Assembly: GCA_002722955.1 (NCBI GenBank)
Contig: PBMZ01000067.1
Coordinates: forward strand, 1-64,000
Source: Planctomycetaceae bacterium
Lineage (GTDB): Bacteria; Planctomycetota; Planctomycetia; Planctomycetales; Planctomycetaceae
Direction of reading: 5' to 3'
DNA length: 64,000 nt
Positions 1-64,000 of this stretch are shown one piece after another; positions within the stretch are counted from its first letter, which is position 1, and each line of letters begins with the position of its first letter. The notes below the pieces were generated by a model, which searched no databases, was not told where the DNA came from, and worked only from the letters and a program-made list of their open reading frames with translations. The position numbers and the translations under genes are program-made.

Positions 1-52
1 AGCCCCCAGTTAAATATCTGGGGGCTCGAAGACTCGGCCCCAGCCACCCGAA
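1..52. repeat. Right part of a palindromic intergenic repeat, truncated by the window edge; second copy near 29727-29804
   Basis: gggggctcgaagactcggccccagccaccc matches ggggctcgaagactcgtccccagccaccc at about 29776-29804 with one mismatch. Confidence 0.75.
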
Positions 53-204
53 ACAGGTCGTTCTCGTGAACCCGCGAAAAAACCAAAATCGATGAGCACA
101 CCCGAGAGAGCAGCCTTCAAGCGTGCGCTAGCCAAACGGCGGTAGGTCGGCTACAAGAACGTTATGCAAAGACACCCGCCGTCGAGTTACAACAGGAGAT
201 CGAA

Positions 205-1191
205 ATGCGATTCATGAAACCTCTTTGTTTGATCATTGTTTGCGCGACTCTGGCTTTCTCTGGGCCGAAGATCAGCGCGCAAGAGAAGTTGAACGCGGAC
301 GACATTGATCGCTTCGTCAAAGAGTTGTCGAATTGGGGGCGCTGGGGAAAAGACGATCAGCTTGGTGCATTGAATTTGATCACCAACGCGAAGCGCAAAG
401 AAGCAGCGAAGTTGGTTATGGATGGTGTGTCGGTGTCATTAGCAAGATACGTCGAGACCAAACAAGGACTCGACAATCCGAAGCCGTTCGTCCAAGAGAT
501 GTTGTTGACCGGCGCGGGCACGGGCCAGTTTAGCTCGGACAAGTACAGTGTGGCCTATCACGGGTTCGCTCACACGCACATGGATTCGCTTTGTCACCTG
601 TTCTACAAAGGAAAGATGTACAACGGCTTCTCTCGCTCGGAGGTCACCGACCAAGGCGCCCAAAAGCTCAGCATTCACAACGTGAAAAAAGGCATCATGA
701 CGCGGGGCATTCTGATCGACATTCCAGCCATGCGTGGAGTTCGATTTCTAGAGCCGGGGACGGCCATTTACCCCAAGGATTTGGACGATTTTGAAGAGTT
801 CGCCAAGTTAAAGGTTCGCCGCGGAGACGTCGTCTTTATCAACACCGGCCGCTGGCAACGTCGGGACTTAGTTGGCCCTTGGAGCGTTCAGAAAGACGGT
901 CTTGCCGGTTTCCACGCTTCATGTGCCAAATGGCTCAAGGAACACGATATTGCCATGGTTGGAAGCGACGCGGCTCTCGATGTCATTCCGTCGCAAGTTG
1001 AAGGTGTCTCGCATCCTGTTCACGTCTTGATGCTTCACTCGATGGGCGTCCACATTTTCGACAACTGCGATTTCACTGACTTGTGCAAGGTCGCGTCCGA
1101 GAAGAAACGCTGGGAGTTCTTGCTGACCGCCTCGCCAATTCCCGTTCGCGGCGGTACGGGCTCACCACTGAATCCTATTGCGACGTATTAG
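205..1191 (+). CDS. Secreted cyclase family protein (kynurenine formamidase-like)
   Basis: Signal peptide; HGFAHTHMDSLCH metal-binding-like motif; RRGDVVFINTGRW typical of the cyclase family. Confidence 0.85.
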   Translation: MRFMKPLCLIIVCATLAFSGPKISAQEKLNADDIDRFVKELSNWGRWGKDDQLGALNLITNAKRKEAAKLVMDGVSVSLARYVETKQGLDNPKPFVQEMLLTGAGTGQFSSDKYSVAYHGFAHTHMDSLCHLFYKGKMYNGFSRSEVTDQGAQKLSIHNVKKGIMTRGILIDIPAMRGVRFLEPGTAIYPKDLDDFEEFAKLKVRRGDVVFINTGRWQRRDLVGPWSVQKDGLAGFHASCAKWLKEHDIAMVGSDAALDVIPSQVEGVSHPVHVLMLHSMGVHIFDNCDFTDLCKVASEKKRWEFLLTASPIPVRGGTGSPLNPIATY

Positions 1192-1249
1192 GCGATACGT
1201 CGGCGAATGCCTCAACCACCTCGACCCTAATTCTGATTCGGTTTTTAGA

Positions 1250-1345
1250 GTCGCCCCGTTGGGGCTTTCCGTGTTCTTTTCGCCATTCCCAGGGCTTCGC
1301 CCTGGGCTGATATAGATCCGGCCCGTTGGGCCTCAAGAAAACGTG
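1250..1345. repeat. Intergenic hairpin repeat (cccagggcttcgccctggg plus flanking gccccgttggggc / ggcccgttgggcc hairpins)
   Basis: Three adjacent short perfect palindromes in non-coding DNA. Confidence 0.7.
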
Positions 1346-1354
1346 CAACTTCAA

Positions 1355-1438
1355 ACGCATGAGCGAGGAACGGTCACACATATTCACGATCGATAATTGT
1401 TGGTCGCGAATACATGTGTGCGTCCCTCTCTCATGCGT
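1355..1438. repeat. Palindromic repeat of the 'gcgtgagcgaggga' family
   Basis: Arms acgcatgagcgaggaacg / cgtccctctctcatgcgt; related to the perfect IR at 35316-35415. Confidence 0.6.
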
Positions 1439-1473
1439 CGGCTTACGATTTCCATCAAGCTTCATCACTCCGA

Positions 1474-3819
1474 ATGCCCGCATCACCATCAACCGCTGAT
1501 TCCGCCAGCAAGTCGCGCTCCGGGTTGCTTGCCATCATCTGGCTGATCGGATTCTTCGCATTCTTTAACAGCTTCGATTTGCCCAACTCACCCCGCAGTC
1601 GCTTCGATGTTTGGGCGATGGCGCCTTTTCAGTACATGGACTTAATTGATCCTGTACCAGTGGTCGGTGCGCCTCGATCGGGTTGGCGCAACTTCCCACA
1701 ACGCTTCGATCTGATTTTCGTCGCAAGCGTGATTTTGGCCGGGGCGTGGGGCTTCGGAAGTCTTGTCCTTCGAGTGCTACTGCCGCCGTCGCAATCTCGG
1801 CTTGAGCGAACGGTGTTTGCGTTCGGCGTAGGGCTTTCAGGTTTGTCGCTGATCACTCTTTTGTTCGGTTTGGCCGGCTTGCTCTCGCGAGCTCTATTCG
1901 TGGGCGTGATTCTTGCCTGTGTCCTGGGCGAGGTCGTTTGCCGCTTCATTCAATCCAAGTCAGAAGATGGTCCGCGCCAACTCTTCGCCGCTCTCAACAT
2001 TTTCCGACCTAAGCAACAGTCGAATTCGGACGAGCAATTCGTGATCTCTTATGAGGTCTTGGGTAAGGCGCTTCGAGTTGCCGTGATCGTCGCGTTTTTG
2101 CTGGCGATCTATCTGGGGGCGATGTTGCCGTCGACCGATTTCGATGTGCGAGAATATCACCTGCAAGGGCCAAAGGAATTCTTTCAAGCGGGTCGTATCG
2201 AGAGGCTCGAACACAACGTTTACACCAGCTTTCCATTTCTCACCGAAATGCTCAGTCTGCTGGCGATGGTTCTCCGAGACGACTGGTTCCGGGGCGCGTT
2301 GGCGGGAAAGGCCGTGTTGGCGATGTTTGCTCCGTTGACGTCATTGGCGATCTTCGCGCTGGCGCGGCGATGGCTCAGTGTCGAGGCGGCTTGGCTGGCA
2401 CTGTTGGTTCATATCTCGACACCGTGGACTTACCGCATTTCGATCATCGCCTACGCCGAGGGCGGTTTGACGTTTTATCTGTTCGCGGCATTCTTCGCGT
2501 TACTGTTGGCTCTAGAAAGACTGCGGCGTGGAGAATCAATTTTCTCGCATGCAATGCTGCTAGGTCTCATGTCCGGCAGCGCGATGGCCTGCAAGTACCC
2601 AGGAGTCTTGACCGTTATCATTCCTCTGTGCGGTGCCTTGGGCTTTTCTCTGCTGAGAGCTAAGTCCGCCACTGCTGGCACATCGAGTCCGTTGACATTC
2701 GCAAACATCGCCAAGCCCGTCGGTGCTGTGATCGTCGGCATCGCATTGACGATCGGACCGTGGCTGGTGAAGAACTTTGCAGAAACCGGTAACCCCGTCT
2801 ATCCGCTGTTGTACTCAGTGTTCGGAGCCGATGATTGGGACGAGGACCTGAATCGACGCTGGAAGAAAGCGCACAGTCCCGACCATCACCAACCCACCGA
2901 CATCGTTGTTAAACTGATCGATGTGACCGCCAAGAGTGACTGGCAAAGCTTTCTGGTGTTTGGCTTTGCTCCGCTAACTGTGATCGCGTGGAGGTCGCTG
3001 TGGAAAGACGAGGCCTCCACGGGCAGCTTACCGCCGAAGTTCGTACTGCTTGCGGCATGGAGTTACGTCGGATTTCTGTTCTTCGCATGGTGGACGTTCA
3101 CGCATCGCATCGACCGCTTTTGGGTGCCACTGATTCCCGTGGCCGCACTGTTAGCGGGATACTCGGCCGCATGGCTGGATTCGATCGGCCACTTACGGAT
3201 TCGGCGAGCCTTGATGACGGTGACGATCTTTTACAACTTGGCCTTTGTCACCACCGATCTGTGCGGCTTCAATGCGTACTTAGCAGAAAGCAATCATGCG
3301 CAGCGGATCGCCGAGAAGCTGGCATTCGGTATCCACTCTCTGAACCAGTTGGACATCTCAGAAGATCAAACGGTACTAATGGTGGGTGAGGCACAAGTCT
3401 TCGACGCTCGATTCAAGCACAAGTACAACACAGTCTTTGACGAGTCGATCTTCGAACGTTGGTGCGGATTTAATGATCCCAACTCAAAGGAAGGGGCCGT
3501 GGTGATGCGGCCGCCGGATGACATTCGCAAGACGCTGAAGCAAAACAACATCGCTTATATCTTCGTGAACTGGGGCGAGATCTTGCGTTACCGTCCCACT
3601 TACGGCTACACGGATTTCGTAAACCCGGCGCCTTTCGAGTATCTCAAGCGTCATGGCATCATCAAGGACGCCATGAACAACATGACCACATACCGAGCCT
3701 GGGACAACCTTTCGGAACGCGACCAAAAAGAAGTCAAGCGGTGGGCTCCCGATCTATTCGTCGAGCGAGATGGCGAGAAGCTTATGATCGGCATGCAAAT
3801 CTTTCGCGTCGCCGATTAG
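1474..3819 (+). CDS. Multi-pass membrane protein, glycosyltransferase family 39-like
   Basis: Long hydrophobic ORF; ORF start at 1414 lies inside the repeat so ATG 1474 preferred; early DFDVREYHLQGPKEFFQAGRI region resembles GT39/ArnT-like proteins. Confidence 0.6.
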   Translation: MPASPSTADSASKSRSGLLAIIWLIGFFAFFNSFDLPNSPRSRFDVWAMAPFQYMDLIDPVPVVGAPRSGWRNFPQRFDLIFVASVILAGAWGFGSLVLRVLLPPSQSRLERTVFAFGVGLSGLSLITLLFGLAGLLSRALFVGVILACVLGEVVCRFIQSKSEDGPRQLFAALNIFRPKQQSNSDEQFVISYEVLGKALRVAVIVAFLLAIYLGAMLPSTDFDVREYHLQGPKEFFQAGRIERLEHNVYTSFPFLTEMLSLLAMVLRDDWFRGALAGKAVLAMFAPLTSLAIFALARRWLSVEAAWLALLVHISTPWTYRISIIAYAEGGLTFYLFAAFFALLLALERLRRGESIFSHAMLLGLMSGSAMACKYPGVLTVIIPLCGALGFSLLRAKSATAGTSSPLTFANIAKPVGAVIVGIALTIGPWLVKNFAETGNPVYPLLYSVFGADDWDEDLNRRWKKAHSPDHHQPTDIVVKLIDVTAKSDWQSFLVFGFAPLTVIAWRSLWKDEASTGSLPPKFVLLAAWSYVGFLFFAWWTFTHRIDRFWVPLIPVAALLAGYSAAWLDSIGHLRIRRALMTVTIFYNLAFVTTDLCGFNAYLAESNHAQRIAEKLAFGIHSLNQLDISEDQTVLMVGEAQVFDARFKHKYNTVFDESIFERWCGFNDPNSKEGAVVMRPPDDIRKTLKQNNIAYIFVNWGEILRYRPTYGYTDFVNPAPFEYLKRHGIIKDAMNNMTTYRAWDNLSERDQKEVKRWAPDLFVERDGEKLMIGMQIFRVAD

Positions 3820-3921
3820 ATCTGGATCTTGAAGGTTTCGAGACCGCGATAACCAGCCGTGCCTTCCATTGTGGATGAGTCACTTGTGGCCAAGCATTTA
3901 GAGAGTAGCGGGCGAAGCGAA

Positions 3922-4444
3922 ATGAATCGCACACATCCACAAGTCACGGAGTGTATTGCTTCGTTTCAATTATCCGTGTCACAATACATCAAATTTCTCG
4001 CGGTCGACCACGAATTCACGCAGAGCGATCCCATTGTGCGGGACCTTACGTCACCAAGAGATGCGTCCGTCTCCATCACGTTTGATCGTCCCGATCTCAG
4101 GATAACGATTGGGCTGAGCCTATTCGGCAGCGAACTTGGAATCACGATTCGTGATAACAATTTACTAAACAAAACAACACACTCATCCGGTAAGCGGCGT
4201 GTTAAAGTAGTCTACTTCGAATATCTTGTGGAGTTTTTGACAAACGGAGAGACACAACCCATTGTTCCGCATTACGGAGATGGACCGGCACGGCGTACTC
4301 ACACAGTCCGCCGACTCATTGGACTCGGTTGTTGAGCAACTCGGGATCAAAATGCAGTCATTTTCAGTACAGATTCTCGACGCCGATGTGACTTCGATGT
4401 TCAATGAAGCGGATGAGTTCTACCGTCAGAAGTTGCAACGCTAG
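3922..4444 (+). pseudogene. Small hypothetical protein gene with probable frameshift near 4250-4265
   Basis: ORF 3859-4335 degenerates to PHYGDGPARRTHTVRR while the overlapping ORF 4262-4444 continues with normal composition (FRITEMDRHGVLTQSADSLDSVVEQLGIKMQSFSVQILDADVTSMFNEADEFY). Confidence 0.5.
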
Positions 4445-4459
4445 CTCACCAACCTACTA

Positions 4460-5158
4460 CTAACGATCGATGGCCACTTCTCGCTTGTTCGACGTCTCCA
4501 CGATTGATTTCCACGTGAGCATTCGTGACGTCTTGGGATCGGTCGTCACTCGAGTGTAGTGAGTCCTGGTGACAACCGTCTTTGCCTTTGTTGACGACGC
4601 TACTGTTTGGTCATAGCTCGAAATGCCTAGTCGCCATTCGTTGTCCGAGGCTCGTTCGATTTTCGCGGTTGGCGAGAATTTCCTGTGCAACTCGCAAAAG
4701 GCGGTCCAAACCAGTCGAGCCTGCTTCGCGTCCTTGATCTTGACGCGTCGGTCGACGATCAGTTTTCCGAATGCTTCATAGTTTCCCCAGCCGTAGAGTT
4801 CCGCGACGATCTTCTTTCGCTTGGCGTCAATGACCAACGTCTTGCTCAATCGCGCCGCCAATGAGACTGGCTTCTTCCACTTGGGATTGCGTTTCTCGTC
4901 CCAGCGAACTGCCGCGTATCGCCAATTCGGGAACATTTTTTCAGCCGCCGATGAATTGACCTCGCACCATTTCGTAAAGGTGGCTAGCTTGCATTTGCCT
5001 TCAACGTACTTCTGTTCCACCTCAGCTTGATGCTTCATCACGATTGGGTGGAGTTCGCTGTCTTGGACGATTGCCTTTCCGTCACGCGACGCAATGACAT
5101 CCAAGACGTCTTCCTTCGATTGCGTGAAGACGACAAGAAGAGGATAGATCATCGACAT
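4460..5158 (-). CDS. Hypothetical protein
   Basis: 232-aa ORF with ordinary composition; no family recognised. Confidence 0.6.
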   Translation of the reverse strand: MSMIYPLLVVFTQSKEDVLDVIASRDGKAIVQDSELHPIVMKHQAEVEQKYVEGKCKLATFTKWCEVNSSAAEKMFPNWRYAAVRWDEKRNPKWKKPVSLAARLSKTLVIDAKRKKIVAELYGWGNYEAFGKLIVDRRVKIKDAKQARLVWTAFCELHRKFSPTAKIERASDNEWRLGISSYDQTVASSTKAKTVVTRTHYTRVTTDPKTSRMLTWKSIVETSNKREVAIDR

Positions 5159-5244
5159 ACTGATTGCCTCTACGATCGCAGCGTTAATCTGGTCATGCTA
5201 ACCGGTCAAACATAGGAGATCAGCTAAATCGATTCAATTCCCGA

Positions 5245-8200
5245 TTAATTCGCCAAGGGCTGAGTACTTCGCAAATAAGCAAACAGATGCTTAATCTCTG
5301 CGTCGGAGAGCTTGTCCAGCAGTCCTTCTGGCATGAGCGACTTTGTATTGGCGGCCATGTCGTCGATGTCGTCGCGCGGAATCACGACGTTTTGGCCATC
5401 TGCCCCGCGGAGCACGACCACTTGCGTATCTTGATCGATAAGAAAACCGGTCACGATACGCCCCTCAAGCGTTCTGACGGTGTAGTTTTCGAATCCCTTG
5501 CGAATCTCTGCGCTCGGATTCACAACATTTAGCAAGATGCCCTGAATGTCGTCTCGCTTGAAGCTGGTCAAGTCGGGTCCGATGCTACCGCCTTGAGTAA
5601 AGAGAACGTGACACTTGCCACATGTTTTTTTGTACAAAACTTTTCCTGTATACGGATTGCCCGAACCCTTGGCGTCTTGCAGCATCGCGTTGAGTTCTTC
5701 GATCCGCTGCTGCATCTGAGCCGACGTGGCTCCAGCGACTCTCCCAAATTGCTCCTCGACCAACGTTCGCAGTTTCTCGTCGTTGTGCAGCAACAGTCGC
5801 CGTCGAGTCTCGATGGGAATGGTTTTCTTATCGATCGCACCAGAGCCCACAGCGTTGACAAGTTTTGTGGCCCAAGCCCGACGACTGGAAAGCAACGTCT
5901 GAGCGGACTCGCGCACAGGCTCGGAGAACTTTGCATAATTGCCCACGACGATGTCAGCAATGTCGCTGTCAGAATACGCTTCCAGACTTAGAAGTGCGGA
6001 GCTCTTTAGCGCGTCGCTGTTCGCTTTGGTCACCACATCCAACAACACGGGAACGGCATCCTTGTTCGTGACTTCGCCAAAGATGCGAATGAGCGTCATC
6101 CGCTGCTTGTCATCTTTGGACGAGGCGACGGTCTTCAGCGCGTTTTGGGTCGCCTCGGGGATGCCCTGACGAACTTGCAAAACCAACGAACCACCACCCA
6201 CAGACGAAATGGCCGAGATCAGTTCATCCGGCAAGTTTGCCAGCGAGCGGCCCGCATACGCCGCCTCGAAACCTTTCATCAAAATGTCTTGGTGTTTTTT
6301 CTCGGGCGCCAGTTCGAGCAACGTGGCACACGCAAGCAAATCTTGCCGCGATCCCGATAAGGCGTAGCGACGAATGATCCGGTCAAGGATGTGTTCTTGG
6401 ACCAGCGGCAGGTTCCAGAATTTCTTATCGGCGAAGAGTTTCGCCACTTCCTCACGCCCATCGGCGGCCTTGGATTCCATCGCCCACCAAAGCAGCAACG
6501 GAATGTGCAAGTCGTTCATGTCTTCCGAATGAGTCAGCAAGTTGCCGATCATGGGAGCCGCGATCTTTGCGGGTAATCGTTTGGCCGAACACGCCAATTG
6601 GCTTCGGACTTCGGCATAGGATTCCGTCGCCGACATTTCAACAAGTCGACTGCCAACCTTCGGCGAGACACGTCGAGCATCTGCTAGCAATCGAACGGCC
6701 CAGAGTCGCACGTATTGATCTTCATGCGCCAGTAGCTCGTCCGCGATTTCGTCAGTCAGGCCACCACAAAGATTCAACGCCCAGCAAGATTCCAGAGCCG
6801 TTTGACCCGCACTCTCAAGAATTCGAGCTCGCAAGTACGGGATCGCACTGCGATCGCGACGATCGGCGAGAACTCGCAGAATGGTTTGTCGATGCCACTT
6901 GTTGGGATGACTCATACGCTTGACCAACTCGGAAGTTGCCATCGTTCCGTAATTGAACTTGTTCGTTCGTTTCGGATGCAGTGCACGAATTCGATACACG
7001 CGGCCCGTCTCTGGCGTGACTCGGCCGGCGTAATGGCTGGCGTGGTCGATTCGTTGTTCGTACAGATCCCCAAAGTAGATCGCACCATCGGGACCTACCT
7101 TGATGTCAACGGGGCGGAACCACTGATCGCTGCACAAGACCGGACGGTCAATGTCCTTGGTTTCAAACGTTGTTGTGTTGGGAGTGATTGTGCTTTGAAC
7201 GATTTGACCCTGCAGTGGCTCGATCCCGAACAAGCGACCGTTGTACTTTTCGGGCAAGGCTCCGCCAGAATAAATGATGAAGTTGTGCGTAAAACGCGGC
7301 ACGCTGTGATGCTTCATCGTTGGGAAGTAGCCAAACGCGTACGGGTTGGACAACGCCCCGTGCTTCGAGAATCCCTTGCGTTCATACGCGCCCTGTACAT
7401 AGTGAAAACCGCGAGCGTTGCCGCCATTGGTGCCCGAGAAGATGCGGCCCTTGTCATCGATCTCGCAACCAAACGTGTTACCACCGCCTTCGGCAAAAAC
7501 TTCATAGCGCCGCGTTACAGGATGGTAGCGCCAAATCAATTGGCCCATTGAGTGAATCGGCACGGTGTCGATGCCCGGACGAATGATGCGACCGGTGACC
7601 GTGCTACCTTGGCAAGCGTACAACCATCCGTCCGGACCCCAGCGCAGGCTGTTGGCGATTGAATGCGAATCCTCGATACCGAAGCCTTTCAGCAACACTT
7701 GCGGGTCGCTGTCGGGCACATCGTCGTTGTTGGCATCTGGATAAAACAGCAAGTACGGCGGACTCAGCACGAACACTCCACCGCGACCTCGCTCGAAGGA
7801 GCTGGTGATATTCAATCCGTCGACAAACGTTTTGTGCGTATCAAATTTTCCATCCCCATCCGTATCCTCATGAATGGTGATTTCGTCCGCACCGCGAACT
7901 CCGTGAGGCGGCGGCAACGGAACGCGGTCATATACGGCTCGTAGGAACTTGTCGCGGCTGATCATTTTCAAGCCGGCGGGATTCGGATACTGCTTGTAAT
8001 TCAAGACCCACAAGCGACCTCGCTCGTCCCAATTGATGAACAGCGGCTGCCCGATGTGTGGTTCCGAGAGCACTTGGTCCAATCGCAAATCGTCGGCAAC
8101 AGTAAATGACTTGATGGCCTCAGCGGGGGGAAGTGGATCGGTATCGCCCTTGCGGCGGCGTAGATAAAGCTGAAGATCGTCGACTTCATCGACCTTGAAG

Positions 8201-8772
8201 AAGTAAGCAGGGGCGTCATCTTTGATTGACTTGGGAACATCACTGGTCGCCCAGTCTTTGTTGTCTCCAGGCCGGTATTGCCATTGGCCCTCTGTTCGAA
8301 TGGCTCGCTTTCCCGTGATCAGGATCGGTGGTGCGACCAGGAAGTTGGAACGGGCGTCCTTCATATAGGTACGCACCGAAAAAACGTTTATCTCACCAAA
8401 CTTGAGCGCTTCGGCCGGTACGACAAACCGCGATTTCTCGCCCAGCCCACTTCGAAACTGCGGCGGAAACGAGCCTGTCGCACCAACTTGAACGCCGTTG
8501 ACGAAGTTTTGCCGCGCGTCGTCGATGGGCTCGACGTTGAGTTCGATTTTCTTGCCCTTCCAATCCGCGGGCACTTTGATGAAGCAGCGATACCACGCAT
8601 AGCCGTCTTTCGTCGCCAGCGCTCCGCCAAGCTGACGCTTCCATGAGTCTGGGATTGGCACCAAATGCCAGCCGTTTGAAGCGTCCTGAGCTTGCGGTTT
8701 GGCAACAACTAAGAAACAAGCGACACCAAACACACACGCGGCGACGACAAACGCAAACTTCGAGCTTTTCAT
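5245..8772 (-). CDS. PVC-type membrane-bound dehydrogenase with HEAT repeats and C-terminal heme-binding CxxCH domain
   Basis: Signal peptide; beta-propeller region (DEITIHEDTDGDGKFDTHKTFVDGLN); C-terminal CGKCHVLFTQGGSIGPDLTSFKRDDIQGILLNVVNPSAEI. Confidence 0.9.
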   Translation of the reverse strand: MKSSKFAFVVAACVFGVACFLVVAKPQAQDASNGWHLVPIPDSWKRQLGGALATKDGYAWYRCFIKVPADWKGKKIELNVEPIDDARQNFVNGVQVGATGSFPPQFRSGLGEKSRFVVPAEALKFGEINVFSVRTYMKDARSNFLVAPPILITGKRAIRTEGQWQYRPGDNKDWATSDVPKSIKDDAPAYFFKVDEVDDLQLYLRRRKGDTDPLPPAEAIKSFTVADDLRLDQVLSEPHIGQPLFINWDERGRLWVLNYKQYPNPAGLKMISRDKFLRAVYDRVPLPPPHGVRGADEITIHEDTDGDGKFDTHKTFVDGLNITSSFERGRGGVFVLSPPYLLFYPDANNDDVPDSDPQVLLKGFGIEDSHSIANSLRWGPDGWLYACQGSTVTGRIIRPGIDTVPIHSMGQLIWRYHPVTRRYEVFAEGGGNTFGCEIDDKGRIFSGTNGGNARGFHYVQGAYERKGFSKHGALSNPYAFGYFPTMKHHSVPRFTHNFIIYSGGALPEKYNGRLFGIEPLQGQIVQSTITPNTTTFETKDIDRPVLCSDQWFRPVDIKVGPDGAIYFGDLYEQRIDHASHYAGRVTPETGRVYRIRALHPKRTNKFNYGTMATSELVKRMSHPNKWHRQTILRVLADRRDRSAIPYLRARILESAGQTALESCWALNLCGGLTDEIADELLAHEDQYVRLWAVRLLADARRVSPKVGSRLVEMSATESYAEVRSQLACSAKRLPAKIAAPMIGNLLTHSEDMNDLHIPLLLWWAMESKAADGREEVAKLFADKKFWNLPLVQEHILDRIIRRYALSGSRQDLLACATLLELAPEKKHQDILMKGFEAAYAGRSLANLPDELISAISSVGGGSLVLQVRQGIPEATQNALKTVASSKDDKQRMTLIRIFGEVTNKDAVPVLLDVVTKANSDALKSSALLSLEAYSDSDIADIVVGNYAKFSEPVRESAQTLLSSRRAWATKLVNAVGSGAIDKKTIPIETRRRLLLHNDEKLRTLVEEQFGRVAGATSAQMQQRIEELNAMLQDAKGSGNPYTGKVLYKKTCGKCHVLFTQGGSIGPDLTSFKRDDIQGILLNVVNPSAEIRKGFENYTVRTLEGRIVTGFLIDQDTQVVVLRGADGQNVVIPRDDIDDMAANTKSLMPEGLLDKLSDAEIKHLFAYLRSTQPLAN

Positions 8773-8947
8773 GATTTAACGTTCCTGAGGAATCGGCATG
8801 ACGCGGAACGCTCAGTTTGAAGCCCAACGCGAATCCATTCAAGTCTGGGCGTGTTCGGGAAAGTCAAAGTTGCTTGCTGAATGCGCCGGAAATAAAATCA
8901 ATTCTTGATGGACAGAAATCCGCACAGAACTTAACCGGGAGTCAAGC

Positions 8948-10225
8948 ATGAGCCGTTTCAACCGCCGTGAATTTCTTGCTGTCGGTGCCATGTCCGTAGC
9001 GAATCCGTTGCAAGCATCCGTGAATGATAAGGTTGGTGTAGCTGTATTGGGCTGCGGTCGCGGGCGAAACTTGGCTCACTGGTTTGCGAAGTTGCCCGAT
9101 AGCCAAGTCGTCGCTATCTGCGACCCCGATGATACTCGAGCCATTCGGTTGCGCGATGAAATCGGCCAACTGCAAGGCAAGAGACCACCTCACGTTAAGG
9201 ATTTCCGGACGCTACTCGAACGACGCGACGTCGATGCCTTAGCCGTGGCAACTCCCGATCACTGGCATGCGCCGGCAACGATATTGGCTTGCGTAGCCGG
9301 TAAGGACGTGTATGTCGAGAAGCCTTGCTCGCACAATGTTGCCGAGGGCCGGATTGCTGTCCGTGCCGCTCGAAAACACAAACGCATCGTTCAACACGGC
9401 ACAAACCTGCGAGGATCGGATCATTACCGCGCGGCGTGGAAGCTGTTACAAGATGGTGTCATCGGCAAAGTCATGATGGTCAAGGCAATCAACAATCAAC
9501 GCAGAGGCCGTTTGGCTTTCCGCGACGACGAACCTGTTCCCGCAGGAGTGGACTATAACTTGTGGCTTGGCCCAGCGAAGAAGCGTCCGTTCAACCGCAA
9601 TCGATTTCATTACGGATGGCACTGGCATTGGGACTATGGAACCGGCGACCTCGGCAACGATGGCGTGCATCAAATTGACATTGGCCGCTGGGCGCTGAAC
9701 CTGAAGGCCCCCAAAGCCGTCTCTTGTAGCGGGGCCAAGTTAGGCTCGAAAGGCGACGCTCAAGAAACGCCGGACACAATGGTCGTGACTTGGGAGTACG
9801 ACGACTTGCTGTACGTCTACGAGCAGCGCGACTTCACGCCTTACCGCATGCAAGGCCATCGTGTCGACAACGACAACATCATCTTCGGCGAAACTGGCTA
9901 CATGATGATCGACCGCAATGGCTATCGAGTGTTCTACAAAAACGAACGCGGACCAGCCTTCAACAAGGCGTGGGCCGACACGTCCGCTCACATCCAGAAC
10001 TTTTTGGACTGCGTCAAATCGAGGAAGCAAGACGCGTTGAACGCAGATATCGAAGAAGGCCACTACTCGTCACTGCTATGCCATCTCGGCAACATCGCTT
10101 ACCGCACAGGCCGCCGATTGGAATTCGACGCCGACACGGAAACTTTTCGGCAAGACGACGAAGCCAACCGCTATTTGGTGCGCGAATACCGCAAGGGGTT
10201 TGAACTCCCAAAAATCGACGCTTGA
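8948..10225 (+). CDS. Gfo/Idh/MocA family oxidoreductase
   Basis: MSRFNRREFLAVGAM Tat-like leader; VGVAVLGCGRGRNLAHWF Rossmann motif; EKP motif (DVYVEKPCSHN). Confidence 0.92.
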   Translation: MSRFNRREFLAVGAMSVANPLQASVNDKVGVAVLGCGRGRNLAHWFAKLPDSQVVAICDPDDTRAIRLRDEIGQLQGKRPPHVKDFRTLLERRDVDALAVATPDHWHAPATILACVAGKDVYVEKPCSHNVAEGRIAVRAARKHKRIVQHGTNLRGSDHYRAAWKLLQDGVIGKVMMVKAINNQRRGRLAFRDDEPVPAGVDYNLWLGPAKKRPFNRNRFHYGWHWHWDYGTGDLGNDGVHQIDIGRWALNLKAPKAVSCSGAKLGSKGDAQETPDTMVVTWEYDDLLYVYEQRDFTPYRMQGHRVDNDNIIFGETGYMMIDRNGYRVFYKNERGPAFNKAWADTSAHIQNFLDCVKSRKQDALNADIEEGHYSSLLCHLGNIAYRTGRRLEFDADTETFRQDDEANRYLVREYRKGFELPKIDA

Positions 10226-10336
10226 GTGGCGTAAGCTTCCAGCTTGCGATCCGTGAGGGCTGAAGCTTCGCCCCTTGATTGTTCGGCAAAGGCCAAATGG
10301 GCATACTGTTGACATCCCCAACAGCAAGGATCGAGC

Positions 10337-13300
10337 ATGAATAGGCAACCGTTGGCTCATGTCAGCTCTCGCATCGGTGTGATCACCGCATTGCTTTCAT
10401 TGGGAACTCTTTGTTTCGCTCAAGAGAAGCCGCTGGTCGGCCCGGAAACCGAGAAACGCTTTCCACCTGTCGTCGTTCCGAAAGACTTCAAAGCCACGTT
10501 GTTTGCCTGCGACCCGCTGGTGGAATACCCGTCGGTGATTGCCAATGGGCCGAAGCAAGGCACGCTGTTCGTCGCTCACGATTATGTGACTGGTCTTGGC
10601 GTTGAGATCACTCGACGTGACGAAATTCGTTTACTCGCCGACACGGACAACGATGGCTACGCCGACAAGTCCACCGTGTTCGCCAAAGGCTTTAATTCGA
10701 TCCAGGGGCTCGCATTCTCGGACGGTACGGTGTTCGCCATGCATGCTCCACTGTTGACGGCGGTGAAAGACACCGACGGCGATGGCGTTGCCGATGAACG
10801 AATCGACCTTGTCGACGGACTGGGCTTGCCGCCAGAAGAGAACTCGAATCGCTTGCACTGCGCTAATGGAGTGACGGTTGGCCACGATGGTTGGCTTTAT
10901 CTTTCGCTGGGAGATCGCGGCTGCGACGTCAAACGCAAGGAAGGCGATCGACTTGTGTTTCATGAAGGCGGCATTTTGCGAGTCCGGCCAGACGGCAGCG
11001 ACCTGCACGTGTTCTCGGGCGGCTTAAGAAACATTTACGATCTCGCGTTGGACGAAGAGTTGAATGTGTTCACTCGCGACAACGAAAACGACGGCGGAGA
11101 TTACATGATCCGTGTCTGCCACAGTATTCATGGAGCCGATCACGGATATCCGTATCTCTATTACGAACGCCCGAACGAAGCGATGGCACCGCTGGCCGAT
11201 CTGGGTCGAGGCTCGTCGGCGGGGGGAGTTTGTTATCTCGAAACGTGATTCCCGAAAGAGTATCAAGGCAACCTTTTCTTCTGCGAATGGGGTCGAGCCG
11301 TCGTGCGTTATCCGCTTCGCCGGACTAAGAGCGGCGGATTCGCACCAACGAAGGAGATCGATTTTGCGGTTGGTGCTGCTGGCGATCCTTACGGCTTTAA
11401 ACCGACGGACATCGTAGTTGACTATGATGGTTCGCTGTTGATCTCCGATTGGTGCGACGGTCAACGTCCCAAGCGAGGCCGTGGACGCATCTATCGGATC
11501 TCGCATCAAAGCAAGCCCACGACACCTCCGAGTGCGCTCGTCATGTCGTTGGACTCGGAGAGTTATCATTCCCGGCTTGGCGTGCAACTGCTTCTCAATC
11601 AACGGTGTGACAAAGTTGTCCCAGAACTTAGGACGGCGGTCGCGAACAAATCATTCGGTTATCGCGGTCGCATGCACGCCGTTTGGCTACTGGCCAATTG
11701 CCTGGGAGCAGAAGCCGTTGACGATTTGTTCAAGCTTGCCGAAACGGATAAAGATCCAAGAGTGCAGGCTCAAGCTGTTCGAGCCATCGCAGATTTGACC
11801 GATCCCATCTTGGTAAAACATCGGCTCGACGCCGGACGCGGTTCTTCAGAAGTTGCCGAGCGTTTGACCAAACTGGCATCAAACGCCGATCCGCGCATCA
11901 AGCTGGAAGTAATCGTTGCGTTGGGAAGATTGCGTTGGAAAGAATCGCCGAGGTGGCTCAAGCAGAATCTAAAGAGCAATGACTTAGCACTCATACACGC
12001 GGCCCAACAAACGCTCCGCCGAGCAGATAATTGGCCAGAAGTCTTGAAGCTTCTCGATCTGCCCGTGGCTGAGGCTTCCAGCCGCAGTCCGTCCGATGCC
12101 AAGCTTCAGCTAGAAGCAACAGCCACACTTCGCACGTTGGCACTGCAAGCGATCGCCGATCAACCGAACGAAATCATCGTCGACGGATTGATCCAGCGTC
12201 TCTCGCAAGAGAGGAAAACGCAGCGGCGTCGCGAATACATCGATGCGTTGGCTCGCGTTTACAAGAAACCGGCCGAGTGGATTTATTGGGGCTTTCGACC
12301 AAAACCTCGGACGGCCAATTCCGTCGAGTGGTCGGGGACTACCGCAATCGAACAATCGCTGCATAGGTCGCTCGCAGATGAAGACTTAGCCGTGCGAGGA
12401 GTCGCCGTCCAGCGAATGTTGAGAGAAGAAATCCCCGTGCCCGCTGAAGCGTTGGCCAAGTGGCTCGCCGAAGAAAACGATGCCAATCGAGTTGCTGTCA
12501 TCTTGCAAGCGTTAAAGGATCACTTGCCAGCTGAAGCTCCGGCATTGTTAGAAAAGGTGATCCGTGATCCATCCCGCGGCGAACAGAATCGCATGACCGC
12601 CTTGACGACTTTCATCGCGCTCCTCAAACCTGATGAGGGCAGCCAACTATTGCCGCTTACGAAAGGCCTTCCTGACGATTCAGTCTTGGCGAAATTGATC
12701 GAGGAACTCGGCCATCACAAAGTCAACAGCACGAATCTGCTGTTTCGCAAAACGAAATCCGCCAACGCCGAAGTCCGCGCCGCCGCGATTTCGTCTTTGG
12801 CTCGCCGTGATGTCAACGCGGCTGGCGGGCGAGGCTTCCTATTATTGAAAGAGCAAGACGTGACCGTCCTCCGCTCGGCCGCGGCAGCAGCGGGAACACT
12901 TCAAGTCAGCAAAGCCAAAGATCGATTGCTGGAATTAACGAGGCACTCCAACCCATCCGTGCGCGCGGCCTCGTTGACATCTTTGCGGCAGTTGAAAAAC
13001 CCAGACGCGGTTGATCGCGCTGTGGATGCGTTAAACCACTCGCAAACTCAATTGGCGGCGCTCAAGTATTTGCAGGAATTCGGCGGACCCGAACATGCTC
13101 AGGCTATCGCTTCAGTTGCCCGATCAAGTCATTCTCGCGAAAACGTTTTCACGGCAATTACCAGTTTGGCCCGATGGGACGCCAATCTGGATAAGAGGTC
13201 GAAACAACATGCAATGATCCAATCCGCCATTGGTGAAATCCACGGGGCGACGGGCGTGTTGATGTCTTGGCACACGCGAGGACCGATTCCCTCAACCAAT

Positions 13301-14137
13301 GTCGATGAAATCGGAAAACAAGTTTTCGAGGCCGAAATCGACATTGATTGGCAGACTCATTTGGCAACAGACGACGTAACGAAACTCCGCTTTCCCGCGA
13401 TCAATGGTCAACAACCATCATCATACTTGGCCACTTGTGACGTCGTTATTCCCCAGGAAAGCAATGTCGAATTTGTGGCTGCGGGCAACGGCGCATTGCG
13501 AATTTGGTTGAACGGCAAATCCATCTTCCGACGCGACAAACCGGCTTCGTCGCGAGCCAACTCGAACAGTTTTGAGGCAACGCTATCCGCGGGCAAGAAC
13601 AGATTGTTTGTTGCCGCGTCTTCTCCTAAAGCTGTCGAGTTCTCACTTCGCTTCCGCCACAAGAGTTCGAAAGCCGATCACGAGCGACTGACGAGTCTAG
13701 CATTGCAAGGCAACGGCGATGTTGCTCGCGGCCGTGAGTTATTCTTCAACGCCGAAAAGTCTCAGTGCATCAAATGTCATCGCATCAGAGATCAAGGCGG
13801 ACGAATCGGTCCAGATTTGGCTGGCATCGGCCGCCGCTTTTCTCGGATTCACATCGTCGAGTCCATTCTGCAGCCGAGCCGAAATATGGCTCCTAGCTAT
13901 TACACGACATCAGTACTGCTGGATAACGGAAAGACCATCAACGGTGTTATCCAACAAGAAACTGACACCACGCTCAAGATTGGTGACAACGAAGGAAAAA
14001 TCCACGAGATCCCCAAAGGCGAGATCGAAAGAAGACGCCAGCAAAACAAAAGCACAATGCCGGAAGGCCTGGAAAAGAAGCTGACAGACCGCGAATTCGT
14101 CGATTTGATCGCGTTCTTGTTGTTTCAGAAGAAGTGA
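10337..14137 (+). pseudogene. PVC-type heme-binding dehydrogenase/HEAT protein interrupted by an in-frame TGA at 11246-11248
   Basis: ORFs 10337-11248 and 11303-14137 are in the same frame; translation through the stop gives GGVCYLET*FPKEYQGNLFFCEWGRAVVRYPL, continuing the propeller; C-terminal CIKCHRIRDQGGRIGPDL heme motif. Confidence 0.8.
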
Positions 14138-14152
14138 AGACGAACTGAAGTG

Positions 14153-14242
14153 AACACTAATCTCCGCTAATCTTCACTAATTCAGAAAATCGAAAGCAGT
14201 ACACCGCACCAAAATTAGTGAAGATTAGTGCCAATTAGTGTT
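14153..14242. repeat. Inverted repeat (aacactaatctccgctaatcttcactaatt / aattagtgaagattagtgccaattagtgtt)
   Basis: 30-bp arms, 16+8 bp matching in inverted orientation, flanking a 30-bp spacer. Confidence 0.75.
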
Positions 14243-14281
14243 CCCAAAAGTCAAAACAAAAATGTTATCAAGGACATTGAA

Positions 14282-15121
14282 ATGCGAACCCGAAATCTAC
14301 TTACTGCTGGAATACTACTCGCTGTGTGCTGTTCGAATTCGTTCGCCCAAGATGCGGACTCGAAGATCGTTTTTGAAGAAGACTTGGTCTACGGTCGAGT
14401 TCATGGCGCGGGTTTGCTAGCCGACGTGGCTTATCCTAAGGCCACGGACAAACCGCTCGCAGCAATCATCTCCGTACACGGTGGACGGTGGCGAGGCGGT
14501 CGCAAGGCAGACAACTCGACAATCAAAGTGCAACAGTGGGCCGATTTTGGTTTCTTCGCAATGTCGATCGACTACCGTTTGGTCGGCTGCACTCCGGCAC
14601 CCGCATGCTATCAAGATTTGCAGTGCGCGATTCGATTCGTGCATGCTCACGCCGAGAAATACAACATCGACCCCGACCACATTTTCTTGATCGGACAATC
14701 AGCCGGCGGCCACATGGTTTCACTGGCCGCAACATTAGGCGACGGCAAGTTCCGACGTACCGGCGGTCATGAAAAGGCGAGAAACGACTTCCGCGCGGTC
14801 ATCAGCGTCGCGGCCAACTACGAATTGACAACGCTCAGTTGGGGCAACATTTGGACTCCCGCCAACGGAGACGCCATCGAAGCTCGCAAGTACGCATCGC
14901 CCGTTAATCATGTTCGCAAGGACATGAAACCGCTATTGATCATTCACGCCGACAACGACCGATCTGTACCGATCGACAACGCGCTAATGATGGTCGACGC
15001 CCTGAAAAAGGCAGGATCGCCGCATAAGTTCCTCCGCTACGAGGATGCTGGCCACATGGGAATCACCAACGAAGTCATCAAGCAGTCGTTGGAATTCATC
15101 AAGGCGAACTCGGCAAAATAG
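14282..15121 (+). CDS. Secreted alpha/beta hydrolase (esterase/lipase)
   Basis: Signal peptide MRTRNLLTAGILLAVCCSNSFA; HGGRWRGG oxyanion region; GQSAGG nucleophile elbow; C-terminal GHMG His; start at 14282 preferred over GTG 14228. Confidence 0.85.
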   Translation: MRTRNLLTAGILLAVCCSNSFAQDADSKIVFEEDLVYGRVHGAGLLADVAYPKATDKPLAAIISVHGGRWRGGRKADNSTIKVQQWADFGFFAMSIDYRLVGCTPAPACYQDLQCAIRFVHAHAEKYNIDPDHIFLIGQSAGGHMVSLAATLGDGKFRRTGGHEKARNDFRAVISVAANYELTTLSWGNIWTPANGDAIEARKYASPVNHVRKDMKPLLIIHADNDRSVPIDNALMMVDALKKAGSPHKFLRYEDAGHMGITNEVIKQSLEFIKANSAK

Positions 15122-15141
15122 AACCTTCAGTAGGCTGATGA

Positions 15142-18100
15142 TCAATCGGACGCCTGACTTGCCGCGAGCTTCGCTTCGATCAATTGGCGCAGTTTCGGTG
15201 GCATGTTGCTGTACGCTTCGAGGACTGTTTTGTCGTTGTTGCCGCCACCTTTGATTTGTGGGTCGGCGCCAGCATTTAACAGGATTTGTAGCAGCCGGTA
15301 AGCCTTTTCGTCGGTGGCGTGCGGGTCTGGTGTCGAGAATTGACTGACGTGATTGAGGAATCGGTAAAACACGCTATAGAGCGCCGTTCGGCCGTATTTG
15401 TCTTTTAGGTCCGGGTTGGCACCATGAGCTAACAACAAGCGGCAAGCTTCTTCGTCGTGTGCCCTCGCCGCCACGTGAAGTGCGTAGTCTTTGTCATAAT
15501 TCGCGTCGTTGGCATCGGCACCGGCATCGATGAGTTGCTTCAATAGGTCAAGCCGCTTGTGTTTCACGGCAGAGCACAAGTACTCGCCACCGCAGGAGTC
15601 GATGTTGGGAGTGGCACCGCGTTTAAGTAACTCGTTGCAGAAGTCATACAATCCGTTGCGGTACGCTACCGTGTAGTAACTCATCTTGAAGATAGGGTCT
15701 TGGCGGTCAAATTCTGCACCGGCCTCGACAAGATCGAGACAAAGTTGACTGCGACGGGCTCGGTGTGACTCGTGCATTGCATGCCGTGAAAAGCGGCCAA
15801 TGATCGCCAAGAGCAGGGGTGTCCTGTCATAATCACTCTCGGCATTTGGGTCGGACCCAAGTTCAAGCAGCTTCCCACAAATGTCACGATTGCCGGCACG
15901 CGCGTGGGCATGAAGGGGTGTCAACATTTGGCGGCCAGACTCGCCCAGCCAGTTCGGAGCGTTGTGTCTGATGTTGGCAGTAATCAGCATAGGAAAGATT
16001 ATGCTGGCGTCGGCATGCCGCTGCGGCCGCAAATACATGTGAGCTGCAAACGGCGAACACCAAACCAAATGAGCCGCATTAAGCCCCTCGTTGTCGTCAC
16101 GCAAAACGAGCGCTTGGGTAACGTCGGCACCCGAGGCGAGCAGCAATTGAACACATTTCGAGGCTCCCCAAATGATCGCCTCGTGAAGCGCCGTCGCTCG
16201 GTTCACGTTGGCTGCGTTGACGTCGACCATCGGATTGCCGTCCGCGTCTGTCTGCGATCCGTGAGCAAGTAACAGTCGCAGCGTCTCGGCATGATCGCCG
16301 TAAACAGGTGCAAACAACGGTGTGTTGCCTTTGTCAAAGTACTGAATGTCGTTGTCGTACTCGTAAGGTTTGTGGAGTATCGGTTGCCACATCTTTTCTT
16401 TGGGAAACTCTTCGAGCAACAGCTTGCAGAATTCCGTGTCCCCTCGAAGCGCCGCTCGATAGAGCGGATGCCCATAATCTTCATCGTTGTTGTACCCTCG
16501 CGAAACATCGAATTGCATCGGGTAAGTCTTTTCTGCTCCAGCATCGAGCAACATTCGAAGAAGCTCGCGATTGCGATAAAAGAGTGCACTTTCCGACGAT
16601 GGTTTAACAAACGTACCTTTGCGTTCATCCGGATCCGCACCCAACGATAGCAAGTATCGACACATTTCCGTCTGGTTCGTGTAAGCGGCAAACTGAAGTG
16701 CCAGAGAATGATTGATCCAAGCCGGTCGCTTCTCGGCGATCAACCGATAGACATCCGGCCAACCCGCACTTGCCGCTCGCATCAACGGATGATCGTAGGG
16801 TCGCTTGGGGTCAGCCAAGTCCGACGGAAGGGCGACGCCAGCATCAAGCAGCTCAAGGCAATACATCGACGATATCTGCGGCGACCGAATGTGTGGCAAC
16901 GCATACATGATCAACGTTGGATCGGCGAGCCATTCTGTCTTAGCTTCCGGCCGCTGGAGCAGGTAACGAAACGTCGCCTCACGCCGAGAATTTATGGCGA
17001 GCCCAATCGGTGAATTGCTGGGCTCGACCGGGGCGAACTTGTCCCCTTGCTGTAACCGCCGCTTGAGTTCGTCGAGTCGCCCGGACACGACAAACGACAT
17101 GAGCGTGCTCTGTTCTTGGGTCTTCTCCTGCTCGACACCGGTTTGCTTCAGCAGCTCAAGACACTCCGTCGAGTTTAGGTTTGCGGCGAGATCACACAAT
17201 GTGCCCATGTAGGAATACTTGGGCTTGTACTTCTTGGGGGCGTAGCCGGATGAGATCAATTCGCGAAGCGTGTCCACATCGTTCATGCGGACAGCCACGA
17301 TCGCCCGCAAGTCCGGTCCATACCTGGGCGAATTCTCGAATTCCTTTTGCACAGCGGAGATTAACTCGACGCTGCCCGACTGATGAGCCAATCCGATCAA
17401 CGTCGTCGCCAACGAGCACTTGTCTTCAAACGGTGGAGTAAAGTATTCAGCGGGCGCTCGATGTATGATGTCCGTATCGGCCACTCGGTCCTTGCCGAAC
17501 GTCGATTCAAAGTCGCAAACGGCACCGCGAGAAAGCAGGTGACGAAACATGAACAGGTCAGCTTCCTCGACAGCCCCTACGATGGGCGTCTTGCTATAAC
17601 CATTTGTCGCTGAGATCATCGCTCCATGAGCCAACAACAGATCGACGATCTCTCGATTCCCGCACCGAACGGCAAAGTACAACGGCGTTTGGCTGAATTG
17701 GTTGCGGCTATAGATCATCTCGTCCGAAGTCGGACCACCGACGCGAGCACCACGCTCGAGCAACGCCTCAACGATTCTTGGATTGCCTTGCTTGATCGCA
17801 CGAAACAGCGGCGCACGCGTGTCCGATCGCTTCGAAAAGATCGGACCGCCCCAATCGGCGTCAGCCCCGGCCTCGAGTAGCCGCAGAGTTTCTACTTCAT
17901 CGTTGGCTTCAATCGCAGCAGTCAATTGCTTCCCAAGCTGAACTCGCTCCAAAGGAAGCACGTATCCAGGAAACTCGTCCTGCAAGATGGCAAGGTCTCG
18001 CTGCAAGTACTCCGGCGGCAACGTCAACCGTCCATTGGGACTCGACTTGCTAAACAAGAGCGACAGCAACGCCAAACAAATCAACAACACCGGAACCAAG

Positions 18101-18156
18101 CAAAACGCCCCGCGACGAAGTTGAGACTGAGATCGCGTTGAGTTCGTGTCTGACAT
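15142..18156 (-). CDS. Membrane-anchored ankyrin repeat protein
   Basis: N-terminal TM segment then many ankyrin units (RTALYSVF, TPLFAPVYGDHAETLRLLLAHGSQTDADGN, KRLDLLKQLIDAGADAN). Confidence 0.88.
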   Translation of the reverse strand: MSDTNSTRSQSQLRRGAFCLVPVLLICLALLSLLFSKSSPNGRLTLPPEYLQRDLAILQDEFPGYVLPLERVQLGKQLTAAIEANDEVETLRLLEAGADADWGGPIFSKRSDTRAPLFRAIKQGNPRIVEALLERGARVGGPTSDEMIYSRNQFSQTPLYFAVRCGNREIVDLLLAHGAMISATNGYSKTPIVGAVEEADLFMFRHLLSRGAVCDFESTFGKDRVADTDIIHRAPAEYFTPPFEDKCSLATTLIGLAHQSGSVELISAVQKEFENSPRYGPDLRAIVAVRMNDVDTLRELISSGYAPKKYKPKYSYMGTLCDLAANLNSTECLELLKQTGVEQEKTQEQSTLMSFVVSGRLDELKRRLQQGDKFAPVEPSNSPIGLAINSRREATFRYLLQRPEAKTEWLADPTLIMYALPHIRSPQISSMYCLELLDAGVALPSDLADPKRPYDHPLMRAASAGWPDVYRLIAEKRPAWINHSLALQFAAYTNQTEMCRYLLSLGADPDERKGTFVKPSSESALFYRNRELLRMLLDAGAEKTYPMQFDVSRGYNNDEDYGHPLYRAALRGDTEFCKLLLEEFPKEKMWQPILHKPYEYDNDIQYFDKGNTPLFAPVYGDHAETLRLLLAHGSQTDADGNPMVDVNAANVNRATALHEAIIWGASKCVQLLLASGADVTQALVLRDDNEGLNAAHLVWCSPFAAHMYLRPQRHADASIIFPMLITANIRHNAPNWLGESGRQMLTPLHAHARAGNRDICGKLLELGSDPNAESDYDRTPLLLAIIGRFSRHAMHESHRARRSQLCLDLVEAGAEFDRQDPIFKMSYYTVAYRNGLYDFCNELLKRGATPNIDSCGGEYLCSAVKHKRLDLLKQLIDAGADANDANYDKDYALHVAARAHDEEACRLLLAHGANPDLKDKYGRTALYSVFYRFLNHVSQFSTPDPHATDEKAYRLLQILLNAGADPQIKGGGNNDKTVLEAYSNMPPKLRQLIEAKLAASQASD

Positions 18157-18245
18157 GCGGCTTGGCCCTTTCTGCACCGACTATGATCGGCGTTGCGCCA
18201 ACGACCCGCAAGCGTTCGTAGCCTGACGTTCTCGAAAAGCCTGCC

Positions 18246-18312
18246 TTAACAGAAGGTCGCAAAGGAAGATGACAAGCTGATCCTCTTTGCGAGCTTTGCG
18301 ATCTTCTGTTAA
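18246..18312. repeat. Palindromic repeat (ttaacagaaggtcgcaaag / ctttgcgatcttctgttaa)
   Basis: 19-bp arms with 1 mismatch plus nested inner arms. Confidence 0.75.
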
Positions 18313-18348
18313 ACAACAACTCATCAATACCAATATGACGTCAGCATT

Positions 18349-18816
18349 GTGCCCTCAAGAAAAACACGCAAGAAGAAAGCACTCAAGTACAGGAAATCGT
18401 TCCTGATCATCGAGATTGATCCGCAACTGTTGTGGCTGAGATGCGGTGAACGTGTCTTGGCATGCTTTGCCGGTTGTGTCCTCTTCGGCCTACCGCTACT
18501 TGGGGATCGTTCGACAGGACAAATCTGGTTTTAGGTTGGGCTGATCGCTTTCCATGTTGTGATGATCTTCATTCAAGTCATCGGTACATACTGGGATTGG
18601 CGAGATCGCGACAACACGCAACTGGAGTTTCACGAATCAGGCCTATTCGTTTATGGAAAACCAATCGAATGGGACCAAATTCAATCCGTCAAAGCAGAGA
18701 AGAAGGGTGATATCAAGATTCATCTCAAGGGCGGGAAGACAAAATTGATTTTCTACAATGCGTTCTCACGAACCAATGAGGAAATCATCGCCGAGATCAA
18801 GAAACGCGTGGGATGA
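18349..18816 (+). pseudogene. Small 2-TM protein with PH-like C-terminal domain, interrupted by in-frame TAG at 18532-18534
   Basis: ORFs 18349-18534 and 18559-18816 share a frame; readthrough gives TM1-GQIWF*VGLIAFHVVMIFIQVIGTYW(TM2)-soluble beta-rich domain. Confidence 0.6.
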
Positions 18817-18860
18817 TTCCTCGAGGTACTCTGCAATGCGGCACATTAGGCCATTTCTAT

Positions 18861-19457
18861 CTATTTCGTTTCATTGCCACTATTGTCCACGATGTCTGGA
18901 ATATCCTTTTTTATGAGTGCTTCAGTGCGGGGATCAAGCAACTGCATGACAAACCATCGACCGTCAATGGCCATGGCCATGTCGGCGATTTCATAAAGAA
19001 TTTTACCATCGTCATCAATAATCCGGATGCCAGTACTTCGTTCAAGAGTCTTACCGGCAAGCGTGGATTTCCGCGCGGTCTTCGAATTGTGCTTCTGAAA
19101 TGATTTTCCCTTGAGTGGTGTCAGCTTTTGATGTACCAGATGAGCGTGCAGCATCTTGGCCAGGATAGGTGTTTGAGCGACTTTCTTTGCGTATCGTTTC
19201 TGCTCTTCTTCTGGAACGCCGAATTCCTTGTACAGCGCGGGCGGAAGCATCAGCGAGGTGATTGACTTGTAATCTTTCTTGTCGAGTGCTTCTGCCAACA
19301 GCTTGGCAAGTTGTTCGTGCGATCTCGCAATCGCAATCTTGTTCTTCAGTTTCGATTGGTTCTTCTTCTCGGTGGCGGCCTCATCAGCATTGGTGATTAT
19401 CGCGGCTGCGCATACGAAGAGTACAGCGAAAGCGAGCCGAGTGTAGACTGATGTCAT
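18861..19457 (-). CDS. Secreted hypothetical protein
   Basis: Start at MTSVYTRLAFAVLFVCAAAIITNADEA gives a signal peptide; upstream extension of the ORF to 19691 is unlikely to be coding. Confidence 0.65.
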   Translation of the reverse strand: MTSVYTRLAFAVLFVCAAAIITNADEAATEKKNQSKLKNKIAIARSHEQLAKLLAEALDKKDYKSITSLMLPPALYKEFGVPEEEQKRYAKKVAQTPILAKMLHAHLVHQKLTPLKGKSFQKHNSKTARKSTLAGKTLERSTGIRIIDDDGKILYEIADMAMAIDGRWFVMQLLDPRTEALIKKDIPDIVDNSGNETK

Positions 19458-19593
19458 TTGACGTACTCCCACGGATTGACAGGATGTAATTGCCACAAAA
19501 CGGCTGCGGCGTCGCGAACGACCACATATCGTTGTGGTGTGAGTAAGGATCTTTCGTAAGATCGGGAAAGTGCCGCTCAGATTGCATGTCAAT

Positions 19594-20106
19594 TTAGTCT
19601 GACTCGTCGGGTTCGTACAGCATTTCGCAGAATTCGCGAAAAGAGTTTGCAATGTGCTCAACTGCAGGCGCATCAATCTCGGATTCCTCATGCAACCAGA
19701 TCACAATGCTTGGCTGCTGCGGATTGACTGAATGATCAAAACACAGCATGTCCCCCGCAAACAGTTCAGCAAACGGAATCAAATCTGGGCGAAACGCTTC
19801 CGAGTCACTAGCTTGGGTGTGCGCTACGGTGACATGCACGTCGCGCAAACCTGCGTCACGCGGTAAATCGGAAAAGTACATGAAGTACTCAACCATTCGA
19901 CCGTGGCCGCGGCTGTCGTTAAAACAACACTTCTTCGGAATCCCGCCGTTGAATCTTTGAATGAACTCCATGTAATCCACGTCAAAGACGATTGAAGGCA
20001 CGTCTAATTTCAAGTCCGCCATTAAAAGTTCGAATTGTCGCTTGCTAAACGGAATTCGTCTCGAATCCTCTGTGTACTCGATCAGGCACTCGCCATCGCC
20101 ATTCAT
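19594..20106 (-). CDS. SMI1/KNR4 (SUKH) family protein, candidate immunity protein
   Basis: SUKH-like YMEFIQRFNGGIPKKCCF ... DLIPFAELFAGDMLCFDHSVNPQQPSIVIWLHEE ... ANSFREFCEMLYE; 21 bp downstream of a nuclease toxin gene. Confidence 0.8.
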   Translation of the reverse strand: MNGDGECLIEYTEDSRRIPFSKRQFELLMADLKLDVPSIVFDVDYMEFIQRFNGGIPKKCCFNDSRGHGRMVEYFMYFSDLPRDAGLRDVHVTVAHTQASDSEAFRPDLIPFAELFAGDMLCFDHSVNPQQPSIVIWLHEESEIDAPAVEHIANSFREFCEMLYEPDESD

Positions 20107-20127
20107 GAATTCGCTCCTGGTCTAGAT

Positions 20128-23100
20128 TTATGGCACATAAGCACTACCGTCACGTGGGAAGTGACACCAAGCCCCAGCTGATCTACCGCCGTAGTGGTTC
20201 ACTCTGTGTATGCCCTTCGGGACTAGTTGCATTTTCCCGGTGAGGTGGTGATGATGCCACGTAAAACTTGACTGATCAAGTGTTGTACCTGGAAGATATG
20301 TTTCCCAGAGATAGGCGAACTGTTTTTTGTCTTTCATCAGCCACATATCCATCGGCAAATCGACCAAGTACGGTGGGGCTTGCCCTGGAATCGCATGTGC
20401 AACAGAATCGAAATTGGCGACGCGTTTGCCGATGTAACCGGGGACGGTTGTTGAGATGGGGATCGTCGGGACCAAGTCCAGTGCCCGTGCTAATTTGCGA
20501 ATCTTTTTTCTCTGCGTATCGTTGAAACCCGGTATCTGATCTGCCCAACTGTCCCACTTATCTGTATTCACTAAATTTGCATATTTGATCGCAGCCTCAA
20601 GCATCTCTTTACTAACGAGATGCTCAACTCCATTGTGGATGATCTTTAGTTTTCCAATGCCTTTTGGAATCACTGGTATGAATGGCAGTGCGGCAAGCAC
20701 GACTCCAGCCGTGTTACCATCCTCAGCTGCAGACGTTGCTGCGGCAATCGAAATGATGAAGTCGGCACCCGAACTGATCATACCCAGGCCATCAACATAC
20801 AGTTCAGCCAAGGTAGTTGCTTGCTGCGCTGCTTGACGAAGGCCGGATTGATACGAAGTAATCAGATTGGTGACGTCACCGCTGTCTCCGATGTACGTCA
20901 CCAACCAGCGACGCACCTCGGTTGTACCAGCGGCTTCAATCAATCCCTCCATAAGGTGGTATGCGGCCATGGGGGCAGTCAGATCGTCGTCCAGTTGAAT
21001 CCGCATCGCCCCACCGCCGCCAACCCAATAGTCAAAATCCCACTTCCAACCCAAGGTGACAAAGGGATCGACAAAGTCGATGACACCTCCTGCGCGCTTA
21101 TACGCACGCAGTAGATCTTTTGAGTTCTTGTCTGGGTAGAGTAGCTCAAATGCTTTTTCGACGTTGGATTGCGTCAACGCTAGCAAATCACCGGGGGCGC
21201 TTCCCTCACCGGAAATTTTCGGTGCTGGATTCGCAACGCCACCAACTGGCATTCCGTCGGCAACGAATTCGTAAAATCCAACCGTGCGAGTCCCAGACAC
21301 TGGGTCTGTTATTTCGACGTTGACATTGAAAACCCCTGAATTGTCTGCGTAGAGAATCACAGAGGTGCCATTGGCATCCGCTGCCCCGCCTGCTGAGAAG
21401 GAATTGCTGTAGTCGGTGTCCCAGATGATGGAGTCGCCGGTTCCAGGAATCGGGGTTCCTGATGCGGTTACCGCAGTGATATCCAATTGCCCATAGATTG
21501 TCGTGGTTGAACAGGGATCGTCAGGATATCCATCGAGCAGTGTAAACGTGCTCGATGTAATGATTGGACTTCCAGCGTTATCGATGCGGACTTCCCGCGA
21601 TTCTTCGAACGTTCCACCTTCGTCGTCTGTGGCAATTGCGGTGATTATGTAGGAGCCTGAATCTGTGTAGACGTGTGATAAGTTACCGTCAGCCGCCGTA
21701 ACAACTCCGTTGGTCGCCGTGACCGTTTGCGTCGTTCCGTCATCGAAGTCGATAACAATATTAGTTATCTGGCCAGGCAACACATCAGATGCGGTTACCG
21801 AAATTGCAATCGGTGATCCCGTGCTTCCAGTGGATGGCGCTGACAGCGTCACCGTTGGTTCTGCGTTACTGACCTCGATCGTGAATTCGTGTATGGAACT
21901 CGTCGAATCGGACCAATTGAGTTTGGCCTTTGCTGGGTAGCTTCCCGTTGTTGCAGGCGTGCCTAATAGATTGAGTTGATTCACGTTTTCCAGAAAAAGT
22001 CCGCCAAAGAGCGCGTCATAGGCCCCTGATGCGTCGTATGATCCGTCATTGTCGATGTCAACTTCGATTGTCGAAATCGACGGATTCGCCGGCATTCCGA
22101 TTGGTCTGGGGGCAAGAATGTGAAATGTAAGATTACTTCCGTGCCATGCTGAACCCTTTGCGCTGACTGTGATTTCGTCCACGCTTTTCACAGTGATATT
22201 TGTCGACACCGAAAGTCCGCCACCGTCAGTCACGCTGGCAGAAACGAATTGCTCTGTTGAAGGCAAGGTACCTGTAAGACTTAGCTCGCCCGTCGTTGGA
22301 TCGAGAGAGAAGTACTCTGCTCCAGAATCAAGGCTCCACTGATGTGAGTTGGTTCCAAAGGTAGCTGAAGCGTCAGCATCTGAAGAATCGAAATCGTAGA
22401 TGACTGTACCGGCTGCTGCCGTGTGCCACACCTGGACTGTCGCAGTTCCATTGGACGTTGGCGCCTCGTTGACATCATTAACGGTGATTGTCACCCATTC
22501 CGTGTCATATGCGAATCCATCCGTCACCTGAACCTTGACGCGATATGTGTCGTTTTGCTCGTAGTTGAGACGCCAACGAGTCTCCTCGCTGCTAACTGAG
22601 ATCACTCCCGTTTCAGCGCCGATAATAAATGGATGATTTATTGCGCCATTCCATGGCTGCTCCCAAGAACCGTCGATTTGAACTTCCTGATCCAATATCG
22701 CGAAGCTCAATGCATCGTCATCAGGATCCGTGGCCGCCACCGGGCCGACCATCGCACCCGCGGTCGAGATCTCGCTGCCGTCCTGGTCCTCGTCGACTGA
22801 TAACGGCGTTGTCTGTGTTATCTGAGGAGGACCAATCTGCTCGTCATGTGACAATGAACCCCATATGATAACCGTTACCGTAGCAGTTGAGTTATCTGTC
22901 CCATCTGATGCCGTGTACTCAAAGGTATCTGTGTCGTAACTGCCGGATTCGAGGTGATTGAATGCACCGTTTGGGTCATACTGAAAAGTACCGTCTCCAT
23001 TGTCGGACACGAGGCCATCCGTCATGCTCGTGTCAAATCCAACAATCGAAAGCCCCGATCCTGAGTCGTTATCGAGGACATTTCCGGTCGTAAACCCTTC

Positions 23101-23493
23101 TTCCTCGGACGTCGAAAACTCTGGAGGGTCCGAACTCGATCCTGACATTCCGCACGGGGTCGTAGGCAAGATGTCGTGATCATCGACCGCGAACCCAGGA
23201 TCGATAGTGGATGGATCATCATCATCGTCTGGAATTGGCGTATCATCCAGCGGATCGGAACTTGTAGTACCGGATGTCGTTGGATCGATGGGAGTGGAAT
23301 TCGTCTCATAACCGCCACTGCTAGCATCGGTGTAAGTAGCCACCAATGAAGTACTTGACAACAAAATACGTTGTTCCAGCACTTCAACCGGCTGTGTGTG
23401 GATAGCTTGTGGCCGCCTCGAAAAGCTACGCCGCTTACGTGCCCCCGCCCCTAGTTTCTGAGAAAGTAGACGCAGCCAGTTCTTCACAAGCAT
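20128..23493 (-). CDS. Giant secreted cadherin/Ig-like polymorphic toxin with C-terminal WHH (HNH/EndoVII-fold) nuclease domain
   Basis: N-terminal VEVLEQRILLSS motif; cadherin-like repeats (ATDPDDDALSFAI, VTDGFAYDTEWVTITVNDVNEAPT); PKD-like repeats; hydrophobic pre-toxin linker; C-terminus SSFTWHHHHLTGKMQLVPKGIHRVNHYGGRSAGAW. Confidence 0.82.
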   Translation of the reverse strand: MLVKNWLRLLSQKLGAGARKRRSFSRRPQAIHTQPVEVLEQRILLSSTSLVATYTDASSGGYETNSTPIDPTTSGTTSSDPLDDTPIPDDDDDPSTIDPGFAVDDHDILPTTPCGMSGSSSDPPEFSTSEEEGFTTGNVLDNDSGSGLSIVGFDTSMTDGLVSDNGDGTFQYDPNGAFNHLESGSYDTDTFEYTASDGTDNSTATVTVIIWGSLSHDEQIGPPQITQTTPLSVDEDQDGSEISTAGAMVGPVAATDPDDDALSFAILDQEVQIDGSWEQPWNGAINHPFIIGAETGVISVSSEETRWRLNYEQNDTYRVKVQVTDGFAYDTEWVTITVNDVNEAPTSNGTATVQVWHTAAAGTVIYDFDSSDADASATFGTNSHQWSLDSGAEYFSLDPTTGELSLTGTLPSTEQFVSASVTDGGGLSVSTNITVKSVDEITVSAKGSAWHGSNLTFHILAPRPIGMPANPSISTIEVDIDNDGSYDASGAYDALFGGLFLENVNQLNLLGTPATTGSYPAKAKLNWSDSTSSIHEFTIEVSNAEPTVTLSAPSTGSTGSPIAISVTASDVLPGQITNIVIDFDDGTTQTVTATNGVVTAADGNLSHVYTDSGSYIITAIATDDEGGTFEESREVRIDNAGSPIITSSTFTLLDGYPDDPCSTTTIYGQLDITAVTASGTPIPGTGDSIIWDTDYSNSFSAGGAADANGTSVILYADNSGVFNVNVEITDPVSGTRTVGFYEFVADGMPVGGVANPAPKISGEGSAPGDLLALTQSNVEKAFELLYPDKNSKDLLRAYKRAGGVIDFVDPFVTLGWKWDFDYWVGGGGAMRIQLDDDLTAPMAAYHLMEGLIEAAGTTEVRRWLVTYIGDSGDVTNLITSYQSGLRQAAQQATTLAELYVDGLGMISSGADFIISIAAATSAAEDGNTAGVVLAALPFIPVIPKGIGKLKIIHNGVEHLVSKEMLEAAIKYANLVNTDKWDSWADQIPGFNDTQRKKIRKLARALDLVPTIPISTTVPGYIGKRVANFDSVAHAIPGQAPPYLVDLPMDMWLMKDKKQFAYLWETYLPGTTLDQSSFTWHHHHLTGKMQLVPKGIHRVNHYGGRSAGAWCHFPRDGSAYVP

Positions 23494-23730
23494 GATGTTC
23501 TCCTAAATACCGCAGTGCCAATCGATGGTTGTCGATCACCAGCGGTGAGGGATCCATGCCTGTTTCACAGATGCTCATACTGATCATTTAGATATAAGAT
23601 ATATTTGGAAACTACGTACACACCTAAACGTGTGCAAGTATATTTGAGTAAGTTATCGACAATTGCGGGTTTCCACACACTTGGAAAGGGAGTTGATTCC
23701 GCCCCGTGACGAGGCATTGTCGCACCGAAC

Positions 23731-23793
23731 GTAGCCTGACTCTCCGAGCTCTCTGAGTCGGGCTGCATTTCCCGACTCGGAGAGTCAGGCTAC
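23731..23793. repeat. Palindromic repeat (gtagcctgactctccgag / ctcggagagtcaggctac)
   Basis: Perfect 18-bp inverted repeat. Confidence 0.8.
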
Positions 23794-23831
23794 AAAGATT
23801 CGCTTATTGTGGTCAGAAACTCGAAGCTCGT

Positions 23832-24905
23832 TTACTGGGACTCTTTCCACTGCGAGCCGACACGCGGATTGGGTAAGGTCTTGAGCATGTCAAAGAACGC
23901 AGCCCTGTAGGTTGGATAAATCGGCGCTTCCTCGAATGTTTTTTCGTCATAGACGTAGGGCGTTGCTGCGGGCAAGTTGTAGTGCGGGATGCGGGCGTAG
24001 CGGTGGTGGGCTCCGTGGTGGTCGACGTATTGGATTGATTTTGAGAAGAGCTTGCCGAGCTGACGCTTGTCGTCGACGCTGCGGGTGCCGGAGAGGACGC
24101 AATTGCCGAACAGGCCCATGTGCTCGGTGTATTTGTTTAACGTTTGATAACTGCCAGCAACCAATAACGGGCCCATGAACGAAACCAGGAACGCCTCCCA
24201 CATTCCTAGGTAAGTCACTGCAGTCAGGGCGGCCGACCAAGAAGCGATAATCAACGCGTACTCGCCAGCCAGTCGTCGTCGGTTCACTTCCGGAATCTTT
24301 TCGGCAACGAGAACCGAACGCAGGAACAAGAACGGCGTGTAAAAGTAGCCGAGCGAGATCTCCAGGCACGCCGCCAACAGGCGGGCCCAGCGGGGTTTGC
24401 TGGTGTCAACGAACGGCCAGAGTTCCGGGTCCTTCTCTGTCGACATGTAGGCATGATGCCGAGAGTGCGCGTAACGGTAGACGCTCAGTGGCACCATGAT
24501 GATCGTGCCGACGAAGAGTCCCATCATTTCGTTTTTGCGAGAGTTGGGATGCCATGTTCCATGCGCCATGTCATGAAAGGCTAACGGCTTCATGTGCATA
24601 AAGTGGCCGGTGACCAACCAAACCAGAGGTGTCAGCATCCAAGCTGGGCTGTTCCAAGTAAGGTATGCCAGCGCGCACGTTGACAACAGAATCACGTTGT
24701 TCATCTGATGCCAGGCCATCGGCGAATGATTCTGCACGTGCAGGTCGCGAATCGTTTCCTTGACCTGTTCCTGACTAACACCAACATCGTCGCGGCGCGT
24801 CGTGGGACTCACCGGAAGAGGTATGTGCGGCGCAGGCACAGTCTGATGGGGCGTGCGCACCGAAGATGTTTGGTCTGAGCGCTTGGTGGTGGTACTCAAC
24901 GTCAT
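23832..24905 (-). CDS. Membrane fatty acid desaturase
   Basis: Histidine boxes HDMAH, HSRHH, HHGAHHRY. Confidence 0.85.
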   Translation of the reverse strand: MTLSTTTKRSDQTSSVRTPHQTVPAPHIPLPVSPTTRRDDVGVSQEQVKETIRDLHVQNHSPMAWHQMNNVILLSTCALAYLTWNSPAWMLTPLVWLVTGHFMHMKPLAFHDMAHGTWHPNSRKNEMMGLFVGTIIMVPLSVYRYAHSRHHAYMSTEKDPELWPFVDTSKPRWARLLAACLEISLGYFYTPFLFLRSVLVAEKIPEVNRRRLAGEYALIIASWSAALTAVTYLGMWEAFLVSFMGPLLVAGSYQTLNKYTEHMGLFGNCVLSGTRSVDDKRQLGKLFSKSIQYVDHHGAHHRYARIPHYNLPAATPYVYDEKTFEEAPIYPTYRAAFFDMLKTLPNPRVGSQWKESQ

Positions 24906-24976
24906 CTCCTGATCGTCTCGTCATCAGGAGTCTTCGCTGTTTGGGGGCGTAGCCGAACGCGATGGTAAGCGGAGGG

Positions 24977-25060
24977 AGAATTAGTCATTAGTTATTTCTC
25001 ATTGAAGAGCGCGCGAACTGCATGCCTCTTCCAAATGAGCAATAACTAATGACAAATTCT
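24977..25060. repeat. Palindromic repeat (agaattagtcattagttatttctcatt / aatgagcaataactaatgacaaattct)
   Basis: 27-bp arms with about 3 mismatches, nested gaagag/ctcttc. Confidence 0.75.
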
Positions 25061-25106
25061 TCAGGTCCCTAAGCGAAGTCTCCTGAAATGCTGCTCATCG
25101 TGAGTG

Positions 25107-26492
25107 TCACGATGGATCGAGCACCTGATTCTTCAAACGGGATTGCTCAACTTCGCCTTCGCGTTTCAAAAAGGCTTTATCCTCCTTATTGATGTTGAGT
25201 TGCTCCATCAATTCGTTGTCGATGTAAACATCGCGAACAATTTCGGGAGCATAGTCGGGTCCTAGGACATCCATGACCGTAGGCTTCACAGCAGGGCGTT
25301 CCTGGGGAATCACATACCCTTCGACAACGGTTGCCTCTCGCTGATATTCCGGGTACTCAAGCAACACTTCGTGAAGTTCCTTGAGCCGGTAATGTGGTAC
25401 GGTGGAAAACATATGATGCGGCAAGTGGTAATCTTGACCGATCGGAAACACGGCGAAACGCAACAGCGGATTCACGTGGAAGACACGCGTGTTGGTCAAC
25501 CAACCGCGATCCGCATTGCCGTGTTGCACGACTTGCCGCAAAACATTGTAAAAGGCGAACGATGTAAAAATTGGAACAACCCACAAAAGTCCGAAATACG
25601 CCGGCAACGGTTCGCCGGTATGCATCGATCCCCACGTCAGCCCTGTCAACACAAACGTGAAGAAACTGATTCTCATCATCGAGCGAGCACGCACGGAGAT
25701 CACTGGTTTGATGAGACTCTGGTAGAACGCCGATTCAGGCATCGTCATAAACGCGGCCATCGTGGCAATCCAGCAAACGATCGGCGCCGCGATGAGCAAC
25801 GTCCAATCGCCCAAGTAGGACAAGACGCCCAGCGTCGCCAACAGTACCAACAGGTGAGCGGCACCAAGTTTTTGCGGCAGCTTCGAGGGGTTCCAGTCTC
25901 TACGAATGTACGGATTCTTTTCCGTGCCGATCGAATCGTACTCGGCCCGGGCACGGCTGTATTTGAATAGATTTGGCAGCCAAAGTTGCTTGGCCATTAG
26001 CCGCCAAAAGTCGTGTTTTTCCAGCGGAAATTCCGCCTTGTGTCCACTTTGTTTCATCTGCGAGAGATCGGGGTCTCGAATCGGGTCGTTGACGAATTGG
26101 TGGTGAGCCAAATGGTGCAACCCGTAATGGAATGTGGAACTGAAGATCGGCAATGAACAAAGCCAGTCAGCGGCTAAGTCGTTCAGATGCTTGTTCCGAA
26201 ACAACGTCCGATGCACGGCCTCGTGAGCCAACCCGGCCAGTTGATGTTGGCCGGCTCCGACGAGCATCACAGCCAAAACGGTGACGGGAATGTTCCAGGC
26301 AAACGCCAAGCCCGCGTCGACTCGAAAATGATAAAACCACAACGCTCCACCAACGGCCGTCAACAACAACGCATGAGCCCGAAATATGTACATCCAGTTA
26401 GTCACGTTGTCCGTTTGACGTAACTTCTGCAAACGCGACTTGAACTCGGCGTCGCGAAGTGATCGCTGTTTGGGTGTGGCGGGAGATATCAT
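25107..26492 (-). CDS. Membrane fatty acid desaturase
   Basis: Histidine boxes HEAVH, HHLAHH, HLPHH. Confidence 0.85.
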   Translation of the reverse strand: MISPATPKQRSLRDAEFKSRLQKLRQTDNVTNWMYIFRAHALLLTAVGGALWFYHFRVDAGLAFAWNIPVTVLAVMLVGAGQHQLAGLAHEAVHRTLFRNKHLNDLAADWLCSLPIFSSTFHYGLHHLAHHQFVNDPIRDPDLSQMKQSGHKAEFPLEKHDFWRLMAKQLWLPNLFKYSRARAEYDSIGTEKNPYIRRDWNPSKLPQKLGAAHLLVLLATLGVLSYLGDWTLLIAAPIVCWIATMAAFMTMPESAFYQSLIKPVISVRARSMMRISFFTFVLTGLTWGSMHTGEPLPAYFGLLWVVPIFTSFAFYNVLRQVVQHGNADRGWLTNTRVFHVNPLLRFAVFPIGQDYHLPHHMFSTVPHYRLKELHEVLLEYPEYQREATVVEGYVIPQERPAVKPTVMDVLGPDYAPEIVRDVYIDNELMEQLNINKEDKAFLKREGEVEQSRLKNQVLDPS

Positions 26493-27415
26493 TGGGCCAT
26501 CGTCAGTTCTTGGTTTCGAACGACGCTGGTCTCACTCAAGACACCCGGCGAGCGGTATCGCAGCGCGGTCATCTCGGCAGTGATTTGGTCGTTCAAGGTT
26601 TCGTCCAGTTCTTTCAAGTAGCCCGCGACCGTCGCCCCATCCATGACTCGATGGTCATAGACGATGGTGACGCGCACATTACCGTCTTCGTCAACGGGCC
26701 CAAATGTGAGCATCGTTGTTGGCATTGACGGTGGGTGAATGCTGATGGCTCCGTTGGCCGAGACCGTTGTCAGTCCGAACGTTCCAATGCGATCTGTTCG
26801 CATGAATCCGCTCAGATACATGGTGACTCGCCAAGCGAAGCGTCGGATGAATGTTGGATAGCGGCTGAAGTCGACTTGCATTCGAAACCGCTCGACGTCC
26901 ATTACCGGAGCGTGTTTGAATTCGTCGACCGTTTGTTGCAGCTCCATCAAAGTCTGCTTGTTGGGCTCGGGAATGCGGCCGAGGAGCACCCAGTCCTCGC
27001 CACGGAAGTGTCGCGAAACCGTCATGCGGCCGATGGGGTAAGGATGCTCGTAAATGCTGGGCCAGGGGTAAGGCATGTAGCATTGCCGCAAGGTCGCGTT
27101 CCGCTCGGAGATGATGCCGTAAGCCTTCATGAAGAGCACCGGCCAACCGACTCGCGGATAGTTTTCGCGATCGCGTTGCAAGCGAGCCAACTCGCCAATG
27201 TTGCAGTTCCTTACCAGTGCCTGACTGGGGATTTTCTTCGAGAAGTACAACAGATCGTTGACCATCCGCCGGCTTTGCGGCAGTCGAAACCTTCGCCCTT
27301 TGCGCGGTTTGGTTTCGGTCACCGATTCCGCGGGAAATGGTACGCATTCAGCCTCAGCGCCGTTCGAGTGGGCTGTGTCCGTGCGCTGCATGCTTTCATT
27401 GGTCAACTGGTTCAT
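26489..27415 (-). CDS. 2-oxoacid dehydrogenase E2-type acyltransferase catalytic domain, without lipoyl domain
   Basis: Catalytic-like YDHRVMDGATVAGYLKEL; 4-bp overlap with the desaturase start. Confidence 0.75.
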   Translation of the reverse strand: MNQLTNESMQRTDTAHSNGAEAECVPFPAESVTETKPRKGRRFRLPQSRRMVNDLLYFSKKIPSQALVRNCNIGELARLQRDRENYPRVGWPVLFMKAYGIISERNATLRQCYMPYPWPSIYEHPYPIGRMTVSRHFRGEDWVLLGRIPEPNKQTLMELQQTVDEFKHAPVMDVERFRMQVDFSRYPTFIRRFAWRVTMYLSGFMRTDRIGTFGLTTVSANGAISIHPPSMPTTMLTFGPVDEDGNVRVTIVYDHRVMDGATVAGYLKELDETLNDQITAEMTALRYRSPGVLSETSVVRNQELTMAQ

Positions 27416-27895
27416 GTTGAGTCTCTATGTCGGTGCAACCGCGGTGCTAACTTCTTATGTTGGCATCAATAGAAAGGATAATCCGTGGCAGTCCGATAAT
27501 CCACGCCCGTATCAATCATCTGGTGATTGCGGACAATCACGTCGGAAGGACTGCTATATCTGTGCAGTTACATCGGCGCTTGATTGATGTCGCGGCGATC
27601 TCTTATCACAGCTATCTGCGGGTTTTGCCGATTGATGGCCGCCTTCAATCGTTACACCCAAAACAATACGCAGAACGCACTGCGTGTTGAGCGGCAAAGA
27701 GTATCGATTGGATCGGCTGTAGCTTTGAGAATGATTGAGCGGCGGGTATCAGTGGCAAGAAAGTTGTCGTTCGTGTCGACGAATGTCACCGCAAGAGAGT
27801 TCAATAGAGCTTGAGTATGTGCTCGCCAGTTGACTGTGAACGCTACCCCTAGGCTCTGCCTCTCGATTAGCCGAGCGTATTGAGAATTGGTAACG

Positions 27896-27920
27896 CCCCC
27901 GACTTTATGTCGGGGGTTTT
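27896..27920 (+). terminator. Terminator-like hairpin cccccgac-tttat-gtcggggg-tttt
   Basis: 8-bp perfect stem followed by a short T tract; no clear + strand gene ends just upstream. Confidence 0.45.
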
Positions 27921-28014
27921 CGCGTTTTTGCACTACACGACGCGACGAATAGTGCAGAGAGGCGAGAACCCTGAGTTAAACTCAGGGGCGTGTGAACAAT
28001 TAAAGGACGGAGCA

Positions 28015-28416
28015 CTACCCAAGTCTAATGCTGCCAGCGTTGGATCGATGAAAGTGGACGTGTTGCCATTTGTCTGCTTGGCGATGCCAAATCCGCGTCT
28101 CCTCGAAAGCGGACGTCGATGGGCGGCCGTCTTCGCCGATGCGTTGAGTCAGACGGATATAGGTCACGATGGCGGTGCTTTCGTCGAGGAGTTGAACTTT
28201 GGGCGAGCTGATTGTTGATTGCTTGGCTCGGCCTGTTCCTTCCATCTCGAAGTAGAACTGATGGAAGGGCATGCCCTCGACGAGACTGCCGACGGCTTCG
28301 GGTTCGAATGCCGTTAAGTTCTCGTCGCAGAGGTTCGTGTATGTCTGCCAGTCTTGTTGATCGATCGAGTCCAACAGTTGCTTGCTGAGTTGGAGTAGTT
28401 CTTCTTGAGCAGACAT
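28015..28416 (-). CDS. CaMKII association-domain (SnoaL/NTF2-like) protein
   Basis: LLQLSKQLLDSIDQQDWQTYTNLCDENLTAFEPEAVGSLVEGMPFHQFYFE ... RIWHRQADKWQHVHFHRS. Confidence 0.8.
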   Translation of the reverse strand: MSAQEELLQLSKQLLDSIDQQDWQTYTNLCDENLTAFEPEAVGSLVEGMPFHQFYFEMEGTGRAKQSTISSPKVQLLDESTAIVTYIRLTQRIGEDGRPSTSAFEETRIWHRQADKWQHVHFHRSNAGSIRLG

Positions 28417-28451
28417 TGCATGACTCCGGTATATCACATCGAAGTATTAAC

Positions 28452-28557
28452 CTCGTTTAACGCCCAGCCGGAGGCGCCGGCGACCAAGACGCATTGAATA
28501 ATCAATCGCATACATTACTTCTTGGTCGCCGGTGCCTTCGGCTGGGCGTTAAACGAG
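28452..28557. repeat. Palindromic MITE-like element (38-bp arms)
   Basis: ctcgtttaacgcccagccggaggcgccggcgaccaaga / tcttggtcgccggtgccttcggctgggcgttaaacgag, 2 mismatches in 38 bp. Confidence 0.85.
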
Positions 28558-28717
28558 TTTGTGGTTGCGGGCTCTCACGTGCTGCCATCTTTACCAGTTT
28601 CTCTCGCCGAGTGAAGGTTGCGGGAACTTGGAACTCGGAACCAGTGACCGTATACTGGCACGCTTACCCCCTCAACACTTTGACAAGCCACAACGATGAT
28701 ATTCAACGGAGAGTAAA

Positions 28718-29635
28718 ATGGCTGCACCTTCGATTACACCGGGCGAGACGAAAATTGGCTGGATCGGCACAGGCGTCATGGGAGCCAGCATGGTTGGCCA
28801 CTTGATGGACGCGGGTTTCTCGGCGACCGTCTTTAGCCGAACCAAATCCAAAGCCGACGCTCTGATCGAAAAGGGAGCGGCATGGGGCGACTCGCCAAAG
28901 GCCGTCGCGGAAGCTTCTGACGTCGTCTTCTCGATCGTTGGTTTTCCGTCCGATGTTCGTTCGGTGATGCTGGGCGAAGACGGTGCCTTGGCCGGTTCGA
29001 AGGAAGGCAACGTGCTGGTCGACATGACGACGAGCGACCCGTCACTTGCCGTGGAAATTGCCGAAGCGGGCGCTGCCAAGGGCGTCGCCAGTGTTGATGC
29101 TCCCGTTTCAGGCGGCGACGTCGGTGCCAAGAACGGTGCATTGTCCATCATGATCGGCGGCGACAAAGAAGTCGTCGACGCACTCGAACCCTGTTGGAAT
29201 GCCATGGGCAAGACCATCGTCCATCAAGGCGGACCGGGGGCCGGCCAACACACCAAAATGGTCAACCAAACTTTGATCGCGACCAACATGATCGGAGTTT
29301 GCGAGGCTTTGATGTACGGTTACAAAGCGGGCCTCGATCTGCCAACAGTGATGGAATCCGTGGCAACGGGCGCCGCTGGAAGCTGGTCGCTTTCGAATCT
29401 CGGTCCGCGAATCATGGACAACAACTTCGATCCAGGCTTCTTCGTCGAACACTTTATCAAGGATATGGGCATCGCATTGGCCGAAGCCAAGAAGATGGGA
29501 CTCTCGCTGCCAGGTTTGGCACTGTCACATCAATTGTACTTGGCCCTTCAAGCTCAAGGTCACGGACGCGACGGGACTCACGCTTTGCAATTGGCACTGG
29601 CTTCCTTGGCCGGCGTCGATTGGAAAGGCCGCTAA
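28718..29635 (+). CDS. NAD(P)-dependent beta-hydroxyacid dehydrogenase (3-hydroxyisobutyrate dehydrogenase/tartronate semialdehyde reductase family)
   Basis: [57 protein letters not shown]. Confidence 0.9.
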
Positions 29636-29636
29636 A

Positions 29637-29984
29637 GTAGCCATCACTCTCCGAGTGATGAGCCTCACCGAACAACATTGGCGGCGCTAGTGGATTGTCT
29701 AGATTAAGGATCTTCATGGAATACGGGGGTGGCTGGGGGCGAGGCTTCGAGCCCCCCAGTTGGACCAACTAGTCTGGGGCTCGAAGACTCGTCCCCAGCC
29801 ACCCCGCGATAGAAACCTTTCCCGAAATTCGGTGAAGAACCTAATCTAATCCGCGTGTGCCACTGGCTCTGCCAGTGCGACCACAATTGCACTGGCAAAG
29901 CCAGTGGCGCACAGGTTATGGCTGACAGACCACCAGTTTCATAAGCAACACCGAAAGGCTCATCACTCGGAGAGTGATGGCTAC
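29637..29984. repeat. Composite nested palindrome cluster bounded by a perfect 28-bp inverted repeat
   Basis: gtagccatcactctccgagtgatgagcc (29637-29664) / exact reverse complement (29957-29984); inner IRs 29727-29804 and 29854-29912. Confidence 0.85.
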
Positions 29985-29999
29985 ATTGGGAGCAGAGAT

Positions 30000-30887
30000 A
30001 TGTCGCGTAAGGGCGAGCAATTCGCAGGCTTGACCGTTGCCTTAGTCACGCCGTTTCGAGACGGCGCGGTCGACGAGCAAGCACTTCGTCAACTAGTCGA
30101 TTATCACGTCGAGAACGAGACCGACGTCATCAGTCCCGTCGGAACAACCGGCGAGAGTCCGACGCTTACACACGATGAGCACGAACGCGTGATCGCCATC
30201 GTGTGCGAACAAGCAGCGGGCCGCGTTAAGGTCATGGCCGGCACGGGATCGAACTCGACTGCCGAAGCGATTCGCTTGACGAAGTACGCCCAAAGCGTTG
30301 GCGCGGATGGCTCGTTGTTAGTGGCTCCGTACTACAACAAGCCAACTCAAGAAGGCTTCTATCAACACTACAAGGCCGTCGCCGAAGCCGTCGACATCCC
30401 GATCGTTGTCTACAACATCCCCGGCCGCACAGCCAAGAACATCGAAGCCGAAACGATTGCTCGCATCGGCGAGATCGACAACATCGTCGCCGTCAAAGAG
30501 TCGACAGGCTCGATGGATCAAGCGTCACAAATCTTGGCGCGCAGCGACCTCACGATTCTGTCGGGGGATGACAGCTTGACGCTTCCACTACTATCGATCG
30601 GCGGCAGTGGCGTGGTCTCGGTGGTGGGCAACATCGTCCCACGCGACGTGCAAGCCATGCTGGCCGCTTACCGCAACGACAACATGGCCGAGGCCCAAGA
30701 GTGGCATGCGAAGCTCTTCCCACTTTGCCGAGATATGTTGGGGCTGGCAACGAATCCGATCCCCGTCAAGGCAGCGATGGGAATGCTTGGCCGCGACACT
30801 GGCGAGGTCCGATTGCCAATGACGCCGCTCGACGATGCTCAAAAAGCCGCATTGCAACAAACTTTGACGGCCTACGGACTGTTGTAG
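30000..30887 (+). CDS. dapA: 4-hydroxy-tetrahydrodipicolinate synthase
   Basis: [64 protein letters not shown] Schiff-base Lys. Confidence 0.95.
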
Positions 30888-31052
30888 AGCCACCCGAAAG
30901 TTGCCAAAATAGATTTGCGTAAAGCGGCCAACAACACATCGCGTACGTGAGAACGTGTTCGACCTTCTCTTGAACGCGTTCAAACGCTGATCCCCTCGAT
31001 CGCCAAAACTCATCGATTCAACCATCTCGCGGCCAGAAGACGAGGTCATTGC

Positions 31053-32405
31053 GTGGCACTATTTCGAAAATCCGCCGAAGAAGAAGAAGAGGAAGAACTG
31101 GAGCAGATACTTTTCCAGGGAGCTGTGAACGGTAAGGACGCGAACTTGGCCAAGAATGCCAAGCTAGCACGTGCCGGATTAGTTCCCGCGAAAGAACTTC
31201 TAACCGACGCTCTGCTGCGGCATTCGGAAATGCTACGCCTTGAACCGAAGGGCGAGCGTACGATTATCACGTTCTTCGTCGATGGCGTTCCGTATCCTGG
31301 TGGCCGAATGCCAGGTAAACGCGCCAACGCGATCACTCAGATGATCAAGCTGCTCTCGGGTCTGGACGTGGCCGAGCGTAGACGACCTCAAGACGGAGGC
31401 ATCAAAACCGAGTACGAAGACGTCAAGTATGTGCTGGATGTCGCCAGTCGTCCCGTGAAAACCGGTGGCGAATCGTTAACCGTCAAGGTCACGAACGTCA
31501 AAGAAGACGTCAACACACCGGACGAGTTGGGCTTTCCTGATGCTATGAAGGCTAAGATCAAATCGTGGGGCGGAGGCCGCTCGGGCTTCATTCTTACGGT
31601 CGGACCTCCCATGTCCGGCTTAACGAAGACAGCCCTTGGAGTGTTGCGTTGCATCGATGCCTACGTGCATTCCATGTACACCGTGTGCGAGCACGGAGCT
31701 CCCGATGTGATGAACGTATCGGATTTTGAGATCGAGGAAGGCACGACCGTCGGCGATACAATTCTGCGAGTTGTTCGCGCAGAGGGTGATGTCATTTGGC
31801 TCGATCCATTGAAGACAGAAGATCAAGCAAAGACCATCGTGGAGTACATGGATCAAATCACGATGGTTACGGAAATGGCCGGAAAAGACGCCGCCAGCGG
31901 AATCGGTCAGCTGTATCAGTTATTTGGCGATCCCGGTGTTGTTGCCAAAGGTCTTAAGGGCATCGTCAGCCACAAGCTGATTCGAAAGATTTGCCCCAAA
32001 TGCCGCGAGGCCTATCGCCCAAATCCCAAACTTCTCAAGCAAGTCGGCTTGCCGCCAGAGACAAAAGTCCTCTACCGCAAGCCGCGCGAGCGAGTCGACG
32101 AAAACGGAGAGGACTTGCCTCCGTGCCGACGTTGCGGCGACATCGGATTCGTCGGTCGTACGGGAATCTTCGAATACATCGAAGTCAGCGACGAGATGCG
32201 TGCCTTGATCGCTCAAGGTGCCGGGCCGATGGATTTGAAGGCTCAGGCCAAGAAAGAAGAGATGCTCAGCCTGCAAAAAGACAGCCTCCGGCTGATCGCC
32301 AAGGGCATGACATCCTTGGAAGAGTTGCAACGCGTCTTCAAACCGGCTGGCGAGGGTGGCAAGAAAAAGCGGAAAAAGAAACGCATGCGCCGCCGCCCGG
32401 AATAG
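31053..32405 (+). CDS. GspE/PilB-family secretion ATPase-like protein with degenerate Walker A
   Basis: C-terminal GspE-like region with CPKCREAYRPN...CRRCGDIGFVGRTGIFEYIEVSDEMR; P-loop position reads GPPMSGLTKT; GTG start. Confidence 0.8.
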   Translation: MALFRKSAEEEEEEELEQILFQGAVNGKDANLAKNAKLARAGLVPAKELLTDALLRHSEMLRLEPKGERTIITFFVDGVPYPGGRMPGKRANAITQMIKLLSGLDVAERRRPQDGGIKTEYEDVKYVLDVASRPVKTGGESLTVKVTNVKEDVNTPDELGFPDAMKAKIKSWGGGRSGFILTVGPPMSGLTKTALGVLRCIDAYVHSMYTVCEHGAPDVMNVSDFEIEEGTTVGDTILRVVRAEGDVIWLDPLKTEDQAKTIVEYMDQITMVTEMAGKDAASGIGQLYQLFGDPGVVAKGLKGIVSHKLIRKICPKCREAYRPNPKLLKQVGLPPETKVLYRKPRERVDENGEDLPPCRRCGDIGFVGRTGIFEYIEVSDEMRALIAQGAGPMDLKAQAKKEEMLSLQKDSLRLIAKGMTSLEELQRVFKPAGEGGKKKRKKKRMRRRPE

Positions 32406-32449
32406 ATGTTCCTTCGAGCTTCTCGCTAACAATCAGACTGCGCCCAATC

Positions 32450-33259
32450 TTAAGCCTTCTTTGCGCGCGATGCAGTGACAACCAACGCACCAACTATCAG
32501 TGTGACCGCAACGACCGCGATCTCGGACGAGTAATACTCAAGCGAGGTGCTGAGTGGACTTGTCCGCAAAGTTGGACTCTTCCCGGTGGGATTGTCGTAG
32601 ACGATGAACTCGATCGTTCTTTGAGTCGGAAGTGTTGAGACCGTCGCGTGCCGAGACTCTCGGTGCGATTCATCGGCCAAGGCGAAGTGAGAGATGCTCA
32701 ACGCGAAGTACAACGTCACCGTCACCGCAAAGGCTGCCATCGCCCTTTCGTAGCCGTCGGCATGGAACATCTCGCCCATCGACTGCAACAATTGCTGATT
32801 GGAGTTCGATTCGTTCTGAGAACGAAATCTGGTCCGACTGGAAAACCACTTTCCGCTGGTGGGCGGATTGCAAAGAGAAATAACGGCTATCGCAATCGCT
32901 CCTACGACAGCCGCCGCGCCGTATGCGTCAACCAATACGAATAACCCGGCAACGCCAATCCCGTGTATGACTAATCCATGCGTTGCGATGTTCGTTGACC
33001 TTGCCATGATTGCGATCACGACGCCCGCGATCGAGATCACGGCGGTGAGCAACGCAAGCAGTCCGAAGAACCACGAATTCAGCCGACCAATCTCCCACCG
33101 CGAGTCATCTGCCATGACCCAAACAGTCAACGTCGTCATCGCCAGCGTGAATGTGGCGAGAGCTGCGCGGTTCGGCCATCGGCGGCTACGATCACGCGGT
33201 GCCATCAGCATCAAGCTGACTCCAAACAAAGCACAAATTGCCAATGAAATGGGATTCAA
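32450..33259 (-). CDS. Hypothetical multi-pass membrane protein
   Basis: 269-aa ORF with several hydrophobic segments. Confidence 0.6.
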   Translation of the reverse strand: MNPISLAICALFGVSLMLMAPRDRSRRWPNRAALATFTLAMTTLTVWVMADDSRWEIGRLNSWFFGLLALLTAVISIAGVVIAIMARSTNIATHGLVIHGIGVAGLFVLVDAYGAAAVVGAIAIAVISLCNPPTSGKWFSSRTRFRSQNESNSNQQLLQSMGEMFHADGYERAMAAFAVTVTLYFALSISHFALADESHRESRHATVSTLPTQRTIEFIVYDNPTGKSPTLRTSPLSTSLEYYSSEIAVVAVTLIVGALVVTASRAKKA

Positions 33260-33280
33260 TGATTTCTTTGCTAAAGCAGG

Positions 33281-34135
33281 CTATGTAGTCGGCATCAAAC
33301 CGAACTTGGTCAGGTCGGCATTGATCCGAAAACCGATCGTCCTCAATGGGAAAAGCAGAACCATCAAAACAAGTGAATGACAAGCCGTGCCCGCAGCGTA
33401 CCACCAATCGGGATACAACAATGGAATGCCTGCGGCGGCGGCCACCAAATAGCCACAAGGGCAAATCAGCAACAGTAGCGGAAGGAAAATCATCGACCGT
33501 CCCATCACGGCCGCCAAACTGCAAATAGTACATGCAGTGAAAGCGCAAGCGAATAAAAGCACATGAACAAGTATTTGCAGCGTAGGCGATGAACCGTACA
33601 CACTGACCGGTATCGTTGCGACGATTACCAGCGCTGAAATGGCAACGATCACGAACACCGCAAGCACAACAACAGGGTTTCCGCTGAATCCGGTCTTGGG
33701 TTGCCCAACGTCAACTCGAATTTCCAAGTGAAAGGCTCGCCGCAAAACGGAGAATAGAAACACCTGAAGCAAAGCCAAACAGACGCCTCCCAACACGGTT
33801 TGCCGAATCAACATTTCGGGTATGCCAATGATCCAAGCCTGACACACAACCATACACGCCATTGCGGCAGGTACGAGCGAAACACGGAGTGCGGCGGGAA
33901 GACAATTCATCACTGTCAGGAAACCAGCATACGACAAGATCGTGGCAGAAAGACTCATCAAAAGCAACATGCTAATCGGGGAATTCGTAACGACCACGTA
34001 CACTGCATGTATGGCAAACTGCTCTTGATGGCTCGCAATCGTTTGCATCAATTGCCACGAAACAGCGGCAAAGGAAATACTCCAAATCGCGAAAGCAATG
34101 GCGACGCCAACGATCGGTTGCTGTGACGTCTTCAT
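33281..34135 (-). CDS. Hypothetical multi-pass membrane protein
   Basis: 284-aa ORF with about seven hydrophobic segments, tandem with the previous gene. Confidence 0.6.
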   Translation of the reverse strand: MKTSQQPIVGVAIAFAIWSISFAAVSWQLMQTIASHQEQFAIHAVYVVVTNSPISMLLLMSLSATILSYAGFLTVMNCLPAALRVSLVPAAMACMVVCQAWIIGIPEMLIRQTVLGGVCLALLQVFLFSVLRRAFHLEIRVDVGQPKTGFSGNPVVVLAVFVIVAISALVIVATIPVSVYGSSPTLQILVHVLLFACAFTACTICSLAAVMGRSMIFLPLLLLICPCGYLVAAAAGIPLLYPDWWYAAGTACHSLVLMVLLFPLRTIGFRINADLTKFGLMPTT

Positions 34136-34149
34136 GAGTTGCTCTTATC

Positions 34150-35280
34150 TCAATAGCGCTTCAAAACTCGTTCTGCGTTCTTCTGCGATTCCACCTTAAT
34201 CTTTTTCAACAGCATGTCAATCACATCATCAGTCGTGATCCCTTCACTATCCGCATGAAAGGTGGTGACGATCCGGTGTCTAAGCACAGGGTGAGCAATG
34301 GCGCGGATGTCTTGAGCCATCACGTGGAAACGGCCCTCCAAGACGGCTCGCGCTTTGGCGCCGATGATTAAGTACTGGCCTGCTCGAGGTCCGGCCCCCC
34401 AAGAAATGTACTGTTTGATGAATTCGGGGGCATCCTCTTCATTCGGCCGAGTTGCTCGGACCAGATCGCGAGCGTAAATGAAAATGTGCTCGGCAACCGG
34501 CACGTTCCGGACGACTTCCTGCAAAGCCAAGATCTGTCGATCCGTCAGAGCAGTCACTAGCTCGGGCTCTTCCGAGCCAGTCGTTTGCTTAAGGATCAGC
34601 AATTCTTCCGCGGCTGTCGGATACTTGACCACTGTATTGAACATGAACCGGTCAAGCTGTGCTTCGGGCAAGGGGTAAGTTCCTTCTTGCTCGATCGGGT
34701 TTTGCGTCGCCAGCACAAAGAACGGTTGCGGCAATCGGTAAGTGCTTGAGCCCACCGTTACGTGCCGCTCTTGCATGGCTTCCAACAAAGCGGCCTGCGT
34801 CTTCGGTGGCGTCCTGTTGATTTCGTCCGCCAGCAAAATGTTCGTGAAGATCGGTCCTTGCATAAATTGAAACGACCGCATCCCCGTCTCCGGGTCGTCT
34901 TGCAAGACATCCGTCCCGGTAATATCCGATGGCATCAAGTCGGGCGTAAATTGAATCCGCCGAAACGAAAGATGCAAGATTCTCGCCACCGTGCTGACTA
35001 GCATCGTTTTCGCCAGCCCAGGAACTCCTACCAGCAAGCAGTGTCCGCGGCTGAACATGGCGATCAAGATCTGGTCGACAATATCTTGCTGACCAATGAT
35101 GACTTTGCCGATTTCTTCGCGCAGCCGCGCATATGCGGTGGCCAAACCGCGAATGGCCATCGTTTCGCGTTCACGCGGATCCAACGGTTCGTCGGCGGGC
35201 TCATCGATCGGCTGTTCGACTTCGGCGCTTTCGTCAAGGGCTTCGTTGTCGATGTCTTCTTGATCCAGATCTTCGCTCAT
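34150..35280 (-). CDS. MoxR-family AAA ATPase
   Basis: [18 protein letters not shown] Walker [24 protein letters not shown]; start MSEDLDQED preferred because the upstream extension lies in a palindromic repeat. Confidence 0.93.
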
Positions 35281-35315
35281 TAGCACTCGTCTTTGAAGTT
35301 GTGATTCCTTGCCTG

Positions 35316-35415
35316 GTAACCCGAAGCGTGAGCGAGGGATGCTCATTCGTGTTCGTCAACGAATCGCTATGCTCTCGAACACGTGTTAGCGTCCCTCGCT
35401 CACGCTTCGGGTTAC
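35316..35415. repeat. Palindromic repeat with perfect 24-bp arms
   Basis: gtaacccgaagcgtgagcgaggga (35316-35339) / tccctcgctcacgcttcgggttac (35392-35415). Confidence 0.88.
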
Positions 35416-35538
35416 TGTATCACTTTCACGAATCTTTATGGCCACGAATGGCGGTCAGCATTGAGTGTTGGCCCGTTCGGTTTATGATGAACTTCATCGT
35501 ACCCAACGCGACAGTCAAGGAACAGGAAACTCACTGCT

Positions 35539-36366
35539 ATGGATCAACAGTCGTCAGAAGTTGACTTCTTGGTGTTTGATGTCGAGTGTGTTGCCGACGG
35601 CGATTTGATCTCGAAGGTTCGCTACCCGAAACTCGAGCTAACTCCAGAAGCCGCCATTGCTCAATATCGAGCCGAATTGGTCGAACGTTTAGGCGAGGGC
35701 AGGGACTTCATCCCGGCGACTTTCATGCTGCCGATTTCCGTGGCCATCGCCAAGGTAAGTTCGAGTTACGAATTGCTGGACTTGATCGTCTTAGACGAAC
35801 CCGAGTTCCGGCCACACGTCATTGCCAAGAAGTTCTGGCAAGGCTGGCATCATTACAAGAGACCAACATTCGTCACCTTCAACGGCCGAGGCTACGACTT
35901 GCCGGTTTTGGAACTGGCCGCCTATCGGTACGGCTTCAGCGTCCCCGCTTGGTTCAACGTCGAAGCTCGCTCGTACGAGCAGACTCGGAACCGATACAAC
36001 ATCGATGCACACATTGACTTGCTGGACTTGTTTTCGAATTACGGAGCCATGCGCGTCAACGGTGGCTTAAACTTATTGGCGAACATCATCGGAAAGCCGG
36101 GCAAGACCGGCATTGACGGATCTCAAGTACAAGACATGTATGACGCCGGTAAAGTCAGCGAGATCAACGACTACTGCCGCTGCGATGTTCTTGACACGTA
36201 CTTCGTCTTTCTGCGCAGTCGGGTCATGCTCGGCAAGCTAGAGCTAGTCGAAGAACAAAGAATCGTCGCCTCCACAAAGAAATGGCTTGAGGAGCGAGTC
36301 GAAGAGAGCACAGCGTACGCTCATTATCTTGAACACTGGGGAGATTGGACGGCTCCAGAGTTCTAA
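35539..36366 (+). CDS. Predicted 3'-5' exonuclease, PolB-like DEDD fold
   Basis: [54 protein letters not shown]. Confidence 0.85.
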
Positions 36367-36420
36367 AGCGGCACAGCCACGACGCAAAGGCATTCGTGGC
36401 TGCGACGAAGAGGATGACTC

Positions 36421-36795
36421 ATGACAGACGAACCAAAACTCAACTGGCTGCGCATTATCTTTCGCAACAATCTGCCGCTGCAGAATGAGATGACTTTATA
36501 TGTCTTCGTCTGTGTGCTGGATATCTTTATGACCTACGTGTTGCTTTACATGTTGCGTGGTCAAGGTGGAGCTATCGCGACCGAATCGAACCCTGTTGCG
36601 CGTTATTTCTATGTGAACTGGGGATTCAATGGAATAATCTACTTCAAGATGGGCATGGTCGCCTTCGTGTGCGTCTTGGCTCAGATCATTGCCCAGTATC
36701 GCATGACCACCGCGAAACTGTTGCTGAACGCGGGAAAGCTGATCGTGGGGGGTGTCGTGATCTACTCGATCTCGTTGCTGGTGCGGAATCTATAA
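36421..36795 (+). CDS. Small membrane protein (DUF5658-like)
   Basis: LDIFMTYVLLYM ... ESNPVARYFY; hydrophobic. Confidence 0.6.
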   Translation: MTDEPKLNWLRIIFRNNLPLQNEMTLYVFVCVLDIFMTYVLLYMLRGQGGAIATESNPVARYFYVNWGFNGIIYFKMGMVAFVCVLAQIIAQYRMTTAKLLLNAGKLIVGGVVIYSISLLVRNL

Positions 36796-36814
36796 GCATC
36801 GCGCAAAAAGAAAT

Positions 36815-36877
36815 CGTTTAACCCGCAGCCAGAGGCGAGGCAATTAGCGTGCTCCTTGCCTTCGGCTACGGGTTAAA
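36815..36877. repeat. Palindromic repeat, 'cgtttaacccg-agccgaggcg' family
   Basis: cgtttaacccgcagccagaggcgagg / ccttgccttcggctacgggttaaa imperfect inverted arms; relatives at 28452, 53150, 55246. Confidence 0.65.
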
Positions 36878-36905
36878 AGATGTTGTAGTCAGATGACTTC
36901 AGCGA

Positions 36906-38495
36906 CTACTGCTTCACATCGTAGGCCAGCAGAACATCGTGGTCTCGCAAGAACAACTTGCCACCGGCGATGACTGGGTGAGCCCACGTCTTGTCGCCGC
37001 TTTGGTTCGGTTGTCGAAATCGGCCTTTCTCGCGATAGGCGGATGGATTGGCTTCGATCAAAGCGATGGGGCCTTGTTCGCTTCGTAGGTAGATGTGCCC
37101 GTCAGCGAAGGTCACAGCACCCTTTCCAACCGAGCGGTTTTGCCAAGCGATTCGACCACTCCGCAGTTCGATACAAGTCATCACGCCAGGGTCATTCGAT
37201 CCGTAAAGATAACCATCAACGACCACCATGCCGCCGTGATGATTCTTCATATCGTCGGTGTGATACACTTGCTGAGCTTGTGTTCGAGAATTCGACGAGC
37301 GAAGCGACAGCAACGTGCCACCCGTGCCGTAACCACTCGCACTGAAAACCGTGTCTCGGAAGAACAACGGAGCCGAGCAATTCGCTGTTCCGTTCGCCGA
37401 CGAAGCGTTGCCCCACAATGGCTCACCATCGCTGGCTCGAACACCGATGACGGCAGAACTGGTAAATGTCACATACTGCTTGACGCCGCCGACGTTGGCG
37501 ATGATTGGCGAAGAGTAGCTGGCTTTGTGATTGCCAGGAACTTGAGACCTCCAGATGAGGCTTCCGCTGTCTTTGTCCAAAGCAACCATCGTGCCACGGC
37601 TTCCGCCAGGAGTGCAGATGACTTTGTTTCCGTCGACCAGTACGGATTCAGAGATCCCCCAGCCGATGTTGCTTCCTTGGAACTCTTGCAAGATATTCTT
37701 TTGCCACAGAATGTCGCCGCTTTCGGCGTTCAGGCAAATCAAATCACCATGGCCACCGAGCGTATAGACCTTGCCGTCGACGATCGCTGGTGTGCTTCGT
37801 GGACCATCGCCAACGTTTAACTTGCCACGACCGCTGGCGTATTCTTTCGTCCAAGCTATCTGGCCATTGTCAGCTTGAATTGCGACAACGACTTCTCGCG
37901 AGCCCAACAAGCCCATCGTGTAGAGCATTCCGTTAGCCATCGAAACCGTCGAATACCCCTTGCCCATTCCCCGGGCCGTCCAAGCAAGGCGCGGGCCGTT
38001 GTTGGACCAGGACTTCAACAAGCCGCGTTCCGTCGAGATGTTATCCCGATTCGGGCCTCGGAATTGAGACCACTCGGACTGAGACGATCCCGTACGATTC
38101 GAATTCGTCCGCGGACTTGGCGACGAAGGCGTTGTGTTCGTCGTCTTTGGCGGTTTCGGCTCTGGATTCGGTGTCGTTTTGGGCGAGGGCTTCGGTGTCG
38201 GCGCCGAATCTGATGTCGCGCGGATTCGGGTGACTAACCCCGAGCTTGACGTGAAGATGGTCACCTGTTGACCGGCCTTCAGTCGCCGAACGTTTGACGT
38301 CTTGCCATCCAAGCTAACTTTCACCGATCGTGGCAAGCGGAAGCTCTTATTGACCTTCGAGGATTTGCCTTGAACAGAAATCCGTGACGAAGAAACTGAC
38401 TTCACCACGCCACTGAAGATACCGGCTACAAGAACGGACGGAATCAAACAAGTTGCCACGACTGCAGCTAAAGCGCCAAGAATTCGATGCTTCAT
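36906..38495 (-). CDS. Secreted PQQ-binding-like beta-propeller protein
   Basis: SEWSQFRGPNRDNISTERGLLKSW; repeated propeller blades (VDGKVYTLGGHGDLICLNAESGDILWQKNI); Pro/Thr/Ser linker. Confidence 0.88.
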   Translation of the reverse strand: MKHRILGALAAVVATCLIPSVLVAGIFSGVVKSVSSSRISVQGKSSKVNKSFRLPRSVKVSLDGKTSNVRRLKAGQQVTIFTSSSGLVTRIRATSDSAPTPKPSPKTTPNPEPKPPKTTNTTPSSPSPRTNSNRTGSSQSEWSQFRGPNRDNISTERGLLKSWSNNGPRLAWTARGMGKGYSTVSMANGMLYTMGLLGSREVVVAIQADNGQIAWTKEYASGRGKLNVGDGPRSTPAIVDGKVYTLGGHGDLICLNAESGDILWQKNILQEFQGSNIGWGISESVLVDGNKVICTPGGSRGTMVALDKDSGSLIWRSQVPGNHKASYSSPIIANVGGVKQYVTFTSSAVIGVRASDGEPLWGNASSANGTANCSAPLFFRDTVFSASGYGTGGTLLSLRSSNSRTQAQQVYHTDDMKNHHGGMVVVDGYLYGSNDPGVMTCIELRSGRIAWQNRSVGKGAVTFADGHIYLRSEQGPIALIEANPSAYREKGRFRQPNQSGDKTWAHPVIAGGKLFLRDHDVLLAYDVKQ

Positions 38496-38651
38496 TTTCA
38501 AGACCTTTACGAGCGCCCGCAAGAAAGGAAGTTGGTGGGATAGAGTGACTTGCGTCACGAGGAATGAACGAATCGGCATAACGCGACTCGTTGTCAGGTG
38601 TGCCTAGTCAATATCGCATTTGCTGGGTAATGCAGCAATCCGGGTTGGCAA

Positions 38652-39035
38652 TTACGGTGGCACCGAAGATTCCGCCGCGTTGAATTTGAACTCCCACGCA
38701 TCGTCAGATTGCCGTATCAACTGCGCGGTTCCTTCGAGCTTTTTGCCTTGAAGTACGGTCTGAATCGTATCGATTTCGTTGGTCTGGTACTCGAACTGAC
38801 CGCTGTCCCATTGAGTTACGCACCCGCGATCGCCGCTGACGGGGCCTTCGTAGTCCAAGTAGAGCTTGCGGTGTGCGGGCAATGCTTCGGCCGCAATCGT
38901 TGAACCAGTATCGGGTTCCGTCATCAGCCGCCAAGTTCTTAGCGACTCGGGCTCTTCCAACAAGAAGTCCCAATGCAGCATCGGATGGTCATGAGTCAGG
39001 ACAACGAATCTCGGCACGGGATCTCTCAGGTGCAA
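38652..39035 (-). CDS. Stand-alone DNA polymerase/ligase N-terminal-like (LigD 3'-phosphoesterase) domain protein
   Basis: PRFVVLTHDHPMLHWDFLLEEPESLRTWRL ... RKLYLDYEGPVSGDRGCVTQWD; TTG start. Confidence 0.75.
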   Translation of the reverse strand: MHLRDPVPRFVVLTHDHPMLHWDFLLEEPESLRTWRLMTEPDTGSTIAAEALPAHRKLYLDYEGPVSGDRGCVTQWDSGQFEYQTNEIDTIQTVLQGKKLEGTAQLIRQSDDAWEFKFNAAESSVPP

Positions 39036-40106
39036 TCACATGTCAATTAACGGCCGCGGCGTGAATCCTATGACAATGAATGCCAACGTCAACCAGCCGA
39101 GAATGATGCGCCATGAACCTAACGGTACGGAATCGTCGGCGGTCGGAGGATGTCTAGTTCCCATTAGGCACAAAAGTCCCAGCATCAACAAATAAGTGAT
39201 CTCTTTATAATAGATCATCGCCGAGATCGCCGAAACGACGAGCAACAGGGCGACGACATGTGCGCGCTTACCGATCAGCGTGTAAAGGATATGGCCGCCA
39301 TCAAGTTGACCGACGGGAATCAAATTCAAAGCCGTGACGAAAATTCCCACCCAACCCGCAAACAACACGGGATTGATGATGACATCATGGTTTTCTGGAA
39401 GAGGACCGTGGCGAAATTGCACGAGCCATTGAATGATCAAGGGGTCGCCGAACACTGTTCCTTTTGGGTCAAGCTCCATGACACGTGTGTCTTGAATACC
39501 CAAGTAACAACAAGGTATCGCGATGACCAATCCAGCCAAGGGACCGGAAATGGCAATATCAAAAAGTGCCTTCCGATCAGCGATTCCCGACTGCTGCACG
39601 ATCACGGCTCCCATGGTTCCGAACAGATTCGGCATAGGAATGAAAATCGGCAAGGTCGCGGGAACTCCATATCGACGCGCTTGTAAGTAATGGCCGAACT
39701 CGTGAAACAACAAAATCAGCATCACACAGCCCGCGTAAGTAAAGCCGGCTTTGAGCTGAAGAGATTCGGGAGTCGGATTAACTCGATCCCAGTTTTCGGG
39801 GGGATCCGCCGTGCCCGTTCCCATCATGAACGTTGTTCCGCACGTTGCGATAAACAGGAAGATCGCCCAGTTCTTGAGCCGTCGCATTCGTTTTTCGTAA
39901 CGCTGATTGATGTCCTCAAAGACGACGGGTGGCAGCTCCTCGCCAAATAATAATTGGGCATGTTGCGCGTCCAATTCGTCGAGCTCATCCGAATCGGATG
40001 GCTCGACACCGTCAGCTTGAGCTGTTTCCTCGTCCGGCGTTGGAGGTGAATCTTGCTCATCTGGCGAAGAATTCGGGAACTCAGATTGGTCTTCGGGTGT
40101 CTGCAT
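39036..40106 (-). CDS. Site-2 protease family (M50) membrane metalloprotease
   Basis: LLFHEFGHYLQARRYG (HExxH); NLIPVGQLDGGHILY. Confidence 0.9.
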   Translation of the reverse strand: MQTPEDQSEFPNSSPDEQDSPPTPDEETAQADGVEPSDSDELDELDAQHAQLLFGEELPPVVFEDINQRYEKRMRRLKNWAIFLFIATCGTTFMMGTGTADPPENWDRVNPTPESLQLKAGFTYAGCVMLILLFHEFGHYLQARRYGVPATLPIFIPMPNLFGTMGAVIVQQSGIADRKALFDIAISGPLAGLVIAIPCCYLGIQDTRVMELDPKGTVFGDPLIIQWLVQFRHGPLPENHDVIINPVLFAGWVGIFVTALNLIPVGQLDGGHILYTLIGKRAHVVALLLVVSAISAMIYYKEITYLLMLGLLCLMGTRHPPTADDSVPLGSWRIILGWLTLAFIVIGFTPRPLIDM

Positions 40107-40319
40107 AAAGAGATTGTAGGTCGATGCTCAACACTGGGATAGTCAGCTTGCTACTTTGCGGCACATTCGCCCTGGCAAATGGCATTCTCGACAACTGGAT
40201 CTTGACCAACTCGGATCGGCGCGGGTCTAATACAATATATCCGCTCGTTACTGTATGGCCGTTGGTGTTCTCGTCCGCCAATTTAGCGGCCAGAGAACTC
40301 GGAGATTTCAGGAGTCGAC

Positions 40320-40604
40320 ATGTCGGACCGCCCGATCGAGAGTTTGCCCCTCAGAGACTTATTCAACGACGCGGAAAAGTTAACTCGCGAGCTTATCGAC
40401 CATTACGAACACGGCTTAATTCCCAAAGCAGATCAATTGAATCGAACGGCGTTAAATGACGAAGTAGATGATACCGGCAGTCTGAGGCACAGCGCTTCGC
40501 TGCTGTTGGAAAGCTACGAGTTTGCTCGCCAGCTATCCAAAAAGCTCGACAAGTACTACGTCGCCATCGATCAATCGGTCGCCAAGATCACTGGTGAAAC
40601 CTGA
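40320..40604 (+). CDS. Small hypothetical protein, translationally coupled to downstream kinase
   Basis: 94-aa ORF; stop TGA overlaps the kinase ATG (TGATG). Confidence 0.65.
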   Translation: MSDRPIESLPLRDLFNDAEKLTRELIDHYEHGLIPKADQLNRTALNDEVDDTGSLRHSASLLLESYEFARQLSKKLDKYYVAIDQSVAKITGET

Positions 40605-43339
40605 TGGATTCATCCGCGGAAACTAGTTCGACTTCGTCCTTTCCGGAGGTATCCGGGCAAGGGCCCAAGACGGTGATCCGTCCCGGCGGAGGGAATCCAG
40701 CAATCTCGGCGAGTGAAGATTCCACGGCAGCCGCTTCGACGGAAACTGCGAAGGTCGCCACATCCACGGATCTCTTGTCCCGATTATTTCCGCCTCGCCA
40801 TGAAGTCAGCGATCCGACCAGTGCCAAAGGCATCAAGTTGGGCCATTTCGAGATTCACGAGCGAATCGGAATGGGCGGCATGGGAGCCGTTTTTCGCGCG
40901 ATCGATTTGCGGTTACAGCGAGTCGTCGCGCTGAAGGTGTTGGCTCGGGACCAATCCCATGACTTGGCGTCCGTCGAGCGATTCCGAAATGAAGGTCAAG
41001 CCGCCGCGAAGCTGGACCATGACAACATCGCTCGCGTGTTTTACATCGGCGAAGATCAGGGTTTGCACTTTATCGCGTTCGAGTTCATCACAGGTAACAA
41101 CATTCTGAATCTGATCCATCAGCAAACTCGGATGGGTGTCTCAGAATCGGTCAACTACATTTTGCAAATCGCGTCGGCGTTGAAGCATACGGCCAGCATG
41201 GGCGTTGTGCACCGCGACGTGAAGCCGTCGAATATCATTGTCACAACCAGCGGTCGAGCGAAGCTGGTGGACTGGGGATTGGCTCGACGCGAAACTGGCG
41301 AGTCGTCAGCCGATTTGACGGTCGAAGGAACAACTCTGGGGACGTTCGATTATATCTCGCCCGAACAAGCTAAGGATCCACGAAACGTCGATGTGCGCAG
41401 CGACATCTATTCTTTAGGCTGCACCTTCTATCACATGGTTGCTGGCGAACCTCCTTACCCAACGGGAACGCCGCTGCAAAAGCTGCTGAACCACCAAGGA
41501 AAGGATCCGCCGGATCCCTCGAAGAAAAACCGGCAAGTCTCCGAAGATTTATCGATCATCATTCGCAAGATGATGGCAAGCGATCCACGCCGCCGATATG
41601 CAACGCCCGATCATTTGATTCGCGACCTGATGCTTGTCGCCGGATCAATGGGAATGCGGGGAATCAATCCCGAAGGACTGATCTGGCTTTCCTCGCAACC
41701 GGCACAAGGCCGCTTTTGGGAACGTCACCTTGGCTGGATGACGACGCTGTCGTTGCTCTTCATCATCTTTTTCGTGCTGCAACAGTTTACTGACGAGATC
41801 AACGACATCAGCGTCAGTCTTCAGCAGAGAGGCTCGCAGTTCTCACCAACCCAGCCTGAGAATTTGACACCACCATCAACACCGGTGGTTGCGAGTGAAG
41901 CCGGAGGCCCATCAGAAGAGGGAGTCGCCTCGACGGGCAAGGGTCCGGATAGCACAGCGGATTCCAACAATGTCGCCGAAGTCACTCCAAACAGTGTGAC
42001 CGACAATATCCTTGATCGTGAAGGTGTAAAGCCCGTTGGACCACTGGCGAATCAAGTGGCCAATTCCAACCCGTCGACCAGTTCGCCGGCGAGCGAAACG
42101 GTTGAAGACAAAAACGAATCGACAAACGGAACGACGGAAGTCAAACCGGCCGAGGCAGAAACAACGACGACCGTCGTGACCGTCGAGACTCAACCGTTTT
42201 CCGTTGTTGGTGGTAAGAAGTATCAGACACTAGATGCCGCATGCTTGGAAGCCCCCGACGATGGCGTGATTGAAATCAGCTTCAATGGCATCCGCAGAGA
42301 GTCTCCTTTAAGAATCACCAAGAAGAATTTGACAATTCGTGCTGCTCGCGACTTTCGTCCAATCTTGCAATTCGCACCGGACCGCATTCCCGCTGCGGGC
42401 TATCCCGAGCGAATGGTGACCGTGACCAGCGGCGCTGTCAGCTTCACCAACATTGGATTTGAACTGCAGCTAACATCAGACGTCGATACACCGCAAACGG
42501 CTCTGTTCTGCTTTGAGACGCCGCGGCTTGTTCGCTTTCAAGGCGTGACCGTCACCGTCATCAATGAAAGCAATTCCGAAGTGGCCGTGATCGAGTTCCC
42601 CAACGGCAAGGGCAGCATGATCAACGACGGTATGATGACCGATGGAGCGAAGCAGTCTCCGATGGAGTTGGATGTCTCGGAATCGTTCGTGCGAGGCAAC
42701 GCGGACCTATTCATGGTCAAGCAAAACATCGCCGGCCGCATCAGTGTTACGGACTCCGCCTTGGCACTGGACAACTCGTTGCTGCACGTCTTCGGAAACT
42801 CGAAGAGCGCCGATGACACGCCCGAGTTAGAGTTGCGTTTCAATCATTTGTCATGCTTGATGGGCCGGCACTTGGTCGAGATGACGACGGTTCCTTCCTC
42901 GTCGATTCACATCACCGTGAATACTCGAAACAGCGTGTTCTCCAGCGCAGGGAAGACGCCACTGATCGCCATGAATGGAATGGAGAGCGAGGCAGACGCC
43001 CGAAAGCTACTTTCCTGGAGCGGCGACCAGAACTTTTATGACAACTATCCGGCGCTGTGGTCGCTGGGCGCCGATACAGAAGCGATTGCCTTTCAGGAAT
43101 GGCAAGAATTCTGGGGATCAGAGGCCGAAGTTGGCGCGAACAACGGCGGAATTGTCTGGACTTCACCTTGGCCTCAAGGACGAAGCTATTCAGGAATTTC
43201 GGCCAAGTATTTGGAACTTGCCCCTGATGCTGAAGATAACTCCGCTGTGGAAGGCGCAAAAGATGGAACCGACGCCGGCGCGGACTTGCTAAATCTGCCA
43301 TTGCTGCACACTCTCGAAGATGCTGGCACCACGGACTAG
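40604..43339 (+). CDS. Serine/threonine protein kinase with TM and extracytoplasmic beta-helix-like region
   Basis: Hanks motifs: GMGGMGAVFRAIDLRLQRVVALKVL, VVHRDVKPSNIIV, DWG, SPEQA; TM LSLLFIIFFVLQQF; Thr/Ser-rich linker. Confidence 0.92.
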   Translation: MDSSAETSSTSSFPEVSGQGPKTVIRPGGGNPAISASEDSTAAASTETAKVATSTDLLSRLFPPRHEVSDPTSAKGIKLGHFEIHERIGMGGMGAVFRAIDLRLQRVVALKVLARDQSHDLASVERFRNEGQAAAKLDHDNIARVFYIGEDQGLHFIAFEFITGNNILNLIHQQTRMGVSESVNYILQIASALKHTASMGVVHRDVKPSNIIVTTSGRAKLVDWGLARRETGESSADLTVEGTTLGTFDYISPEQAKDPRNVDVRSDIYSLGCTFYHMVAGEPPYPTGTPLQKLLNHQGKDPPDPSKKNRQVSEDLSIIIRKMMASDPRRRYATPDHLIRDLMLVAGSMGMRGINPEGLIWLSSQPAQGRFWERHLGWMTTLSLLFIIFFVLQQFTDEINDISVSLQQRGSQFSPTQPENLTPPSTPVVASEAGGPSEEGVASTGKGPDSTADSNNVAEVTPNSVTDNILDREGVKPVGPLANQVANSNPSTSSPASETVEDKNESTNGTTEVKPAEAETTTTVVTVETQPFSVVGGKKYQTLDAACLEAPDDGVIEISFNGIRRESPLRITKKNLTIRAARDFRPILQFAPDRIPAAGYPERMVTVTSGAVSFTNIGFELQLTSDVDTPQTALFCFETPRLVRFQGVTVTVINESNSEVAVIEFPNGKGSMINDGMMTDGAKQSPMELDVSESFVRGNADLFMVKQNIAGRISVTDSALALDNSLLHVFGNSKSADDTPELELRFNHLSCLMGRHLVEMTTVPSSSIHITVNTRNSVFSSAGKTPLIAMNGMESEADARKLLSWSGDQNFYDNYPALWSLGADTEAIAFQEWQEFWGSEAEVGANNGGIVWTSPWPQGRSYSGISAKYLELAPDAEDNSAVEGAKDGTDAGADLLNLPLLHTLEDAGTTD

Positions 43340-43371
43340 CTAAAGGTCCGAAACGTCACGCAAGCGATCCG

Positions 43372-43404
43372 AGATGCCCGGCTTCTCGGAGAAGCCGGGC
43401 ATCT
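43372..43404. terminator. Perfect 15-bp stem-loop downstream of kinase, terminator-like or repeat hairpin
   Basis: agatgcccggcttct-cgg-agaagccgggcatct; no T tract. Confidence 0.5.
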
Positions 43405-43519
43405 AAACCCCAAGCCCATCTCACCTGCGCATCGTTGGTCGCTTGCTTTCGCTTTGCTGCAAATCGCTTTAAGATGATGGACCAATAGACTGACTCCGCG
43501 AATACAGGATGAATTTACC

Positions 43520-44362
43520 GTGAATCGACCTCCACATGTTCCCAGCAATATGCCCGATCCAACCAACAATATGTCTGAAGGTTGGCACTGTTTGCACTTG
43601 TACTTCTCCGTAGATCAGGGTGCCCTGAATCAATTGGACGAAGGTCAACGAGCAACCGGTCGCGAAGAGTTGGCAGCGATCTTGAACCCCGACGCTGATG
43701 GAGCACCGACTCGCATCCAGACCTGTGTTGTCTCCGGACACAAAGCTGACTTGGGCCTGATGATTTTGGATCCGAACCCCTTGGTCATCGACAGCGTTCA
43801 ACAATCGATCCGAAGTTGTGCCATCGGCTCGGCACTGCGGCCGACTTATTCATTCGTGTCGATTACAGAGATCTCTGAATACGTTCCGACGGTCGAGCAG
43901 TATGCGGAGAAGTTGAAATTGGATGGCACGGAGCCCTCGGACCCGGCGTTCGAGGCAAAGTTGAATGCCTACAGCCAGCGGCTTCCCGCCATGAACAAAC
44001 AGCGGATGTATCCTGATTTCCCGCCGTTCCCGGTATTCTCGTTTTACCCGATGAACAAGATTCGGCATCCGTCAGCAAACTGGTTTATGGAGCCGTTCAG
44101 CGTTCGTTCCGAGCTAATGGCCGAACACGCGACCAGTGGCATCAAGTTCGCCGGTCGAGTCTCTCAGTTAATCACAGCATCAACCGGCTTCGACGATTGG
44201 GAATGGGGAGTCACCCTGTGGTCTCGAGCTCCTGAGCATATCAAAGAGATCGTCTACACAATGCGATTCGATCAAGCCTCGGCCAAGTATGCCGAGTTCG
44301 GGCCGTTTTATCTGAGCTACATTGTCTCGCCCGAAGACGCCATCAAGCACTTGCAGCTTTGA
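43520..44362 (+). CDS. hemQ: Chlorite dismutase-like coproheme decarboxylase (HemQ/ChdC)
   Basis: EGWHCLHLYFSVDQ; FSFYPMNKIRHPSANWFMEPFSVRSELMAEHA; YTMRFDQASAKYAEFGPFYLSYIVSP. Confidence 0.88.
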   Translation: MNRPPHVPSNMPDPTNNMSEGWHCLHLYFSVDQGALNQLDEGQRATGREELAAILNPDADGAPTRIQTCVVSGHKADLGLMILDPNPLVIDSVQQSIRSCAIGSALRPTYSFVSITEISEYVPTVEQYAEKLKLDGTEPSDPAFEAKLNAYSQRLPAMNKQRMYPDFPPFPVFSFYPMNKIRHPSANWFMEPFSVRSELMAEHATSGIKFAGRVSQLITASTGFDDWEWGVTLWSRAPEHIKEIVYTMRFDQASAKYAEFGPFYLSYIVSPEDAIKHLQL

Positions 44363-44528
44363 ATCACAGTAACCCGATGCGTGAGTCTTGATGCTGTGAT
44401 TTTTGTGGTCCTGCGAGCGGAGTCGCAGCCCCCCCCCCCTCGGGTTACCTGTCCAAAGACGAACAGCGGGACACTCATACGAGCATCCCGCTGGTTTCGT
44501 TTCGATCTGGTTTCGTGTCAATGCAGTC

Positions 44529-45542
44529 TTACTTGACGACGAAAACTTCCGGATCATCAATCACGAACGGTGTCGACCAGGTGCGGCCATCGTTTTGGTT
44601 GCAGATGTTGAAGAAGAAGGTACTGAAGTACTTGATCTTCGAACCGTAAGGATGAACACTGGCGATGTGATCCTTAGTGGTCAAATTGTCAACACCCTCG
44701 CTGGCGTAGTAGTGAGCCTTTCCGTCTGGCGTAAACGACATTCCCATCGTCCACCAACCTGGATTCCAAATCATTGGGCCGACGAAGTCTTTTCCGTCCG
44801 GTCCGCTTCGGATGATGATCATGGCCGAGTCTTCTTCGTTCTTGCCGTCGGTTTTGCTGTTGAATTGAACGAACATTCCGGGCCAGAACACTTCGTTTTC
44901 CTTCTTCGGACTACGGCTGAACAGCGAGAACCGCTTTTTCTTGTATTTGTCCTTGTTGCCTTCGTGGATGAACCCTGTTCCGACAACAGAGGCACGTAAA
45001 CCAAATGCCGTGTCGGTGGCGTCTTCCCATTGGTCCCAACTAGGGAAGTAAACGCGAACCACGAAGTTCGGCGTTCGAGAAACCGATAGACGTCCAACGA
45101 TGCCGCCAACGTTCATCAGCAAATCGTCTTGTTGGCTCTTCAGGCTGCTGCGCTTCGGAACGCCCGTGTGCAGCGATCGCAGCAACAAGGCACCTTTGCT
45201 GTTGGGCAAGCCACCCGCTGGCGTCGTGATGCGTTTGATTAAGTCTGGTTGTCCTCGATAAGAGCTTTCGTAGATCCGGCCGTTGTTCGATTGACCGGTC
45301 GGATAGCGACCTTGGCCATCGATGTTGCGGCTGCTCTTGGGCAAGTTGGGATGGTAGGTCCAATCTTCGTTCTCGAAGTTGTCACCTACCGAGTTGATTT
45401 TCTTGCCCGTTCCAGGAACGACTGGCAAGGAGACGCGTGGTCGAAACTGCGCTTCCGCCTCGGCAACAACACCCAACAAGATAGAAGTGGCCAACAAAGG
45501 CAAGACGCAGCTTTTTAGATTTTGAATGCTTGTAAACTTCAT
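44529..45542 (-). CDS. Secreted hypothetical protein
   Basis: Signal peptide MKFTSIQNLKSCVLPLLATSILLGVVAEAEA; 343-aa ORF. Confidence 0.75.
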   Translation of the reverse strand: MKFTSIQNLKSCVLPLLATSILLGVVAEAEAQFRPRVSLPVVPGTGKKINSVGDNFENEDWTYHPNLPKSSRNIDGQGRYPTGQSNNGRIYESSYRGQPDLIKRITTPAGGLPNSKGALLLRSLHTGVPKRSSLKSQQDDLLMNVGGIVGRLSVSRTPNFVVRVYFPSWDQWEDATDTAFGLRASVVGTGFIHEGNKDKYKKKRFSLFSRSPKKENEVFWPGMFVQFNSKTDGKNEEDSAMIIIRSGPDGKDFVGPMIWNPGWWTMGMSFTPDGKAHYYASEGVDNLTTKDHIASVHPYGSKIKYFSTFFFNICNQNDGRTWSTPFVIDDPEVFVVK

Positions 45543-45814
45543 GGTGCGATAATCCCGCAAAAATGCGCACGCTCCGCGTGCTCATTGAGGTGAATTATTA
45601 GTGATCAGTGACGAATCCCTAACAGCGGCGAAAAGGCGAGAACTTTTGGAGTTCCCGCACGCCCTTGGTATCGGGAATCGCACTGACAAGATTCAGCACA
45701 AAGCCATGAGAGAGATCGGCTGCGTCATAAGCTGTTAATCCCGCATTGCACAGGCGTTACGACCCGTCGAGATTAGCGATTACAGCCCGTAAGGACGGGC
45801 GCGGCGACCAACGT

Positions 45815-47683
45815 TTACTCGACAGCCTGACTCGCATTACCGGCACGACGCAACTGGTTTGCCTGTTGATCAAACTCTTCCGCTTGCCGCATTCTTTGCT
45901 CTTCCTCGAAGCGCCAGCGTGTCATGTACCGCAGGCCGTTGGCAGTGATCTCCAAACAGCGAGCCTTGAACTCGTTGTCGATCATCGCCTGGATGATTGA
46001 CTCTTCGAGCGTCACGGGAAGCAACGGATTTGATCGCCGTTGGCACTTCTTATCCAACCAACCTTGTTGTTCGACCACATCGAACGCTTCACGGCCCAGC
46101 AGATGAAAGCCCGTCAACGTGGGATGCACATTGTCATGGAACATGGACTCATCCAAGATGCCATGCGGCGTGTGAGGTCGCAGGACGTCTTCGGCTTCGA
46201 TCAGCGGAACGTCTTTCTCGGCGGTCACATCGCGGACAACTTGTTGATAGTCGGACATCATTCGAATCGGATGCCCGTCATAATCCTTTGCCAGTGCAAA
46301 GTGCTGGCGAGCTTTCTGGTACTCACCAAGCTCCATCAAGCAATGTCCCAACCGATAATGGAATTCGGCAAACCGAGGTTCTCGCGTCAACATAATCCGA
46401 TAAGCATCAATGGCATCGCGCCATTTCTTACTAGCTTCCAACTTCCGTGCGGACAGATATCCGACCCGCAAAGCGGCAAGCTCCTTCGCAGAACGTTCTC
46501 GCAATGGGACGCTTCTGTTCGGATCAAAGTTTGACTCGGCGGACGCTGGTACAAACACCAGCAGCGGAATCTGATGTCGCTGGCAATAGTCAACGAACTG
46601 TGTCATCTGTGATCGAAACAAAGCCAAGCGTCTCGGGTAATCTGTGCCGCGACAGATGTGCCGATCAACGAGTCTTGCTTCGCTCAAATGAAACTCACGA
46701 ATCGCGGATCGCTGAGCCAGAAAGCGGTCAACAACACGAAAGCTTGGCGAATACCAAAGCCACGAATCCAATGGCGGTGTGATGCTTCGTGCGTTCCGCG
46801 TCAACTCATGCATGTCGTGATAGAACTCGTTGTGGCCGCTGTATAACACGATCAAATCGGGACGATGAGTGGCGCCTTTCAGTTCCGACACTGCCATCTT
46901 GAAATTGATGCCGCCAACAGCCAAGTTCTCGACAACCGGCGACGGTTCATAGCCCGCGCGAAGTTGGAACTCGAGCACTTTGGGGATGCCGTATCTGGGC
47001 TGATACGGGTGCCCTAACATCGTCGATGCACCTAGCGCCACAACATGAAAGTGATCGGCTGACGGTGGGCAGGACTGGGGCAAGGCCAGCTGCTGGCCTT
47101 GCCTTTCAACAAAGCCCATGAACGGTTCGAGCAACACAAGACACAACGTCACCGAGACCCACGGCTTTACCCATCGCAGCGGCTTACGCCGCCGGTCTTC
47201 GTCAGGTTTTTCACGGCGAACCAACCAAGCAAGAATCAACGGAACGCCAATGGCCACAAAACTCCAACCGCCAAGGATGGCTGCCCTCAGCAATAACTGA
47301 AGACCTCGAATAAACACCAACTCCAACAGATGCAGCCAGTTGAGCACGGCGATCAACGGCACCAACAAATGGACAATGGCTGCATGCTTTCTCATAGCCA
47401 CAGCCGGAAAGCGAAGCAGCAACAAGATGAGCGCACTTCCGAGCAACTCGGAAATCCCCATCCAGAGCCCCCACTCAATCTGGAAACCCTTTAACGCACT
47501 AAAATGGCTAAGCGGCACAATCGTGAAGACGAGGCAAAGCAAAAGGGCCCAACCCACAAGCAAGCGCCCCGACCAGATCGATCGACTTGAAGGCAAGCAA
47601 CCATCTTCGTTCGGCGCAGCATCGGAGGTAACTTCATCGCTTTCAGTGGGCTCAGTGGACGGAGCGTCGGGCGAGTCGGACAC
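45815..47683 (-). CDS. Membrane-anchored SGNH/GDSL hydrolase with TPR-like region
   Basis: VVALGASTMLG, LIVLYSGHNEFYHD, DNVHPTLTGFHLLG; N-terminal TM segments; TPR-like ALRVGYLSARKLEASKKWRDAIDAYRIML. Confidence 0.85.
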   Translation of the reverse strand: MSDSPDAPSTEPTESDEVTSDAAPNEDGCLPSSRSIWSGRLLVGWALLLCLVFTIVPLSHFSALKGFQIEWGLWMGISELLGSALILLLLRFPAVAMRKHAAIVHLLVPLIAVLNWLHLLELVFIRGLQLLLRAAILGGWSFVAIGVPLILAWLVRREKPDEDRRRKPLRWVKPWVSVTLCLVLLEPFMGFVERQGQQLALPQSCPPSADHFHVVALGASTMLGHPYQPRYGIPKVLEFQLRAGYEPSPVVENLAVGGINFKMAVSELKGATHRPDLIVLYSGHNEFYHDMHELTRNARSITPPLDSWLWYSPSFRVVDRFLAQRSAIREFHLSEARLVDRHICRGTDYPRRLALFRSQMTQFVDYCQRHQIPLLVFVPASAESNFDPNRSVPLRERSAKELAALRVGYLSARKLEASKKWRDAIDAYRIMLTREPRFAEFHYRLGHCLMELGEYQKARQHFALAKDYDGHPIRMMSDYQQVVRDVTAEKDVPLIEAEDVLRPHTPHGILDESMFHDNVHPTLTGFHLLGREAFDVVEQQGWLDKKCQRRSNPLLPVTLEESIIQAMIDNEFKARCLEITANGLRYMTRWRFEEEQRMRQAEEFDQQANQLRRAGNASQAVE

Positions 47684-47689
47684 GTTGGC

Positions 47690-48175
47690 TTACTCTTTAA
47701 ACTGCAAGGAACCGCGCTCGTCGATAGGCCCCGGTGCCTGCCAGCGATCGTCGCTGTCCAAGAAGTTCTGCAGCATGATTTGTGCCGCAATCTTATCACG
47801 ATTTGCCTTGCGCTTCTTGTCGGAGAGCTGACCGTGCTGAAGATAGACGTCCGCCAAGGACGAAGTGTAACGCTCGTCAAAGTAGGCAACGGGCAAGCCG
47901 GTCACTTCGCCGACCCAATCACCGAATGCTCGAGCTTCAGCGGCCTTGCCGCCTTCATCACCACTCATGTGAACCGGCAGGCCGACGACGATTCCTTGGA
48001 TTTGATAATCGTTAGCTAGCTTTTGAATCGCCTTAGCGTCGGCGTCAGTGTTAACGCGATTGTAGTTTTCCAGCGGGCTCGCAATGGACTGATCCGACGT
48101 CGAGATCGCAATGCCTAGACGTTTCGTCCCAAAGTCCAATCCCAACAGTGCGCCTTGATCGGGAAAAACTTGCAT
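47690..48175 (-). CDS. ruvX: Putative Holliday junction resolvase RuvX/YqgF
   Basis: LLGLDFGTKRLGIAIS; GIVVGLPVHMSGDEG; YFDERYTS. Confidence 0.92.
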   Translation of the reverse strand: MQVFPDQGALLGLDFGTKRLGIAISTSDQSIASPLENYNRVNTDADAKAIQKLANDYQIQGIVVGLPVHMSGDEGGKAAEARAFGDWVGEVTGLPVAYFDERYTSSLADVYLQHGQLSDKKRKANRDKIAAQIMLQNFLDSDDRWQAPGPIDERGSLQFKE

Positions 48176-48225
48176 GATTTCAGATAGAGGTTGCGGGCGA
48201 GCAAATTCTTGCGTGTCACTGCGAA

Positions 48226-48414
48226 TCACTTACGATCCAAACTTCCGTCTTCGAGATCTAGCTCGTCCATTTGGTTCTTGAACTCGTTGGGGCCGACGAC
48301 GTTCTTTTGAATCAACAAACGCAACAAGGTGCGGTTGAACAATTCAATCTGATCGAGGCGCTGTTTCAACTCGGCAATTTCGTCAATTAGAGATTCATTC
48401 TTTTGGTTTTCCAA
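48226..48414 (-). CDS. Small hypothetical coiled-coil protein
   Basis: 62-aa ORF (EIAELKQRLDQIELFNRTLLRLLIQK) immediately upstream of ruvX. Confidence 0.6.
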   Translation of the reverse strand: MENQKNESLIDEIAELKQRLDQIELFNRTLLRLLIQKNVVGPNEFKNQMDELDLEDGSLDRK

Positions 48415-48567
48415 GAATCCAGCTCCGTGATGGGTTTCGAAGGGGATTTTGCACCCCGTTCAGTATAGACCACTTCAATCAAAACTTCAGCAACCTTTGG
48501 AAAGAAAGTGGGGCTTGATCTGGAGAAGCACGCTCGACTCGTCAGTCGTCTCGAAAAGCTGGATTTC

Positions 48568-48975
48568 TCAGGTCCGCTTTCCCTGGAGCCACGAAAGTGA
48601 CGTCTTACGGGCCACTTGCGTCACTGCCACGCCAACGACAACGCCGGCGGAATCGGCCAGCCAATCCATGACATCACAGGTCCGGTTGACGGGGATTTGT
48701 AACAGTTCGTCAGCGATGCCGTATAGCAGCAAAGCAATCGCTGGCAAGTACGCGCGCGTTTTCAGCGAGGTGTTGGTCTTCACGCTGCAAAACGAAGAGA
48801 GCAGCACGGCCAAGCCAAAATATGCACCGAAATGAAGCCACTTGTCCGAGACCTTTTTTGGCATCAAACTTTCGGGCTCGGGCAAATGCGTGGCGATAAA
48901 CAGCGCCAGCCAATAGCCGACCAGCGCAAGCAGAATCCAAAGCCGCAACTTCAGTATGGCAGTAAGTCGATCCAT
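48568..48975 (-). CDS. VanZ family membrane protein
   Basis: SDKWLHFGAYFGLAVLLSSF ... YGIADELLQIPVNRTCDVMDWLADSAGVVVG. Confidence 0.85.
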   Translation of the reverse strand: MDRLTAILKLRLWILLALVGYWLALFIATHLPEPESLMPKKVSDKWLHFGAYFGLAVLLSSFCSVKTNTSLKTRAYLPAIALLLYGIADELLQIPVNRTCDVMDWLADSAGVVVGVAVTQVARKTSLSWLQGKRT

Positions 48976-49045
48976 GGAGTCGATCTAATGATGCGCAACT
49001 GATTGTGGTTGATTGTCTCGGCGGTGGAAGAACACGTCGTGGGCT

Positions 49046-50191
49046 CTACAAAATACCAGCGGCTTTGACGTCGATGCCCTTGAGCTTCATCTTCAACTCT
49101 TCGACATTCGGCGAGATTTCGAAAGCAGCCGCGCGGCTGATGTACTCCTTCTGAATGAATTCGTACAAGCTGTCGTTGAACAACTGCATGCCTTCTTGCT
49201 TACACATGGTAATGGCCGACGAGAGTTTTTCGTCCTCGTTTTCCATCACCAATTTACGAACCGTCGGGTTGAACGTCATGATCTCGACGATCGGTACACG
49301 GCCAGGTGCGTCGACGATTGTCTTCAACAATTTCTGACCAACAATGGCTCGCATGTTCATCGCCATACTGGCTCGAAGTGCGTCGTGCATGTCGTTCGGG
49401 AACAAGTCAAGAATACGACTGATCGTACCCGGGGCACTCGAAGCGTGGATCGTTCCAAAGACCAAGTGGCCCGTCTCCGCCGCGTGAATAGCGGTTTCGA
49501 ACGTGTCCCGGTCACGCATTTCGCCCACCAGCATGATGTCGGGGTCTTCACGCACGGCATGCTTCATGGCCACGTGAAAGTCCACAACGTCTTGCCCGAT
49601 TTCGCGTTGATTAATTAGACACTTGTCCTGTGTGTACACAAATTCGATCGGGTCTTCGATGGTCAAGATGTGCTTGCGCATATTCTGGTTGATCCAATCC
49701 AACATCGACGCAATTGTCGTACTCTTACCGCTACCCGTAACACCGGCCAACAACACCATGCCTTGGTCAAACTTGCAAAGCTCTTCCATAATCGGCGGCA
49801 AGTAAAGTTTCTCGAACGGCGGAATGAACCGTTCAATCTTACGAGCGACCATGCCGACTTTACCCAACTGCGTCAGCAAGTTAATACGAAAACGCCAAGG
49901 GTCACCGTCCAAATCAACGACCTTCGCAAAGTCCGCCCCGCCGTCGTGATGGAAGATGTCCAAATTCCGCTGATCCATCATCGGGAACGTGAGTTCAATC
50001 ATCTCACTTTCACCGATGGGGTCCATTTGAAGTTCTCGCAATGTACCCTTGATGCGGAAAACGGGTGGGCGATCAACTTGCAAATGGATGTCGGAGCAAC
50101 CATGTTTGATGGCAAGTCGAAAGATCTTGTCGATCTCGATCGGTTTGTCGGGAACGAAATTCGACTCTTTCCATTCGCTAACCAAAACCAT
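49046..50191 (-). CDS. pilT: PilT/PilU-type retraction ATPase
   Basis: GVTGSGKSTTIASML Walker A; REDPDIMLVGEMRD; AETGHLVFGTIHASSAPGTISRILDLFP. Confidence 0.92.
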   Translation of the reverse strand: MVLVSEWKESNFVPDKPIEIDKIFRLAIKHGCSDIHLQVDRPPVFRIKGTLRELQMDPIGESEMIELTFPMMDQRNLDIFHHDGGADFAKVVDLDGDPWRFRINLLTQLGKVGMVARKIERFIPPFEKLYLPPIMEELCKFDQGMVLLAGVTGSGKSTTIASMLDWINQNMRKHILTIEDPIEFVYTQDKCLINQREIGQDVVDFHVAMKHAVREDPDIMLVGEMRDRDTFETAIHAAETGHLVFGTIHASSAPGTISRILDLFPNDMHDALRASMAMNMRAIVGQKLLKTIVDAPGRVPIVEIMTFNPTVRKLVMENEDEKLSSAITMCKQEGMQLFNDSLYEFIQKEYISRAAAFEISPNVEELKMKLKGIDVKAAGIL

Positions 50192-50216
50192 GGGAATACC
50201 TGCTTTTAAGAAGTCG

Positions 50217-50993
50217 TTAAGCTGCCTCCAAGCGAACATGCACGCCGCGATCGGCCATGTACTGCTTGGTTTCTTCAATCGTGTAAGTACCATAGTGAAA
50301 GATGCTCGCCGCCAACGCCGCGCTGGCTTTGCCATCGGTTACCGCTTCAAACAAGTGCTGCGGAGAACCGGCACCACCACTGGCAACGACCGGGATGTTA
50401 ACCGCCTCGGCCACCGCGCGGGTGATTTCTATATCATAACCATCTTGAGTTCCGTCGGCATCCATGCACGTCAAAACGATCTCGCCCGCTCCAAGGCGTT
50501 CAACTTCCTTCGCCCACGGCACGACTTCTAAACCCGTTGGGATTCGACCACCGTTGATGTGAACGTCCCAGACCTCGCGCCCGTCAACTTGAATGCGCTT
50601 TGGGTCAAGGTTGACGACGATACACTGGCTACCAAACTTCAAAGCCGCCTCGCGGACAAAATCCGGATCCTTGACCGCCGCCGAGTTGATCGAGACTTTG
50701 TCGCAACCCGCACTCAGCAACCGTCTAATGTCGTCCAGGTTGCGGATTCCACCGCCCACCGTCAGCGGCATAAACACAACTTCCGACGTTCTACGAACCA
50801 CGTCCAAGATAATATCGCGTCCCTCGTGACTAGCGGTGATGTCCAAGAACACCAACTCGTCAGCGCCCTCTTCTTCGTAGCGCGCGGCGATATCGACGGG
50901 GTCCCCCGCATCGCGCAGGTTCAGAAAATTCACGCCCTTGACGACTCGCCCGGCATGCACATCGAGACAGGGAATTATTCGCTTTGCCAACAT
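50217..50993 (-). CDS. hisF: Imidazole glycerol phosphate synthase subunit HisF
   Basis: [49 protein letters not shown]. Confidence 0.96.
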
Positions 50994-51102
50994 TTCTTCA
51001 CTGTAAATTGCCCAGTTGGCGGCGTCAATGGGATGTCTCTGGCCGGAGGAATTGTGTGCATGTTATGATTCGCTTGCTCTTGCCGAAGGATCCAGATTGC
51101 CA

Positions 51103-51964
51103 ATGAGCGAGCCCGCGTCATCTAAACTTGCTGGTCAACCCACCACGAATCTGCTGGCTGATGCGATGCCCGTGTTGGTGTCGTACATCGACGCCAGCCA
51201 GACCTATCGATTTGCCAACGCCGCATTCCGGCCCTGGTTCGATGTCGCTCCGGAAGAGCTTGTCGGCATGCCGCTGAAAGACTTCCTGGGCGAGAAACGC
51301 TATCAGCAGATCGAACAGCATGTAAAGCTCGCACTGGACGGTTATCAGGTCGAAACTGTTGTCCGAGCGTTACAGCGAGCAACTGGACGACAAAGGTCAG
51401 GACTTCTTAAGACGCGTCGTCGACGGAATGCAGCGACTTGACCGGCTGCTGGAAGACATCTTGATGCTCTCGCGAGCCAAGCGAGTTGGCGATGCCTTGG
51501 ACTTCGTCGATGGGCATGAACTCGTCAACGACGTCATCAAACAGCTCGACCGCCGTATCGCGGAAACGAATGCCGAGATCACCGTCTCTGATGACTTGCC
51601 GAATCTGTTTATCGATCGACGTTGGGTTCGCCAAGCCGTTTTTAATCTCGTCGCCAATGCACTCAAGTTTCATGCCGAGGGTGAAGCACCGCAAGTCGAG
51701 ATTGCCGCTTACGAACCTGCGGACGACAGCGAACCCAACCAAGTAGGTCTTGAAATCCGAGACCGAGGTCCAGGCATCGCGGCGGAACATGCCGAGCGCA
51801 TCTTTGAGATGTTCCAACGCGCGGTCAGACGCCGCGTCGAAGGCACGGGAGCCGGCTTAGCCATCGTCCGAGAAGTCGCCAAACGCCACGGCGGCCATGC
51901 CTGGATGCGGCCACGAGCCGATGGTGGCTCGACGTTCATCATCACATTTCCCGGTGATGATTGA
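51103..51964 (+). pseudogene. PAS-sensor histidine kinase with internal deletion and frameshift, H-box lost
   Basis: Frame 1 encodes half a PAS domain ending VETVV; frame 2 resumes LSERYSEQLDDKGQDFLRRVVDGMQRLDRLL then HATPase (NLVANALKFH, RDRGPGIAAEHAERIFEMFQR, GTGAGLAIV). No phospho-acceptor 'SHDLxEPL' segment. Confidence 0.75.
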
Positions 51965-52086
51965 GATCCGGCATTGCTTCTTGGTACTAGGTTTAGCCAT
52001 AACCACCTTTCCATAAAAGGGATTGCGACAGATACACTTGACGCTGACCCTTTTTTGAGTACAAGCGTTCTCGAAATGAGAACAAA

Positions 52087-52685
52087 ATGAGCAGCCATTA
52101 CCAAACGTACTTTTCTCGAAAGCCCGGCAGGCAGTCTTCGGGTTGCTGTTCAATCGCACTGATTCCGCATTTTATTTGTGAGAGATCGCACAGTTGACGC
52201 AATTGAGTCCCGGACAGCTAAAGCGTGAATTGGATCAACTCGCCAATGCAAGTATTCTACGCCGATTTCACCAGGGGCGGCATGTATACTTCCAGGCAAA
52301 TATGGACTGTCCGATCGCCGACGAATTGCGATCAATCGTCATGAAGACGATGGGAGCAGCCGCACAAATCCGACAGGGCTCGGAATTCCTCAGCCGTCAG
52401 ATTAGGTGGGCATTCATTTTTGGATCCCTGGCTAGTCAATCAGAGCAATCTTATAGTGACGTTGATCTCTTGGTCGTGGGCGATGTTACGTTTTCCGATG
52501 TTGTCTCATCCATCCGCAATGTTGAGCAGTCAATTCAGCGCCCCATCAATCCCAACGTCTATTCAGAATCAGAGTTTTGTAACAAGCTGTGTGAAGGCCA
52601 CCACTTCTTGACGCGCGTGGTCTCTGGAGAAAAGCTAATGTTAATTGGAGATGAACATGACATGAGCTCGCTTCTTGCAGGATAG
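52087..52685 (+). pseudogene. wHTH-MNT nucleotidyltransferase (antitoxin of HEPN-MNT pair) with in-frame TGA at 52179-52181 and probable upstream frameshift
   Basis: Upstream in-frame translation VLFSKARQAVFGLLFNRTDSAFYL*EIAQLTQLSPGQLKRELDQL is a wHTH broken at the stop; downstream WAFIFGSLASQSEQSYSDVDLLVVGD is the MNT motif; a truncated protein from TTG 52194 is possible. Confidence 0.7.
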
Positions 52686-53097
52686 ATGGATCCGCGAGCA
52701 CAAGTCATCAGCACAAGAGGTTGCGGACTTGCTAGCAATCTCGGGTCGCGACATCGCTCAAAGCCAAACCCAAGACCTTGGTCCCGAGTGGCGAGACAAC
52801 ATTGCCTACAATGCTGTCCTTCAGTTGGCCACCTTGGCACTAGTGGTAACCGGCTATCAAACTGAGCGGCAAAACAAACATCAGCGGACGAAACGCTGGA
52901 GTTTACCCATCGGTTTGGATAAAGACTTGGTCAACCTAATCGATGTCTGTCGCCGCAAGCGCCACACAAACGTGTGTGATCAGGTCGGAGCAATTTCGGA
53001 CACCGAGGCGACTGAGATAATCCAAATTGCCAAATCGTTGAGGGAACAGATCGCAACATGGCTTGCTGATCAGCACCCGGACTTGCTCGACCCATGA
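52675..53097 (+). CDS. HEPN-domain protein (toxin partner of MNT)
   Basis: Helical ORF overlapping the MNT stop; AYNAVLQLATLALVVTGYQ ... CRRKRHTNVCDQVGAISDTEATEIIQIAKSLREQIATWL. Confidence 0.7.
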   Translation: MQDRWIREHKSSAQEVADLLAISGRDIAQSQTQDLGPEWRDNIAYNAVLQLATLALVVTGYQTERQNKHQRTKRWSLPIGLDKDLVNLIDVCRRKRHTNVCDQVGAISDTEATEIIQIAKSLREQIATWLADQHPDLLDP

Positions 53098-53149
53098 CAA
53101 ATGCCGTCGCGTTGTTTAGCCTGTAGGCTTTGGCACATGTGCGAGTCTT

Positions 53150-53212
53150 TCGCTTAAGCCGTAACCGCATCCGAGGATCTCGAGAGCCAATCTGCGGCTA
53201 CGGGTTAAACGA
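53150..53212. repeat. Degenerate copy of the 'ctgcggctacgggttaaacga' palindromic repeat
   Basis: tcgcttaagccgtaaccgca / tgcggctacgggttaaacga imperfect inverted arms. Confidence 0.6.
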
Positions 53213-53249
53213 AGACGACCGCACAGACAACCCTACGAAAGACAACAAC

Positions 53250-54179
53250 ATGAGACTGTGTCGTTACGAACAGAATGGACGAACGGGAATCGCCTTCTAC
53301 AACGATGATTCCATCATCCCGTTAGCAGCAGCTGCGGATGCCACGGGGGCAAGTGCACCCGAATCGACGTGTTTGATTTCGTATTTGACGAACGGATCGA
53401 ATCGAGGCGCCGCTGTCGAGTTGCAACAACAACTCTCGGACGAACAAAAGGCGAGCCTCGCCATTCCTGTCGCTGATGTAAAATTGTTGGTACCCAATCC
53501 GAACCCCACGAAGCTGATGCTGTTGGCAGGCAACTATTCCAAGCACATCGAAGAGGGCGGCGGCAAAGCGGCCGAGCGAGCACAAACATTTCCATACGTC
53601 TTCATGAAGCCACCGCTAACCACGTTGACGAACCCCGGTGATCCCGTGGTGATCCCGAGCATCTCGCCCGATCATATCGATTGGGAATTGGAGTTGGGTG
53701 TCATCATCGGAAAGCAGGCCAAGGGTGTCTCGGAAGCTGACGCGTTGGACTACGTGGCCGGTTACACGGTTGTCAATGATATCTCGGACCGCAAATTCAA
53801 GCCGAATCCAGACCGCACAGAACGCGAAAAGGACGGCTTCTTCGATTGGCTACACGGCAAATGGCACGACACGTTCTGTCCCATGGGGCCCTGCGTTCTA
53901 CCTGCCGACGAAACGGATGATCCGCAGCAATTGAAGCTCACATTGAAGGTCAACGGCGAAGTCGAGCAAGACGGTTGCACGTCCGAAATGGTCTTTCCAG
54001 TGGCCGCAATTGTCGAGTTTATCTCGAGCTACGTGACATTGGAGCCAGGTGACATCATCTCGACCGGCACGACGTCCGGCGTGGGTTCTGCCAAGGGTAA
54101 ATTCCTGAAACCGGGCGACTTGCTGGAAGCCGAGATTGGCGAGATTGGTCTACTCAGTAATCCCGTAAAAGCCGAGTAG
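53250..54179 (+). CDS. Fumarylacetoacetate hydrolase family protein
   Basis: LMLLAGNYSKHIEE; DWELELGVIIGKQAKGVSEADALDYVAGYTVVNDISDR; GDIISTGTTSGVG. Confidence 0.92.
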   Translation: MRLCRYEQNGRTGIAFYNDDSIIPLAAAADATGASAPESTCLISYLTNGSNRGAAVELQQQLSDEQKASLAIPVADVKLLVPNPNPTKLMLLAGNYSKHIEEGGGKAAERAQTFPYVFMKPPLTTLTNPGDPVVIPSISPDHIDWELELGVIIGKQAKGVSEADALDYVAGYTVVNDISDRKFKPNPDRTEREKDGFFDWLHGKWHDTFCPMGPCVLPADETDDPQQLKLTLKVNGEVEQDGCTSEMVFPVAAIVEFISSYVTLEPGDIISTGTTSGVGSAKGKFLKPGDLLEAEIGEIGLLSNPVKAE

Positions 54180-54182
54180 CTA

Positions 54183-55250
54183 ATGAGCAACGAGCGCCCC
54201 CGTAACTTTGCCAGCGACAACTATTCGGGTATCTGTCCCGAGGCTTGGCAATCGATGCAAGAAGCGAACGCTGGCCACGAGCCCGCCTATGGCGAGGACC
54301 GTTGGACTCATCGCGCGACCGATTTGCTACGCGAGGTGTTCGAGTTCGAGTGCGATATCTTCTTCACCTTCAACGGCACATCGGCCAACGCGCTGGCGTT
54401 GGCATCGTTGTGCCAGTCTTACCACAGCATCATTTGCCATGAGCTGGCGCATGTGGAAACGGACGAGTGTGGTAGCCCCGAGTTCTTCTCGAACGGCACA
54501 AAGATTTTGTTGGTCAACGGCGAGCACGGACGCGTTCCACCCGAAGCCGTTGTCAAAACCGTGAACGCTCGAGATGACATACACTTTCCAAAGCCAAAGG
54601 TCTTGTCGATCACGCAGGCGACAGAGGTAGGCACGGTTTATAAGCCCGCGGATTTGGATGCCCTCAGCGAAACCGTCAGACGCCGCGGTCTGAAGATGCA
54701 CATGGACGGGGCACGTTTCGCCAATGCGGTGGCGACACTGAATGTCTCGCCCAAAGAGATCACGTGGAAAGTTGGCGTCGATGTGCTTTGCCTCGGTGGC
54801 ACGAAGAATGGACTGGCGGTTGGGGAAGCGGTGATCTTTTTCAACAAGGATCTGGCCGACGAATTCGGCTATCGCTGCAAACAAGCAGGTCAGCTCGCGT
54901 CCAAAATGCGTTTTCTCGCCGCGCCATGGGTTGGCATGATCGAATCCGAAGCTTGGCTGAATAACGCGAGACACGCCAATGCTCGAGCCCTTCAGTTGCA
55001 AAACGAACTGAAAGACATCGATGGCATCGAGTTCCTTGCCCCCGTCGAGGCAAACGCTGTCTTTGTCGAGTTGCCCGCTGAGGTCATCAAGGCACTTCGA
55101 GAAGAACGCTACTGGCGATTCTATACCTTTATCGGCGAGGGTGGTTGCCGCTTCATGTGTTCTTGGGACACCACCGAAGATGATGTCGCAGAATTGGCCA
55201 AGGACATCAAAGAGCTGATGGCGCTGAAAGCGAATCATAAACTCATTTAA
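54183..55250 (+). CDS. Low-specificity L-threonine aldolase family (PLP-dependent)
   Basis: FASDNYSGICPEAWQSMQEAN; HMDGARFANAVA; LCLGGTKNGLAVGEAVIFF. Confidence 0.92.
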   Translation: MSNERPRNFASDNYSGICPEAWQSMQEANAGHEPAYGEDRWTHRATDLLREVFEFECDIFFTFNGTSANALALASLCQSYHSIICHELAHVETDECGSPEFFSNGTKILLVNGEHGRVPPEAVVKTVNARDDIHFPKPKVLSITQATEVGTVYKPADLDALSETVRRRGLKMHMDGARFANAVATLNVSPKEITWKVGVDVLCLGGTKNGLAVGEAVIFFNKDLADEFGYRCKQAGQLASKMRFLAAPWVGMIESEAWLNNARHANARALQLQNELKDIDGIEFLAPVEANAVFVELPAEVIKALREERYWRFYTFIGEGGCRFMCSWDTTEDDVAELAKDIKELMALKANHKLI

Positions 55251-55304
55251 TTTGTAGCCGTAGGCGAAGAACGAAATGCCTCGCCTGCGGCTATGGGTTA
55301 AACG
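55246..55304. repeat. Palindromic repeat, 'gcctgcggctatgggttaaa' family
   Basis: tttaatttgtagccgtaggcga / tcgcctgcggctatgggttaaa imperfect inverted arms. Confidence 0.65.
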
Positions 55305-55342
55305 ACTTGCGACAGTTTATCAACACTTCAAAGAGACACCTC

Positions 55343-56932
55343 ATGCGATTGATTCTCACTCTGTTTTTCTCACTGACATTGATCATAAACACACAACTAT
55401 TCGCTGCTGACGCAAAGACAGCGGCGAAAAGCAAAGTGCATCCCGTTCCGGAAACGATCGAGCCCGTCGCCATTAAGGGCGCGAAACCTCGAAACGTTGT
55501 TTTTATTCTTTCAGACGATCATCGCTTCGACGCCATGAGCTTCATGGGCCATCAATTCGCCGAGACTCCTCACATGGACTCGATGGCAAAGAACGGCGTC
55601 CACCTAAAGAACGCGTTCGTGACAACGTCGCTGTGTTCACCCAGCCGTGCGTCAATCTTGACCGGTCTGTACACTTTTCGACATCGCGTGATCGACAACA
55701 ATCGGCTGGTGCCGGACGGAACGTTGTTCTTTCCGCAGTACTTGCAAAAAGCCGGTTATGCAACGGGCTTTATCGGCAAGTGGCATATGGGAGGCGCCCA
55801 TGACAACCCGCGTCCCGGCTTCGATTATTGGGTCAGTTTCCGAGGCCAAGGCAACTACCTACCACCCGGCCCCAAATACACGATCAACGTCAACGGCGAG
55901 CGGGTCAAGCAAGACGGCTACATTACAACTCTGTTGACCCGGTATGCGGTCGAGTTTCTCGAGTCGCAAAAGGACGCGGACAAACCGTTCTTCTTGTACC
56001 TATCTCACAAAGCCGTGCATGCCAACTTCACTCCAGAGAAGAAGTACGAGGACCGCTTTGCCAAGAAACCGTTCAAACGTCCGAAGAGCGAAGTGAAGCT
56101 GACCGAAAACAAACGCAATCTACCTCGCTGGCTGCTGGATCAACGCAACAGTTGGCACGGTGTGGACTTCCCGTATCACAGCGATTTGAACATCGAGCAA
56201 TACTACAAACGCTACTGCGAAGCTCTTTGCTCCGTCGACGACAGCGTGGGCGACGTGTTGGCGCAACTGAAGAAGATGGGCATTCACAACGAGACACTTG
56301 TCATCTACATGGGCGATAACGGCTTTATGTTTGGCGAGCACGGCTTGATCGACAAGCGCGTCGCTTACGAAACATCCATCCGAGTTCCGATGTTGATGCA
56401 ATGCCCGGACTTGTTCAAAGCGGGCACAGTCGTCGACAAGATGGTCGCCAACATCGACATTGCGCCGACAGTGTTCGAAGCGATGGGACTCGAGAAGCCC
56501 GCGCACATGGATGGTTCAAGCTTCATTCAGCTAGCTCAAGGCAAAGACATTCCGTGGCGTGACTACTTCTTGTACGTGTACTACTGGGAGAAGAACTTCC
56601 CACAATCACCAACCGTGTTCTCATTGCGGGGCGACAAATACAAGTACACGACGTACTACGGACTCTGGGACACCGACGAGTTCTTCGACATCGGCGCCGA
56701 CCCGATGGAGCAAAAGAACTTGATCCACGATCCGGCGTTTCAAAAGAAGTCGAAGGAGATGGAAAACCGGCTGTACCAGATGATGGCGGAACTCGGCGGC
56801 ATGGACATCCCCATGAACCAACCCCGTGGCCGCTCGCAAAACAAGAGACTGCGAAACCGCGAAGGCGACAGAGCATCGAATTTCCCAGGCTCGCTGGTGG
56901 TCGACGAACCGATCAATAAGAACGCCAAATAA
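55343..56932 (+). CDS. Secreted sulfatase
   Basis: NVVFILSDDHRFDAMSFMG; LCSPSRASILTG (CxPSR formylglycine motif); FIGKWHMGG. Confidence 0.95.
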   Translation: MRLILTLFFSLTLIINTQLFAADAKTAAKSKVHPVPETIEPVAIKGAKPRNVVFILSDDHRFDAMSFMGHQFAETPHMDSMAKNGVHLKNAFVTTSLCSPSRASILTGLYTFRHRVIDNNRLVPDGTLFFPQYLQKAGYATGFIGKWHMGGAHDNPRPGFDYWVSFRGQGNYLPPGPKYTINVNGERVKQDGYITTLLTRYAVEFLESQKDADKPFFLYLSHKAVHANFTPEKKYEDRFAKKPFKRPKSEVKLTENKRNLPRWLLDQRNSWHGVDFPYHSDLNIEQYYKRYCEALCSVDDSVGDVLAQLKKMGIHNETLVIYMGDNGFMFGEHGLIDKRVAYETSIRVPMLMQCPDLFKAGTVVDKMVANIDIAPTVFEAMGLEKPAHMDGSSFIQLAQGKDIPWRDYFLYVYYWEKNFPQSPTVFSLRGDKYKYTTYYGLWDTDEFFDIGADPMEQKNLIHDPAFQKKSKEMENRLYQMMAELGGMDIPMNQPRGRSQNKRLRNREGDRASNFPGSLVVDEPINKNAK

Positions 56933-57075
56933 CCGCTTGCTAGACTCTTTGTTTCGGAAGAATGTCAAACAAAGCGTCCTGCCTGCCGCTTGTACTGTCG
57001 CAGTGCATTCTTGTTAGTTCCGCTGTGACGGCTCGCACCGATTCTTCTTAGTACTTGCCGTAGAAAGATACTCTA

Positions 57076-57639
57076 ATGTTGCCAAAACAAATTCGTATGA
57101 TCGGTTTCGTCGCTTTGTCTTGTCTTTTTTTCGTCAATATCTATGCATCGACAGAAGAAGCAAAACAACCCGTCTTTTCCAAGACCACTTTTGATCTTGG
57201 CATCGTGGTGTCCGACCTCGATAAGGCGGCCAAGTTTTATACCGAAGTCATTGGGATGACCGAGATCAAGGGCTTCACGGCACCAGCCGATGTTGCGACG
57301 TCTTTCGGTCTGACAGACAACCAACCCGCCGTCGTACGCAGATTCGTGATGGCGGATGTCGAGGGTGCTCCGTCCCTTAAGTTAATGGCGTTTCCAGACG
57401 CGCCCGGAGCCAAATCTGACCAGAAATATATCCATTCGACACTCGGCTTCAGTTACCTGACGTTATTCGTGAATGACATGGATGCCGCCGTCGAGCGTGC
57501 TAACAAGGCTGGCGTCAAATTGCTCGGAACAACTCCCGCGAAACTTGGGGCTAACAGGTACCTGGCGGTTTACAAGGACCTGGATGGCAATTTCATCGAA
57601 CTGATCGGACCATCAAAAAAGAACGCGACAGGGAAGTAA
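57076..57639 (+). CDS. Secreted VOC (glyoxalase/bleomycin resistance) family protein
   Basis: Signal peptide; DLGIVVSDLDKAAKFYTEVIGMTEIKGF ... YKDLDGNFIELIGP. Confidence 0.88.
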   Translation: MLPKQIRMIGFVALSCLFFVNIYASTEEAKQPVFSKTTFDLGIVVSDLDKAAKFYTEVIGMTEIKGFTAPADVATSFGLTDNQPAVVRRFVMADVEGAPSLKLMAFPDAPGAKSDQKYIHSTLGFSYLTLFVNDMDAAVERANKAGVKLLGTTPAKLGANRYLAVYKDLDGNFIELIGPSKKNATGK

Positions 57640-57861
57640 ATCACAACTCGAAGCAAGCAAAGGTGGCATTCTACTTTTGCGGCAAAACTTGCTTTAGATT
57701 AGTAGTATGCCCGAATGTCCCATTCTGCAGCTTCCAGAAGGAACTGATCAATAGCCAAAACGGTACCTGACACCTTTGCCTGTCCCCTTTCCTTAAGATT
57801 CCCGATCTATCCCATATCCCGGAAGAATACTTCAGGTTTGATCCGTTCTAGGAGGTCAATC

Positions 57862-58311
57862 ATGGACCATGAGTTAACGATCTTTATCTCGTTATCCCGA
57901 CAACCAAGAATGTATGTACAATCTGACCGCTTCGATGCAGTGTGCGCATATATGGACGGATACGATGCTGCACTTCGCGGAAGAGTTCTAAATGGTTTCC
58001 GACATTGGTTGCTCTCGGAAGGCGATGAATGGTCGAACCTACCTTGGTGGGGGATTGTCCGTCGGAATTTGTTTCCAGACCAAAACCCTGCCGACGCGCT
58101 ATCGAAATCTGGCAGCGATGAAGCGTTAGAGGCATTAGCCTGTTACCTTGAACAATTCTGCAGTTGTATCAAGGTCGGTGGTTTGCAAGCTATCTATGCA
58201 AAGTACAACGCATGGCTGTTATCGCGGACGGATGATGCTACTGCAGAGTTTAGAGATCGAATTCTTGAAATAATTGACTCCGAAAAACGGCGGCACAACA
58301 TAGAGGAATAA
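57862..58311 (+). CDS. Hypothetical protein (small, acidic)
   Basis: ATG preceded by aggaggtcaatc; LSRQPRMYVQSDRFDAVCAYMDGYDAALRGRVLNGFRHWL. Confidence 0.65.
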   Translation: MDHELTIFISLSRQPRMYVQSDRFDAVCAYMDGYDAALRGRVLNGFRHWLLSEGDEWSNLPWWGIVRRNLFPDQNPADALSKSGSDEALEALACYLEQFCSCIKVGGLQAIYAKYNAWLLSRTDDATAEFRDRILEIIDSEKRRHNIEE

Positions 58312-58333
58312 AGGGTAGAGGGAGGCAAACAAC

Positions 58334-58360
58334 GGGGACATTCAGAATGTTCCCTTTTCC
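58334..58360 (+). terminator. Terminator/REP-like hairpin (ggggacattcagaatgttcccttttcc)
   Basis: gggacatt/aatgttccc stem followed by tttt, 23 bp after CDS 57862-58311. Confidence 0.5.
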
Positions 58361-58557
58361 ATTTCCTATCCCTTTCCTGGGCAAGGTCATATTGGTCGAC
58401 CTTTTTCCTGCTGCTCGTATAGGCATCAGTCAAAATCAGCTACGATTCGACTAGATGCGCGCCGAGTTCCACTCGTTCGAATCCCAATTTGCCGTAGGAT
58501 TCTGAATGATTGCATCTCGGCCAAGGATTGTGCAGCCTATGGAAAACGCGAGATGCC

Positions 58558-59847
58558 ATGTCACTCAATGAACAACAATCGAATCGACACGCTGGTGAAA
58601 ACACGTTGATATGGACCGTGTGGTTCACCTACGGTGCCTTTTATTTTTGCCGCACTAATATCTCGGCCGCAGTTCCTGGTTTGAAGGAATCAGTGGAAGC
58701 CGGAGGACTTGGCCTAACCGCGACTCAGGTCAGCTATATTCTTGGCGGCACGAAACTGGCCTATGCAACCGGTCAGTTTTTGAACGGCCAACTTTCTGAA
58801 CAGCTTGCCCCGCGGAAGCTGTTGGCGATTGGCATGCTTGGCACGGCCGTGCTGAATGTCATCTTTGGCTTCGGTACTGCGCTTTACTTTTTGATTTTTA
58901 TCTGGGCATGCAACGGCTATAGCCAAGCTCTGGGTTGGACTCCGTGTGTGCGTGTATTAGCAAATTGGTTTCCGGTCGAGCGGCGCGGAAAGGTGATCGG
59001 ACTCGTCGGCACGGGATACCAGGCAACAGCCGTGGCAACTTACCTCGTCTCCGGATTCGCCGCTGAATGGTTTGGTTGGCGAGGAGTGTTTTGGGTTTCC
59101 GCTGGGATTATGACGCTGGCTGCCTTGGCAATGTGGTTCTTGCTCGAAGAAAAGCCTCGCGAGGAAGACGCCTTTGTGTCTCCTGATGCTAATGAATCAA
59201 ACAGGTTACCATCGAACGATCCAAGTAATACGGTGTTGCGAAACCTTTGGCTGACCTTGACGAATCCCGCGTTGTGGCTGTTGGGCATATCGCTGGGTTT
59301 GCTCAACGCTTCGCGGTACGGGTTCTTGGATTGGGGCTTGACTCATTTGAAGGAAGTTCAGGAGACCGGCGTTGGCAAAGCTGCGTTGAAGTACGCGGTG
59401 TTGCCGGTTGGAGCCATCGCAGGATCGTATCTAGCGGGTTGGGCCACCGACCGGTTTTTCGGCAGCCGTCGGGCTCCGGTGACTTGCGTGTTGTTAGTTT
59501 TGTTAGGTCTGTTGAGTCTGGCTTATGACTCGGTGGCTCGCACAAGTGTACCAGCGACAATGTTGTTGTTGGTTGTCATTGGATTCTGCATTTACGGACC
59601 GCAGGTCTTGCTGGTGGGAACGGCGCCTGCGGACTTGGCCCGCAAGGGAACGTCTGCTGCTGCTGCGGGTTTCGTGAACTGCATGGGTTATATCGGCGCA
59701 GCTTCTGGCGATTATTTCACGGGCCGTTCGTTGGATGCATCTGGTTGGCAATCGACCATTTATCTCTGGGCCATCTGGGCCTTTGCCGCGGCAGTAGCTG
59801 CAGGTCTGCTCTGGGGAGCAACGTCTCCTGATGACAAAGGAACATAG
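58558..59847 (+). CDS. MFS transporter, organophosphate:phosphate antiporter (GlpT/UhpT)-like
   Basis: WFTYGAFYFCRTNISAAVPGLKE; 12 TM-like segments; RRGKVIGLVGTGYQ. Confidence 0.82.
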   Translation: MSLNEQQSNRHAGENTLIWTVWFTYGAFYFCRTNISAAVPGLKESVEAGGLGLTATQVSYILGGTKLAYATGQFLNGQLSEQLAPRKLLAIGMLGTAVLNVIFGFGTALYFLIFIWACNGYSQALGWTPCVRVLANWFPVERRGKVIGLVGTGYQATAVATYLVSGFAAEWFGWRGVFWVSAGIMTLAALAMWFLLEEKPREEDAFVSPDANESNRLPSNDPSNTVLRNLWLTLTNPALWLLGISLGLLNASRYGFLDWGLTHLKEVQETGVGKAALKYAVLPVGAIAGSYLAGWATDRFFGSRRAPVTCVLLVLLGLLSLAYDSVARTSVPATMLLLVVIGFCIYGPQVLLVGTAPADLARKGTSAAAAGFVNCMGYIGAASGDYFTGRSLDASGWQSTIYLWAIWAFAAAVAAGLLWGATSPDDKGT

Positions 59848-59907
59848 TCGGTAAGAATCTACGATTCGTGCAGAATGCGTAGGCCATCAATACAGGCAAG
59901 GATAAGC

Positions 59908-60675
59908 ATGAGAGCAATCATTATTGGCGCGGGCCGCGGCAGCCGCCTAATGCCGACAACCGCAGAGACCCCAAAGTGCTTTGCGGAAGTCCAAGGAAAA
60001 CGCATTCTGGATTGGACTCTAGAAGCGTTTCGTGAAAACGGTGTCGAGCAGATTACATTCATCGGCGGCTATCGCATTGAAGTCGTTCAGGGCGAATACC
60101 CAGAATTCCAATTCCGGCACAACACGGACTGGCAAAACAACAACATCATGGAGTCCTTGTTCTACGCAAGCGACCTGATGGACGAACCGTTCATGTGTTG
60201 CTACTCAGACATTCTGTTCACGAAAAACATTGTCCGAGATCTGTTGAGTTCCGAAGCGGACATTTCCTTGGCCGTCGATTCGGAATGGTTGGTTCGTTAT
60301 GAGCAGCGCACTGAACATCCCAGCGATGATGCCGAAAAAGTCACAGTGGCCAATGGTCAAGTCACACGTGTTCATCGTGCGATCCCCGAACAAGGTGCTT
60401 ACGGTGAATACATCGGACTAGCAAAGTTTTCCGCTGCCGGAGCCGCCGCGTTGCTCGAACATTACCAAGAGCGGCGTCAAGAATTCGCTGGTCAGCCATT
60501 CCGTGAAGCGAAAGTGTTTGAAAAGTCGTACTTGATTCATTTGCTGCAAGACATGATCGAAGTCGGCCACAAAATGGTACATGTCGACACACCTGGTGGT
60601 TATATTGAAGTCGATACTCAGCAGGATTTTGAATACGCACGCGAGCTCTGGACATCGCGGCATTTGAATAAGTAA
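59908..60675 (+). CDS. Nucleotidyltransferase family (phosphocholine cytidylyltransferase-like)
   Basis: MRAIIIGAGRGSRLMPTTAETPKCFAEVQGKRILDWTLEAF; NNNIMESLFYA; CCYSDILF. Confidence 0.85.
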   Translation: MRAIIIGAGRGSRLMPTTAETPKCFAEVQGKRILDWTLEAFRENGVEQITFIGGYRIEVVQGEYPEFQFRHNTDWQNNNIMESLFYASDLMDEPFMCCYSDILFTKNIVRDLLSSEADISLAVDSEWLVRYEQRTEHPSDDAEKVTVANGQVTRVHRAIPEQGAYGEYIGLAKFSAAGAAALLEHYQERRQEFAGQPFREAKVFEKSYLIHLLQDMIEVGHKMVHVDTPGGYIEVDTQQDFEYARELWTSRHLNK

Positions 60676-60706
60676 TTCCGATCGCTTAATGACCAGGAAC
60701 ACTTCA

Positions 60707-61774
60707 ATGTCCGACCGCCTACTATTTCCAGCATCAATCATTGGCTCGATGCCTCGCCCGGATTTCGTCAAAGACTTGATTGCCGACGACTGTCCGTACT
60801 CCGAGGAAGAACACGAACGCTTCATGAGCGCCGCGATTCGCTCGGTGGTGGCGATGCAAGAAGCTGCAGGATTGGATGTTGTTTCCGATGGTGAATGGCG
60901 ACGCAAATCGTATATCGGTGTGATTGCCGAGTTGGCTCACGGTTTTGAATTGAGCACAAATCCAGCCGATGGTCGACCTTGGACGATTGTGGTTGACAAG
61001 TTATCGCCAAAACAGCCTGGCTTCATTGCCAAAGAAGTCGCCTTTCTGAAAACACTCACTGACCGGCAAATCAAAGCCACGCTTCCTGCACCTGCATTGT
61101 TGGGCGAACGAATGTGGGATGCCGAGGCGTCGTCGAAAGCTTACCCCACACGCGAAGAATTCGTCCGCGATTGCATACCAATTCTGCGCCGCGAGGTTGA
61201 ATTGCTGCGCGATGAAGGTGTCTCGATCATCCAAGTTGACGATCCGCATCTGTGTTTGTTCGTGAATCCCGAGGTCCGCGCGGGCTACGAGAATCCCGAT
61301 CAAGCCGCCGACTTTGCTGTCGACATGGATAACCAATTGGTAGCGGGTTTTGACGACGTCCAATTAGCCGTACACCTTTGCCGCCGCAGCGGCGCGCGGG
61401 TGCGAGGCGAAGCAAAGTTCTACGGCAGCTTCGATCCAATCATGCCTCAGTTGCGAAGGTTATCGGTCGGTCATGTCACGATGGAATTCACCACTCCCGG
61501 TTCGGGCGAGATGTCCGTGCTGCGCGAGTTGCCCAAGGACGTAGATATCGGGCTCGGTTGCGTCAGTTGTCTTCCTGGCGAGGTGGACTCCGTGGAAACC
61601 ATCGTTGGTCGAGTCGAGCAAGCACTCAAATACGTCGCGCCCGAGCGAATTACGTTGAATCCCGAATGCGGCTTCGCCCCCGGTTCAGCGGCAGCGGTGA
61701 GCATCGACGAGGTCTACACCAAACTAAAAAACGAAACAACCGCCGCGATCCAGCTCCGCGAAAAGTATTCGTGA
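60707..61774 (+). CDS. Cobalamin-independent methionine synthase (MetE C-terminal-like) family protein
   Basis: IIGSMPRPDFVKDLI; GLDVVSDGEWRR; IIQVDDPHLCLF; IGLGCVSCLPGEVDSVETI. Confidence 0.85.
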   Translation: MSDRLLFPASIIGSMPRPDFVKDLIADDCPYSEEEHERFMSAAIRSVVAMQEAAGLDVVSDGEWRRKSYIGVIAELAHGFELSTNPADGRPWTIVVDKLSPKQPGFIAKEVAFLKTLTDRQIKATLPAPALLGERMWDAEASSKAYPTREEFVRDCIPILRREVELLRDEGVSIIQVDDPHLCLFVNPEVRAGYENPDQAADFAVDMDNQLVAGFDDVQLAVHLCRRSGARVRGEAKFYGSFDPIMPQLRRLSVGHVTMEFTTPGSGEMSVLRELPKDVDIGLGCVSCLPGEVDSVETIVGRVEQALKYVAPERITLNPECGFAPGSAAAVSIDEVYTKLKNETTAAIQLREKYS

Positions 61775-61970
61775 CGGCTGTCTAGACGCCAATCATCGAG
61801 CCCGCTCGGATTCTTGCTGCACAAGTCATAGCAACGAATTGACTGCTCTCTGCCGTCAATTCGACGACATAGTTGCCTTGCAAACTTTCATCAAGACAAC
61901 TTCATACGTGATCATTTGCTTTGCCACTTCGGGTTACAACTCGACCTCTCTTTCTTCCCCGATTGGCATC

Positions 61971-62691
61971 GTGAGTGCGTCAAGGACAAAGTCACGTTTG
62001 CTGTTCGTTTCATGCACCACTTGTTTGCTGACACTCCTGACCTATCTTGCGCTGGCCAAGGAGACACAACCCAGCCCTACAAGAGCCAAATCTGTTCGAG
62101 CTAATGGTGCAGCCACGTTCGTCCCGCGCCTTGACGAGAAAGAACAGCAACTCCTCGCCGCAATGTCAAAGCGAGTCGATGTTGAGTTTGAAAACACGCC
62201 ACTTTCCGCTGCTGTTCAGGAACTTTCAAAATTGTCGGACATCCCGATCCTCGTTGATCTAGAGCAACTCGAAGTCGATGGGATTTCCGTCGATAGCACC
62301 ATCGACCTAAAGCTGTCCCACCTGCCACTCCATGAAACATTTAACCACTTAGGTTGCAACTGGGTAATCGAAGACGGAGCGTTACTGTTAACTTCGTTTG
62401 ATGACGCATTCATCGACCGCATTCATCGACCGCTTTTATCCAATTGGTGATATCGTCGATCCACTAGACAAAACAGCTGTGAAAGAGCTTTCCACAACGA
62501 TCGTTTTGATGACAAATGGGCCATGGGTAGACGACGAAGGAACGGGTGGAGTCATCATTCCTTCGAGAAACACGAAGTCGTTGCACATCCGGGCAAATTG
62601 GCAGCTTCACGGTGAAATCGTTGAAGCACTAGACACCATCCGACAAGCCAAAGAGGCAGGCGAAGCCATGAATGCAATTCGCGTTCGCTAA
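61971..62691 (+). pseudogene. Secreted protein (secretin-N/STN-like region) frameshifted by a 13-bp tandem duplication
   Basis: cattcatcgaccg x2 at 62407-62432; removing one copy restores DDAFIDRFYPIGDIVDPLDKTAVKELSTTIV and joins ORFs 61839-62450 and 62398-62691. Confidence 0.8.
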
Positions 62692-62874
62692 ATGGATGCA
62701 GTCGTTGAATCAACGACATTTACGCTTCATGCAAGCAAGACAAAAGGAAACAGATGTCCGCGACAATTCAAGCTTCACTCTGATCCGCCAGCGATTGATA
62801 TAGTCGAATTTCGTCCAATGTGATGAAATTGCTGTTTGCGTCGGCATATTCACAATCGCTCAGGGAGAGTTGGC

Positions 62875-63561
62875 ATGTACGGATTTACGCAAACCACATT
62901 TCGCTGCGTCACACTCGTAGCGACCGTATTCGCGGTTACCACGGGATTCGCCGAAGAGCTAAGTGACGGAATCGATCCCTTTGTCGACAACTCCGAAGCC
63001 AAGAAACTCATGACTGGCTTTGGGGAGTTCAATTTTGATCGCACGAAAGAGGTTAAGGTCAGCCAAGACCAAGCGCAAAATCCGTTCCTCGTCTCTCCAC
63101 TTAAAGTTACCGAGAAGAAACCCGACAAGAACGTCAACCAACGAGTCTCAGGTCCATTTCGTCTCGACCTCCGCAGCCAAGACAAGTTTCGGGTGGAAAT
63201 GGCGATCTCGAATCATGCCGATAAGTCTTGTACTTACTTCTATGGTGAAGGAACCTGGAGCCTGCGAGGACGATTGCTCGTGTTGACTTACATCTTGCAT
63301 GACAATGTTGATCGGATGGCGTTTTTCATCGAGAAGATTTCCGAGTCCAAATTCGTCGTCAAAGGAATCGACGACTCGTTCGCCTTCAATGAAGACGGCA
63401 AGGGCGCGCTTGAAAAAACAGAGAAGCCCAAACCACTTTCAATCCCTAAAGGTTTTTCGTTGGAGATCGACGAAGACAACTTTGGCCCCGTACAACAAGA
63501 CGTCGCCAAGTACTATCGCACTCAAATGAACGCAAAGATTGAGCTGACCAACGAAAAGTAA
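62875..63561 (+). CDS. Secreted hypothetical protein
   Basis: Signal peptide MYGFTQTTFRCVTLVATVFAVTTGFA; ggagagttggc RBS-like upstream. Confidence 0.7.
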   Translation: MYGFTQTTFRCVTLVATVFAVTTGFAEELSDGIDPFVDNSEAKKLMTGFGEFNFDRTKEVKVSQDQAQNPFLVSPLKVTEKKPDKNVNQRVSGPFRLDLRSQDKFRVEMAISNHADKSCTYFYGEGTWSLRGRLLVLTYILHDNVDRMAFFIEKISESKFVVKGIDDSFAFNEDGKGALEKTEKPKPLSIPKGFSLEIDEDNFGPVQQDVAKYYRTQMNAKIELTNEK

Positions 63562-63629
63562 CCTCGGCTGACGGATCGATTTCGGCACTACTCTGAAATC
63601 GGCAAGCCGGAGTCAATGTTGGAGACCAC

Positions 63630-64000
63630 ATGGGATTATTCAGTCGACTGTTCGGCAACAAGAGTTCGCTGGATGAACGTCCCGATAGGATTTGGAAAAC
63701 TCAGCGCGCAAAGTGGCATGGGATTCATCAAGAGTTTGAGCGTCGCTGCGAAGAAGGTTCGGCAGCCGTTGCTCTGATTTCTCACTTTGAGGATTCACTC
63801 AGCTTGATCAACACGATTGTCGAGGACACGAGTGCTGGTGTGCCTACTTTTGCATCATTGGCTGACGGGTTGACTGACCACTTCACCGAGGATTGGAAAC
63901 TTGATCTGAGTGCCGTTGTCGACATCATCGTTGTGGAACGTCATCCCACTCGCTCGGTCGACTTGAAGGTATTGAATGTGGCGAGCGAATTGCCTTGCCA
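63630..64000 (+). CDS. Hypothetical protein, 3' end beyond the window
   Basis: Open frame from ATG 63630 (MGLFSRLFGNKSSLDERPDRIWKTQRAKWHGIHQEFERRCEEGSAAVALISHFEDSLSLINTIVE...) to the window end. Confidence 0.6.
   Translation, partial: MGLFSRLFGNKSSLDERPDRIWKTQRAKWHGIHQEFERRCEEGSAAVALISHFEDSLSLINTIVEDTSAGVPTFASLADGLTDHFTEDWKLDLSAVVDIIVVERHPTRSVDLKVLNVASELPC

Follow-up and report, generated by a model that had tools for sequence, protein, structure and literature searches.

Organization of the locus

Two adjacent genes on the minus strand occupy the locus, which lies in a window of 64,000 nucleotides, the whole stretch of DNA that was analyzed. Their strands, their lengths of 1121 and 170 amino acids and the 21-bp gap between them are exactly as called in an earlier sequence-only reading, and its basic observation, a toxin with a WHH tip and a SUKH neighbor, is confirmed. 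The features are:

23500..23504, minus strand: toxin-gene Shine-Dalgarno AGGAG, read from the sequence, 6 nt before the ATG
20128..23493, minus strand: toxin gene, 1121 aa, with leader, cadherin/PKD stalk, pretoxin domain and WHH tip
23344..23493, minus strand: leader, aa 1-50, MLVKNWL...basic...LEQRILLSS, common to giant toxin carriers in the genomes G012 and G017
23356-23379, minus strand: LEQRILLS motif within the leader
22867..23106, minus strand: cadherin-like / tandem-95 / VCBS-type repeat, aa 130-209 (Cadherin_5, NF012211, TIGR01965)
22474..22767, minus strand: Cadherin domain PF00028, aa 243-340 (2.3e-8)
21604..21867, minus strand: PKD domain PF18911 (PKD_4), aa 543-630 (1.4e-9)
20617..21207, minus strand: pretoxin domain, aa ~763-959 (~195 aa), hydrophobic helical segment at its end
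20131..20616, minus strand: toxin tip module, aa 960-1121, homologous to a Pseudoalteromonas piscicida orphan cassette from about aa 960
20167..20271, minus strand: WHH nuclease core, aa 1075-1109, placed by Pfam and signature residues (W1079 H1080 H1081, L1090, H1096, H1100xG1102)
20114..20118, minus strand: immunity-gene Shine-Dalgarno AGGAG, read from the sequence, 7 nt before the ATG
19594..20106, minus strand: SUKH-1 immunity gene, 170 aa, start 21 bp past the toxin stop

Scans for sigma-70 promoters and terminators gave no clear excess over shuffled sequence. The domain content and gene order of this putative toxin-immunity pair are established from the sequence.

The WHH tip and its SUKH-1 partner

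A nuclease had been claimed for the C-terminus, and Pfam bears this out. WHH (PF14414) matches aa 1075-1109 with an E-value of 4.8e-10 and 39.5 bits, over a cut-off of 25.1. The Tox-WHH signature (WHH, L, H, HxG) is complete, with H1100-Y-G1102 as the HxG, and the signature columns are invariant. A WHH profile that includes this tip matches solved Rhs toxin C-terminal domains, 8bd1 (2.3e-17) and 8h8a/8h8b, over a range of 2e-17 to 2e-13. The tip is presumably an HNH/EndoVII-type nuclease directed at the DNA of a competing bacterium. PADLOC returned no match for the toxin, and a search of genome contigs for loci related to its C-terminal half found none. The AF2 model of pretoxin domain and tip, made from the single sequence without an alignment, has a pLDDT of 38.7.

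The adjacent ORF is likewise what it was taken for. It matches SMI1_KNR4/SUKH-1 (PF09346) at 1.7e-13, with 51.7 bits over a cut-off of 25.4, and SUKH_6 at 1.5e-11, also over the Pfam cut-off. PADLOC gave a weak match of 15.8 bits; a PDB sequence search with the protein gave no match, a search of viral contigs for SUKH-related loci found none, and the AF2 model without an alignment has a pLDDT of 35.5. SUKH-1 over the cut-off is the next gene at six of the ten tested WHH-locus neighbors in the family, in addition to this locus and one in genome G034. Since the whole 7.1-Mb source genome holds only six SUKH-1 matches, the WHH-SUKH adjacency exceeds chance.

The pair also occurs elsewhere as a unit. 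Each member has its homologue in two adjacent genes of P. piscicida (tip, 34.6% over 156 aa; SUKH protein, 28% over 125 aa) and again in a phage record from Streptococcus suis (tip, 47% over 70 aa; SUKH protein, 28.6% over 126 aa). In both, the pair rides on carriers unrelated to the planctomycete one. These homologies show that tip and SUKH have moved together from phylum to phylum.

The pretoxin domain and exchange of tips

The sequence-only reading described a helical and hydrophobic linker before the tip. The segment (aa 902-947) is real; it belongs to a conserved pretoxin domain, of which it forms the last part. This domain has no family match in Pfam or NCBIfam, and its profile gave nothing significant in a PDB search. 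The candidate reading of MRIQLDDDLTAPMAAYHLMEG as a degenerate zincin was rejected, the histidine not being conserved among homologues.

In 11 further sequences the pretoxin domain, or at least its 3' part, stands ahead of tips that are for the most part unrelated. Homology at E<1e-3 is detectable in 42 of 66 pretoxin pairs versus 3 of 66 tip pairs, and the tips are AHH, LHH-like, HEAMH-motif, QPHH/QAHH-type and unknown ones. The genes beside them encode Imm11, ankyrin, SUKH or unknown ORFs, so the C-terminus is neither invariant nor devoid of immunity-like neighbors among the relatives. One relative (L038) holds orphan cassettes with the pretoxin 3' end in common, and the P. piscicida cassette with the same tip is itself an orphan; none was seen at the present locus. 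By these alignments the modularity of tip and pretoxin domain is evident, and a polymorphic toxin with a WHH tip and putative SUKH immunity is supported. The full domain is rare, being present in 6 of 395 genomes of the phylum, and its profile found no further members among the sampled C-termini of LEPR proteins. The homologue in L026 sits on an RHS-type carrier, and the domain is therefore common to several carriers. It has no Pfam entry of its own and can serve as a query in the search for more planctomycete toxins.

Leader, stalk and related carriers

The claim of a basic N-terminal region holds, as the first 50 amino acids contain 10 K/R versus 2 D/E. That of a LEPR/LEQR-LLS motif holds in part: the LEQR motif is present, while the LEPR-XLL model (NCBIfam NF012209, cut-off 17 bits) scores below threshold, with 12.2 bits in the protein search and 16.5 in the genome search. 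We therefore name the leader LExR-type rather than LEPR-XLL. By hydropathy, no h-region of a Sec-like n-h-c signal appears in the first 70 amino acids, and no Sec/Tat-like core follows the basic region. A leader motif, M[ILV][LV]xxW[LM], was present in all five toxin carriers and in none of 21 other LEPR proteins of a first sample. It was dropped as toxin-specific when a wider leader-profile scan matched numerous further proteins, spread over 111 of 171 genomes. Two LEPR proteins of G012 (811 and 758 aa), on which a toxin tip was not seen, match the leader profile.

The stalk repeats had been read as cadherin/PKD-like, and both PKD_4 and Cadherin exceed their Pfam cut-offs. The repeat at aa 130-209 scores 25.6 bits with Cadherin_5, just under the cut-off of 26.5; of the NCBIfam models, TIGR01965 gives 17.0 bits (cut-off 15.5) and NF012211 24.1 bits (cut-off 90).

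Three giant proteins of 3854-5917 aa, from two complete genomes of the same family (two in G012, one in G017), have the N-terminus MLLxxWL...basic...LEQRVLLS in common. Each has a cadherin/Ig stalk and a PT-HINT domain, ends in a variable tip and lies next to an immunity-like gene. The tips in G012 are AHH or GH-E, next to Imm11-like or ankyrin genes, and further HINT ORFs adjoin both carriers; the tip in G017 is of unknown type. Together with a protein of G039, these are the LEPR-type N-termini with variable tips and immunity-like genes that the earlier reading had suggested looking for. At the level of domain architecture, they show that the LExR-cadherin carrier occurs repeatedly and bears different tips.

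Proposed mechanism and alternative routes of delivery

The locus is, with good confidence, a planctomycete polymorphic toxin-immunity operon. It combines an adhesin-like LExR-LLS/cadherin/PKD carrier, a clade-specific helical pretoxin domain and, from a junction near aa 960, a swappable WHH nuclease tip with a SUKH-1 gene for putative protection. An export route that recognizes the LExR leader would take the carrier out of the cell, where it would be displayed or released. Cleavage may then occur at or near the pretoxin domain, and the tip, as a putative DNase, would enter the target cell and cut its DNA. The SUKH-1 protein would bind and neutralize the tip, sparing the producing cell and its kin. 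From this architecture we infer display at the surface, dependence on contact, and killing.

How the carrier is delivered is less certain. An ordinary polymorphic toxin of the Sec/T2SS type, in which cadherin/PKD is simply another kind of stalk and general export handles the LExR leader as an unusual signal peptide, has somewhat less than an even chance and would involve no new delivery class. The 2012 survey (PMC3482391) assigns toxins that combine a signal peptide with varied repeats to T2SS/Sec. Moreover, in one pretoxin homologue (L027 in G386) the signal sequence looks classical, MSSFIRRLAVVAVTSLLAAPTALAQ, and FG-GAP/TSP3 repeats take the place of LExR and cadherin. Against this, the leaders of five LExR carriers have no hydrophobic core, their best 15-residue mean hydropathy being 0.5-1.0, where an RHS carrier from the same family reaches 2.2, and cadherin and PKD are not among the T2SS repeats listed in the accessible portion of the survey.

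Alternatively, chance recombination could have added nuclease tip and immunity gene to a cell-associated adhesin or structural giant; the tip would then stay undelivered, and SUKH would only silence a hitchhiking toxin. LEPR-type proteins are indeed mostly non-toxin giants, with toxin tips on 3-4 of 66 complete C-termini, and tip-SUKH cassettes are mobile between phyla. Nevertheless, independent LExR-cadherin carriers of other genera place a dedicated PT-HINT processing domain ahead of the tip and have HINT ORFs close by, and the pretoxin domain recurs ahead of mostly different tips, which makes this account improbable. A T6SS, two-partner CDI or RHS effector is very hard to credit: WHH tips in other members of the bacterial family do ride on RHS carriers and TssB is present in G039 and G442, yet no RHS, PAAR, VgrG, Hcp or TPS domain is among the Pfam matches of the toxin. 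Moreover, the complete genomes G012 and G017, whose carriers have the same architecture, contain no TssB, and neither does G000 (79% complete).

We tentatively propose, at somewhat less than even chance, that proteins with a LExR leader and a cadherin/Ig stalk form a planctomycete-specific delivery class of polymorphic toxins that requires none of the machinery of T6SS, CDI or RHS systems. An export or anchoring pathway not yet described would recognize the LExR-LLS leader, while cleavage or entry may fall to the pretoxin domain or to PT-HINT. The earlier suggestion that LEPR leader and cadherin stalk replace RHS/CdiA/T6 modules gains from the recurrence of the carrier and from the lack of TssB in G012 and G017, but replacement is overstated. 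Because LEPR N-termini are mostly non-toxin and the usual carriers of WHH tips in the family are of the RHS or HINT type, the cadherin stalk is better seen as an alternative. The toxin-bearing subset with its immunity gene gives the LEPR-type N-terminus a killing or secretion read-out, through which the export of such proteins can be tested directly.

Comparison with known systems

The suggestion that this is not a described delivery class agrees with a literature table of toxin carriers, which contains no such carrier. The open literature searched yielded no description of planctomycete contact weapons or of a LExR-cadherin type of planctomycete toxin carrier. In PMC3482391 (Zhang et al. 2012), Tox-WHH carriers are reported for T2SS, T5SS, T6SS, T7SS, PVC and TcdB/TcaC with HINT/RHS/ALF/FilH; cadherin, PKD and LEPR found no mention in the accessible part of its text. 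The Tox-WHH/Imm-SUKH pairs of that survey, whose listed hosts include planctomycetes, share the WHH..L..H..HxG signature and the SUKH partner with the present pair. The Rhs toxins 8bd1, 8h8a and 8h8b have the same tip family on RHS carriers, whereas this toxin is without RHS repeats. LEPR-XLL proteins resemble it in the basic N-terminus followed by LExR-x-LLS and in being large surface-type proteins; they differ in that the present leader is sub-threshold and most members carry no toxin tip.

CdiA/CdiI similarly combine a long stalk, a pretoxin domain, a variable C-terminal toxin and an adjacent immunity gene, but this toxin has no TPS domain or filamentous-hemagglutinin repeats, and a CdiB-like neighbor was not noticed. 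TANFOR (TIGR02542) is not among the NCBIfam matches of the toxin. The TANFOR polymorphic toxins of Bacteroidetes (PMC7073777) are proposed T9SS substrates, where the present protein has a LExR-LLS leader and a cadherin/PKD stalk; in both, a phylum-specific N-terminal domain heads large proteins with variable toxins, WHH and AHH among those of TANFOR, and SUKH-1 or other immunity genes lie downstream.

The toxin gene and its neighbor

The two ORFs have the strand, sizes and 21-bp spacing described in the sequence-only reading:

20128–23493 (−), toxin gene, 1121 aa
19594–20106 (−), SUKH gene, 170 aa

AGGAG lies 6–7 nt before each start codon by inspection, which fits translation of the pair from one operon. 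The proposed nuclease tip and SUKH-like downstream product are both borne out by Pfam: WHH matches toxin aa 1075–1109 (E = 4.8e-10), and the smaller protein matches SUKH-1 (1.7e-13) and SUKH_6 (1.5e-11). A Colicin-DNase match (2.5e-5) coincides with the WHH position, and a WHH profile built with this tip matches the solved domains of the Rhs toxins 8bd1 and 8h8a/b. The stalk matches PKD_4 (1.4e-9) and Cadherin (2.3e-8), with Cadherin_5 slightly under threshold. The following features surround the pair:

15142–18177, same strand, about 1.4 kb past the SUKH gene: 1011-aa ankyrin-type repeat protein with N-terminal hydrophobic segment
23731–23793, between desaturase and toxin genes: nearly perfect palindrome of 63 nt (z = −8.0 for the DNA fold)
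23832–27415 (−), upstream of the toxin gene: a row of three genes, two desaturase-like and one acyltransferase-like (motifs PWPSIYEHPYP..., MDGATVAGYL)

The palindrome is a member of a REP-like repeat family, its 19-nt half-site having 48 genome copies versus 0 in the reversed control. Elsewhere in this genome (contig C59, L172:6473–7414), a 314-aa ORF flanked by unrelated genes joins ankyrin-type repeats to a SUKH domain. Gene content and relatives point to a planctomycete host.

A shared pretoxin domain with exchangeable tips

When the C-terminal half of the toxin was used as query, five related genomes were matched, each solely across aa ~763–970. This pretoxin region (~195 aa) matched nothing in Pfam or NCBIfam and nothing significantly in the PDB. 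Of 395 phylum genomes, 6 contain a match to its profile (E ≤ 0.001), as do 10 of 171 family genomes (E ≤ 0.01, some of these matches weak or partial). The C-termini that follow it in relatives differ from the WHH tip of the window.

Tips after the pretoxin domain in related loci (locus; tip; neighbor where noted)
L011; AHH; Imm11
L007; LHH-like (weak); DUF2019/HEAT-like
L013; HEAMH-motif
L014, L027; QPHH/QAHH-type
L035; AHH; unknown ORF, then SUKH
L012, L026, L034; no recognised type

Pair E-values computed for a set of twelve sequences gave 42 of 66 homologous pairs (E < 1e-3) for the pretoxin domain versus 3 of 66 for the tip. The carrier at L026 is RHS-type, so the domain is used by more than one carrier type. 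At the related locus L038, two orphan cassettes sharing the 3′ end of the domain adjoin a Big_9/cadherin protein of 1305 aa that carries a WHH tip; of two tandem SUKH-like genes there, the first is confirmed as SUKH-1.

A tblastn search with the tip (aa 960–1121) matched a Pseudoalteromonas piscicida replicon at 1e-8 with 94% coverage, and a Streptococcus suis phage record at 8e-10. The former is an orphan cassette behind a different leader (MSTSWHYDLLLPD...) with a SUKH gene 12 bp further on, and in the latter a SUKH-like gene follows after 17 bp. The window SUKH scores 62.8 and 55.5 bits against these partners, versus 44.7 bits against a SUKH beside a different WHH tip. To judge from these homologies, tip and SUKH partner move together. 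Homology of the tip begins near aa 960, the point at which that of the pretoxin domain stops, so the junction is fixed from two sides. The P. piscicida locus (L164:1773–9576) is an array in which the leader MSTSWHYDLLLPDAAIEGMQ recurs ahead of different tips.

WHH is present in 19 of 171 family genomes, mostly on RHS (L058, L059, L061, L068, L070) or HINT carriers (L060, L062, L063, L074), with short or orphan forms at L064–L066; only the window protein and L038 have a cadherin/Ig stalk. The next gene exceeds the SUKH-1 cut-off at 6 of 10 tested WHH loci, and also in the window and at L038. In two single proteins (L072:3815–4798, L073:3931–4785), a SUKH-like domain is joined to a WHH core that is degenerate (FVWHCDC, YVWHCDC); each may be an antidote with an inactive decoy tip.

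The leader and LEPR-type giants

Against LEPR-XLL, LEQRILLSS scored 12.2 bits (protein search) and 16.5 bits (genome search), under the cut-off of 17. With a profile from other LExR toxin carriers only, the window toxin ranked top of 322 window ORFs (E 0.018 for 7000 proteins). Its N-terminus, MLVKNWL..VLEQRILLSS, can be compared with MLLENWL..PLEQRVMLSG and MLLSHWL..PLEQRVLLSG (G012), MILTDWL..ALEQRVLLSN (G017) and MLLHPWM..VLERRLLLSA (G442). The leader lacks a hydrophobic core, and Sec or Tat export is therefore not to be assumed.

LEPR-XLL matches gathered from 100 genomes gave 80 C-terminal ends; among the 66 complete ones, three proteins combine PT-HINT with a C-terminal tip.

LEPR-type toxin carriers (genome, length; C-terminus; neighbor)
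G012, 4099 aa; PT-HINT + AHH; Imm11-like
G012, 5917 aa; PT-HINT + GH-E; ankyrin
G017, 3854 aa; PT-HINT + tip of no recognised type; no recognised type
G442, 5276 aa; fourth candidate, tip of no recognised type; ORF 14 bp downstream

The G012 and G017 carriers are cadherin/Ig giants, and additional PT-HINT ORFs adjoin each of the two in G012. In G350, leader match and PT-HINT agree in strand and frame length (2771 aa), and a G039 protein unites LEPRETP, cadherin/RTX repeats and the window-type pretoxin domain. T6SS TssB was found in G039 and G442, and not in the complete G012 and G017 nor in G000 (79% complete).

Eight LEPR-type giants (L098, L100, L107, L116, L125, L148, L149, L160) have in common an acidic tail and a C-terminal hydrophobic segment, SVGY..W..R.G....LS..P.W...DPL, which suggests a conserved membrane anchor. 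RHS/YD-like repeats occur in two LEPR-type proteins ending at contig ends (L095, L152), possible LEPR-RHS hybrid carriers. In G128 (C1:3042525–3050501), a 7909-aa PT-HINT ORF precedes a series of four or more short PT-HINT ORFs, of which two contain an internal stop; the arrangement is probably an array of toxin cassettes.

Proposed mechanism and relation to known systems

Beyond the gene structure, we infer every step. Outside the cell, the adhesin-like carrier would display the tip or release it; the pretoxin region, whose hydrophobic helical end (aa 902–947) is conserved, may be a processing or entry element; the WHH tip would then cleave the DNA of the target, and SUKH would shield kin.

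The tip family, the immunity family and their pairing are already known (PMC3482391), and LEPR, cadherin and PKD are not among the carriers and repeats of that survey. The open-access literature, to which our search was confined, yielded no description of LEPR/cadherin toxin carriers. With a known pair on a carrier missing from both, the locus is a variation on a known system; that such toxins form a distinct delivery class has a minority chance. The nearest parallel to the window toxin comes from Bacteroidetes, in their TANFOR class (PMC7073777).
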